A stretch of DNA of 64,000 bases from Tetrahymena thermophila SB210. Taxonomy: Eukaryota; Ciliophora; Oligohymenophorea; Hymenostomatida; Tetrahymenidae. The notes beneath the pieces are model-generated. The model did not search any database. It was not told the origin of the DNA and saw nothing but the letters and a program-made list of their open reading frames with translations. Below are positions 1 through 64,000 of the stretch, piece after piece (positions within the stretch are counted from its first letter, which is position 1; each line of letters opens with the position of its first letter). The translations under genes and the position numbers were made by a program. The stretch covers positions 62,001 through 126,000 of the forward strand of contig NW_002476155.1 of the NCBI RefSeq assembly GCF_000189635.1, given 5' to 3'.

Positions 1-2024
1 AAAAAATGAATAAAATATGAAATAAGAAGAAATCAGTATTGTTTAAAATAAATTCATTTTAGTGTTAAAAATATCGCAATCCAAAGCAAATAAACTGTTT
101 TTACCTTAGATCAAGTGTCAAATTCGAGAGATTAGTGCAGTTTGCTTAAGCAAAACCTAAACCTGGTGCACCTACATCATCAATATAATTGTAACTTTTT
201 AAATATTTAAGAAAAAATATATCATAAATAAATAATTTAGAAGAAAAAAATGAAATAATAAGAAGAAAGCAATAAATAAATAATGAAAGTAACAGTTATA
301 ATTTAATAATTTAAATTAAAAAAGAAAAAAAAAAAAACTGGAGTTGAATTAAAAAAAAAAATAATTCAAATAAAAAGAAAATAAATAAATTAAAAGAGCT
401 TTTTTGTTTTAATTTAATTTTTATGTTAAAAAATATGACAATCCAAAATAAATACACTGTTTTTACCTAAGATCAAGTATTAAATATGAGATATTAGTGC
501 AGTTTGCTAAAGCAGAACATAAACCTGATGCACCACTTGCTCCAATATAATTTCCACTATTTAAATATTGAAGAAAAATTATAATATTATTAATTAGTTT
601 GTAGGAAAAGATGAAAAAAATATGAATTAATTAATTAACAACGATCAAAAGTTGAAAATGAAAAAGTGAATTAGTTCATTTAATAAAGAAAAAAAGCAAA
701 CAGAAGCAGAATTAAAAAGAAAAGAAATCAAAAAAAAAGCTAATAAATAAATTAAAAAAGAGTTGTTTTGTTTTAAATTCATTTTTTATTAAAAAATATC
801 ACAATCAAAAACAAATCAACTGTTTTTACCGAAGATTAAGCATTAAATATGAAAGATTTGTACAGTTTTTTAAAGCAGAACCTAAGCCTTATGCAGCAAT
901 TGCATGAATTTAATTGTAGCTTTTTAATTATTAAAGAAAAAATATTTAATTAATTATCTATATAGAAGAAAAAAATGAATGAAAATTTAAGAAATGATTA
1001 TAAATAAATTAATTTATAATTAAATACAAAGTTAAATTAAAGAAAAAAATAAATAAAAACAAGCTGAATAAAAATGAAAAATGAATCAAATAAAAAGCTA
1101 ATAAATAAATATATTAAAAGAATCATATTGTTTTAAATTCATTTTTATATTAAAAATATTTTAATCCAAAAAAAATAAACTATTTTTACCTAAGATCAAG
1201 TGTCAGATTTGAGAGATTATTGCACTTTGCTAAAGCATAACCTAAGTCTGGTGCACTATCATCAATTTAATTTACACTTTTCAAATATAGTTAATTATAA
1301 GGAAAAAATATGAAATCAATAATAATAAAGTAAAAATTCAAAATTAAGAAATTAGTTATTTAACAAATTGATAAAAGAAAACAGAGGCAGAATAAAAAAG
1401 AAAAAATAAATTCAAATCAAATAAAAAACTAATAAATAAATTAAAAGAATTAGTTAGTTATATTATTTTAAATTCATTTTTATATTAAAAAATTTCACTA
1501 ACCAAAAAAAAAACCCTATTTTTACCAAAGATCAAGTCTCAATTTTGAGAGATTAGTGCACTTTGCTAAAGCAGAACATAAGCCTGATGCAAATTTATCT
1601 CCAATTAATTTGTAACTTTTTAAATATTGAAGAAAAAATATATTATTAATTAATTAGTTAGAAGGAAAAAATGAAGAAAAAATATCAAATAAAAAATTAT
1701 TAATTAATTAAAATTCAAAATAAAAATAAAAATTTAAAATGAAAAATAAGTTAAAAAAAATATTTGAGAAAATAAAAATGAACGAAAGAATAAAGATGAT
1801 AAATTATATAAGAAAAATAATTTTGCTAATAACTTTAAAATTAAATTTATAAAAAAATTAATAATAATATAAATATACTTCTGAAAAATATGGAGAATCT
1901 AGTGAGATTATAGCGAAGAGTTTAAAAACTTTTTTTATTAAAAAATATAAATTTAAAGAATATTCCTAAATAAATAAATAATTACTTCTTCTAGATCTTA
2001 AAAATATTTTTTCGATTATATCAT
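1..2024 (-). CDS. LRR gene A, 5' part (runs off the left edge)
   Basis: Leucine-rich-repeat protein of ribonuclease-inhibitor type, read with TAA/TAG as Gln. The start exon is 1986-2024, 13 codons (MIQSKKYFQDLEE). The cap exon is 1879-1928 (FLNSSLQSHQILHIFQ). LRR exons follow at about 1526-1615, 1190-1276, 830-919, 467-556 and 105-194, each matching the pattern N.I...GA..L...L..CTNLSNLTLDL. Every LRR exon enters with one base and leaves with two bases of a codon, so all are interchangeable. Introns of about 270 bp are themselves similar to each other, giving a repeat period near 358 bp. The start and cap exons match those of genes B and C closely. The terminal exon lies beyond base 1. LRR domains usually bind proteins; the partner is unknown. 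No signal peptide or membrane segment is seen. I am sure of the LRR identity, less so of every splice site. Confidence 0.8.
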
Positions 2025-2734
2025 TAATTTATTTTTTCAAAAATATTGAATATAATCAGTTAACGGATATTTAATTAATAAAAAATATATTAAAAAATAA
2101 TTTAGTTTAATTTCAAATTAATATCGATAAAAAGATCAAGTAAATTATAATATGTATTAAATATGAATTTATAAAGTTTTAGTCTTACTTAGGAAGAGAT
2201 TTGGCAGGTAAAAAAGTTAGATAGCAATCATTATTAAATCTAAGCATTTCTAAAATGGATAGCTAGTTAATAATATGTTGAAAAAATTGCAGTAAAAATA
2301 CAGTGCAACTTGTCTATATTGGGCACCTCGGGACCAATTAAATTTGCCCAATATATAGAGGTGCCCAATATGATTTTTTTGATACAAAAATACCAAAATA
2401 TATCTAAATATTTAAAATATTTTATATATTGTAATTTTTATTTAACCTTTACTTATGTTTATAAAATATTAATTTCCATTATTAATACATCTAATTTATA
2501 TGTATGATATAAAAACTTTTCATATATGTAATAAGATAATAGCAATTATTAAAAGCTTTAATTAATTTTGGCGAAAACTAATGACTAACTTTAGAGGAAT
2601 TAATTTATTTAAGCTAATTCAATTTTAAAATAAAAATTGTGATATTTATAAATGTAAAAATAATTATAAATAGATTCATATTTTTTTTTGGGTTAAATTA
2701 TTCTATTTCAAAATATTTTCTTGATTTATTTTTA
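2025..2734. other. Intergenic region between LRR genes A and B
   Basis: About 700 bp of AT-rich sequence upstream of gene A and downstream of gene B, both on the minus strand. The only structure I see is the inverted repeat at 2316-2371, listed separately. No coding signal is convincing on either strand. Confidence 0.55.
2316..2371. repeat. 14-bp perfect inverted repeat with internal third copy
   Basis: The left arm ATATTGGGCACCTC (2316-2329) is matched perfectly in reverse complement by the right arm (2358-2371), with a 28-nt loop. The loop holds a further partial copy: TGCCCAATAT at 2345-2354 repeats directly the core of the right arm at 2362-2371. The arms are GC-rich against a background of nearly pure A/T. 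It could form a hairpin in DNA or RNA, or be the footprint of a small mobile element. It lies in the 5' flank of LRR gene A. Function unknown. Confidence 0.75.
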
Positions 2735-5700
2735 TCAAAAATATAATTTAAAGGCAACTAATCTTTTTGATTTAAGATAATGGCTGTTTCCTTTCAATGC
2801 TTCTGGTTCAATTAATTCATTAAAACTTTTAATATAAATTAGTGTAAATTATTAATCAAAATTATCTTGAATAAATTATTTAAATAAATAAAAAAATATA
2901 ATCAGAATAAATAAGAAAAATAAATCAAATAAAAAAATAAGTTAATTATAAGTAAAATATTGTTTTAAAATTCTCTTTTATATTAAAAAATATCACTATC
3001 TAAAACAAATAAACTGTTTTTACCTAAGATCAAGTGCCAAATTTTAGAGGATAGTGCATTTAGAAAAAGCAAAACCTAAGACAGATTCACCAATTGTACT
3101 AATTTAATTTCCACTTTTCAAGTATTGAAGAAAAAATATAAAATTAATAAGCTAGTTAGAAGCAAAAAATGAAGAAATAATAAGAGATGAATTATTTAAT
3201 AATAAATTCAAAAGTTAAAAATAAAATTGTAGAGTTAAATTAACAAAAAAATAAAGAAAAACACAAGTAGAATAATAAAAAAAATAACTAAAATAAAAAG
3301 CTAATAAATAAATTAAAAGAGTTTTATTGTTTTAAATTCCCTTTTATATTAAAAATACTACAATCCAAAACAAATTAACTGTTTTTACCTAAGATCAAGT
3401 GTCAAATTTGAGAGATAAGGATAGTTTACTAAAGCAGAAGCTAAGCCTTATGCAGCTTCGTCACCAATTTAATTTTCACTTTTTAAATATTGAAGAAAAA
3501 TAAAAAATAAATTAATTTGAAGGAAAAAAAAAAATAATAATAAATGAATTCAATATTAATGAAAGAAAAACTGAAAAATAAAAAAATGTGTTAAATTAAT
3601 AAATAAAAAAACTCAAGCAGAATAAAAAAGAAAAAAAAAACAAATAAAAAGCAAATAAATAAATTAAAGGAATTATTTTTTTAATGATATTTATATTAAA
3701 AAATATCACAATCAAAAACAAACAAACTGTTTTACCTAAGATTAAGTGTCAAATTTGAGAGATTAGTGCAATTTGTCAAAGCAAAACCTAATTCTGATGC
3801 ACCAATTTAACCAATTTAATTTCTACTGTATAAATATTAAAGAAAAAATATGTAATTATTTAATTAGTTAGTTAGAAACAAAAAATGAAGAAAAAATATC
3901 TGATAATAAAAATGAGCTTAAATAAAAATAAAATTGAAAATGAAAAAATGAATGAGTTAAATTAACAAACAATTAAAAAAATGCACAAGCAAATAAAAAG
4001 AAAAAGAAAGATGAACTAAATAAAAATTAGTAAATAAATAAAATAGTTTATTGGCTTTGAATTCATTTTTATATTATAAAATATTGCAATCAAAATAAAT
4101 AAACCATTTTTACTAAAGATTAAGTGCCAGATTTGAGAGATTAGTGCACTTTCCTAAACCATGACCTAAAGCAGATGCACCGATTGAGCCAATTTAATTG
4201 TAACTTTTTAAATATTGAAGAAAAGATAAACAATATATTAGTTAAAAAAAAAGCAAAAAATGAAGAAAAATATGAAATTAAAATAATTCTAATTAATTAT
4301 GAAAGTAAAACTTAAAATAAAATAATGAGTTTAATTAACAAACAAAGAAGAAGAAAAAATTTTAGCACAACAAAAAACGAAAATCAAAATAAATCTAATT
4401 AAATAGTAATACATAAATTAAAATAGCCACGTAGTTTTAAATTCTTTTTATATTAAAAAAATACCAAAAACAAATAAACTGTTTTTACCTAAGATTAAGT
4501 ACCAAATTTGAGAGATTAGGGTAATTTGCTAAAACAGAACCTAAGAATTATGCACCAATTGCGCCAATTTAATTGTGACTTTTTAAATATTGAATAAGAA
4601 ATAAAGAGTTACTTAGTTAGTTAGTTAGTTAGAAATAAAAATATGAAATTAAAGAAATTAATTTATAATGAAATGCAAAATCGAATTTAAATTAACAAAA
4701 AAAAAAACATACAAGTAAAAGAAAAAGAAAGTTATATTGTTCTATATTAATTTTTATGTTAAAAAATATTATAATCGAAAACAAATTAACTGTTTTTACC
4801 AAAGATTAATTGTCAAATTTGAGAGATTCCTGCATTTTGCTAAAGCAGAACCTAAGCCTGATGTACCTTCATCACCAATTTATTATTCACTTTTTAAATA
4901 TTGAAGAAATAATGAAATAATAAGCTATGAATTAATTAATATTTAAGTGAAAATGAAAAAACACAAGTATAATAAAAAATAGAAAAGCTAAATAAATCAA
5001 ATAAAAAGCAAATAAATATTATATGAGTTATTTTGCTTTAAATTCATTTTTATTTTAAAAAATATCACAATTCAAAACATATTAAACTGTTTTCACCTAA
5101 GATGAAGTGTCAAATTTGAGATTTTAGTGCACTTTGCTAAAGAAGAACCTAAGCCTAACACACCAATTACACCAATTTAATTTCCACTTTTTTAAATATT
5201 GAAGAAAAAATATGAAATAATAAGGAATGTATGAATTAATTATGAAAGTAAAAGTTGAAAATGAAAAAATGAATGAGAAGAATTAAATAGAAAAATAAAT
5301 CAAATATTATATTATAAGAGTTATTATTTTGCTTAAAATTTGTTTTTTTTAAATATCACAATCTAAAACAAACAACCTATTTTTACCTAAGATCAAGTGT
5401 CAAATTTGAGAGATTAGTGAAATTTACTAAAGCAGAAGCTAAGTTTGATGCACCAATTGCGTCAATTTAATTTCCACTTTTTAAATATTGAAGAAAAAAT
5501 ATATTATTATTTAGTTAGTTATAAGAAAAAATATGAAATAGTAAGAAATGAATTAATTAATAATGAAAACGAACTTAAATATGAAAAAAAGAATTTTAAC
5601 AAACAAACAAAAAAACAAAAAAAGCAAAAGCATAATAAAAGAAAAAAAATAAAAATAAATAAAATAAATAGCTAAAAAATAAATTAAAAAAGTTACATTA

Positions 5701-8319
5701 ACTTAACTCTTTTTTATACTAAAAAATATCATAATCGAAAATAAACAAACTGCTTTTACTTAAGATGAAGAATCAAATTTGAGAGATTAATACAGTTAGC
5801 TAAAGCAGAACCTAAGGCTGAAGCTCCGATTGCACCAATTTTATTTACACTTTTTAAATATAGATCAAAAAATATACAAATAATTTTGTAGCAAGAAGTA
5901 AAAAAAATCAAGAAAAAATATGAAATAATAAGAAATTAATTAATAATATAAACAAAAATTAAAAATAAAAAAAATAAATAAGTTAAATTAACAAAAAAAA
6001 AAACACATAATCTAATAAAAGTCTGATCAATAAATTAAAAGAGTTTTTTTTAACGATTTAAATTCATTTTTATATTAAAAAAATATCACAATCCATAAAA
6101 AATAAACAGTTTTTACCAAAGATTAAGTTTCAAATTGGAGAGATTAGTACAGTTTGCAATAGCAGAGCCTAAACATGATGTGTATTTATCACCAATTTAA
6201 TTTCCACTTTTTAAATATTGAAGAAAAAATATAGAATTATTTAGTTGGTTATAAAAAACAAAAGTTGAATAAGAAAAATTGAGTAAAATTAACAAAAAAA
6301 AATAATAATAAAGGCAAGCAGGATAAAAAAATAAAGAAATAAAATCAAATAAAATATTTTATAAAAATATTAAAAAATATCAATATCCAAAATAAATAAA
6401 CTATTTTTACCCAAACTCAAGTGTCAAACTAAAGATATTAGTACATTTTGCTAAAGCAGAACTTAAATCTGAAGTATCTTCATCACCAACTTAATTATAA
6501 CTTTTAAATATTCATGAATAAAATTTAATTAATAAGTTATTTAGTTATTTAGAAGCAAAAATGAAATATAAAAAATGAATTAGCAAAATTTAAAAATAAA
6601 ATATGAGTTAAATTTACAATCAAATAAAAAAACACTAACGGCTTAAAAAAGAAAAAAAAAATAAATCAAATAGAAAGCTAATAAATTAAAAAAAAATAAT
6701 TATTTTAAATTAATTTTTAAATTAAAATATTACAATCCAAAACAAAAAAACTGCTTTTTACCTAAGTTGAAGAGTCAAATTTGAGAGATTAATACAATTT
6801 GCTAAAATAGAACCTACTAATCCTGATGTACCAATTCCACTAATTTAATTTCCACTTTTTAAATATTGAAGAAAAAATTTATTAGTTACAGAAGGAAAAA
6901 ATGAAGAAAAAATTAAAGAAATTAATCCATTATTAATTAAATCAAAAGTTGAAAATGAAAAAGCGAATTAGTTAATTTAACAAAGAAAGCAAACGCAAGT
7001 AGAATAAAAAAGAAAAATAAAAATAAATCAAATTAATATCTTATAAATAAATTAAAAGAGTTTTTCTGTTTTAAATTCCTTTTAATATTAAAAAATATCA
7101 AAACCAAAAACAAATAAACTAATTTTACCCAAAATTAACAGTTAAATTTGAGAGATTAGCGCATTTAGCTAAAGCAGAGCCTAAGCCTAATACTCCTTGA
7201 TCACTTATTTAATTGTAACTTTTTAAATATTTAAGAAAAAATTAATAATTAATTTGTTAGCTTGTAAGAATAAATGTAGAAAAAATATGAAAAAATAAAA
7301 AATGAATTAATTTATTATGATAAAAGCAAAAGTTGAAAATCAAAAAATGAATGAGTTAAACTTAAGAAGAAAGAAAAAAAGCAATCAGAATAAAAAAGAA
7401 AAAAACAAATCAAATAAAAATCTAATAAATAAATATATTTAATAAGCTAAATTGTTTTAAATTCATTTTTATTTTAAAAATATCGAAATCCAAAATAAAT
7501 CAATAAATTGTTTTTACCTAAGATGGAGTGTCAAATTTGAGAGATTAATACAGTTTGCTAAAGCAGAACTTAAGCCTAATAAACCTTCATCAGTAATTTA
7601 ATTTACACTTATTAAATAAAAAATAAGAAACCAATTAATTATGAAAACAAAAATTGAAAACGAAAAATTGAGAGTTAAGTTAACAAATAAGGAAAACTAA
7701 GTCAGAGTAAAAAAAAAAAACAAATCAATAAAATGCTAATAAATAAATAAATTAATTAAAAAGTTATTTATTTTTTTAAAATTCGTTTTTATATTAAAAA
7801 TATTACAGTCAAAAACAAATAAACTGTTCTTACCAAAGGTTAAGAGTCAAATTTGAGAGATTAGTGCACTTTGCTAAAGCAGAACTTAATCCTAATGCCC
7901 CTATTGTACCAATTTAATTGTAACTTTTAAAATATTGATGAAAATATGTATAGTTAATTAATTAGTTAGATGAAAAAAACATATCAAATAATAAAATTAA
8001 ATAATTAATAATCAAAATAAAAAATGAAAAATAAGTTAAAATAATTAAAAAAATATATTTATAAATAAAAATGAATGAATATAGAAGAAAGTTTTTATAA
8101 GAAACATAATATTCTAAACAACTTGAAAATTAAAAAAAAACATAATAACAATTATGTAAATAAATTTAATTTACTATTGATTAATATAGAGAACCTAATG
8201 AGATTAAAGTGAAGAGTTTAAAAACTTTTTTATAAATAAAAATAAATTTAAAGATTATTCATACAAAAATAAATAAATACTTATTATAGGTCGTCGAAAT
8301 ATTTATTGTTTTAAGTCAT
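2735..8319 (-). CDS. LRR gene B, complete, about 15 tandem single-LRR exons
   Basis: Full-length LRR gene. The start exon is 8281-8319, 13 codons (MTQNNKYFDDLQQ), the cap exon is 8175-8224 (FLNSSLQSHQVLYINQ), and the terminal exon is 2735-2825, ending in YLKSKRLVAFKLYF then TGA. Between them lie about 15 LRR exons, beginning near 3024, 3380, 3737, 4108, 4487, 4798, 5097, 5386, 5758, 6115, 6410, 6764, 7128, 7518 and 7834. One checked in detail is 3024-3113, 90 bp. Each encodes about 28-30 residues of the form N.IG..GA.GL.SAL.KCTNLSNLTLDL. Exons and introns repeat together with a period near 345 bp, so the array grew by tandem duplication of exon plus intron. All sampled LRR exons have the same symmetric phase. 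Predicted protein roughly 500 residues, soluble, partner unknown. A few units carry variant residues, and individual exons could be skipped. Confidence 0.82.
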
Positions 8320-9223
8320 TTATTTTTTTTTCCGTAAAATATTGAATAGATATTAATAGAAATTTAATTAATTTTGAAATTATTAAAAAATTAATTTAAT
8401 TTTATTCAAAAAAGATATGACAAAAAAGTTATTGTAACATTGATTATAAAATCTTAATATATTTATTTAAAATATATCCTTAAAAATATATAGGATTTAG
8501 AGATGAGTATTCAATCATATATTAAAAAACTTAGAGTAAATACAGTATTTAAATAAGAAGAATAAATCTTAAATAATAAAAATATATTTTTGTTGGAGAT
8601 ATTTCATTATAGAATATAATATATTTATTAGTACAGATAAAATTTCTAATTATCTAACTTTAAAATTGATCAAAATTTTTTGTTAAGGAAAGAAAGTTTA
8701 TTTATATCCATTCAATAATGAATGAAGCTTCAAAATCTACATATATAAAATAGATAGCTTTGAACATGATTAAAAATTAATAATATAATGTGGTCATTTT
8801 AATAGAGTTAGCATTAATACAAATTGAAACAAATATTGAAACATAAATGCCAAAATAGAGAAATTAAATTTTTTGTTGTAATTTAATAAAATTATTCAAA
8901 TTATGAAAAATTCAAATATAATATGAATGTATATATATATGTACATAAATGGTTTAACATTTGTTATACTTATTATTAATTAAATAATTTGCTTTAAGTT
9001 TTAAGAGAGTAATTATATGAAAATTAAAGTAAAGTCAGCATATATTATTAACATTTATTAATTGTTAATATGACTGACTGATAAATGTAGGTTTAAAATC
9101 CTGGAACATTTACTATTTAATTGAAATTAATTTTAAAGAATCATATTTACAAATTGAAAATTTAAATAATTCTAATTATCTCTTTATTATAAGTAAGTAA
9201 GTAATTAAGTAGTACATTATTTT
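8320..9223. other. Intergenic, no gene seen
   Basis: About 900 bp of AT-rich sequence that includes the promoter side of LRR gene B. It has short dinucleotide runs near 8930 and a short imperfect hairpin near 9040-9070. I found no continuous reading frame with protein-like composition. Confidence 0.5.
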
Positions 9224-11093
9224 TCACCAATCATCATCCACTTCAGATATATCGAATCCAACCTATAGAAAATAATTTTTAACTATAAAATTTTTAAATA
9301 TTAAAATTTACCTGTTTTGACATGTTAAATACAGTATTCTTAGTGTCTATTTTAGGAATCAGCAATTCCTGAGTTAGTTATTTGTTAATGAATATCTGTT
9401 CATATGTTGAAAGCGACTTTTTTAAACTAATAGGTAGCTACATTGCTATACTCTCAGATAATCCTATTGATATAGTTAAATATTAAGGATAGTAAAATTA
9501 TTTGATTAATTTATACCTGGTATAATCTTTGTTAATTCTTGCATTTAATCTTCTTGAACTTTTTTTTGATACTGATGTGCGATGAATCTCTTAAATTGAC
9601 TCTTAATATTAATAAGGATTTTAATGAATGATTTTTGAATGTATTAATTACAATTTGCGATATAATTATGAGAGACCCTATTTCCTCTTTACTACTCATC
9701 AAAATTTTCTAAGATATGTCATCAAACATATGGTTGTTATTGATAGAAGGTTATTTCATGTAAGTTTATAAATTTTTGATATCATTTTATATATTCTATA
9801 TGGAGTGATTGACGATTTTATCTTTGTTAAACTCATTAAAACTTCCAAGACTGCCAATTTATATTTTTTGATTTTTAAAACTGTTTGCGTTATTAGTGGA
9901 ATTCTTATCAATGTTTGGAAGCTTTCTAAATTGTAGCTGTTATCCATTGTTCATCAAGCCACCATTAAAACAATCTAAAAGATTATTACTATCTATTGGA
10001 GTTGTTTACTTCTTAAAGTAGGTGTGAGCTAGATTGCTACCAAAGTTATTATCTGAATATTAATCTTGTCTTTCAGATAAATTTTAGTCAAGGTTATCTA
10101 TTTATTTAAAAAAAAACAAAAATATAACTTGCTGATTTATAATAAAATAAATAAGAGTTCGAATTTAATTATGTTTCTTTTTTAGTAGAATTAAAAAAGA
10201 CAAAATATCTATTTACAATCAGATTGTTACTAATCTAATTCGAGGTGATTATTAGAATTTGATGAATTTTGAGCTTATTTTTGTTCTTAATTTTATCCAT
10301 TTAGTTTCTTATTATTTGACAAGGCACTCGCATTATTTAGCAATATCTGCAAAAATTAATCACCATTTTTTTATATATCGTTTCTTGTGCTTCCTTTTGG
10401 TAATTAAACAATATTTGGGGAAAGGGTTTGAGCAATTAGCATATTCCTGAAATCATTATTCGTTTTAGCCATTTAATTTTTAGGTAAACTACCATGATTA
10501 GAAAATCCTAAACTATTAGTTTAGAATTTCAAATAATTGCTTTTATTGTTACTTGAATTAAATTAAAATTTTTATTGAGTTTTTCTAAAATTTTTGTGTC
10601 CATTTCCTAAATTTCCACTGCCTCGATCAGATAATAGATTCACATTATGAAATTAAAATATTGGTTGGTCTTCCAATTCTTTTTTATACTGTTTGAAGAT
10701 CTCTTTGTCTTAAGCCTTTACTAACTCTATTTTTTTATAGCTATTTAGTGAATCTACCTAATTTTATAATGAAGGGAGTCTCTTTTACTCTTATTGATGA
10801 AAACTAGATTTGAATCTTTCTCGTTAAGATGTATACTGATCTTTGTCTTTCTTAACTTGAATTCTACTTTAAGCAGAATTTCCTATTTTGGGTCTAATAG
10901 ACTACAAAGAACTTGCGCTTCTTTCTTACTTTGATATATTTACAATATTTATTTACTTATTCAACTAATCTAGATTATCGAGCAGGTCAAAGTCCTTCTT
11001 AGTTTCCTACACAAAGTCATCCTTTTCTTTAATAAAATCAAATTTAATGAGAGAGAAATTGCTAACATTCGTTTAAAGGCGATATTTTTTAAA
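9224..11093 (-). CDS. Unrecognised Asn/Lys/Gln-rich protein (may be fused to the cyclophilin upstream)
   Basis: A long reading frame runs from about 11093 down with charged, Asn/Gln-rich composition. After several short introns it continues into a segment containing FKRFIAHQYQKKVQED and ELTKIIPGLSES, and ends in VGFDISEVDDDW then TGA. The last exon is 9224-9262 (13 codons including the stop). The preceding intron junctions (GTAAAT, GTATAA and GTAATT donors) keep the phase. I do not recognise the family; no catalytic motif or membrane segment is evident. The 5' end is unclear, because the first exon has no in-frame ATG. An intron of 31 or 45 nt bridging the cyclophilin stop at 11137 would join the two frames in phase, so this may be the C-terminal half of that gene. 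Otherwise a small first exon is missing from my model. Confidence 0.55.
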
Positions 11094-11136
11094 AATAATG
11101 AAACTAACAAAACTAAATAAATGCTTTTTGTCTATA

Positions 11137-12171
11137 TCATAAAGGATAATTTAATAAATTACAAAAGTTATATTCACCACAATTAACTATTCGAGCTTCA
11201 AACGCAGGAGTGTATGAAGATCTATCAGTAATCTTATTAAGTTTTCTAAGATATTTCATCCCATAAACTACTAAACCAAAGGCTACATATTTCTAGTCTT
11301 TGTCAGGTTAAGCTCCAAGAGTAATATAGAATTAAGACGCATTAGTGTGAGGTACACCTTAATTAGCCATTCCAACAATTCCAGGTTAATCATGTTTTAT
11401 TGCATAATTTTCGTCTTCAAATGTTGGACCAAATATGCTTTCATCCTTTTCGAATTCAGAGAAAGCTCCACCTTAAATGAAAGCATTTTTTTAAATGGCA
11501 TGAAATAAAGTGTTTTTATATGTAAGACGCTAGCCTTTGGAGTTTTTAAAATTTCCTTAGCAAAGTTGGTAGAAGTTTAAACAGGTTTTAGGCATAATCT
11601 TTGAATTGAGTTAAATAATAATACGAAACTAATTGATTTTTTACACTTCTTAGATATTTATGTTGATGCTGTGCATAGACTTTACTTTTTTATTGCACTC
11701 AATAAATCCATTCTTAAGCTTAATGTCGAAGAAGACATATGTAAATGTCTCACTAAAATTAAAATATTGCAGAAGCTTGCTGTGAGTCATTTAGGTGAGT
11801 TATAGCAAATATTCGTTTTGCTAATTGAATGAATAAGGTATACTTCTAATAAAAATTTCTTATGGGAGACCAAGCTCAGTGACAAATACAGTAATAAGAT
11901 GCAATAAGCTTTCAACATATCTGCTTGAATTAATTAATATAATAGGTGAGTTATAACTATGATTAAGTATATCATGAGATTTCCTTTTCAATTCCTTTAA
12001 AATGTAATCAAAATGAGTTTGATGTAGTGTTACTATTTCAATATCTACACAGTCACTAAAGTAGAGCAAATCTTCATTTGAATCAGTATCATTATTAATC
12101 CAAAGCTCGCTTTACTAAATAATAAATTCAAGCTCTGGATCGCTATTTTTTCCTATAATAAGGACTTCCAT
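11137..12171 (-). CDS. PPIL6-type cyclophilin, catalytic Arg replaced
   Basis: Intronless frame of 344 residues from ATG at 12171 to TGA. Residues about 165-335 form a cyclophilin (peptidyl-prolyl isomerase) domain with FIQGG, GPTFEDENYAIKHDQPG, ASQFYITLG and VAFGLVVYGM. The N-terminal 150 residues (MEVLIIGKNSDPELEF...) match in layout the extra N-terminal domain of human PPIL6, and the GPTFEDEN block is shared with it. From memory, PPIL6 is linked to ciliated cells, which would suit a ciliate. The position of the catalytic arginine of cyclophilin A (FHR in the family) reads FHA here (residues near 218-220), so isomerase activity may be lost while peptide binding stays. The stop may instead lie inside an intron joining the downstream frame at 11093. 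It is divergent with the next gene on the plus strand. Confidence 0.85.
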
Positions 12172-14055
12172 TTTGCGAGAATTTTGACTTTAAAAGGTCT
12201 ATCTTAGATACGAAGACCCTGTTGATGGAGTTGCAGCTCTTTATTACCTACTCGTAATATTTGAAGCAAAATTTATCATGAATCAATAAAATTTTTTAGT
12301 TTTTGGAGCTGAAAAATCTTAAGAAAAGCTAATATAATTGAAATATTTTATGCTGGAGTCTAGTATTATATTTTATAAGATTATAGTAGTATTTTTGTTG
12401 GCAGACAATCTGAATAATATTTTTCTTTTTTAATTCTTTATTAAAACTATTGATTCATCAAATTAAAGAAATACAAACAAAATATAAATAAATCCAAGAA
12501 GTTATCAAATTTTTCTTTTTGCGCTAATTAGAAGTGTAATTAATTCATTTTTACATAGATAAGAAAAATAAATCAATCCAATAATAGATAAATATCAAAA
12601 AAATAGTATATAAAATTCAAGGAAGAATCAGCTTATTTTTTATTATAAGCATATATTTAGTAAGATCAGTATGCGAATAGTAAAACCAATATTTTGCAAA
12701 ATAAATATATCAAAGCAGTAAAAATATTGGTAAAAATTGAATAATATAAATAGTAATTATTTACAATTTAGGGCTAATAAAGAAAGATCTTTATTTTTTG
12801 TGATAAAAACCCAAAAATCAAAATTAAAACTTACTTTCATTAATATTTTTCTATTATTTCAAAATTTATAAGACCTGAAAACTAATACTCTTAAAATTTT
12901 GCCTCTATTAAATTGAATATTCATTCATTTTTTCATGTAACAACATAAAATAAACTTATTATACTACTATCTAATCCAAATAAAATTTATGTATATTTAA
13001 ATAAGTTGAAAGTAATGCATTCTACAGCTTCAAAAGTTTATCGACTAATTTTTGTAAAGTTAGATAAATGAGTTCTATCTTTAAGTATGAGATTACTAGA
13101 ACTGTTAAAAATTTCTTTTAGAAATGATATATTAAAGCTTACATTACAAAGAACAAATAAAAGTGGCAATTATTTTCAGTTAAAAAATATAAATTGATAA
13201 TTTTTTGATTTTAAAAAAATAAAAATATAAACAGAGCAAGACTGATTAAAAACAAACACTTCAAATAAATTAAACTTATTACAATAAAAACATAAAATAA
13301 ATTTTAATGAAATTTTAAATAAAATCTTCTTAAATACAAAATTTACTTTGATGAAAAGTAAAATTTATGTATTTAAACAATTCAAGGACTATAACAGAAA
13401 AATTATGAAGAAAAAAAGATAAATATAATTAATTTAAGTTTGATTTAAATTAAATTCAAGTAGAGATGGACTAATAAAATGAACTAAAATTATTTAAAAA
13501 AATATTTCATATTAGTGAAAAGATAAATTTAATTATTTAAATGACACGAATTGTAAAATATTTTAATATGAAATGAAAAAATCTTTGTTTATATATAAAC
13601 TTCTAACAATTAATTTTGTAATTTTAATTGGTATTTGAAATAATTAAGAATATTTTTTATTTTTTTTTACATGCAAATACAATAATTGATTAATTAATAA
13701 TTAGTTTTTTACATTCTGATTAAAAAAATAGAAATTTGCCAGCAATTAATTTAGCAGCCAAACGATTATCCTACATTATATATAATCAGTAAACTAAAAA
13801 AACAAACAAATAACTTCAAAATGAATGCAGATAAAATTAAAAAATGGCTCTTTTTATAAGATAATAATCCTAACACCTAAAAGTATTTAACAGAAATGCA
13901 TTTTTAAGTAACTTTTTAGCCAAGAATTTAAAAATTGCTACATAAATTATAGCTAATGTCATAAATCATTGGTTTATTGCTACTAAATTATAATACAATA
14001 TATAAAAACCTATATTAATATTTATTTATTATAATTGAAATAGAGACTGAAATGG
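12172..14055. other. Divergent intergenic region; may hold the first exon of the next gene
   Basis: AT-rich sequence between the start of the cyclophilin (minus) and the kinase-like gene (plus), so both promoters should lie here. From 13821 an open frame begins MNADKIKKWLFLQDNN and runs into the next gene region in another frame. Its composition is protein-like, so it may be the true first exon, but I could not find a phase-matching splice. Nothing else is recognisable from 12172 to 13820. Confidence 0.5.
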
Positions 14056-17000
14056 ATGAGGTACTGTTGTATTATTCTGATTATTTGCTTTGTTTTATTT
14101 TATATGGAGTATATCCTAGAAGAGAAGAAGTATATTTCTATTTATTTTATAGTCAGCATTACCTCTCTCTTTGGTCTTTTAGGAATACATTTTTTCACCA
14201 AACTAAAATAGCACTACTCTTACTTTCTATCTGCTTGCAGATTAACTATTTCTTTAACATTTTTGCTGGTTGGAAAGGAAGAAATTTAAGAAATATGCTC
14301 ATCTATCTAATACTTCAATATTTTAGTAAATACATTATAAAAAGTTTAGAAATTATTCTTTTGCTACTATTAAAATAAAGCTAAAGTTAAATTATTTCAA
14401 TAATAAGCAATTGCTCTTGATAAATCAACTACTTTAAGCTTAAATTCTAAATTTTGCTATCGAAAGAATAAAATTATTTATATCAAATTCTATTTGATCT
14501 TTGAATTACTAAATATTAAATTTTATAAAAATGCAAAATTTAAATTGATAAACATTGAAAAAAAAGCAATATTTTTTTATTTTATTAATTAGGTAAATAT
14601 TTATTTAGCCCTAGCTCTTTAAGCTCCTAACTTTATTATAGATTCTACTTCTATTTTAGTGCAAATAGGAGTACTGACCTTCTCGTTTGGTATTTCTTTT
14701 TTCAGTATATTGAGCCTAATTTTAAGTTACATATTGATATTTATATACAAATATAATTCTACCAAGTAGCTTGTTGAAAATTATGAAAAGTATTAAAATC
14801 AAAATTATTGGTCTGCTTTTGTTTTGAATAAATATCCAATATCTTTTTTTGTAACTAAATATTAAAATCAGTTACAATCTTTTGTCTTAAAAAGTAATTT
14901 ATTGTTGTTTACTTTACAAATATATTGAATATTTTTATTAAATAGACTATAATAAAGAAGCTTAAATAAAGTACAATTATCTTAGTAATGAATAAAATTT
15001 CTTAAAATTCCTCCAAAGCATCAAAGTTAACTTAACTATGTCCTAATTTTCTATTGCTGATGAATTTAAATTGTCAGGGAAAGATACTGACTTTTTAACA
15101 TTTTTGAAATAAAAACAGAAGTCTAATTCTCTGCTAAACCAATAAAAATAAAACTAAAAAGTATATTCTCAAGTTGCATCTGTTAACAAAGATGATTTAG
15201 ATAAGCATAAGCATCAAAAGTTAGCAGTTAAAAAGTTAATTTCAACTAACACCCTATCTTTTAACAAAAGCAATACATAAAGTTAATTAAAAAAAGCTTA
15301 TTTAGAAACCGCATCTAAAACTATAAACGAAAACACATTATCTGATATATTAATAGCCCAGAGATTATGGTAAAGCTTATAAATATTAATTTATATATAC
15401 AAATGAGCTAAATTAGTTACTTTTAAAAACAAACCTTCCAAATTTATAAAAAATTGATAGATAACTCACATTTCTTTCTTCTTTTGAAACATTTTATTTA
15501 GAAATCAAGGCAATATAATATTTAAAATATTTGATAGTGAGTTAAATTTTAATATAAAAAATTAGCTTTTTGATTTATGAATTAATAAATTGATAATTAT
15601 TATTAAAAAATATTTCATTTTGAAAATTTTAATTTGACTCATTATATAATTTAATTTTTAAAAAGTTGATTTAAATTTTTTTAAAATTATTGAAAAAGGC
15701 AAGATATAGAAGCTGAACATGTAATAATTAGGGTATTTGAAGGAGAAAATATGGATGAATTTATGTTTTCAATTGAAGAATATCCTGTATAAAATTAGTC
15801 TTATCAAGGCGTTAAAAAACTTAACAAAAAGCTTACTAAAGTTGCTATTTCAGGGCTAAATTCTTTTAATCAAAAGTTTAATATTTTTTAAAATTCATTA
15901 AAATACCTTAAAGAATTGGCAAAAGAAATTGATTAAAGTATTTAAGGCAGAATTAGAAATACTCATATTGTTGATACATTGAAGTTTTAGATAAATGGTA
16001 TGCTTTAAGAAGCTGTAATATTAAAAAATAGGATATTTTGTATTGAAAATTACATGAATATTTTTGTTAAAAAGAATCAAGTTAAGCTTAAAAGCGATTA
16101 AATAAACTTAGATCAAATGCTTTCACTGCTCAATAATTTCTTCCCTTAGGTTGATATCAAAAGAAATTATTTGGATAAGATTATCCAAAATGATTAAGAA
16201 AAAATTATGTATATTTTGATTTCTTACATTTCGAATGCAGCTACATGTGCTAAGGTTATGCCAATAAAAATGGAAGTTAGCAGTGTAAGCAACGATCCTA
16301 ACATAAATTTAGTTAAAATGCCAATTGAGAGAATAACGAATGAAAATATATAAGATAACAACTCTTCTAATTAATATAATAGTGGGATAGCAGGAGGTGG
16401 TGTTATTATAACTCTGAATAATAATCAACATCATGCAACTGAAGACGATAAACCTTCTCCTCAATAATTAGATAATCTATCACATATATAAAAAGCTAAT
16501 AATAATAATAACAATAATTTGTAAATAAATTAAAATAAAACATTTCTTTCAACTGCAAACCCTTAATCATAATTAAATCAAAATCTGCCTGCTGCTTCTC
16601 CTACTTAAATTTAGTCACAATACCCAAGCACAAACTTTTTATTAACAGGAAACAACAATCTTAATCTTCATTATAATACTGGATCACAAGCAGCGAATAA
16701 TTCTAGAGAAGGAATCAATTTATATAATAACTAATATAACTAACAATAGCAGAATCCTTCTAATTAATTCATTTAAGTTAGATAAAATTCGTTTGCTAAT
16801 GATAGCAATTCTTACTTGGATGGAATCATTTTTAAGATAAGTTTTTACCACGAAAAAGGCGAAGGTTTGATGGACCATTTCAACTGCTCGGAAGACAAAG
16901 ACTCTTCCAAAGTTGAACAAAAAATTTTACAGAAATTTGTTAAAGCTGTTGGTCCTTAGCAAAATATTATTTGCAAGTCTCAAATGTAGATAAAGAGTAG

Positions 17001-17958
17001 CGAAGAAGAAGATGCAGATGATGTAGATGATGCTTTAAATATTCATGATTTTGAATAATTTGCTTTTTATTAAAATCATTTCAAATAGTTTTATCAGAGT
17101 AAATAGAATCAGTTTAAAAAAATATCCTCAAAAACAAGCTTTTCAAACAACAGACCGTATTAAAAGTCAAATTATTTCAATCATCAAAATGAAGAAGACG
17201 AAGAAAATAACATTAGTAATAACTAGACCCAAGATTAGTACACTCTATCAACTTTTGAATTGATAGTTTTTAGGAATAGTGAGATTTCTAACAACACATT
17301 TTTTAAAACTAGAAATTCAATCGCAAGTGTTAAGACTCACTTCTAATTAAATAGGATTAATACAGATGACATGATAACAAGGATAAAGGCATCATCTTCT
17401 AACTTTTAAATAGCTAATTTAAATAATCCCAAAATGAATATAAACAATATTTCTAATACTTATCACTATTAAGCTGATGGAAACTAAAATTTAAAAAACA
17501 CATCAAACTAATTACCTACCTTCAACTTTTAAAAAAATCTAATAATTGGAAACACAGAGGCCATTTAAAACATAATAAGGTAAATACCAGATTAAGAGGA
17601 AATGAGTGAAGGAATACAAGATATTTCTGATGAATTGAAACATGGCGAACAGCATTCAGTACCACCTTCTATCTTTTAGAGAACTCTTCAATTCCAAACA
17701 GACCACATACACGATAATTAATCTCATATTTAATCATTCGAGGCAATACCTACTCAAATAAATAAAGAAAATAAGCATGAACAGCTAAAATAAGACTCTT
17801 AACAAAATATTTTAAATTGCGATATGATCGAACTGATGATTAAGAATAAAGAAAATAACGAGATAATAAATAGTAATTAAATTTCAAGCTTTAGTAGCCC
17901 ACTTAAGACTAAATCTTTTTAAAATATTATAACCATATCTTAGAGTGTTAAAAATTGA
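14056..17958 (+). CDS. Membrane protein with histidine-kinase-like ATPase remnant
   Basis: Three exons with matching phases: 14056-14893, 14946-15369 and 15699-17958, stop TGA. The first exon encodes several hydrophobic segments (for example CCIILIICFVLF, FIVSITSLFGLLGIHFF, and a long one near 14690-14750), so a multi-pass membrane domain. A cytosolic region follows, then NDQEKIMYILISYISNA (about 16190-16240), which resembles the N-box of histidine-kinase ATPase domains (D..R..QVL.NL.SNA). I see no intact H-box and no clean G-box, so it may not phosphorylate. The long C-terminal half is Asn/Gln/Ser-rich, with an acidic stretch near 17000-17040. Ciliates have many large hybrid kinases with a similar membrane-then-ATPase layout; this looks like a degenerate member. 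Start choice is uncertain: the ORF is open upstream, and an exon at 13821 may precede it. The kinase assignment rests on one motif. Confidence 0.6.
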
Positions 17959-19705
17959 GTGGCAATTTAATAAAGAAATATAGTGTCAAAAAAATACGCA
18001 ATATTTGCCTATTATCTATTGCAGATTGAATATATACTATAATCTATAAATTAATTAGGTCATCAATAATTACAACTAAAATTCAATAAATATAAAATTT
18101 ATGATTCAATTAGAGGTTTCCAAAAGGAATATCTTAATTATTGAGAGATTAGAGAGATGTCAATGAATTAATTTTAAAAAATGCAATATATTTCATCATA
18201 AACCATAAATAAATAATTCAATTAAATATCTTATAATCCAAACAAACAAGTAATTCTTGATTAAGTGTATGGATAGATAGTTAGAACTATTCTTAGATGT
18301 TTTTTAACTTAAAAAATATTACAACTTTCTAAAAAGATCTTTAAAAATAATTTTCTAATTGTATATTAATTGGGTTTGTTAGCTTGTAAATATATTTATT
18401 TCAATTATTTTTATCTTACCTGTAATTACTTTTGTTTCTTCTTATTATTTTAGAAGCCGTAAGTTGTTTTGGAAGTAAAAAGTATTCGATTATTTATCTA
18501 TCCTATTTATTTTTATAGAAATATATTTTTATTTTTTGTGTTTGTAAATTTCATTTTATTTTTTATTTATCTTATTTAACTGCTAAGTAAAGCAATAGGT
18601 AAACAAAAATATTCTTAGCACAGGAATCGAACTTGAAAGGTTTTATAAAATACATATTTTTGGTGAGCACATTATAATTAAATGAAGAAATATATTTTTC
18701 TTATTTCAAATTAGTGAATGAGAGGGAAAAGGGGTTGAAATTTAAATAAATAATTTTTGATTAAAAATGGATACATTGAACAAAATAAGATACTTTAATG
18801 CTTCTAAATTGAAAATAAAATCAGTCAAAAATGAAAATACATTTGAAATAATGATTTTCAGATTAATTTGTATAAATGCAGATTATTTACAAAACTCAAA
18901 AGATCAAACTAATAAATAAGAAGAAAACCAATAAAAATGAGCAAAATTAATTTTTTCAAATGAAAAAATTTAATTAATAAAAATGAGCAAAATCATTAAA
19001 TAAAAACGAAGAAAATCATCTAATAAAAATGAAGAAAATCAATAAATAAATTGTTTAGAATGAAGATCGTCAATTAATAAAAATGAAGATATTAATGAAA
19101 GAAAGAATAGCAACAATAGTGTATCATATAAAGAAATATAAATATAGATTGGGGTGTATTTGAAGATAATAATGTAATTAAATAAGGCGGGAAAAAAAAA
19201 AAAAGGGCGTCGGAGGGAATTGTTAATTAATTATATGTAAAAAAGAAGAGGAAAGCAAAAATGATAGAGATAGCGAAATTTTAATTGAAAATGAGCTACG
19301 ATTTTACATGTAATCCTTAAGAAGGAATAAAAGTACAATTTTGAAGAAAAAATGAGAGTTAGTCAATTATGAATAATGAATATACGAGTCTATGAATATA
19401 TACATAATGGATGCGTATATTTGGAAAGAAATACATAAATGGAGCAAAGGCGACAGCAAATGAAGTAGGAATGAAAATAAATGAAAGAGGAGAGTGAGCA
19501 ATAATAAAAAGAAAAAAATATTAATAGGAAGGACTTAAAAAGGAACAAGAAAAATTTAAATATTGACAATCTTAATATTTTTCTGAGCTCCGCAATTTTC
19601 TTAATAAATTTGTGAATGAAAAAAAAATAAATAAAAAAAATATATAACTAAGTAAAAAGAAAAAGAAATTTGAAGGCTACTAGTCGTTAAGATATTAAGT
19701 AAAGG
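17959..19705. other. Intergenic region upstream of the CXC gene
   Basis: No gene found. It contains a degenerate A-rich minisatellite (18930-19092, listed separately) and, near 19185-19215, a run of A flanked by unusually G-rich sequence (GGCGGG ... GGGCGTCGGAGGG). The latter stands out from the background and lies about 500 bp upstream of the first CXC-gene exon, so it may be part of its promoter or 5' untranslated region. Confidence 0.45.
18930..19092. repeat. Degenerate A-rich tandem repeat, unit about 23-27 bp
   Basis: About five imperfect copies of ATAAAAATGARSAAAATCAT, beginning near 18930, 18974, 18998, 19022 and 19076, with spacer length varying. The copies differ by point changes, so it is an old or loosely maintained minisatellite. 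One could read it as coding (Lys/Asn/Glu-rich), but stops appear in each frame across the block. Confidence 0.5.
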
Positions 19706-22700
19706 ATGGGGCCTGATAACAAAAAGAGAGTTCACGGTACTCGCGGAGCTACTAAAGCAGGCAGCGCAAACAAGAATGGTGCTGATGAACAACAAGAATG
19801 TACATAAGTCTAAATTTTTTTGAAAAAATCAGACAAAAATTTTTAAATATTTTTCAAAAAAGGGATAAATAGTCTCTTGCTTAATCAAAATAAAATGCAT
19901 TAAGTTTTTTGTTATGTTTTTTTTTTCTTCTTCTTTGCAATTCTTCTGATAATCATTTTCTTTATTGATTTTTCACAAGATTTGTTAATAGAAATTTTTA
20001 TCGGGCTTTAATTTTTTATAAGTTAATATAAAGCCCCGCCTTTGGTTTTAAAACAATCCCTTTGAAATCAAAAATTTTCAAAAAGAAAGCATCGTCTTTA
20101 AAAACAAAGAATGAATGAAAACAAAGTATCTTTGATGTGAATTGATTGTATCTTAGTTCTTAATTAAAAATTGTTTGTTTATTTTTTTGAGCAGTCAAAC
20201 AAATTAAAACAAAAGGAAACAAAAAAAAGCGCAATAATTTATTAATTAATTAATTTATCAATCAAGCAAGCAAACATTTAATATCTTTCCTTGCTAACAA
20301 TTAAATGATCACTATAGTGGTAAATAATTGCTTAATTGATAAAAAAAAATATTGGATTGTACACAATATAATAAAATCAAAACAAAAAAAAACACATTGT
20401 TTTTTGAAATAAAAAAAAGAAGATAGATTAAACTACTAAGCAACAAGTTAATTAATCAATCAATCAATCAATAATATATTAAAGACTAAACAAAAATTCA
20501 AGAAGAAGAGAAGAAGAACTTAGCGATTAACCCTACTTATTATTTTGCATACACTTTATTATAATATCTTAATATATAAAACGATAAAACAGCCGATCTA
20601 GCTAACTAAAGTAGAAACATGAAAATAAAAGCTTCGGGCGAAACAGGCATCAACAAAGATGGCAAGAAAACAACTTAGATGAAAAATAAGGGCAATCTTA
20701 GGTCCTAATAAGGAACTGGATCATCTAGCTTGTAACAGTAATAATAATCGGGGTAGAAGAGGAAGCAAGGATTGGGAGGAAGTAATATTAAGTAGAGCTA
20801 CACTTCTACTATTAACGATGATGAGTAAATCGATGAGGTAGAAGATGATATAGAGAACATAGATCATTAATATGATGTTATTCATAGTAATTACATCAAC
20901 CATAATAATAACAACATGAATTCAGTGCAGTCATAATAATCAAAAACAAATCATCTGAATTCATAGTAAGCAAAGGATCTCAATCATAATACTTTCTAAT
21001 CACCCTAGAGTCTTTTGGAAGAGAGCAAGGAGAACACTTCTGAGTGCAATTCAGCTCAGACAAAACTCCGTAGAAGCGCCAGGAATACCACAGAATCAAA
21101 ATGTCTTTCATCCAATAAGACAACTCCTATACTTATTTCTCCTACTAAAAATGCAAGGACCAAGTAATTTTATTAACAATTAGTATTCTCATTCAAATCG
21201 CTTACTATATTTTTATAGAAAATTATTATTTTCTTAACTCAGTAATACAATAAACACGCTCATTCTAATTGTCAAATTCCTCTTTTTATCTTTAATCCAT
21301 TTATAACATGCTTCCTTAATTAGCAAACAAATTTTATATAGATAAGCAGAGATTAAAATCACCTTTAAACCGCGAAAAAACTATAATTCCTATTGAAAAT
21401 TTTTTTTCAAAATCTCAAACTAAAAAAATATAATCTTCTTTTATCAAATGTATCTTAAAGGATCACTTCATTTTTAAAACTATAATTTCATTCCAAATTT
21501 AAATTTTTTACAAAGATTTTGTGAATCATTAATGTTTAATACCTACCTACCTGACTGACTGAACATTTCTTGTTTCAGATAAAGATATTATAAAATAAAG
21601 AAAATAAAAATATTCCTTTCGGAGGATTGGATCTCCCCACCAAGGATTTTACCAAAATATGTAAAATAAAATGGGTAGGACCCCTTTAAAATTTATTTGC
21701 TTAAGCTAGAAAAAACATTATTATAATATTTTCTACGCAATGGTCAAAATCAAAGCTAAAAAATAAATTTTTGTTGTTAATCCAAATTTTAAACTAAATT
21801 TTCTAATAAATAAATTTTATATGCAATTCAGCGATTTTATCGTGATTCTTAAATAATTTTAGCATCCTTACAAAAATAATTTATTCCTTTCTTGGTATTA
21901 TATGAATTCTTAATTAATTCAATTTTTTATGCTTTGACATTAAATGTCCTCAAACAATGAGAAATTCAGAACTAATCTAATCTAATTCTCGTTATATTTT
22001 AATACGATTTTGGATGGCAAAACTCAAAGTCTTTATTATATTTAATATGATTTCCCTCCTTTGCTCATTCAATCAAATTTTAAAAAAACTTTTTCGCAAA
22101 GGAAAATTCATTATAATTAATTAATTTAATAAAGAAATTTAAAAGCAATTAAATTTTAATAAATAGTTGATAAAATTTAAAATATTTTGATTTAGAGGGT
22201 AAGAAATTTTATATTTCGAATTTGAAATCTTCAAAATGTCTCTACTTTTTTACTGTTTTATTTATTTAAGCTTCTTTTTTCAAAAATATTTGCTTTTATT
22301 CGCTATGAATATTTAATTCAACTATTAAAAGCAGGCCCTCTATAATTGTTATTCCCTTACTTTATTTAATCTCGATTTGGGCGCTTTTTTTTTACAATTC
22401 ATATGAAATCTTTCTTTTTTATGTTCTATCAGAAATTTAAAAAACAATTAGAAGAAACATAGCGATTTAAAATACTGAGAGAAATAACAAATAAGCAAAG
22501 AGAGAGAGTAAAGCAAAAAAAAATTTTAATAATTTAAACAACTCAGCATCTCTCCTCTTCCAATTTTTCTAATAAACAAGCAACATGAGTGTAGTATTGT
22601 AAACAAATTTTTATAAATTCAACAGCAAAAGAACCCACGCAGATGACTAAAGTCAAGATGAGCTTGAACCAGCTCTGCGTAAATAAATTCAAAAAAGTTT

Positions 22701-25255
22701 CATGGAGAATAGCCAAAAAATTGAAGAACCAGAAAGCGATAACGAACAACAATAAATCTAAACAAATTAATACCATAATAGAAATACTTTAGATAGTCTT
22801 TGCAATAGTTAAATTGAGGTAGAAGATGAAAATTAACTTTTTTCTAAGAAAGAAAACAAAGGTAGAAACTCTCGCTAAAATTACAGATAGCCTATAAGTA
22901 AAAAAGCTGATCTTAAAGTTGAAGCTAACCTAGACAACAATAATAACCAAGATGAGACAAAGGAGAATCATTTAATCACCTTTTCTTAAGAGAGAGACTC
23001 AACATATCAAAATAACATGGATCCTTCTCACAATAATGAAAGAAACTATAAAAATTAAGTTGATTTTGCTTAGGATGGAGATTCTGATTATAATCTAAAA
23101 AATATACGCTTACAAAGAATTAATTTTGAGTATTCAGAATCTGAAGATACAGGTGACTCTAATAGTTAAAACATCAAAAAAGCCAATAAATCAAGAACTT
23201 TAACATTTTAGCGTATCAGTAAAAAAAATTAAATAGGCAGCATAAAAGATGAACTCGATGGATAATCTCAGAGTTTCTAAAGCGGCAGTCTCTTGATCCA
23301 GGTTTGTCAAACTGATGAGCACTATCCTCCCTTATTCAACCAATAATATCTAGATGATAACTTTAACTTAATTTAAAAGAAGCAATGCCACATTCGCTAA
23401 AAGAGAAGATTCCTCTAACTTAACTCAATAAACAGCATCTCAGTTGATAAAAATAACTTGATCTATAATCTACTCGACATGAAGGTCATAAGAGAAAGAG
23501 AAGAAGGTAATTTGAAGGACTTGGATGGCATCGTTGAGTACGAACAAACTCTTAGACCTCAGACTACTTCTAAATAAAAAGTCAAATGCAACTGCAAGAA
23601 GAGCAAGTGCTTGAAGTTATACTGCGACTGTTTCAACTAGGGTCAATTTTGCAATTCTGAGTGCAATTGCACCGAGTGCTCAAATACAGAAAACAACAAA
23701 GCAGAAAGAGAAAGTGCAATTAAGCAACTATAAGAACGTAATCCTGACGCGTTCAAGCCTAAAATTCAAACAAAGGAGGTAATTAAATGCTTATTTTTTC
23801 TTTATATCTAAAGTACTAACTCAAGCCAAAAGCTTGATAGATAGATTTTTCATTCAATTTTCTCTTTTTTATAAGTTTTAAATCTATTTTTATTACGATT
23901 TTAATTTTCTTGTGGTTGAGTGTTTCTCATCAGCGCAAGCAAACAAATAAGCAAAGAGGAAGAAAGAAAGTTTAATTTGAATTGCATTTTTTAAAGTAAT
24001 CCTTAATGCAAATTTTCTTAATAGTAAATAATTTAATAATATCTTTCTAAATTGTAAATTTTTATGCTAATAATTTCTTCCCTCCTTTCTAAAAATCAAA
24101 TCCAATATCTAATACCTAAAATAGTAATCATACAATAAATAAATTAATCAACCTTCTTTTTTCAACTCAATAAATAAATAAATAAATAAATAGACTTGGC
24201 TTTCTCTAATTTTTTTGTATAAATAGCAATTCAAATTATGAGGATTTTACCCATACCATAATCACCCATATAATTTATCATAAATAAAGAGTCATAGATG
24301 CAGCTAAGCATTAACTATTTCGCTCTCTTTATTTTTAACATAAATTTTTTTTATTTAATTTCCCAGTTTAATCCCAAATTAACATTTGTTAAAAATTAAT
24401 TTTACATTTAGTTCTATATTTTATTATTTACTTTTATCACTTAAGAGATAATTTAAAATTTTATTTTAGAACTAATTCATTTATTTTATTACATTTTAAG
24501 AATCTCTAGAAAAATTACCATGCAAAAAAATACAATAACAAATATAAATATATTTAAAATAGATAAAAGACGATGAAGAAATACTGATTCACAACAAAGG
24601 ATGCAATTGTAAAAAATCTGGATGTGAAAAGAAATACTGTGAGTGCTATAATACAGGGGTAAAATGCAGTGACTAGTGTAAATGCGAAGGATGTAGAAAC
24701 AGAGATCCTTCTGAGATAGTCAAAATAAATAATGCACAAAATAATCCGAGTAATGGAAATTCGTCATTCAGTAACTAATACAGTGGAAACAATAAATAAG
24801 TGGATCAATATCTAAACAACGAAGAGCTATACTAGCACAATAGTTAGAGTATGTTACACCATAACAGTAATTTAATAGGAAACTCCTTACTTAGATAGTC
24901 ATAAGAGGATTCCATACCTAACTATTCGTAAAGCATGAAGAGGTTTAACATGGGAGAGTACAATCCGAATATACCAGCGAGACTTGGATCAATTGGAATC
25001 GATTCATAAAATATGTTCAATTCATAAAATAAATTTTATTTCTCTTAAGATGATAATCTTCCAATAAGATTCTCTCAGAACTCATAAAACAACATAAATC
25101 CCTTGAAACACTTCCAAAGCAGCATAGCAGGCTTCTCATCTTCATAATACAGAGGAGGAATGTTTGATGACAATAGCTAAAAATCAGAGAACCAAGTATT
25201 TGAGCTACAACTTACTGATGGATAGGTTAAAAATATAATAACGAAAAAGGAATGA
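19706..25255 (+). CDS. Two-CXC-domain (tesmin/TSO1/LIN54-like) DNA-binding protein
   Basis: Likely transcription regulator of the CRC family. The last exons hold the two cysteine-rich motifs: [17 protein letters not shown]...CNSECNC..C (23589-23685) and [17 protein letters not shown]...CSDQCKCEGC (24599-24692), joined by the usual [10 protein letters not shown] linker. Proposed exons with consistent phases: 19706-19799, 20602-21163, 22452-23778 and 24563-25255 (TGA). The N-terminal 600 residues are low-complexity, rich in Asn, Gln, Ser, Asp and Lys, as common in ciliate nuclear proteins. LIN54 relatives bind cell-cycle (CHR) promoter elements within DREAM/MuvB complexes; that role here is inference. 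Introns of about 800, 1290 and 780 nt are much longer than others in the window. The boundaries of exon 1 and exon 3 are the least certain; an internal ATG at 20619 is an alternative start. Confidence 0.85.
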
Positions 25256-26313
25256 AAACGATGAAAGAATTTATATAACCGACATTACCACCAACCAAAC
25301 CATTTCAATAAATAAAAAACTATAATAACTATATTACATCTATAATAACTAATTGATTACAAACTTTTATAAAAGTAATTAACCATAAAACAAACAAAAA
25401 AATATAATAAAACTAATCCACCATAAATACTCTTTTAATTACCTATTTCAATCTTCTTAACTACTCCTTCATCCTCCCTTACTTCTTCCTATCGTATTTA
25501 TTTAGAAATAAACACCTTTATACTATCCTAGCATAAAAATAGATGTCTCATATCTAAAAATGAAAAATAGATAATCTAATTATCTATCTATGTACCTATC
25601 CTATCCATCAACTTCTGTATCTAAGCATTCCATAAATAAATGCACTATCCTTCCTTCCAAATATTCCACTTAATCAATAAATATAATTGATAAATCCTAA
25701 CAATTAAGCAATTTATTATAATAAAAATAATCCTTATTTTAAAATGATAATTACTATTCTATATAATTATAATAATGTTAGCTATTCATAATAGATATAA
25801 ATAAATATAAATATTAATATAAATATATTATTTTCTATGCATTCTACATGTTTTAATTATGATTATTCCCTTTATCGGTTTACTTTTCAGTCACTAAAAA
25901 AATACACACCTATTAAAAAATTTATTGCTTATTATAATAACATTTTATTTTAGTGTTTTTAAGAGTTAATTATTATCAATAATCTAACTTTAAAGTTAAA
26001 GCTTAAAATCATAATGTTTTATTAAGTATTTAAAAATTAATTTCAATATTAAGAAATTATTAATTATAAAAAACAATAATTTTATTAGATTTAATAACTT
26101 AGCATTTATATGAATAATATGGACTAAATTACTATTAATTATATATAATTTATTCGAGTTAAAATCTAATTTTATATTTAATTATAAATATCTGGTTACA
26201 GTTTTTGAGATAATTAAGAAATAAATTATCATAATAAAAACATTTTTACTTTAGTTTTAAAAAAAACTTTTTTAAATTATAAATTTTGCTAAAATGTTAA
26301 CTAAAATTTGATT
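25256..26313. other. Intergenic between convergent genes
   Basis: About 1.06 kb between the 3' ends of the CXC gene (plus) and the Sfi1-like gene (minus). It is AT-rich with short C/T-rich patches (for example near 25440-25500). No gene, RNA or clear repeat seen. Both 3' untranslated regions and termination signals must lie here. Confidence 0.5.
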
Positions 26314-29300
26314 TCATTTTCTGTAATTATCTATTACCTTTAACACTTTATTTTAATTTTACCCAAAGTTAGGTTTTAATTTTTTATCACTACTATATGA
26401 CATTATACTGTCAAAATTATTATCAAAATCCTCAGCAATTTATTAGTTAATATCAAAGTTTTCTTTATCAACTAAGCTTATTGTACTCTTTTTCTATGAC
26501 ATTAAAAATGGATTATCAAAGTATTCATCTACTTTTTTATATCTTTATTCAAAAAGCTCTACTGAATATTACTTCCATCCAAAGAAACCCTTTCTCATTA
26601 ACTAAATTAAAAATGAAAGTCAAAATTTTTTTAATTTAAAAAATATTTACATTAAAAGCAAAGTGTTTTGTTGCTATAAATTTAAGTTTCTTTAATTCTA
26701 TAGATTTATAGAAAATATTTCTAAATTTATAGAAGAGCTGTCTTTTATAGAACTGGATGGATTTTATATTTTATATTTTATCAGCTTAAATTTATTGGTG
26801 ATGCTAAATAAAGCTCACAAAAAATCTTTTTTTGAGAAGAGTTTACTGTAAGAAAGCACCCTTATCGTGTATCTCTATTTCTTCATTTTAAATATCAATT
26901 GATTTCTTCCACAATCTGATTGCTGATTTTAAATTCTTTTTTTTCTAAAGTCTATTTATAAATTGATTTGTTTAAATAAAAATACATCAAATTTACTAAA
27001 TAAGTTTACTCTAATCTGTCAAAAATCTTTCTTGTAAAAATCTTTTTGTTGGCCAAATTTTACATCAATTTAATAAAATATATTTTTGTCAACTCTAAGT
27101 TTTTTATTTATTTCATAAGTATTATTTTTTTTGTGTAGCCTTTGTTTTTTTGAGAGTATTTTTTCATTTCTTAGAAAATTCTTGCCTTACAATTCTTTTG
27201 TTGAAAATAATAAATTCAAATTAGCTTTAAAAAAATCAAATACTATTTAATTACCTTCTCAATTATCTCTCTAGCATTATTCACGGCTTACTTTTTGAAA
27301 AAAGCTTTTTCTTTATTAATTTTCAAAAACTCGATAAAATATTAAGCTTTCTTAAAAAGACTCATATACATAAAGTAATCAGCCTTTTATATTTTTTCAT
27401 TCATTTATTTCTTATTATTTAAATTGATTATCATTGATTTCATTCCTAATGTCATCAATCTCATATTGTCATGATTTATAACTATTTTATCAATAAACTT
27501 TTATCTCCATCTTTTCCAAAGACTATTTTTATAGTATATAAGAGCCAAATCCTAAATTTTAATTAAAAAATTAAATTATTAATTTTATTTTTAAAATGTT
27601 CATACTTTATTTTGCTTTTTTGATTTTTACTATTAAGCATGGTCTTAAAGAGTTTTTATTATCAAAGTAAAGAGTTTCTTAATGTAAAAATTCAAAGCCA
27701 ATTTATCTTTTTTTCTTGACTCGCTATTTTGAATTGCTCTTTATTTCCAAGTCTCAAAGATGTTGAACTATAGTTGATGTGCTTTTTTATCTTTATTTAA
27801 AATTTACTTATTTAAAATATTCCTTTTTTAAGAAATTACTTAAATATTCAAAGACATTTGAGTATTTTTGCATTTTAATCTCTCTGTTTACTCTTAATAT
27901 GTTAAAAGCTTTACTTATAAGAGTATTGTAGTGAAAAGAAAAAGCATCTCTGAAATACTCAGAGCTTAAATTAGTATTTTATTATAAAACTGCAAAGGCT
28001 TTTTGCACTTTTCTTTAAACTTATTATTTCTAAAATTGTTACACCTTTTATTCATATTCCTTTGATATTTGTTTTTCCTATTCAAAAGCAAATATTAACT
28101 TCTAAAAAACATTGTTTAATCTAAATTAGAAAGTGATTTTATTGTAAAATCTTTCAAGTCTCCATAGATTTAAATATTATTTTAAATTTATCAGATTCTT
28201 TTTATCTTCTATTTGTCTCAACTTTATTCTTTCTATCTTAGATCTCTCATAGAAAACTGTTACAACATCAAAAAAGAACCTTAAGGTTTTCTACAATTTA
28301 AAAGTATAATATTTTATTAAAATTAAAGCCATTTTTTTTTTTACATCATTGGAATGCTTTATTGCCATTTAATTCATTAATCTTTTTGACTTCTTTTTTA
28401 AAGAGTTCTTTTTCATTTCGAAAAGAACTTTACTGCATACAGTTTAGAAAAAAAAAGTATTTGATTTTAGTATTTTTTATTTGTCTTCTTGCTTTTAAAA
28501 ATTTTAAAATAAAAATTATTTTAAATAATTATTAACGAAAGTCATTTACTTAATTATTAAAATTTTCAATCCACTTTGATATGTATTTCTTAGTCATTTT
28601 TTATCTATATTTATCAAAAACAATACTTCCTTTTCTTTGTAGCAATGAGTTTTCAACAGTGAATTACTTCCAAGAATAAATAACTTCCTATAATTTATTG
28701 CATCTTTTTTTATTTACAATAAAATTTACAATCAATAAGAAGAATTTAAAAATATTTACAATCTTTTTGAAATAAACTGCTCAAGTCCATCTTTAAGTTG
28801 CATTCTTTTACAAGAATAATTTTTGAAAACATTAAAAACTTTCTACATAACCTTGTAATTATATAGATTTGAAGCTTAAAAGTTTCTTTCGTATAAAGAT
28901 TTTAAAACTGAAAAGTATGTGTGCTTTTTATTTAGAATAATATTTTCATTCTGCCTCAATAAAAGTTTGGAATTTTTTTAAGTAATCAAAGCATTTTTTA
29001 TTAAAGATGTCACCAAAGGTTTATAATTATAATGAGCAGAACAATCTTAAAACAATTAGTAAATACTTTATAATTGAAGAGATTCATTCTATCTTAAAAT
29101 GTTAGATAAATAAAGATTAATTATAAAATCTACTGAAATTGTTGAGGTAAAAATTAAAGAATTTGCTGCCATCCTTTTTTAATACTATTTTTCATGGTAA
29201 TCCTTCATTGAGTAAAATGCTTTTTAAATGAGATTTTATGAAATATTCTTTTAAAGATATTCTATTTAAGTCTTCTCAAGAACTTTTTCATGGTATTTTT

Positions 29301-31293
29301 CAACAAATTTATACAAATATTATCTTTTTATCTTCATCTCGTTATTTCTCTTCACTTTATTGTATCTCTCCTGAGTTTCACTACTAACTATCCCAAATGC
29401 TTTCAGTAAGCAAAAAACTTTATCTTTTAACTTTCTTATAAAATAGCTATCAGCTTCTTTCTCTAGATTTAAAATTTACTACTAAATTTACCTTTTAAAT
29501 AAAAATTAGTCAAAATTTTAATGTTAAACAATTTATTTACTTTTTCTTTTTTTACTAGTTTTTGTATATTTATAGTTTAATAAAATAAGAACTCAAAATT
29601 TTAATATTTTCTTGTATTGTACAAAAATCCAAATCAAAAAGTTATCTGTCTGTGCTTTTACTTAAAATTTTTGGTGTTTAGGCTTCATTACATTTTTTTT
29701 CTATGAATTTAACGAATAAGCTTTCTTTAGTGGTATTCTAAGGCAGATTGTAGCTTTAGTCTGTTTATTAGAAACTCATTTCATCTAGACTTTGCTCGTG
29801 TCCTGTCTAAAACAGATTATTAGCTGTATTTACTTGATGAAAAGAGTAGCTTTCATCTAAAAATTTTGTGTTATTTTTAACTCTGCAAATTGAAGAAGCA
29901 TCAAAATCAGCAGACATCCTAGTCATATTTATTGCATTTTCGCCTAATTCATCCATATTAGTTTCAATCATATCAAGATTATCATACATACAGTTTATAA
30001 GGGATTTTGTATATTTAGTATTAGCATTATCTTTGGTAAATTTGATTGTCTTTGTTCTAAAAGTGTTGGTATTAGATGACATAGTGGCTAAATTATCAGT
30101 ATTAGAAGCTGTAGCAACAGTTTCTAGCTCTTAAAATCCTTTTGTGTTTTCTAGCAGATATATATTTTTTTATTTCTTTTAAAAATTCGGAAGTTTATTT
30201 GGAGATGCCATCTATAGATTGTTATATGTAGAAGGCGAGTTATTTGTTTAAAGAGGTAGCTGAGATGGAGATGTCACTTAATTCAACTAGCTAAAGCTAT
30301 TATTTGATTTAATCTATCTGTTACTTTAATTTTAATATTCTAATGATTCTTTCGCTGTCAATTATCTTATACTGTCATTATGAGATTCTTTTACTTTAGG
30401 CTTTTGAATAAAATTTAATTCAGAGCATTGTTTCACTTATTTGTTTTGCTCATCAATTTAAATTTCTCTTTGCATTTTATTGTTGCTACTTTTGTATAAT
30501 AAGCTTAACTCCTAAGTAGGAGGGGACATCATCATATTAGAGCTTTTATTTTGGTTTTAATGACTATCTATACTAATATGAGGAGAATTTTTTATCTAAG
30601 ACTGAGATGACTATTTTTATAAATTTTTCTAAGATACTTGATTTCTTTTGTACTTTATAAAACTATCAGATTCTGCTATGAAATTATCTTAATTCATTAT
30701 AGGAGAACTGCTCTCTTATTGCTATTTTTTAAACTGATCTTTCTTTTTTTGTCTTTTGTAGAGACAGTTTTTAAGTAAAACAATAAAGGCCTTCATCATC
30801 AATTTATTTATATAGTCTTTATTTGCATACATGCTCAAATTCTTATTTGATTCAGCGCTCTCCTCAGATTTTTGATACTAAGACTTAACAGGCGATTTGA
30901 AAATTTATTTGCAAAAAGAAAGCCAATCATCCTTTGAACTGCCTTTAGGGATTTATTTGCCAATTTAATGAATGAAATTGTAATAAAGCTAATCCTTCTC
31001 TGAATTGATATCTTTTTTATTAAATTAATAAAATAGAATAAATATTATAATTATGCAGTTTTACTTCTCTAATAGAGTATTTCATTATAAGAACTTAACA
31101 CTTTGATTGAATTAAATTCTGAAGTTGGATTATATCTCTTCTCTTTCTACCACTTTTGGAATGCTAGTTCTAAAATGTCTTCAAGGATATCTAAACCTTT
31201 ATTGAATACAAATGAATAAATTCTCAATATTTGCTAAAAAATTAAATAAATATTTTTACTTATTCCAGAAGTGTTTATTTTTTCGCCATCCAT
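26314..31293 (-). CDS. Large Sfi1-like repeat protein, probably centrin-binding
   Basis: Multi-exon gene starting with ATG at 31293 (MDGEKINTSGISKN) and ending with TGA at 26314, after NYRK. Two introns are resolved: 31012-31064 and 29492-29540, both in phase. Helical segments recur with aromatic pairs typical of Sfi1 repeats: LELAFQKWQKEKR, KAFIVLLKNCLYKR, LLKAFGIV, AFYSMKDYHEKQ, VFNVFKNYSCKRMQLK, VIYSWKQFTVEN and YISKWIENF. Sfi1 proteins form long helices that bind centrins at basal bodies and related structures, which fits a ciliated cell. Exon 2 (about 29541-31011) is instead Ser/Asn/Gln-rich and disordered, with MMMSPPTQE and similar. The repeats use Phe more often than the classic Trp and are loosely spaced. 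Several smaller introns between 26.3 and 28.8 kb were not resolved, and a split into two genes cannot be excluded. Confidence 0.62.
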
Positions 31294-32246
31294 TTTAATA
31301 TCTTTAAAATAATCTTAAATGTTAATTAAAGTGAAAACTAATTTTTTACTAATTATTTGCTTGCACTTAATTTTGAAATTTGAATATAATAAAAATTTTT
31401 TAACATTCAAATTTGTTTATTATCCAACCAATAATATCAAATTATTATTCTACACAAATCTTAATTCGTTTGAAAATATTTTAAATAAATAATTTTTCTT
31501 TCTATTAATCAACCTTTTTAAATTACCAAATATTCAGAAACATCATTAAAAGAAAATTTAAATTATGAAATTAAAAATAAATCAATAAATATTTTGATAA
31601 TAAATAAAAAAACTCATTAAAGTTTTTTGGGATAACATTAAAAATATTTTTATATTTTATATGCCAAAAAAAGTTTATAGGAATTATAAGAGATTTCATT
31701 TTATCATTTCTTTGTAGGCAAACTAAGTTAAAAAAATATTTAAATCTAAACAATATAATCACAATTAAAAACTAAAATTAGAGCAATTTATTTTGAAAAT
31801 ATTTTTTAAAAATTATCTAAAATTCTTTATTAGCTTAAATTCATTCCAAATTCAAATTGAATAAATTCACTAACAAAAAAAATATTTTTTTATTTTCATT
31901 TATGATATTTTAGTATCATTATTATCTAAAACAAGCAAGACTAAGTTATTAAAATGTTTATATTAATTAAACATTCATTATTAATTTAATTTTTTATTTT
32001 ATTTTCAAATATGATAGAATCTGTTCATTTATTTTTAGAATTCGTAGAGTTTTCATAATTTAAACTATCAATTTTTAAAAAAATTTTCTTAACTACTTTT
32101 GTTAAAACAAATTTATTTAATTAATTAATTGTAAATTAGATCATTTTTTGTTAAAACATGTAATTTAAAATATGAAGGTAATACCTACTCTCTTGACTCA
32201 TGCCAACTAAGTAAATGCTTCTTGTAATCCGAAAATTAATTGAGTT
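31294..32246. other. Intergenic, upstream of the Sfi1-like gene and tRNA cluster
   Basis: About 950 bp, AT-rich. No coding frame with protein-like composition; the 63-codon ORF at 31571-31762 looks like chance. The last 60 bp carry the conserved 5' flank of the first tRNA gene. Confidence 0.5.
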
Positions 32247-32319
32247 GCCCGCCTAGCTCAGTCGGTAGAGCGCAAGACTCTTAATCTTGTGGTCGTGGGT
32301 TCGAGCCCCACGGCGGGCT
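32247..32319 (+). tRNA. tRNA-Lys (anticodon CUU), copy 1
   Basis: A 73-nt cloverleaf. The acceptor GCCCGCC pairs with GGCGGGC, the anticodon arm is CAAGA-CTCTTAA-TCTTG with anticodon CTT, and the T arm is GTGGG-TTCGAGC-CCCAC. The sequence is close to eukaryotic tRNA-Lys(CUU) in general. No intron. A run of seven T follows at once, as expected for an RNA polymerase III terminator. Internal A and B boxes (TAGCTCAGTCGG and GGTTCGAGCC) are intact. It decodes AAG. Confidence 0.97.
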
Positions 32320-32561
32320 ATCTTTTTTTAAATGAACAATATAATAATTATATAAGTAAATATTTTTTTGAGTTAAAAAAAAATTTCTTACTTAGGGAAT
32401 AAAATAGAGACTTTTATTAAAATATGATTTCTAAGCCAAAAGAAAATTATTAAAAATTATTATTTATTTTATAAAAATAAATAATTTATGATATGAAATA
32501 AATCTTACATTGACTTGCTCACAAAGCAAATGCTTTTTATAATCCGAAAATTGACTGAATT

Positions 32562-32634
32562 GCCCGCCTAGCTCAGTCGGTAGAGCGCAAGACTCTTAAT
32601 CTTGTGGTCGTGGGTTCGAGCCCCACGGCGGGCT
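32562..32634 (+). tRNA. tRNA-Lys (anticodon CUU), copy 2
   Basis: Identical over all 73 nt to copy 1, which lies 315 bp upstream. The 5' flank (about 50 bp, including ATAATCCGAAAAT just upstream) is also shared, while the rest of the spacer has diverged. A run of eight T follows within 8 nt. Confidence 0.97.
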
Positions 32635-32872
32635 ATCTACTTTTTTTTAAATTAATGATAAAAGAATTTTATATAGTTAAACCTTATATTTTTTATGATT
32701 AAAAGACTTCCTTTACATATAAAAAATTTTATTCTAAACAAATTTATTAAATTAATAAAAAATTATTTACAAAATATTTTATCTTTTTATAATAAGATAA
32801 TTTAATAGTTCAAATAAATATGCTCTAGCTCACAAAGTAAATGATTTTTGTAATCCGAAAACTGACTGAATT

Positions 32873-32945
32873 GCCCGCCTAGCTCAGTCGGTAGAGCGCA
32901 AGACTCTTAATCTTGTGGTCGTGGGTTCGAGCCCCACGGCGGGCT
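32873..32945 (+). tRNA. tRNA-Lys (anticodon CUU), copy 3
   Basis: Identical over all 73 nt to copies 1 and 2, spaced 311 bp from copy 2. The shared 5' flank is present again (CTCACAAAG, TAATCCGAAAA, GACTGAATT). T-rich terminator follows. The three genes form a head-to-tail cassette array. Confidence 0.97.
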
Positions 32946-33628
32946 ATCTTCTTTTTTGTTTTAAAATTCTACAAAAAATAAATAATAATAAAAAATATTT
33001 TGCAATTTCAAAATTCTTTTTATAATATTAAAATGTAATAATTTATTTAATTCCCTAAATTTGCTTTTAATAAATTAGATAAATAAAATAAAATCCTTTT
33101 TTTTATGATTTTTAAATTTGGATATGTAGTTTCTAACTTATTTTATAAAATATATTTTAATATAATATTTATTATATATCTTATGATTTTCTAAGAAAGT
33201 AAAATTTAATTATCTAAAATAGAAACAATTCAATTAAGGAATAGTAAAATAATAAAACAAATAAATAAGTTAAAGTATACCACTCGCCACGAGAAATTAC
33301 AGTAAATATATTCCTTTTATTCTGGAGTAAAACAGAAAAATTTACTTAATAAAAATTATTTTATTAAAATATAAGTACTTTAATTACTAGAATTTTATCA
33401 ACATATGACTACCCAATTTTATTCTTGCTATATTTTTAAGTATATGTTTTTGATAGAAATATTAAGATTTCATAATAAATTTTACACTAAATTTTTTGTG
33501 ATATCTCTTCCTAAAAGCCAATTTATAAATTTATATTTGATAATTATAATTTAATTTATTAAAAAACTTATTATTAATTAAATTTCCATAAATTGCTATT
33601 CAATAATATTTGTGAAAATAGTAAATAA
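32946..33628. other. Intergenic, upstream of LRR gene C
   Basis: About 680 bp of AT-rich sequence after the last tRNA. It should hold the promoter of LRR gene C. No gene, repeat or regulatory motif recognised. Confidence 0.5.
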
Positions 33629-36600
33629 ATGATATAATAGAAATAATTTTTTAGCAATCTAGAAGAAGTAAATATTTATTTTTGTATTAATATTGTTTAA
33701 ATATATTTTTATTAATAAAAAAAGTTTTTAAATTCTTCGCTTTAGTCGCATTAGGTTCTTCATATTCATTTTGAGAGGTATATTTAATTTATTAATATTA
33801 TTAAAATTAAATATTTTTTTACATTTAATTTTCAAGTTATTTACAATATTATGTTTCTAATAGAAATTCTTATCTATATTCATTCATTTTTATTTACACT
33901 ATTATTTGTTTAATTATTTTAATTCAATTTTTATGTTGATTATTAATTCTTCATTTTTTTATATTTGATATTTTTTTATCATTTTTTCCTTCTAACTAAC
34001 TAATTAACTCTACATTTTTTCTTCAATATTTAAATATTAACAGTTAAATTGGTTATGAAAGCGCATCAGTCTTAGGTTCGAGTATAGAAAAATGCACTCA
34101 TCTCTCAAATCTGACACTTTATCTTCGGTAAAAACAGTTTATTTATTTTGGATACTTATATTATTTGATATAAAAATAAATTTAAAACAAAAAAACTAAC
34201 TCATTAAATTTATTTATTAACTTTTTTATATTTTATATTTTTCTTTTTTTTAAATCTTCTTGTGTTTTTTGATTGTTTCTTTCTTTCTTTCTTTCTTTCT
34301 TTATTTATTTATTTATTTATTAATTTAAATCATTTTCATTTTTGAATTTTGCTTTTATTATTAATTAATTAATCCATTTGTTATTATTTCATATTTTTTC
34401 TTCAAAACTAACTAATAAACTCTTTATTTTTTCTTCAATATTTAAAAAGTGGAAGCAAAATTGATGCAAAAGGTGCATCAGGCTTAGTTTCTGGTTTAGG
34501 AAAATGCACTAATCTCACAAAATTGACACTTATTCTTGAGTAAATACAATTTATTTGTTTTAGATTGCGTAATTTTTAATATATAAATGAACTTAAAACA
34601 ATATAATTAACTCTTTTAATTTATTTATTAGCTTATTTTGGTAAGTCAGATAGTCTTATTTTTTAATATTTTTTCTTCATTTTTTATTTATAACTATCTA
34701 GCTAATTTACTTTATATATTTTTTTCAATATTTAAAAAGTGGAAATTAAATTAGTGAAAAAGGTGCATCAGACTTAGGTATTAGTTTAGTGGGGTGTACT
34801 AATCTCTCAAATTTGACACTTGATCTTACGTAAAAATAGTTTATTTATTTTGGATTGTGATATTTTTTTTTAAAAAAAATGAATTTTAAAACTTGATTTA
34901 TTTTTCTTTTTTTTTATTCTGCTTGTGCTTTTTTTCTTTGTTTCTTTCTTTGTTAATTTAAATAACTTTTAATTTTCAACTTTTTCTTTTATTATTAATT
35001 TCTTATTATTTAATATTTTTTCTACATTTTTTCCTTCTTACTAACTAATAAACTATAAATATTTTCTTCAATATTTAAAAAGGAATAATTAAATTAATGA
35101 AAAAGGTGCATTAGTCTTAGGTTCTGGCTTAGGTAACTGTACTAAACTCTCAAATTTGACACTTGATCTTCGGTAAAAATAGTTTATTTGTTTTAGATTA
35201 TGATATTTTTTAATATAAAAACCTTTTTTAAAACAGTATAACTAACTAACTCTTAGAATTATTTGCTAGTTTTTTACTTTATTTCTTTTTTTTATTTATT
35301 CTCATTATGTTTTTTCATTCTTTCTTTATTAATTTATAATTTTCTAAGTTTTTTCTTTCTAATTAATTAATTTGTTATATATTTATCCTTCAATATTTAA
35401 AAAGGTATAATTTAATTGGTAAAAAAGGTGCTTCAGACTTAGGTTCAGGTTTAGGAAAATGCACTAATCTCTCAAATTTGAAACTTTATCTTCGGTAAAA
35501 GCAGTTTATTTATTTTGGATTGTGTTTTATGAAAATGAATTTAAAACAAAATAACTAACTCTTTTAATTTATTTATTAGCTTTATATTTTATTTATTTTT
35601 AATTTTTTTTATTTTTCCTGCTTGCATTTTTTTCTTTTTTTTTGTTAATTTATTTAATATATTTTTTCCTTTACAAATTTCTTATTATAATATATTTTTT
35701 CTTATTTTTTTTCTTCTAACTTATTAATTTACTTAATAATTTTTCTTCAATATTTAAAAAGTAAAAATTAAATTGATACAGAAGGTGCATTAGGCTTAGA
35801 TTTTGGCTTAGGAAATTGCACTAATCTCTCAAATTTGACACTTGATCTTAGGTAAAAACAGTTTATTTGTTTTGGAAAGTGATATTTTTTAAAATATAAA
35901 TGAATTTAAAACAATATAACTTTCTCTTTTAATTTATTTATTTATTAGCTTTTTATTCGATTTACTTTTTCATTTTCAACTTTTGATTTTATTATTAACT
36001 AATTAATTTATTAATTCATTTCTTATTATTTCATATGTTTTCTTCATTTTTTCCTTCTAACTAACTAATTAATTTTTTATTTTATATTTTGTATTTAACA
36101 AGTTACAATTAAATTGATGCAAAAGTTGGATCAGGCTTAGGTTCTAGTTTATCAAAGTGCACTAATCTATCAAATTTGATACTTGATCTTAGGTAAAAAA
36201 TTTTATTTGTTTTTGATTGTGATATTTTTAAATTAAAAAAATATTTAAAACAATTTAACTGACTAAATCTTTTAATTTATTTATTAGCTTTTTATTGATT
36301 AATTTTTCTATTTTCTTTTATTTTGTTTGCGTTTATTTCTTTATTTGTTAATTTAAATCATTTTTTCATTTTCAACTTTTGCTTTTATTATTTATTAACT
36401 AATTTATTTCTTATTATTTCTTATTTTTATTTGATTTTTTTCTTCAATAAACAAATTAACTAAATATTTTTTCTTCAACAATGAAAAAGGGGTAATAATT
36501 AAATTGATGATATTTTTGTATCAAGCTTAGGTTCTGCTTTTGGAAAGTGCTCTAAAATCTCAAATTTGACACTTTATGTTACGTAAAAACAATTAATTTA

Positions 36601-36868
36601 TTTTAGATTTGTGATATTTTTTAATATAAAAATGAATTTAAAACAATGTAAAATAATTCTTTTAATTTATTTATTAGCTTTTTATATTTGATTAATTTTT
36701 CATTCAAATTTTTATTTTGTTAAGGTTTTCTTAATTTATTCAATTAAATAATAATATCTTTTTTTTACACTAATTTATATTAAAAGTTAAAACGAATCAT
36801 AACAAAAGAAATTTAAAAGCAAGTGTCTCAAATCAAAAAGATTAGTTGCCTTAAAATTAAATTATTGA
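33629..36868 (+). CDS. LRR gene C, complete, eight single-LRR exons
   Basis: Closest relative of genes A and B but on the opposite strand. Start exon 33629-33667 (MIQQKQFFSNLEE), cap exon 33725-33777 (FLNSSLQSHQVLHIHFE), terminal exon 36787-36868 with KSKRLVALKLNY then TGA. Eight LRR exons lie between. Two checked in detail are 34044-34127 (84 bp) and 34450-34539 (90 bp, encoding GSKIDAKGASGLVSGLGKC and on). The others begin near 34742, 35085, 35407, 35762, 36103 and 36491. All sampled exons have the same symmetric phase. Introns of about 260 bp share sequence with each other and with the introns of A and B, so this is one family of exon+intron repeats. Predicted protein near 290 residues, soluble, function unknown. 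It has about half as many LRRs as gene B, showing that array length varies between close paralogues. Confidence 0.85.
34276..34322 (+). repeat. TTTC/TTTA microsatellite in an intron of LRR gene C
   Basis: About six TTTC units followed directly by about five TTTA units, inside the intron after the first LRR exon. The other introns of the array show shorter or no versions at the same place, so it expanded locally. Confidence 0.8.
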
Positions 36869-37179
36869 TGATAAAAATTTGTGAAAAAAGGACTAATAAA
36901 TATAAAAATATTAGAAAAATATAATATAATACGTTTTTATTTTATAATATTTTGCAATCGGATAATTAAATTTAAAATATAGATAGATTTATTTTTATAT
37001 TTATAAAAACCGTCAATTCTATAATATAAGGATATTTTATTTGAGAGATTATTTTATAATGATTAAAATTTACTAAAATAATTATTTTTAATTGGTTCTT
37101 AAATTAAAAAATTTTTAATAATAAAATTATGTAAAATTAATCTTTTTTTTCAGGAATCTCCTAATTTCTTTATTTAATT
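36869..37179. other. Intergenic between LRR gene C and a minus-strand gene remnant
   Basis: About 310 bp, AT-rich, between convergent 3' ends. Nothing recognisable. Confidence 0.45.
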
Positions 37180-38251
37180 TTTCAATATTTTATATTCATT
37201 TTCTCTTTTTATCTTTTAATAAACTCTTAAAAATTTTCTATATGAATTAAATCTGGGGAATTAGAAGAGTATTGTTTTTTCAAAAAAATTTTTTTGGTAT
37301 TTTATTGATCTAAATAAAAATTTTTAATGAGATTATTTTCAAATTCTTTTCAAGCATCGAATGAGATATATTTCAGATTGTCTTTTTGTTTTTCATAGAG
37401 TTATTTCAAACATTAAAATATTTATTCTGCTTTTTATGTCTTTAAAAGGATAAATAAATTCTAAAAGAGTATTAATTCTCAAACAAAATATTTAAAAATT
37501 TTGAAAACAACTACTACTTGTGAGAATTAAAAGATATTTTAATTTGATAAAATATTAATTATATTTTATTAAAATGCAGAATATAATTAAATTGATTAAT
37601 ATTTTAGTTTATATTAAAATTCTACTTTCTTCTATAATTTTGAACTATTTTATTTCTATTTCTAATTTTCTGAAAAAAGTCTTAGTTTCTCTAATAATAT
37701 TATTCTATTCGTTATTTTGTTAATTACTTGAGTCTTCATCATAATTATCTATTTTTGCTAAATAATTTGCAAGCTGTTCATACTTAGCTAAACTCCATTA
37801 ATTTTCTTATTTAAAATTATTTTTAATAAAATCTTTAATCTTTTCACAAGCTGTACAAATTAATACTTAATCCTCAATTAAATTTTCTAATAAATTATGT
37901 GTTGAATATCACTTATTGATTACTATTGATATTGTTTAGAAAAGTATTCAGTCAGTCTCCTATTATAATTTTTAAATTGTATAAGGTAGTCAAAATTTCT
38001 TGTTTATTACTCTCAAAGTTAGCATATTTAATATTAAATTCATTAGAAATTGTTAATATGATATAAATTTTTACCTTCTGTTGTAGCCTTTTCAAATATT
38101 GTTTGCATCGATATAATTTTCGTTTTCTTCAAATTTAAGAATATTATAATCAGCAAGTAATCCAAATTTACTTTTCTTCTTAATAATTTTCTTCAAAATA
38201 ATCTGTTAACTTTTTAAATGGTAATTTAATTATATTTTTTCTTATTTCCAT
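37180..38251 (-). pseudogene. Decayed or unresolved gene, no family recognised
   Basis: Several protein-like segments lie in order on the minus strand. A start MEIRKNIIKLPFKKLTDYF at 38251 is followed by a Lys-rich piece. A central exon (about 37620-37910) contains LENLIEDQVLICTACEKIKD, WSLAKYEQLANYLAKIDNY and an Asn/Gln/Asp-rich tail. A last part contains IFQCLKQLYEKQKDN and FYLDQQNTKKIFLKKQ, ending near 37180. TGA codons interrupt plausible frames at 37350-37352 and near 37950, and I could not place introns that remove both cleanly. Either the splicing is unusual or this host gene is decaying between two LRR clusters. A weak 61-nt intron with a GTTTGA donor would remove the first TGA in phase. 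No family recognised. Confidence 0.4.
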
Positions 38252-38396
38252 ATTTAAAATCTAATAGAAATGGAGATATGTAGAAAACATTTTGTGGAAT
38301 TTATTAATGATTTAGTTTATTTTATGTAATACAATTACTTAAGAACTAACTTTTTAGCATCCTACCAAAAATTTTTTAAAGTATGAAAGTAGCTAT

Positions 38397-38566
38397 TTTT
38401 AAAATTTATTTTTAGCTCTTAAATTTGATAAAATTCAATTGTTAATGAATTGTGGTATTTATATGTTCTTTTTAATTATTATATCCTTATTTAAAAGATA
38501 AATTAATTTGATCAAAAGTTAAACAATAAATATTTCCGAAATTAACAAGAAAAGAATAAAAAGAAA
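38397..38566 (+). promoter_or_regulatory. Conserved 5' flank of D1 (also upstream of D2 and D3)
   Basis: A block beginning AGCTCTTAAATTTGATAAAA recurs in front of all three D genes: here, at about 43635, and, altered and reading into the end of D2, at about 47131. It runs up to the start exon and includes a shared segment with GATCAAAAGTTAA. It holds no exon I can support, so conservation may reflect promoter or 5' untranslated sequence, or simply recent duplication. No specific factor-binding motif is recognised. Confidence 0.5.
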
Positions 38567-41500
38567 ATGATGATGTAATAAAATATAAAATATTTTAAAA
38601 ATCTAGACAATGTAATATTTTATTTTCTTATTTAATTTAATTATGTAATTTTATCAAATCAAAGTTTCTTAACTGTGATCCTTTATCTCACATGAATATA
38701 GAATTTTTAAAAGATTGGTAAATACATATTTATTTTTTATTATATTGTTTGACAAAATTATTTAATATTTCTATTATTTTTAATGCTACTCTTTTATTCA
38801 TTTGTTGCTCAAATATTTTTATTTAGATTTATATTTCGTAATCTTCATGATATTTAATTCAGAATTTAATTTACAAAAAACGCTCATTTATAAATATATT
38901 TTAATTTTTTATTTATTTATTTAAAAAAATATAATAAGTTTCACTAGAGAAAATTATGTTTAGGAAATTTGCTAATTAAGTTCTACTTTAGAAAGATGTT
39001 GTAATCTGTCTACTATATTTCTTAATCTATAGTAAATATTTTTAAATGCTTTATTATTTTTTTAAAAGAAAAATACAATCTAATTTTATTATGTTTATTA
39101 TTTATAATAATATTCTCTGCACATTTCGTATATTTTCTATATGTTAAATTTTTTTAATTTATTTATTAAACTATAAATTTTCATATTAAATTTCATATTA
39201 TTCACTTTATTATTTATAAAATTTTTCCAATAATATAAAGATACAGAAAGTTCTATGGTGAGACTTTCTCAAAATTATGCTCTGGCTTATCTAAATGTGC
39301 TAATATCTAAAATTTTAAAGTTGACTTATGGTAAAAATAATTTATTTGTTTTATCATATAAAATAATTATATTTATGTTATATGTTTGCAAAAAAAAAAA
39401 ATGAATAAATTTATTTATTTGCTCCTGTTTTATTTTTTTTAAATTAAAATTACTTTTGAATTTTCAAATTTAATTTCATACTTACTTTAGTATTTTTTCT
39501 AAAGTTTATAATTTTTTAAATAAAAAGTCGTAATTACATTAAAGATTTAGGTGCATAAGAATTAAGTTTCGTAATATCAAATTGGGTTTATCTCTCTATT
39601 TTGACACTTAATCTAGAGTAAAATAGTTAAATCAATTTTTAAAAATATTTTTTATTACTTTTTTACTTATGATAGATAGTAAAAAAACAGCAAATTAAAT
39701 AAATAAATAACTAATTACTTAATTAACCAACAGACTTACTCTATCAAGATCAATCTAGCTTATTTAAAATATCTTTTACTTTATCAGCTTTTAATTTTAA
39801 ATTTCAATATATATGTACATCATATTCTTATTTTATCTTAACGATTTCTAAATTTTTTCATTTGAATTAACAAATTTTTCAAAAAATTTATAAAAAGTGA
39901 TAATAAAATAAGTGATAAGGGAATATCAGAGTTAGCTTCTGCATTAGGAAAGTGTGTTAGTCTCTCAAATTTGTTCTTAAATATAGCGTAAGAATACTTA
40001 ATTTGTTTATTTAACAATTAATCTATTAATCATTTTAGATAATGAAAGAATAAAAAAATTCCCTCAATCATTTTTTCACATAAATTATTGGCAAATTAGC
40101 TAAATTATTTACTACCTATCAAGATCAATCTAACTTATTAAAATTATCTTTTATTTTTCAGCTTTTTAGCTTTAAATGTCAATATATATGTACATCAAAT
40201 TCTTATTTTTTCTTAAAGATTTCTATATTTTTTCTTTCGAATTAACAAATTTTCCAAAATTTATAAAAGTTCTAATGATATAAGCGATGAGGGAATATCA
40301 GAGTTAGCTTCAGCATTAGGAAAGTGTGTTAGTCTCTCAAATTTGTTCTTGAATATAGCGTGAGAATACTTAATTTGTTTATTTGATAATCTATATTACA
40401 TATTAGATAATTGAAGAATAAAAAATTCCCTCAATCAATCATTTTTTCACATAAATTATTGGCAAATTCGCTAAAATTTTTACTTTTGCAATTAATTTCT
40501 AATTTAAATTTAAGTTTTTATTGTTTTTCATATTAATTTGTACTAACTTTTTTAACTAAAAAAAACTTATAAACATATAAAAAGGGGTAATGATAGAAGA
40601 AGTGTTAACTCTAAATATAACCTTGGTTCTAATTTAGCATAGTGCAAAAATCTATCAAATTTGAATCTCTAACTCTAGTAATCTCTTTATTTATTTATAT
40701 TTAATTGATTGTGTTTAATCTATCTTTATTTTATTGCATACTATCTTTCTAAACTATTATAAATTTCTTTTTACCATTATTTAATTAGCCGTATTTAACT
40801 TATTAGTTTTTTTATTTTTTAAAAATAAATTTACATAAAAAATTATTTTAATTATTATTCCATTTAATAAATTAAATAGTCATTTATATTTTTAATTAAT
40901 TTTAAAAGTAGCACCGAACTTGGCAATGATAATATATCAGAGTTAGTTTCTGGTTTAATAAAGTGTAAAAATCTCTAAGCTTTGGTGCTGAATCTAGGGT
41001 AAAAAAACTTTATGTCTTTTTATTTATTGTAAAGCTGCTTATTTGAATAAGAAAACAAAATAAAGAAATTTTACATCTTACTTAATTTTTATTGATATTA
41101 TGGTTATCTTATGTACTTGTTTTTAAATTTATTATTTATTTTTAAAATTAATTTTTTTATCATTTAATTTTAGATTTAGCATTAATAATTAATAAAAACT
41201 CAAAAATATAAATAGTGATAATAATATTGGTTAGTAAGTTTATGAAAATTTAGGTTCTGATTTAGCATATTTTACTCATCTCTCAAAGCTTTCACTTTAA
41301 CTTTAGTAAAAATAATTTCTTTCGTTTTATTCATTTTTTATATAATTTTAGATAAAAATAAAAGTAAAACTAAAATTTTTTAATTCCTTCTTAATTGATT
41401 TTAAGTTAAGTTGAAATCTATCTATTAATTCTTTTGTTTATAGATTGTTTAGAAGAGTTTTAAATTTATAATTTAATTCAAAAATTTTTATCGTTTTTAT

Positions 41501-43473
41501 TTATCAAAAAATTATTCTTAAAATGTAAAAAGTCAAACTGAAATTAGTAATAATGTCGTGTATTATATATGCTCTGGTATAAAATATTGTACTAATCTTT
41601 CAATTTTGAATCTCAACCTTGGGTAAAAATAATTTATTAGATTTAATTCATATGTTTTGTTATATATTCGGAGTAATAGTAAAGACTGTATTTTACTTAA
41701 TTACTGCTTATTTATGCTTGCTTCTTTATTCTATATTAACTACATCTATTATATTCAATTTTTATTTCATTTTTTCTTCAAATAAATAATTTTTTAATTA
41801 TCAAATTATTATCTTTTTTATATATAATTCAAATAACATTTCTATCTGAACATACTCGTATTATAAAAATGTAAAGAGGATATTCATTGAATGAATTAGC
41901 TGCATCGCACATATCTTCTGCTTTAGCAAAATTAACGAATCTCTCAAATTTGACTATTTCATTTTCGTAAAAATATTTTATTTATTTATTTACTTTAAAA
42001 TATATTAGCAAATGTTTTAAAATACTGAAAAATGTTGTTAGATTATATATTATTATTTTTTTAGTTAAATTCCTATTTTTACTTCCAAAGAATTTTACAA
42101 ATATATTTTTAAAATTTAGACTTATATTTTTTCAACTTTAAACTTTAATTTTCAATTAATATTTTACCTCAAAATTTTCGACATCTTTATTTATTCTAAA
42201 TAACAAATTATCTTTGAAATAATAAAAAGAGGACACAAAATTACAGCCTAGGGTGCATCATACATAGGTTCTGCTTTGTCAAAATGTACTAATCTCTAAG
42301 CTTTATCACTTTAACTTTGGTAAAATTTTTTTGTATTTTATTAGTTTTTTTGTGATTTGCATGGGTTAGTGAAAATAAGAAAGTATAAATTTTGATTTAA
42401 ATCATGGTTTTTAAATTAAATTAAGCTAGTATTTTAATAATTTTTTGTTAATGATCTATTTTAGACATTTTTTTTCTTTATTTTTACAAATTAAATTCAA
42501 ATAACATTTTCAAAAAAATTTAAATATTCTCAATTTTTTATTAGTAATAATAATATTGGTATAACTGGTTTTAAAGACTTAACTTCTGGTTTAGTTAATT
42601 GCTCTAATCTCTCAAGTTTAACTCTAGACCTCAGGTAAAAATAGTTTATTTGAATTTATTGTTTAATTGATTTAAAAGTTTGAATTAGCTAAAAGAAAGT
42701 AAATGGTGTCATAATTTTTACTAGATTTCAAAATTATTATTTTTATAACTCTTTTATTCATTTGTTAATTATTTATTTTAAATTTATACTTCATATTAAA
42801 ATTTCTACTCTTAAGATTTTTCAAAGAACCAACAAATTTTCTTAAAATATTTGAAGGTAAAATTAAATTGATGACTAAAGTGTATTATATTTAGGTTAAG
42901 CTATAGCAAAATGTATTAAAATTTTTAATTTAAAACTCTATCTGAGGTAAAATATTTACTTGATTGATAAATATTTCTTTGTAAATATGTTTTAAATTTT
43001 GAAAAGTGACTTTATATTTTTTATTTAATTTCTTTAAAATTTAATTTTTTATTTGTATTTTTATTCATTTTATTTATTATTTTAAAATATTAAATTAATA
43101 TTCTATCAATTAATTTTTTCATTTAAATTTATAATATTAATTCAAAAATTAAGATATGGTAATAGGTTAAGTAATTAATGTTTATCAGATTTCATTTCTG
43201 TAATAGTAAGCCACTAAAGTATCTAAATATTAGAACTTGAATGTGAGTAAAAATAGTTTATTTTCTTTTATTAATTTTTTAATCATTTGGATAAATAAAT
43301 AGAAAAATTGAATTAATTTTTATTTGTAATTCGTTTATTACTTTTTAATAATATTTTTATTGAAGCTTTTAAATAAATATATATTTTCTATTAAAAGTTT
43401 CATAAAAAACTAAATTTTAAAAATGAAAAGACTTGTCAGAATGATATTTATGTATTAGGATTATCATATATGA
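38567..43473 (+). CDS. LRR gene D1, 14 LRR exons
   Basis: First of three tandem paralogues. The start exon ends at 38611 (MQQNIKYFKNLDN, with three possible ATGs at 38567, 38570 and 38573). The cap exon near 38655-38710 reads KFLNCDPLSHMNIEFLKD. Fourteen LRR exons follow: a 38939, b 39236, c 39523, d 39898-39987, d' 40270-40359, e 40585, f 40908, g 41214, h 41532, i 41875, j 42232, k 42542, l 42857 and m 43156 (approximate starts unless ranged). The terminal exon, 43398-43473, reads FIKNQILKMKRLVRMIF and ends in TGA. Exon d is a textbook ribonuclease-inhibitor-type LRR (NKISDKGISELASALGKC). Exons d and d' are nearly identical and duplicated with their introns. Unlike A to C, the introns here differ between exon types. 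Predicted protein about 460 residues, soluble, partner unknown. Confidence 0.82.
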
Positions 43474-43787
43474 TATAAAATAATAATTAATTAAATATAG
43501 TTTAATTTAAATAGTAATTGATAAATATAATTTATGTTATAAAACCATACATTGTATACATAACTAACTGACTAATGTTATTTAATTTTTAATTTGAAAA
43601 ATTTTTTTTTTTTCTATTTTTAAAATTTATTTTTAGCTCTTAAATTTGATAAAATTCAATTATTAATGAACTGTGGTATTTATAAATTCTTTTTAATTAT
43701 TAAATCCTTATTTCAAAGATAAATTAATTTGATCAAAAGTTAATCAATAAATATTTTTTAAATTAACAAGTAAAGAATAAAAAGAAA
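43474..43787. other. Intergenic between D1 and D2
   Basis: About 310 bp. It contains the conserved 5' block shared with D1 and D3 from about 43620 onward. No gene. Confidence 0.6.
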
Positions 43788-46700
43788 ATGTTAATGTAAT
43801 ACAATATAAAATAATTTAAAAATCTAGAAGATGTAATATTTTATTTTCTTATTTAATTTATTTATTTAGTTTTATAAAATCAAAGTTTCTTAACTGTGAT
43901 CCTTTATCTCACATCAATATAGAATTTTTAAAATATTGGTAAATACATATTTATTTTTTATTATATTGTTTGATAAAAAATATTTAATATTTTTATTACT
44001 TTTAATGCTACTCTTTTATTCATTAATTTTTTGCTCAAAGATTTTTATTTAAATTTATATTTCTTAATCACCGCAATTTTTAATTTACAAAAAAAGCTCA
44101 TTTATAAATATATTTTAATTTAGTATTTAATTATTTAAATAAAAATAATAAGTTTCAGTCGAGAAAACTATGTTTAGGAAATTTGCAAATTAAGTTCTAC
44201 TTTAGAAAGATGTATTAATCTATCTACTATATCTCTTAATCTATAGTAAAATTTTTTAATTCTTTATTATTTTTTTAAAAGAAAAGTACAATCTAATTTT
44301 ATTATGTCTATTATTTATAACAATCTCCTCTGCTCATTTTGTATATTTTCTATATGTTAAATTTTTTTTATTTATTTATTAGAATACAGATTTTTATATT
44401 AAATTTTGCATTATTCACTTTATTTTTTTAATTCAATTAAATTATTGAATAAAAATTGATTTATAAAATTTTTCCAATAATATAAAGATACAGAAAGTTC
44501 TATGGTGAGACTTTCTCAAAATTATGCTCTGGCTTATCTAAATGTGCTAATATCTAAAATTTTAAAGTTGACTTATGGTAGAAATAATTTATTTGTTTTA
44601 TCATTTATAATAATTATAAATATTTATGTTTTTTGTTAGCAAAAAAAAAATGAATTAATTAATTTATTTATTTTTTACTGTTTTATTTTTTTAAATTAAA
44701 ATTACTTTTGAATTTTCAAATTTAATTTCATACTTTAGTATTTTTTATAAAGTTTTAATAATTAAATTTTTAAATAAAAAGTCATAATTACATTAAAGAT
44801 TAAGGTGCATAAGAATTAAGTTCCGTAATATTAAATTGGGTTAATCTCTCTATTTTGACACTTAATTTAAAGTAAAACAGTTATATCAATTTTAAAAAAT
44901 ATTTTGTATTACTTTTTTACTTATGATAGATAGTAAAAAAACAACAAATTAAATAAATAACTAATTACTCAATTAACCAATACACTCACTCTATCAAGAT
45001 CAATCTAACTTATTTAAAATATCTTTTATTTTATCAGCTTTTTCATTTCAAATTTCAATATATATGTACATCATATTCTTATTCTTTCTTAACGATTTCT
45101 TAATTTTTTCATTCAAATTAACAAATTATTCAAAAAATTTATAAAAAGTAATAATAAAATAAGCGAAAAGGGAATATCAGAGTTAGCTTCTGCATTAGGA
45201 AAATGTGTTAGTCTCTCAAATTTGTTCTTGAATATAGCGTGAGAATACTTAATTTGTTTATTTGATAATCTATAAAATCAATCAATTATTTTTTCACATA
45301 AATTATTGGAAAATTCGCTAAATTATTTACTTTTGCAATTAGTTTCTAATTTAAATTTAAATTTTTATTATTTTTCATATTAATTTTTACTAACTTTTTT
45401 AAGTAATAAAAATTGATAAACATATAAAAAGGGGTAATAATAAAAGAAGTGTCAACTTTATGTTTAACCTTGGTTCTAATTTAACAAAGTGCAAAAATCT
45501 ATCAAGTTTGAATCTCTAACTCTAGTAATTTCTTTATTTATTTATATTTAATTGATTTTGTTTAATCAATATTTTATTGCATACTAGCTTTTTAAACTAT
45601 TATAATTTCTTATAACTATTATTTAATTAGCTGTATTTAATTAGTTAGTTTTTTATTTTTTTAAAAATAAATTTACATAAATAATTTTTTAATTATTTTT
45701 CTCTTTAATAAATTACATAGTTGCTTATTTTTTTAATTAATTTTAAAAGTAGCACCGAATTTGGCAATGATAATATATCAGAGTTAGTTTCTGGTTTAAT
45801 AAATTGTAAAAATCTCTTAGATTTGGAACTGAATCTTGGGTAAAAAAACTTTATGTCTTATTATTTATTGTAATGCTTGTCGAAATAATAAAAAGAGGTC
45901 AAAAAATTTAAGCCTAGGGTGCATCATACATAGGTTCTGCTTTGGCAAAATGCACTAATCTCTCAACTTTATCACTTTAACTTAGGTATAAATTTATTGT
46001 ATTTTATTAGTTAGTGATTTGCAAAGTTTAGTGAAAATAAAAAAAGAAAAATTTTGATTTAAATTATGGTTTTTAAATTAAATTAAGCTAGTATTTTAAT
46101 AATTTTTGTTAATAATCTATTTTAAACATTTTTTTTTCTTTATTTTTACAAATTAAATTCAAATAAAATTTTCAAAAAAATTGAAATATTCTCAATTTTT
46201 TGTTAGTTACAATAATATTGGTATTACTGGTTTTAAAAATTTAACTTCTGGTTTAGTTAACTGTTCTAATCTCTCAAGTTTAACTCTCGACCTCAAGTAA
46301 AAATAGTTTATTTGAATTTATTGTTTAATTGATTTAAAAGTTTGAATTAGCTAAAAGAAAGTAAGTTAGTTGTGTCATAATTTTTACTTTATTTCAAAAT
46401 TATTATTTTATTACTCTTTTATTCATTTGTTAATTATTTATTTTTTAAACTTTCAATTTATATTTCATAATAAAATTTCTACTCTTAAGATTTTTCAAAG
46501 AACCAACAAATTTTCTTAAAATATTTGAAGGTATAATAAAATTGATGACTAGAGTGTATTATATTTAGGTTAAGCTATAGTAAAATGTACTAAAATTTTT
46601 AATTTGAAACTCTAACTGAGGTAAAATATTTTATTTGATTGATAAATATTTTTTAATTTTTGAAATGGGACTTTATATTTCTTATTTAATTTCTTTAAAT

Positions 46701-47166
46701 TTTAATATTTAAATAATTATTTATTTAATTATTTTTATCCATTTCATTTATTATTTTAAAATATTAAATTAATGTTCTATCAATTAATTTTTTCATACAA
46801 ATTTATAATATTAATTCAAAATTAAGAAATGGTAATGGTTTAAGTGAATAAAGTTTATCAGATTTCATTTCTGTAATAGTAAGCCATTAAATTATCTAAA
46901 CATTAGAACTTGAATATGAGTAAAAATAGTTTATTTTCTTTTATTAATTTTTTAATCATTAGGATAAATAAATAAATAAAACAATTGAATTAATTTTTAT
47001 TTGTAAATTGGTTTAATACTTTTTTATAATGTTTTTATTTAAGTTTTTTATATAAATAAATTATACTATTAAAAGTTTCATAAAATTCGAAAACTAAATA
47101 TTTAAAATGAAGAGACTAAAAATTTATTTTGAGTTCTTAAATTTGATTAAATTGAATAATTATTGA
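43788..47166 (+). CDS. LRR gene D2, 10 LRR exons, three exons lost, altered 3' end
   Basis: Second tandem paralogue. The start exon ends at 43832 (MQYNIKQFKNLED from 43794, or an upstream ATG at 43788), followed by a cap exon with KFLNCDPLSHINIEF. LRR exons correspond to a, b, c, d, e, f, j, k, l and m of D1; g, h and i are missing. The junction lies in an intron near 45873-45890, where the sequence after exon f passes straight into that before exon j, so the frame is kept. The terminal exon starts at 47076 with FIKFENQIFKMKRL, as in D1 and D3. It then continues as KIYFEFLNLIKLNNY to TGA, a stretch that matches the conserved 5' intergenic block of the D genes rather than the old terminal exon. 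So a deletion removed the original end and most of the spacer to D3. Confidence 0.8.
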
Positions 47167-47257
47167 ACTGGGGTATTTACATTTTATTTTTTAATTAATT
47201 AATTTGATCACAATTTAATAAATAAATATTTCCAAAATTAACAAGTAAAGAAAATAA

Positions 47258-50200
47258 TGATGTAATAAAAAATAAAATAATTTAAAAATCTAGAAGATGT
47301 AATATTTTATATTTGTTATTTAATGTATTTATTTAATTTTATCAAATCAAAGTTTCGTAACTGCGATCCTTCATCACACACAAATATTGAATTTTTAAAT
47401 TGGTAAAATACATTTTTATATTATAATATTTCCTAACAAAAATTATTTAATATTTTTATTACTTATAATGAATGCTACTCTAATTTATTCACTTTTTGCT
47501 CAAAGATTGTTATTTAAATTTTTATCACAATATTTAATTAAGAATTTAATTTATAAAAAAATAGTTTTTAAATATATTTTAATTTTGTATTTATTTTATT
47601 AAAATATAAAAAGTTTCAACGGAAAAAACTATGCCTAAGAGATTTGCAAATTCAGTTCTGTTTTAGAAAGTTGTAGCAATCTGACTACTATATCTCTAAA
47701 TCTAGGGTAATTTTTTTAATGGTTTATTAATTTTTTCAAAAAAAAGTACAATCTAATTTTATTATGTTTCTAATTTTTTATAATATACTCTGTGCAGTTC
47801 TTATATTTTCTACATTTTAAAATACAAATTTTCATATTAAATTTCGTATTATTAACTATATTATTTTAATTCAATTAAATATTTGAATAAAAGTAAATGA
47901 AATTTTTCCAACAATATAAAGATTCAGAGATCTCTATGGTGAAACTTTCTCAAAATTATGTTCTGGATTATCTAAATGTACTAATATCTCAAATTTTAAA
48001 GTTGAATTATGGTAAAAATAATTTATTTTTTTATAATATTAAATAATTATTTTAATGTAAAATGTCAGCGAAAAAAAATAGACTAATTTTTAAATTTACT
48101 TAGATAATTATTACCTATGTGTTTGAATTCATTCATTTATTTATTTATTTATGTATTTTTATTTACTGTTTTAATTTTTTAAAATTAAAATTATTTTTGA
48201 ATTTTCAATTTAAACTTCATAATTAAGTATTTCATTTTAAAATTTTAATATTTAAATTTTTTTTAAATAAAAAGTAAGAGTTAAATTAAAGATGAAGGTG
48301 CATAATAATTAAGTTTCCTAATTGAAAATTGGAAAAATCTTTCAAATTTGACACTTAATCTAAAGTATAACAGTTAAATTAATTTTATAAATATTTTATA
48401 TTACTTTTTTACTTGAGATGGATAGTAAAAAAACAACAAATTAAATAAATTACTAATTATTTAATTAACCTATGCATTCACTCACTCACTCTATTAATAT
48501 CAATCTAACTTATTTAAAATATATTTTATTTTATCAAATTTTTAACTTTAAATATAAATATATAGATATTTTATTAATTATCTTAATTATTACCAAATTT
48601 TTACATTTGAATTAACCAATTTTCCAAAAATTTATAAAAAGTTCTAATGATATAAGCGATAAGGGAATATCAGAGTTAGCTAATGCATTAGGAAATTGTG
48701 TTAATCTCTCAAATTTGTCCTTCGATATTTCGTGAGCATTCTTAATTTGTTTATTTAATAATCTTTATAATATATTAAACAATTAAAGAATAAAAAAATT
48801 CCTTCAATCTATCATTTTTTTCTCATTAATTATTGGTAAATTCAGCAAAATTATTTACTTTTGCTATTATCTTTTATTTTAAATTTAAGTTTTAACTTTT
48901 ACTAACATTTTTAACTAAACAAATACTTATAAACATATAAAAAGGGGTAATAATAGTATAATAGTCAACTCTACATTTAACCTTAGTTCTAATTTAACAA
49001 AGTGCAAAAAACTATCAAATTTGAATCTCTAACTCTAGTAATTTATTTATTTATTAATATTTAATTAATCTTCTTTAATATTTAATTTTTGCATAATGGC
49101 TTTCTAAACTATTTATTTCTTATAACAATTATTTAATTAATCATATTTAATTTAAAACATAAATTTACAGAAATATTTTTTAAAATTATTATTCTCTCTC
49201 TGAAATAAATTAGCTCGTCATTTATTATTTTTTTAATATAAAAAGCAACACCGTACTTGTCGACTATAATATATCAGAGTTAGTTTCTGATTTAGCAAAG
49301 TGTAAAAATCTTTCAGCTTTGGAATTGAATATAGGGTAATAAAATTTTATGTCTTTTTATTAATTTTTAAAGTTGAAATAAGATAACAAAATAAAGAAAG
49401 TTTATATTTTGTTTAATTTTTATTGGTTTTATGCTTATTTGATGAACTTGATTTTAAATTTATTAATTAGTTTTTTAGATTTAGTATTACATTTTTAAGT
49501 AATAATTTAATTTATCATATCTAATAATTCATAAAAACTCAAAAATATAAACAGTTTTAATGGTTTTGATTCGTTAGTTTTAGAAAATTTAGGTTCTGAG
49601 TTAGCACATTTTACTCATCTCTCAAAGCTTTCACTAAATATCCGGTAAAATAATTTCTTTCCTTTTATTAATTTTAGATAAAAAGAAAAGTAACACTAAA
49701 ATTTTTTAATTTCTTCTAAATTGATTTTAAGTTAAATCTAAATCTATTAATTCTCTTAAAATATAAAAAGTAATAATGAAATTAGTGATTAAGTTGTCTA
49801 TAATATATGCTCCGGTTTAAAATATTGTACTAACCTTTCAATTTTAGATCTCAACCTTGGGTAAAAATAATTTATTAGATATTATTTATTGTTTTATTAT
49901 ATATTCAGAGGAATATTAAAGGTTGTATTTTATTTAATTACTTGCTTATTAATGCTTTTTTCTTTATTATATACATACTACATACACCTTATTTATCATT
50001 TTAATTGCATTTTTTCTTCATTTAAATTGTTTTTTAATTTTAGAAATATTTTATTTATTTATTTATTTCCAATATCATTTTTATCTAAACTTACTCATAT
50101 TATAAAAATGTAAAGAGGAGATTAATTGAATGAATTAGCTGCATCTCACATATCATCTACTTTAGTTCAATTACCGAATCTCTCAAACTTGGCTATTATG

Positions 50201-51657
50201 CTTTCGTAAAAAAATTTTATTTATTTATTTACTTAATATAGATTAGCAAATGTTTTAAAATACTGAAAAATATTGTTAGATTATTATTTTTTTTTTAATT
50301 TAATTCCTATTTTTACTCCCCAAGCATTTTATAATAAGATTCTTAAAATTTAAACTAATTTATTTATTTTTTCAACTTTAAACTTTAATTTTAAATTTCA
50401 ATTAATGTATTACCTCGATATTTTCAACAAATTTATTTATTCTAAATAACAAATTATCTTGTAAATAATAAAAAGAGGTCAAGAAATTAAAGCCGAGGGT
50501 GCATCATACATAGGTTCTGCTTTGTCAAAATGCAATAATCTCTCAGCTTTATCACTTTAACTAAGGTAAAATTTTTTTTTATTAGTATTTTTTGTGAATT
50601 TCAAGGTTAAGATAAAATATAAAAATAAATCTTGATTTAAATTATTATTTTAAAATTATTTATTTTTAAAATTCAAATTTTCTCAATTTTTTTTTTAGAT
50701 CTAATAATATCGGTACTACTGGTTTTAAAGACTTAACTTCTGGTTTATTTAATTGCTCTAATCTCTCAAGTTTAACGCTCGATCTCTAGTAAAAATAGTT
50801 GACTTGATAATATTGTTTAATTGATTTAAAAGTTTGAATTAGCTAAAAAAAAGAAAGTAAAAGTTGTGTCAAAATTTTTACATGGTTTCAAAATGATTAT
50901 TTTTATAACTCTTTTATTCATTTGTTAATTATTTATTTTTTAAAATTTAAATTTATATTTCATACTAAAATTTCTATATAAGATTTTTCAAACAACCAAA
51001 AAAAAATTTTCTTAAAATATTCAAAGTAATAATAGTATTGATGAAGAGAGTATATTAGATTTAGGTTAAGCTATAGTAAAATGTACTAAAATCTTTAATT
51101 TATATCTCTGTCTGATGTAAAATATTTTGTTTGATTGATAAATATTTTAGTCAATATTTTTTAATTATATTTCTTGTTTAATTTCTTTAAATTTTAATTA
51201 ATTATTTATTTAGTTAGTTTTATTTTATGCATTTTATTTACTATTTTTATTTAATATTTTAATTTTGAAATAATAAATTTTTCATGCTCTTTTAAATATT
51301 TTTTTATAATAATTTTATAATATTAATTAAAAATTAAGATATGATAATTATTTTAGTGAAGAAGGTTATTCAGATTTCATTTCTGCAATAGTAAGTCACT
51401 AAAGTATCTAAACGTTATAACTTGATGATAAGTAAAAATAGTTTATTTTCTTTTATTAACTTTTTAATTATTTGGAGAATGAAAAAGAATTGAATTAATT
51501 TTTAATTTTAAAATTGGTTTATTACTTTATTAAAAATTTTTTTATTTAAACTTTCATATAAATAAAAATTATTAAAAGCTTCAGAATATTCTCAAACTAA
51601 ATTTTTAAAATGAAGAAACTGGTCAGAATGATTTTTAATTAAGAGGATTATTATTGA
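47258..51657 (+). CDS. LRR gene D3, 13 LRR exons
   Basis: Third tandem paralogue. The start exon 47261-47299 (MQQKIKQFKNLED; alternative ATG at 47258) lies only 91 bp after the D2 stop. A cap exon with KFRNCDPSSHTNIEF follows. LRR exons a to m are all present once, near 47616, 47927, 48283, 48652, 48946, 49253, 49555, 49772, 50113, 50474, 50703, 51031 and 51336. The terminal exon 51579-51657 reads FRIFSNQIFKMKKLVRMIF and ends in TGA. It has 13 LRRs against 14 in D1 and 10 in D2. It is the most diverged of the three in introns and in some exons (for example exon d reads LANALGNC). The symmetric phase is kept in all exons I checked. Confidence 0.8.
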
Positions 51658-52207
51658 CATTAAATACAGCTTTGTTTACATAATTATTTTCAGTAATTGA
51701 TAAATATAATTTATGTTATAAAACCATACTTAGTATAAATAACTAACTAATGTTATTTAAAATTTATAATTTGAATAAAAAATATTTTTTTAATTTAGTT
51801 TTTAATTCAGAATTGTACTTTGTTAATTTAATTTATTTATAATATTTATTTTTATTAATTATTTTAATGAATATTTAATTCATTGAAATTATTCATTATA
51901 AATTGCTTATTAAACAAAAAATATTTTACTCACAGAATTAGTAAGTAAGCAAAATTATTTGGAGAATTTTACTAATTTAATAGAAAATAAATATTTATTT
52001 GTAATAATAATAAATACTCTTAAATATAGTTAAATGAAATTTTAAAAAGATTAAAAAATGGTTTCTAAAAAAATTTCAAAATAGTATCCAACCAAAAATT
52101 AATTAAATTTGATACAAAAAAAACATAAAGAAATCACAATCTTTAAATTATATTTATTATAACATTAATTTAATTAATTTTGTATTTAGAATTTCTTTAC
52201 ATAAAAA
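51658..52207. other. Intergenic between convergent D3 and the CBM20 gene
   Basis: About 550 bp, AT-rich, between two 3' ends. Part of it resembles the sequence after the D1 terminal exon (for example TAAAACCATAC followed by AACTAACTAATGTTATTT), so the duplication unit extends past the stop codon. No gene. Confidence 0.5.
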
Positions 52208-53372
52208 TCATTTTTTTTAGGATTAATTTTAGCTAACCAATTATGAATTAAAAGAAGATAATTTAATTTTATTCATTTTGTCATTTTCTACATTAATTTT
52301 CTAAGGATTGTAAGTGGGATAACGTTTAAAATTAACTATGAATTTATAAAGAGAAAATAAATGTTAAGAACGTTAAGGAATTTTTCGATCTGTTTATTTA
52401 TATAATAAATAAATATACTGAATGTGTCTTAATGAAAAAAAAAATTATTAAAGCTTTTCTTTGTAAGTTATTAAGTTTTACTATTTAAAAGAAAATGTTT
52501 TTTTTTTAAATGTTTGCTTTTTTAAATTTTAATACATTATTATTATTACATTATAAAAATTGTTTAATTTATTTTTAATGTCAATTTTAAACTGATTAAC
52601 TTAAAAAAAAATATATTAATAAATATTTAATAAAACTACTTTTACCTATTAAAGATAATTCAGTATTTTTGGGTGAATAAAAGCTTTTCTCACTATTACA
52701 AATAGAACTTGATTTTATTGATGATCTTTCTTAGCAATTCTTCTAAACTTCTAATCTGTCTGAAGATTCTTATTTACAGCTTAATTACTGGTCAGTTATT
52801 TCATAAATATTTCCTAAGCATAGAGTTTATTCGCATCCTTCTGTTTCAATATGATTTTTGTTTTACGATTGACTTTAAATAAAGTTATGATCAAATACAT
52901 CATCTATTAATTATATTTATTCAAAAATTAATATATAATGATTAATTTTTTATTTATTTTGTTATTTGAAAGTATAAAATATTACGATTTTGTTTAGTTT
53001 AAGACTCCTAAAAGCTAAAAACTCTATTACTAATTTACTCCCAACATACATCACTAGTCATGTTTTCATAACTTGATACATAGTATTTGTATACAAAGTC
53101 TATATTAGTAGATAATGAAACTACACACCACCATAAATTACCCTAAAAATAAAAATTTATAATTTGAATAAACTTATACCTAGAAATGAGATTATAAATA
53201 AATATTATTGTTATAAATTATTTATTACTTCAGACCAATTCATACGGATAGCTAATTCAGGGTTCCAGTTTCCTAATTCTTCGCAGCTTCCTGAGATATA
53301 TACAGCTTAACCAAAATAAGCAGTACAACTAACAGTGAATCTAACTTCAGTTTCAAGTTTTTGATGATTCAT
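52208..53372 (-). CDS. Small CBM20 (starch-binding domain) protein
   Basis: Four exons with matching phases: 53229-53372, 52986-53142, 52646-52903 and 52208-52389, together 246 residues plus TGA. Residues 1-100 form a CBM20 domain: VRFTVSCTAYFGQAVYISG, CEELGNWNPELAIRMNW, LWWCVVSLSTNIDFVYKYYV and VCWEQISNRVFSF. The conserved Trp positions of the GNW, LW and WE..NR motifs that bind alpha-glucan are kept. The rest is Ser/Gln/Lys-rich with no further domain, and there is no signal peptide. CBM20 proteins bind starch or glycogen; a cytosolic glycogen-associated adaptor (as laforin's CBM is) is a fair guess, not shown. It lies 3' to 3' with LRR gene D3. Confidence 0.85.
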
Positions 53373-55093
53373 TTTTCAATTTAAGAGTTTTTTTTTTTAT
53401 TTTTTTGATTACTTTTTAATTTAATTTTTATAATTTGTTTGCAGAAATCTATTAAGATTCAAGATATAAACCAAATAAGCATAAAATAAAATCAAATTAG
53501 AATATATAAATTTTGATTACTAAAACAAAATTAAATTAATTTAGAATATTAATATTTTTGTTAATAATATCACTTTTTTTAAAAAATTTTTTAAAGAATA
53601 ATGCTGTTAGAATTTTAAATAAATCCTTAAAATACTAATTAATTAATAAATATAATTTATATTATTATATCATTTTTTTATTAATTTCAATATATTCAAT
53701 TCAAATATTGAAATAAAAAATAATTTTTTCTTAATAAATTATAAAAGTATAAAAATATTACTTTTAAAAATGTGAAATATTTAGAATATTTAATTAATAT
53801 ATTGCTCAATCAAAATCCTTATAAAAAGTAATTCTAATTTATTTTGAACAATTTAAGTATTAAAATTTATAATTATTTATATTTTATATCTAAACATTCT
53901 AAATTTAGATTAAATTAAATAAGAATATTTTAATTTTTCAATTTACTATTTTATTTTATTGTTTAATAAAGCTTATAATGTATAAATCAATCATATTATT
54001 TACTAAAAAATAAAGAAGAGTTAAATTAAATAAATCAGCTAACTATAAAAAAGAATTGAATTTATTTTTAACCTTATCTTCTTTTTAAATGCTGTCTTTG
54101 TTTTTGAATAAGACCAGTAAAAAAAATTTATTTAAGAATCCTTTTATTAGATGATAACTTATAATATTTGTTAAGTTGATTATTTAATTTATTAATTGAT
54201 TTAAATTTTTATTATAGAATGTAGCTTTAATTATTTTAAATATCTATTAGAATAATAATTTATTAAAAATAATTTACATTTTTTTAATAAATCTTGAATA
54301 AATCTGATGAAAAAGCAAATTTGTGCATAATAATTAAATTAAAAAAATGCTTTTATTCTACTAATAATCAATAATTAGATCTATCATATTTGTTAAATTT
54401 AAAATGTATTTTACAAGATTTTTGTCTAATTATTTTATTAAAATTAATAAAAAAAAAATTATTAGAGGAACAAAAATATTGAAAATTAAAATAATTTTTA
54501 TCTTTAGTTATACTTTAATTTCTCTTTACTATTATACTGAAAATATTATGATGAAATTTCTTTATTTATACTATTTTATATCCTCAACACAGGAGATTCT
54601 TATTACTATTAATATATTACCATGATTTTATAATTCTGGCAAATTTTAGTTGTGTCTACTACAATTAAAATTTTCTTTATATAACATATTCTTTTACTAA
54701 AATAAGTTAGAGAGATAAAAGTGATTTATCTCAATTTTTAAAAAATATGAAGAATATTTATAAATTTTTTATAAATGGCAGTTATTTTTATATAGTAATA
54801 TAAAAGTATTTAAAAAGATTTATGATTTAAACTACCTTAAAAAAATGTTTAAAAGTATGTTAGTCAATTTTTATTTTGTTGAGAAATAAAAGTTTCCACA
54901 TTAGTTGAGTTTCCTCTATTACAAAAAATTCTTTTATAACTTAATATTAAAAGATTATATTAATTCAAAGTTGAGTTAAAAATTCTAATTTCTTTTTTTT
55001 TTAAATTTATTAGTTAAATACTACCAATTTTGACTCTTAATCTTATAAATAAATTAAAAGAAAAAAAATAATTTGTCAAACACAACAAATAAA
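53373..55093. other. Long intergenic region, no supported gene
   Basis: About 1.7 kb of very AT-rich sequence between divergent genes (CBM20 on minus, the 378-residue protein on plus). An ORF at 54404-54625 (MYFTRFLSNYF...) has biased hydrophobic/Ile-rich content and no homologue I know; I treat it as chance. No repeats or RNA genes seen. Confidence 0.45.
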
Positions 55094-56230
55094 ATGGACA
55101 CAGCTCCTAATTAAGATTAAAATCTATCTTCTCATCAAATTAAATAAAAACTTTTAGATCTATTTGATTTAAATGAAAATATTGAATAATCAAGATCTGA
55201 GATCAATTAATGGAACGAACTTCTTTTGATAGAGCAAAACATATCTTTGAGAAACTAGATAATAGCTAATATTTAATCTTAGCAATCATCTTTCATGTAA
55301 GAATCTCTACAAAACGAGAGAAACGAAATCTAAAAACAAACCCAGTATTTCAAATAAGCTAAACTGAATATAATCAAAAAAACAGAAAAATTGCTAGATG
55401 ATCTTATTGCTAATCTTTATTCAAAAAAAGCTAGAATATACTAAGCAATTTGTTTTTATGATGAAATTCCTATTTCCTTTGAAGAAGATGCTAATCTAAT
55501 TAAAGTGTACAATAGCTAAGGTGTGTGTGAATATAGAGTCCAAGGATGTAAAGACATATTTTCCATCTAAAGGATTCCTATAAATCCTCAAAAAAAATAT
55601 AAACTAGAAATAGAAATTAAAAATTGCTCAAATTAGACATCATTTATTGGATATAAGTCCTATAACTAAAATTATCCAATTTATGACCGTTAAAGCATAG
55701 TCTTTTAAAGAACTGAAGTTTTGCTAATAGGATTAGATATGGAGAATAAGGCATTTATAGTTAATAATATAGATAATAATTTATCCAGATGGAATAATCC
55801 CAATGCAGAATACTATGAAAAATACATTGGTTTTTATAAGTCAGGTAATATTAACGAGTTCATCAAAGCCGAAGAAGTAATCATTTATAATGAGGACTTA
55901 AAAACAGCCTACAGAGAAATAGATGTTTTAAATAATAAAATTTATTTGAATGACTGGGCTTGGACTTATTACATGAATACTCTTCACTCATAAACCTATC
56001 TAAATTAAACAATCTTAATGAATCATGGTGGTGGGGGTACTTATAACTATTGTGAAGAGATTAAAACACATCACTCTGACTGGACTAAGAAATTCTATGA
56101 TCTTAGTACTTTCAGAAAATTTACAGATACTATTGAAATCTGCATTTTAGCAAACTACTAAGGCATTCAAAGCAAAGTTTTTGAATTTAGAAATGTTAAT
56201 TTTTTTGTTTGCGAAGATGACAATGAATGA
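55094..56230 (+). CDS. Intronless unknown protein, coiled coil plus beta-rich domain
   Basis: Continuous frame from ATG (MDTAPNQDQNLSSHQIKQ) to TGA, 378 residues, with many TAA and TAG codons read as Gln. Residues about 1-120 are charged and heptad-like (LLDLFDLNENIEQS, IIKKTEKLLDDLI), suggesting a coiled coil. Residues about 160-375 look like a beta-sandwich: RIPINPQKKYKLEIEIKN, YKSGNINEFIKAEEV, NHGGGGTYNYCEEIKTHHS, and TDTIEICILANYQG near the end. The ...P.NP...Y.L.... start and closing strands recall carbohydrate-binding or galactose-binding-like folds seen in ciliate surface proteins, but I cannot assign a family. No signal peptide or membrane segment. It is a single-exon gene among intron-rich neighbours. 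Confidence 0.88.
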
Positions 56231-57180
56231 AAATTATTTTTCCATTTAAATTCATATGATAAAAATTTAAGTGCTATTTTTTTAAAATCATCAAAATTTA
56301 AGTCAAGCAGTTACAAATATAAAAATAATATTTGTATAATTAATTTTTTATATTTTATCATTTCTTATTGAATAAATTGAATGAACTTTTTTTCTTACAT
56401 TTTTGTTAAGTTGATATTTTCCATAACATATTGATTTATTTAATAAAATTAAGGAGTAAAAGTATTATTCATGTAATGAATAAAATTATTGTGAAGAAAT
56501 TGAATTAGAAAGATAAAAAAAATATATATATATTTTGGATAATATTTTAATTATATCATTATTAAAATACCAAAAATATTATGTAGTAATGACAAATTTT
56601 AACTATTTTATAAAAAAAATTACCTCATTTAAATTACTAATTTATTAAAAAATTGTTTTTTAATAATTAATGAAAAATTTCATCGTTAGTTAAGGTTATT
56701 AAAAAAAGAACTAAATATTTCTCAAATAAAAAATTTGAAAAATTTACTAACCTAATTAATTTTTAAAAGTTCAATCCCAATTATTTACGTTACCTATTAG
56801 ATTTCCTCCAACATATTATATTATGAAATTGCTTATTATAAAATAATTTAGTATTTTTTTGTAAGTTTAAATATAGTATTATTTATTAAATAATAAAAAT
56901 ATATTGTTTAATATATCTATTATATATTTTATATGCATTTAAGTAGTAAATTAATTTAGAATATTTATAGTATCAAATTTAAATTGTTTAAAATGTTTTT
57001 AATTGTTAAATTTTTGATCTAATTAAAATATTAGAATCTTAACTAAGAAATATATAAAACAAAATAATATATATTTTTTAATAACTAAATAGTATTTTAT
57101 CTACAAAAATTAATAATTATAAACATTTTTATTTTTTTTACAAAATAATTAATTTTATCTTTTCAGAAATAATAACAAAT
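56231..57180. other. Intergenic between convergent genes
   Basis: About 950 bp, AT-rich, between the 3' ends of the 378-residue protein (plus) and the dynein-like gene (minus). No gene or repeat found. Confidence 0.5.
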
Positions 57181-60100
57181 TCATTGATTTAGCTATTTAA
57201 TTTCTTTGTACTTTTGAAAATAATCCACAACTAATTTCAAAAAATCATCTGCAAAGAGCCTTGTTTCATTTTCTACAGATGAATTTTCTATGTAGTTGTA
57301 AATATTTTTTTTTATATCTTCAATTTAATATGATTTCTCTAATTTTTTTTACATACTCTACTTGTATATCTAGTTGTCCAAATTCAAACGTTAAGAGAAA
57401 TCAATTAAATTGAAGTTATAATTATTATATTTATTTTATAAAAAGAAGTCTTCATTTTTAGTTTAGAAATACAATTCAAATTATTTATTTATTTTGAGTT
57501 ATTTTTTATCAAAGTTGATACAATTAAATTCATCATTTTCAGAGTCATAAATTTTTTTAATTAGATTATAATATTTCTTTTCAAAATTTGTATCAACATT
57601 TTTAACTAAAATTTTTACTTTTTAGCTAGAATATTCCTGTAAGTGCTCCTACAATATTTTTTAATCTTAATGTTAACACTCTAAATCAATTTTCTATAAT
57701 TTTAATAAAAATAAATATAATAATTCCATTTACTTTAAGCATATTAAAATTAATAAAATATTTGCTTATTACCAAAATTTATTTTAGCTGGTCTAAAATA
57801 TTCAAGGGATCATAAGAGAAAGTCCATAAGCATACTGAATTTGTTATGATAAAATAGTTTTCAATAAAAAAAGTATCAAAATTAAAGTTTTGCAAAAATA
57901 GGTTGTCAATTTCAATCTACTTTTCTTCAAATTAAAACTTTAACAAATTATGTAAATCTTCATCTTCCAGCTAGCTAAACTCATTCACAGAAGACCTAAG
58001 ATGGAGTTTAAAATCTTTTCTATCTGAATTATTAAATCTACCAAAGTAATTTAATATAATAGCTGAATAGCAACAATCTCTTAATAGGTTTTTTTACATT
58101 TATTCCAGTTCAATTTTTTCTATGTCTTTTAAAATTTTTATAAAAAATATCATTTTTTTTCTTCAGACTCATTCATTTAAGATTATTTTGTTTGCAATGT
58201 AAAATTTTGTAAAATATTTTATTTAAAATGAATTTAAAAAAAGTTATTAATTATTTTCAGAAATTCTTATTAATTTTACTTAAAAATGCCAAATAAAATC
58301 TAAAATTTTTAAAAAAGATTTACCTAAAATATTAAAGAACTGCATAGCTTCATTTATAAATGTGTTCAAAATTTATTCTTTTTAGCTTAAAACATCAAAC
58401 TTTTATTGAATTTCTTTTTTTCTATTTATCAAGTCATTTTGAGTGTTTTTTAGGATGCTTAAAGAACCTTATTCAATTTCAAGTTTGCTTGCAATTTCTT
58501 AGCATTCCAAGTTTAGAATATCTTACTCATTAAGTGCGTTCTATTTTCAAAATAATTTTTGTAAAAATCAAAAATGAAATATGTAAGGAAATTACATCAT
58601 ATTCATTCTTTAATGGTTCAAGCTCAATTTCTAGTTTACGATAATCGATGAAAGAAGTCATCCATTAAAAAATGACTTTTAATCCTTTTTATTAGTTTTC
58701 AATGACTTTTGAATTTATAAATTTTTAATTATCTTCAAAAAGCGCTTCGACTTTATTGATTTGGTCTTTTCCTACAGTTTGCTTATCTAAATGCACTAAA
58801 TCTTCTAGGAATTTCGGATTATTTAGGATCTATTTTTAAATTAGTTGCTTGCTTGCTTGAAAAAATTAAAATAATTTATCTAACCTTAACAGATGCTGCC
58901 CACCAATCAATTTCTATTTAACCATTTTATTGGTTTTTTCTTTTTTCTAGTGGGTTTGGATAAATTAAAAAACAAAGACCTTAGAGAATTAATTTCATAG
59001 TATTACTAGGAAGCTTCATCTATTTAAGAATATATAATTCGTTTTTATCAGTATTTATAACTTACTTTTCTATGTTTTCAAGATTTTATTTTGACTTTTA
59101 AAAATTAAAAAAATATAAAACAATCAATCAATCAAGGATTATTATTTTTTAATAAATTTACATGTAAAATTTTGATGTTTATTTCTTCTTAAATTTAGTT
59201 TGAAACTTTTATTTTTTCTTGTAAGACTTAATTTTTTTAATCATATTCTTGTTTGATCTAATCAATTAAAGTTTGAGATTCATCAATTTTGTTTGATATT
59301 AAATCAATGCTTGCCTACTCTTTTTCAATAGAAGGAATCATATCTTATAATCTCCTCTAGATTATTTTTTAACTCTTTATAATTACTTTAATTTTTTAAC
59401 ATATTTCTGACATTTTATCGAGTTTTTTCTGCAAATAAATACTTCTTTACAAAAAAATGCTATTCAATATCTATAAATAGCTCTAGAAAATTTTGTAGTT
59501 TGAAATAATGTCTTTCCTGTTTTTAAATAATCAGCAATTAAAATACTTGAAATTTATATAACTTTAAACTAAAGAATTAATTCAAAGTTATTTTTTACTT
59601 TAAATTTTTAAATGAAATATTTTTCCACTTGAATCATTAAAATAAATTAAATATAAATTTTTGGTTTTAATGAAACATTTCATAGTTATATATATTAGAA
59701 ATTTAAAAACCAAAGTAGAAAAATAAATAAAATAAAAAATTACATTGCAGAAATCTAAATCATACTAGTAAATATAGAGTTGAGCAAGGGATAAAGTTAA
59801 GAACTTTAAGAAACTATTAAATTATCAAAACTCTCAATATATTGTTGAGTATACTCGAGTAACTAGTTTACAGTCATTTATGGTAAGAACAGTTATTGGA
59901 ATTGATCTTTAAAAAATGGATAAATTTCTTCATTTTATTATTTTTATTTAATATCTGTATGCTAAAAGCTAATACTGTATTAAATATTCTAAACCATTTT
60001 ATAATACATTAGCTCTTACATTTCAAAATCAGAAAATTTTTTTAACTTTTCATTAGCCTTCTTCATTTATTATGATATTGATCTTATTTCTAAGTTAAAT

Positions 60101-63100
60101 ATTTTAAGATTAGAATGATAAATTTTATAAAAATTTACTTACCTTCTGATGAAAAGAAATTTTCGAAAGAGTGACAAGAAATAATTTGGCTAATTGCATC
60201 ATAAATTTGCTTAGAGGTGTAAGGCGTATCATCGATATGTACTAAGTACTATAAATTTAATATAAATTTTAAAAAATATTTTCAAACAAAAAACAGTAAA
60301 TGATGATTACTCTCTCATCTGTAATTGCAGTTTATCTTAAATATTTTTTTAATTTGTTTGTAATTTAAATCAAATCAGATATATGGTCAGTTTTGATGTA
60401 CTTGAATTATATTTTGTTGATGAAGCAAATCAAACTTAAGATATAAATAATAATTAACTAAAAATTAAATATTGAAATTAGTTACCTCAGAATCTTTTTT
60501 CGGTTGCTAAAAGGTTAAGAATAAATAAGGATATTTTATTTAGAATTGATTAAAATGTGATTTATCCTGATTAATGAATAGATGAATTGAGAAGTTATTA
60601 TTTTTTATATTTTTAAAGTATTTTGTTGATTATAATTTTCTATTTAATCTTTGATAGTTTAAAAAAAAGTTTACTTACGAAAGTAGTAAGGGAAAATACT
60701 TTGTTAATTTTAAACTATGTCAGTTGTCCATATTATTTACTTCTCAAATTCGTTTATTTAAGTTTCTCCTTACTTTCCACTTTACTAAATAAAAGGTTCA
60801 AAATTTTATTCTTCGCTATCTATGCTTTAAATAGAATTTTTAAAGATGAAGCCTTCAAGGAATTTATCACTTGAAAATTCATTTTATTGTTCAGATTTGA
60901 CATTTTCTTCCTCAATACCGAGATTTAATGTTTATCTATTTAATTACTTAGAACTATTTTAATTATTTTCTTGATTAACGATAGCATTCTACTTTTATGT
61001 GTTAATTTAAGATTATGCCATTTAAATCTCAGTAAAAAACTCTTTTAAATTATATGAAAATTACGAACCAGCAATTTATGATATCTAATTAAATAAATTA
61101 TTTATTTTTTCTGTAAATTCAGATTGTTTTTACAATAATTGACTGTATTCTATCCAATTTAAATAAATAGTTATTTAAGCTAAAGATTTTTTATCAATAA
61201 TATAGCTTTATTGCAGCAAACCCATAATACTTTAGAATATATGACATAATTACTATTAATTGTAAAGTTTAGGAAATAACTCACAGCATTTTTTGTGATA
61301 TTGTAAAGTGGCTCTAACAATTTTTAACGAATAGCTATTGATCATAGTACTTATACCCTAAATTGTTCTTTCAGTTATTCCATGCAAGTTTTTTTGCTGA
61401 TGCTCTATTTACACTAAATATTGTTGGTAGCAATCTAAGAGTTTATCTTTAATAGTTTTTAAATAAATTGTTTCTAAATTTTCTTCATTGAGCTGATCTA
61501 TTCCGTAGACGTGAAAAGATTTCGTTAAGCTACAATAAAATAATTAAATAAAAATTCATTAATAAATGTAATTTTTTTTTTTAAAATAAATAAATATTTT
61601 ATTCAAAAAAAGATTAAAATTAAAAAAAATAATAATAAAAATATATTTTTGTTTTTTTACCTTCTTTATATTTAATAAGGATGATTTGGATTAAATGATA
61701 AGAGAAAGTTTATATTTTTGACCTAGTTGATAAACTAAACGTTATAATTAATATCATTTGGAATTGTATAAAATTATTGCTTGTATTTAATTTATCTTAT
61801 TGTTTCCAAAATAGGAGCACTGGGACTTGGAGGATTATTATCACTCTATAAAGGTGAAAAATTAATATCATCTATAACAATAATTAATTGATCACACAGT
61901 TATGGAGGAACATAAGTTGAATTTTCTGTTAATTTTAAGTTTCCAGTTAAAAACTTCATAAAAACAGAATAATTTGTGACTGTGTTAATCCTATAAAATA
62001 TTCCTTATTATTTTAATTGGCATTCTTCTCCTGTTATTCTATCTAGTAATTTTTCTTGCTCTCCCTTCATCATAGGATAATCTAAAGTAAAAAATAATAA
62101 TAATTTAAAAAATGCAATCAATAAATATTCATAAATAATTAAAAAAATAAATATTACATGATAATGTATCGGCTTGATCCAAAATAGATCTGCGGTTAGC
62201 ACTCAGTTATGTATATTTAAGCATGGTCTCTTCCTTATGTTTTTTCATACTATTATTAAAGTCTAACTTTTTAGAAAGAACAAATTGCTTAAGATATGTT
62301 GTCCTACCATAGCAATTTTAAGAGCAGGCTATTAGTACATCTATTTTATTGCTAATTAAAAGATTTAACATAGATATTGTCTTAACCAGTTGAGGAGTTG
62401 GAATAATTATAGTATTGCCAAAAAATAACTTTTGAATATCAATATTAACTCCTTTACTTTATAACTTTACAGTGTTACTTTTATCTAAAATATCTTAACT
62501 AGCTGATTCAGAATAGGATTTCCATTCATATAAAGGGAAAACATCAATTTAACTGTCATCTTTTTTAGGTTTTTGTGAGTTGAAAATGAACTAAAATTTG
62601 CTTGATTCATTTTATTTGTTTTTTTATTTGACTAATTTGTAAAGAAATGTGTCTAAGTAAAAATCAAAGAGTGTTGCTTCTTATGGCAGAGTTATATTGT
62701 TGACTAATTTGTTGAATTAAACTACATCCTTGAGTAGAATGTCTTTTAAATATTAGTCGAAGAGCTTCCTGTGTTCAATCTAAATGAGTTATCCAACAGA
62801 TGAAACCAAGGAAAATACAAACATTTAAATGATCAAAATAGAACGATTTTTCATATTATTCTAAAATATTCTATGATTGTATATTTATTCATCTTACAAA
62901 GGTTTTAAAAATAGAGAGAAAACTCTAGTCAAACAAAAGTACATTTCTTTGTCAGATATTTAAAAGATAAGGATGCCTCTATTCTAAATTAAAAGGGCTT
63001 GCTCTTCATTTTATTTACTCTAATTCAAAGCACTCTACAAACTCTCTTCGATTTTAGAATTCCTAATGCTACTTTCTGAAACTGTATCAATTATTTTTTT

Positions 63101-64000
63101 AGAGTTGATGTAAAAGTTAGTATTCTGACTTTCACTAATATTATAATCTGAATAAACTTTCTATTTATTTTGAAAAAGAGGAGAAGTAATTGAGTTTTTT
63201 TTGTTGTTTGAAAACTAGTTTTCATTTGTTAAAAAAATGCTCTTTTTGGTAGTATTAAATTTAAAGTCATCGAATTTAGTTTTAAACTTTGAAGATATCT
63301 GTCTCATTTAATTTTCTTAAGAGGATTCTCCACTGTAACTACAAATCCATTTTACAAGTGGCTAAAATATTTAATTGAATAAAAAATCAATCAGCTCAAC
63401 ATCATAATTTTCAAAAAACTATGGAATTTAAGAGCTTTTAAAGTACGAATGCTCATACTAAAAACAGACATCCCAAGATTAATCAACATTAACAAGACCA
63501 TAGTTATTAATCATATCAACATCTATCCTTGAAAGATTTTCACAAGAAATGACAAGGAAAATATTATTTTTTATTAAGTTTACTTGTTGTTTACTTTCTT
63601 GAACAATTTTTTCAGGCGTTTTAAACATAGTGCACAACTACTAATCTAAAACAGCATCAATTAACACAATTCTTTTAATTACCTTTTTCTATCTTTTTTA
63701 TGAGTAATCCTTTTCACTATAAATCTAATTGCATTTTATAGTTTATTATTTTTGCATTTTTATCACTTTACTATTATAACTGCTATAAGAATTTATAGAA
63801 GCTTCTAAGTTATCTTCAATCTTTTAAGAGCTTAAAATTGAATCTACATTTGAATTTTCTAAACTTTCATTTTCTGAATCTGTTTTACTTTATGCACTTT
63901 GATCACTTTCTGAGCTTTCTGAAGGTGTTTAACTAACTGAAGATATATCCTATTCTTCTGATTAAGAACTATTACTACTAGAGCTTTAATTGCTTTACTC
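57181..64000 (-). CDS. Divergent dynein-heavy-chain-like protein, late AAA2 to AAA5 (5' part outside window)
   Basis: Minus strand, multi-exon. In protein order: a Ser/Gln/Glu-rich insert (63.8-64.0 kb); VLIDAVLDQQLCTMF and LVISCENLSRIDVD..NNYGLVNVD, equal to the end of AAA2; FVFSLVSSVGQL and IIIPTPQLVKTISML, entry to AAA3; a degenerate AAA3 Walker A, ACSQNCYGRTTYLKQF (about 62285-62335), where GxxxxGKT is expected; Walker B LIIVIDDINF (about 61860-61890); AAA4 YLVHIDDTPYTSKQIYDAI (60.2 kb); stalk coiled coil (about 59.2-59.5 kb); MKLPSNTMKLILQGLCFL and WWAASVK; stalk tip ILNNPKFLEDLVHLDKQTVG; second coiled coil (58.3-58.5 kb); AAA5 RDCCYSAIILNYFGRFNNSDR, and ILVKNVDTNFEKKYY. It stops at TGA 57181 with no AAA6 or C-terminal domain. 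Motor activity is doubtful. Frames stay open over long stretches, which argues for a real though divergent protein. Splice sites were mostly not resolved. Confidence 0.72.

Follow-up and report, generated by a model that had tools for sequence, protein, structure and literature searches.

The window analysed here, a stretch of 64,000 nucleotides of Tetrahymena thermophila DNA, holds on its minus strand the 3' part of a dynein-heavy-chain-like gene (57181-64000; 12 exons by gene model and profile alignment, the first of which extends to 64422), whose 5' part lies outside the window. The contig carrying this gene is termed C334. The gene model comprises 29 exons encoding 5,334 aa and reaches about 13 kb beyond the window, to a modelled and uncertain start near contig position 139205; all 28 modelled introns have GT-AG ends, which the gene finder imposes. 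The curated part consists of the last 12 exons (57181-64422), taken from a first ab initio run with AAA4 corrected via profile alignment, as that run had treated the AAA4 P-loop as an intron. A second ab initio model, in which the N-terminus was split and conserved AAA4 pieces were lost, was not used for the window, nor were the doubtful introns that the profile alignment inserted in unalignable stretches. Upstream of the window the exon ends disagree between the two runs, the second of which assigns the first ~1,600 residues to separate genes outside the C334 gene. The spliced profile alignment of the gene scored 135, far above both the four other window segments (31-48, both strands) and the opposite strand of the gene itself (40), so that its similarity to dynein is not due to chance. 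A genome search with a 336-aa AAA1-AAA2 piece recovered only the piece itself and hence no close second copy, and no description of the gene was recognised in the literature searched (titles and starts of abstracts).

Order of the dynein modules and the stalk

Pfam searches of the gene gave matches above the curated cut-offs for AAA_6/AAA1 (9e-10; outside the window), Dynein_AAA_lid (1.2e-8) and, on spliced minus-strand pieces, AAA_7/AAA3 (7.2e-9), AAA_8/AAA4 (1e-7) and AAA_9/AAA5 (5.6e-9). The linker family DHC_N2 was likewise matched above its cut-off, before AAA1 (1.5e-17, profile positions 201-351 of 403), and the linker also matched DNAH1 in a search of the PDB. AAA2 had no Pfam match of its own and is positioned from the alignment only. 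DHC_N1, a conserved tail region, was not found on C334 (12 matches on 6 other loci), which says little since most canonical heavy-chain loci of this genome (19 of 25) also lack a match. Taken singly the AAA matches are weak, with hhalign probabilities of 63% for AAA2 plus lid, 22% for AAA3, 4% for AAA4 and 11% for AAA5; the dynein assignment therefore rests on the order of the modules and on the spliced Pfam matches. The order read in the first-pass annotation (AAA2 end, AAA3, AAA4, stalk with tip, AAA5) was recovered in full, the AAA modules and lid by Pfam, the stalk by PDB matches and AAA2 by alignment.

The stalk and its tip are located between AAA4 and AAA5. Coiled coil 1 (59017-59500, in exons 59162-59516 and 58885-59094) and coiled coil 2 (58070-58625, in exons 58596-58829, 58324-58540 and 57773-58125), both placed by anchors and PDB matches, enclose a microtubule-binding domain (58626-59016, in exons 58885-59094 and 58596-58829) that matches DNAH1, DNAH7 (6rza) and 2rr7. 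Measured between anchors picked by eye, the two coiled coils span 139 and 97 residues, the corresponding lengths being 140 and 96 in each of the four reference dyneins. Searching the PDB with the stalk returned 23 sequences at E<=0.01, the best being DNAH1 (2.7e-14 over 364 of 370 residues); the axonemal DNAH1 and DNAH7 were matched across nearly the full length, and 8i3j, 2rr7 and 6rza were the solved tips matched. Seventeen of the 23 bear the name dynein heavy chain, and the other six (4,069-4,625 aa), named 'AAA+ ATPase domain-containing' (four), 'DHC_N2 domain-containing' (one) and 'malate dehydrogenase 1B' (one), we take to be heavy chains by their length. The larger AAA4-stalk-AAA5 piece matched DNAH12 (1.4e-16), DNAH1 (3e-16) and DNAH7 (6.3e-15). 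With hmmsearch the stalk reached 38.3 bits, while none of 50 shuffles exceeded 3.6, and hhalign gave it a probability of 92%. The Pfam MT/stalk model PF12777 did not match the stalk even at E<=10, nor did it match anywhere on the contig in the genome search; of the profile hits expected on the spliced pieces, those to the heavy-chain AAA families were thus obtained and that to the stalk family was not. Axonemal dyneins carry a flap between H2 and H3 (PMC6629372), and at the flap position the tip of the C334 gene has a loop (58900-58959) that differs in length from that of DNAH1 by no more than one residue.

The weakness of the individual AAA matches might suggest another AAA giant, such as midasin or RNF213, or coiled coils combined by chance. 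We regard such an origin as scarcely credible, given that matches to the linker, to the D4 and AAA5 families of dynein and to its stalk follow each other in the right order, and that all 23 stalk matches are dynein-sized chains or dynein fragments, with no other coiled-coil protein among them. Linker, AAA1 to AAA5 in order and a stalk between AAA4 and AAA5 were all found, as dynein descent predicts.

Nucleotide sites and the C-terminal end

The Walker A pattern [AG]x4GK[ST] does not occur anywhere in the C334 model, whereas each of four partial reference dyneins contains it two or three times. AAA1 is degenerate, with HNRYKKDGKRS at the P-loop position and LYLDGFEE where the Walker B of working dyneins reads GCFDEFNR; the combination expected of a motor, a Walker A and a Walker B with its catalytic Glu in AAA1, was thus not found. 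The exon that enters the window (62158-64000, to 64422 outside it; gene model and the Dynein_AAA_lid match) encodes the end of AAA2, the AAA lid and the start of AAA3, and carries inside AAA2 an acidic, serine-rich insert (63848-64000, in full 63848-64213) that the profile alignment leaves unaligned to the four reference dyneins. For the AAA2 P-loop, a by-eye reading (SGLKVNYKN) differs from the automatic alignment, and neither contains a Walker A. The AAA2 sensor region (63482-63532) had been described as remodelled, and the alignment bears this out: it reads SRIDVDMINNYGLVNVD where the reference C247 reads NATPATVSRAGVLFINE, with SRIDVDMINNYG in place of NATPATVSRAG. At the AAA3 P-loop (CSQNCYGRTT, 62297-62326; alignment and motif scan), CYGRTT falls opposite the GSAGTGKT of working dyneins in the alignment, one residue being inserted, and the proposed replacement of the Walker A Lys by Arg was confirmed at codon 62303-62305. 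The next exon (61661-62081), which holds the AAA_7 match, retains an AAA3 Walker B (LIIVIDDIN, 61861-61887) and a sensor-1-like NPNHP (61678-61704). According to the alignment and gene model, the following one (60486-61529) runs from the AAA3 lid to an AAA4 P-loop that has lost its glycines (IYSQPFSNRKK, 60494-60526). AAA4 continues through an exon covering the interval from P-loop to Walker B (60311-60434, with the AAA_8 match, flanked by introns 60435-60485 and 60249-60310), another with the Walker B region YLVHIDDTPY (60219-60248, in exon 60139-60248; alignment and gene model) and a last one with the remainder of the module (59744-60082; AAA_8, alignment and gene model).

The retained AAA3 Walker B and NPNHP, together with the HIDD kept in AAA4, are what one would expect if AAA3 or AAA4 still bound nucleotide and tuned the stalk. 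Replacement of the Walker A Lys by Arg is commonly disabling in P-loops, and precisely this change is seen at AAA3; AAA1 and AAA4 have lost their glycines, no [AG]x4GK[ST] is left, and the usual closure of the ring would be impossible without AAA6. We consequently judge nucleotide regulation of this protein improbable.

Downstream of the stalk, AAA5 and the C-terminus (57181-58125, exons 57773-58125 and 57181-57693, the former including the end of coiled coil 2) carry the AAA_9 match and terminate at a TGA stop (57181-57183); the last ~90 residues did not align. As an identity for the C-terminal helices, an AAA5 buttress hairpin was considered and rejected, as the last 100 residues scored 20.5 and 100 shuffles averaged 21.5. 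Beyond the stop lies an AT-rich gap of 13% G+C (56231-57180), followed by a convergent open frame on the plus strand (55034-56230), so that AAA6 and a C-terminal domain could not be accommodated there. When 54001-57250 was searched for AAA6, the score was 28.4, inside the range of 12 controls (26.0-32.5; six segments, both strands), as compared with 1814-2245 for three leave-one-out positives; the 39.7 obtained for 57000-64400 spans 52 positions of a profile that starts within AAA5. Genome-wide, PF03028 (AAA6) gave 35 matches on 25 loci and none on C334, and Dynein_C was likewise absent from C334 among 72 genome matches at E<=1. The earlier reading of a protein that ends after AAA5 thus holds.

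Open frames and a putative non-motor function

The frame had been noted as open over more than 1 kb, which is the case: a single exon measures 2,265 bases (1,843 inside the window), and stop-to-stop frames of 769, 501, 469 and 405 codons are found in the gene, even though its protein is only ~16% identical to working dyneins. The sole TGA among the 2,061 codons of the spliced model is the terminal one, while its other two frames contain 34 and 114 in 2,060 codons (1.7% and 5.5%), a comparison that is partly circular as the gene finder forbids in-frame TGA. By our own arithmetic, at the lower of the off-frame TGA rates, a frame of 769 codons would by chance escape interruption about three times per million.

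These data bear on the suggestion that the gene is a slowly dying paralogue under relaxed selection and without function. Decay would account for the erosion of every P-loop, the loss of AAA6 and the C-terminal domain and the branch of ~7 substitutions per site in both trees described below; the coding G+C of about 24-25%, where canonical dynein loci have about 33%, would likewise fit low expression or weaker constraint. The long open frames, one of them so rarely expected by chance, and stalk lengths within one residue of those of working dyneins speak instead against such decay, and the TGA-free model and its GT-AG introns agree with this, although the gene finder imposes both. Purifying selection is here argued from frames and lengths and not from dN/dS, and on that footing we find a dying paralogue very unlikely.

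The other suggestion of the first-pass annotation, that of a dynein relative which is not a motor but has retained stalk and tip, finds good support in the sequence through the dead P-loops, the stalk of normal length and the open frames. We therefore favour as the likely explanation a functional, non-motor relative of dynein heavy chains with a stalk of the microtubule-binding type, whose product probably binds microtubules in a structural role instead of working as a motor. Such a protein would fold as a linker followed by an incomplete AAA ring unable to run an ATP cycle, from which it would follow that its stalk is not switched by nucleotide. The tip might then bind the microtubule constitutively or under some other control, possibly phosphorylation of the acidic, serine-rich insert in AAA2, and the protein may serve as a static tether, spacer or scaffold by means of its tail, which in the model precedes the linker and is at most about 2,100 residues long. 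The C334 protein resembles single-headed inner-arm dyneins (DNAH1, DNAH3, DNAH7, DNAH12 and Chlamydomonas dynein c) in its best PDB matches and in the loop at the flap position, and because of this likeness of the tip ciliary doublet microtubules would be our first guess for its location. Single-headed inner-arm axonemal dyneins are motors with a working AAA1, AAA6 and C-terminal domain, in contrast to the C334 protein, which has no P-loop left and lacks AAA6 and the C-terminal domain.

Degenerate dynein loci and the comparison with DNHD1

Counted by the Pfam AAA6 matches, the T. thermophila genome has 25 canonical heavy-chain loci, on which the strong AAA1 matches also fall. The same number of heavy-chain genes is given in a review (PMC6103457), from whose count the C334 gene seems to have been left out. 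The gene shares with the canonical DYH loci its genome and the domain order from linker to AAA5, and differs from them by the lack of AAA6; when linker to AAA2 is compared with 23 of the 25 T. thermophila heavy chains, the mean identity is ~16%. At least six further degenerate dynein-like loci lie outside the 25 (C273, C206, C214, C297, C114 and C290), and the C334 gene resembles them in its divergent dynein descent within the same genome. All six have lost the Asp and Glu of the AAA1 Walker B. Most share an AAA1 motif of the GGYWLYIKNLE type, and N-G-[VLI]-[ST]-[ST] is common to the AAA3 P-loops of the four in which that module was aligned; the C334 gene has neither motif. Four of them (C114, C206, C214 and C273, the last under the cut-off) have a Dynein_C match downstream on the same strand, unlike C334. 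The stalk region of C114, the one locus of the six tested, showed no dynein similarity in the PDB search. The automatic alignment of C114 yields a stop at a predicted junction where one codon is split, so that the exon ends of this locus are inexact.

In AAA1 the C334 gene is 12-19% identical to the six degenerate loci, about as much as to the canonical ones (mean 16%). Trees join it with the degenerate loci (support 93 and 98) on a branch of ~7 substitutions per site, a length that makes long-branch attraction likely. Two of three constrained trees fitted as well as the best; placing C334 inside most canonicals gave a p-AU of 0.041, with too few replicates.

The nearest idea described elsewhere is human DNHD1, to which we liken the C334 gene by description only. 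DNHD1 has been labelled both a 'ghost' and an 'orphan' dynein gene and described as possibly turning into a pseudogene (PMC8754002). It encodes 4,753 aa, and normal sperm flagella depend on it; mutation is associated with flagellar defects in sperm, and in a patient the central pair was missing from some of the sperm sections (PMC9916431). Going by these sources for DNHD1, both genes are very divergent heavy-chain relatives outside the motor classes that encode long proteins. That the C334 gene is the ciliate orthologue of animal DNHD1, one ancient non-motor family spanning both, would agree with this likeness in kind and with the gene being additional to the 25 canonical loci. The likeness is one of description, no DNHD1-named chain appeared among the PDB matches of the linker, the AAA4-stalk-AAA5 piece or the stalk, the six other degenerate loci compete for the role, and the very long branches defeat placement in trees; orthology thus seems rather doubtful.

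Returning to the reading of C334 as a non-motor dynein relative, we put forward more tentatively that ciliates may have retained ATP-dead dynein heavy chains as a class, in which C334 could be the member specialised as a constitutive microtubule tether, with a linker, a five-module ring, a stalk, an inner-arm-type tip and no AAA6. Should DNHD1 belong to the same class, the 'ghost' dynein would be an ancient working non-motor family that predates animals. From the sequences, T. thermophila appears to have at least seven dynein-like genes, C334 included, beyond the usual 25. Inventories based on AAA6 models or on score thresholds may overlook such degenerate genes, an example of thresholds that drop extremely divergent sequences being found in PMC2239267. 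Dead motors that survive with their track-binding part would reveal which pieces of dynein work without ATP, and a well-preserved non-motor dynein in a ciliate amenable to knock-outs would make the function of DNHD1-like proteins directly testable.

Gene model and domain content of the dynein-like gene

The dynein-heavy-chain-like gene of contig C334 (NW_002476155.1), of which the window spans 62001-126000, lies on the minus strand, is read with the ciliate code, in which TAA and TAG encode Gln, and has its 3' part at 57181-64000 of the window. The organism is Tetrahymena thermophila: a 356-residue exon piece from a different dynein gene of this assembly showed no mismatch when aligned to heavy chain 6zyw_A of that species. 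C334 116001-153000 was examined in addition to the window for the upstream part, exons were predicted with a small gene finder trained on the window and canonical dynein loci, and genome-wide searches covered the 101-Mb assembly including C334. The curated 3' model comprises 12 exons and closes with TGA at 57181; joined to the upstream exons of the first gene-finder run, it yields a full model of 29 exons and 5,334 aa, whose start is uncertain and is placed at 71833 by another run. Using a reference profile of four working heavy chains from this genome (C247, C221, C409 and C418), spliced profile-to-DNA alignment scored 135 on the gene's own strand, 40 on its opposite strand and 31-48 on both strands of four other window segments. 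The same profile scored 1324-3686 on 23 canonical loci (about 4 kb each), the top four being its own members.

The profile search proposed in the first-pass annotation recovered dynein families from the spliced protein pieces, all six above curated Pfam cut-offs: DHC_N2 (1.5e-17, profile 201-351 of 403), AAA_6 (AAA1; 9e-10, profile 1-318 of 327), Dynein_AAA_lid (1.2e-8), AAA_7 (AAA3; 7.2e-9), AAA_8 (AAA4; 1e-7) and AAA_9 (AAA5; 5.6e-9). The C-terminal 2,060 residues matched axonemal dyneins in the PDB (DNAH12, 1.4e-16; DNAH1, 3e-16; DNAH7, 6.3e-15). These similarities establish the domain content of the gene.

The frame had been described as open over more than 1 kb at a time, and stop-to-stop frames inside the gene indeed reach 769, 501, 469 and 405 codons. 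In-frame TGA occurs once (the terminal codon) in the 2,061 codons of the spliced window part, against 34 and 114 in shifted frames and about 46 expected under a Markov model, and is absent from the 1,713 codons upstream, where the shifted frames have 36 and 82. Since the gene finder does not allow TGA in frame, these counts on the model are circular in part, whereas the long raw frames are free of this problem. Since identity to working heavy chains is only about 16% (linker to AAA2), the divergence is, judged from sequence, old. Coding G+C by codon position is 0.22-0.28 in the window part compared with 0.33 in canonical loci, which may reflect low expression or weaker constraint. Upstream on the minus strand, C334:144487-149892 holds a predicted gene that by eye shows acidic stretches and a Cys/His cluster resembling a PHD finger.

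Nucleotide sites, C-terminus and stalk

Aligned to working dyneins, the dynein-like protein reads HNRYKKDGKRS for GPAGTGKTE at the AAA1 P-loop (one inserted residue), SQNCYGRTT for GSAGTGKT at AAA3 (one inserted residue) and YSQPFSNRKK for GVGGSGKQS at AAA4. The Arg noticed earlier in place of the AAA3 Walker A Lys, in CYGRTT, is thus borne out. AAA1 Walker B reads LYLDGFEE for GCFDEFNR, and the catalytic Glu is therefore lost; AAA3 Walker B retains IDD. The pattern [AG]x4GK[ST] is absent from the entire modelled protein, whereas the four references, themselves partial, contain it two or three times each. By these alignments the nucleotide sites are dead, and motor activity is very unlikely because AAA1, dead here, is described as driving dynein mechanochemistry (PMC12338079).

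The protein also ends after AAA5, as first proposed. Eight canonical loci supplied the profile with which AAA6 was sought; it starts at the end of AAA5, extends as far as the C-terminal domain and scored 1814-2245 on three leave-one-out positives. At 54001-57250 it scored 28.4, within the control range of 26.0-32.5 (n=12; six segments, both strands), with 33.0 on the opposite strand; a score of 39.7 over 52 positions in the gene's own 57000-64400 is not counted as AAA6. Genome-wide AAA6 and Dynein_C searches placed none on C334 among the matches listed. We conclude from these profiles that AAA6 is missing. In the C-terminal piece of 2,060 residues, AAA5 could be aligned as far as residue 1,970 or so, and the rest does not align; this remainder was considered as a buttress and rejected after failing a shuffle test.

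Beyond the stop lie 950 bases at 13% G+C and an adjoining convergent open frame (55034-56230, plus strand, 398 aa) with no Pfam match at E<=0.1. Further along, an open frame at 53061-53375 (minus strand) matches the N-terminal half of the CBM_20 starch-binding domain (3.3e-11, profile 2-49 of 97). Plus-strand frames at 49025-51657, interrupted by AT-rich stretches, carry repeated lines that by eye resemble leucine-rich repeats, e.g. LSALELNIGQQNF; the frame at 49025-50263 has no Pfam match.

The stalk with its tip is kept, in agreement with the first reading. With anchors set by eye, coiled coils 1 and 2 span 139 and 97 residues, against 140 and 96 in all four references, and the tip has 112 residues against 103-121. 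The stalk profile scored 38.3 bits, whereas none of 50 shuffles exceeded 3.6 and the reversed sequence scored -1.2, and hhalign gave a probability of 92%; the Pfam stalk model PF12777 had no match at E<=10. Alone, the stalk matched DNAH1 in the PDB (2.7e-14) as well as three tips of solved structure, 8i3j, 2rr7 and 6rza; 17 of 23 matches at E<=0.01 are named dynein heavy chains, and the other six bear other names yet are dynein-sized (4,069-4,625 aa). Similarity to dynein stalks is thereby demonstrated, and the maintained coiled-coil and tip lengths argue for constraint on the fold. The tip loop that separates H2 from H3, whose length differs by no more than one residue from that in DNAH1, sits at the "flap" position of many axonemal dyneins; the DNAH7 flap is described as touching the adjacent protofilament (PMC6629372).

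Other dynein-like loci of the genome

AAA6 matches (>=35) and strong AAA1 matches fall at the same 25 loci, equal in number to the 25 heavy-chain genes given for T. thermophila in a review (PMC6103457). Outside these lie the C334 gene, at least six divergent loci and a linker match at C13, all counts being lower bounds since only the best candidates were scored. The six are C273 (22067-27401), C206 (12822-16620), C214 (424124-427791), C297 (113763-115794), C114 (1897573-1900343) and C290 (107780-112347); they scored 112-233 in profile alignment against 32-36 on opposite strands. A possible further degenerate locus, known from family matches, is marked by C13:351950-352312 (DHC_N2, 2.3e-13) and C13:182706-182855 (weak AAA_8).

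The six form one group in the AAA1 tree (support 95), as do five of them, without C297, in a tree from a longer alignment (support 100); the C334 gene, only tentatively placed, sits on a branch of about 7 substitutions per site. All six have lost the AAA1 Walker B Asp and Glu, most reading a GGYWLYIKNLE-type sequence there, and the AAA3 P-loop is lost in all four with AAA3 aligned (C273, C206, C214 and C114); an AAA1 Walker A, GPQATGKSS, survives in C206. Dynein_C matches lie downstream on the same strand at C114, C206, C214 (above the cut-off only together with neighbouring matches) and C273 (below it), and are likely part of the same genes. The stalk region of C114, the one locus of the six searched for it, showed no dynein similarity in predicted exons. 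Thus, whereas the C334 gene has kept the stalk and lost the C-terminus, C114 has no recognisable stalk and a Dynein_C match downstream.

A proposed working mode

The closest described idea, and a possible relative by description, is DNHD1 of animals. One account calls this orphan heavy chain a ghost gene, perhaps turning into a pseudogene (PMC8754002); another reports mutations in patients with sperm-flagellum defects, the central pair being absent in some sperm sections of one patient with fewer than 10 usable sections (PMC9916431).

For the C334 protein, we infer folding, microtubule binding, location and role from its sequence. A ring without an ATP cycle and short of one module could not switch the stalk in the usual way. 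The inner-arm-like tip points to cilia as the location. Most likely, the tip would grip microtubules constitutively or under other regulation and the long tail would carry a partner, so that the whole protein would serve as a tether or spacer, not a motor.
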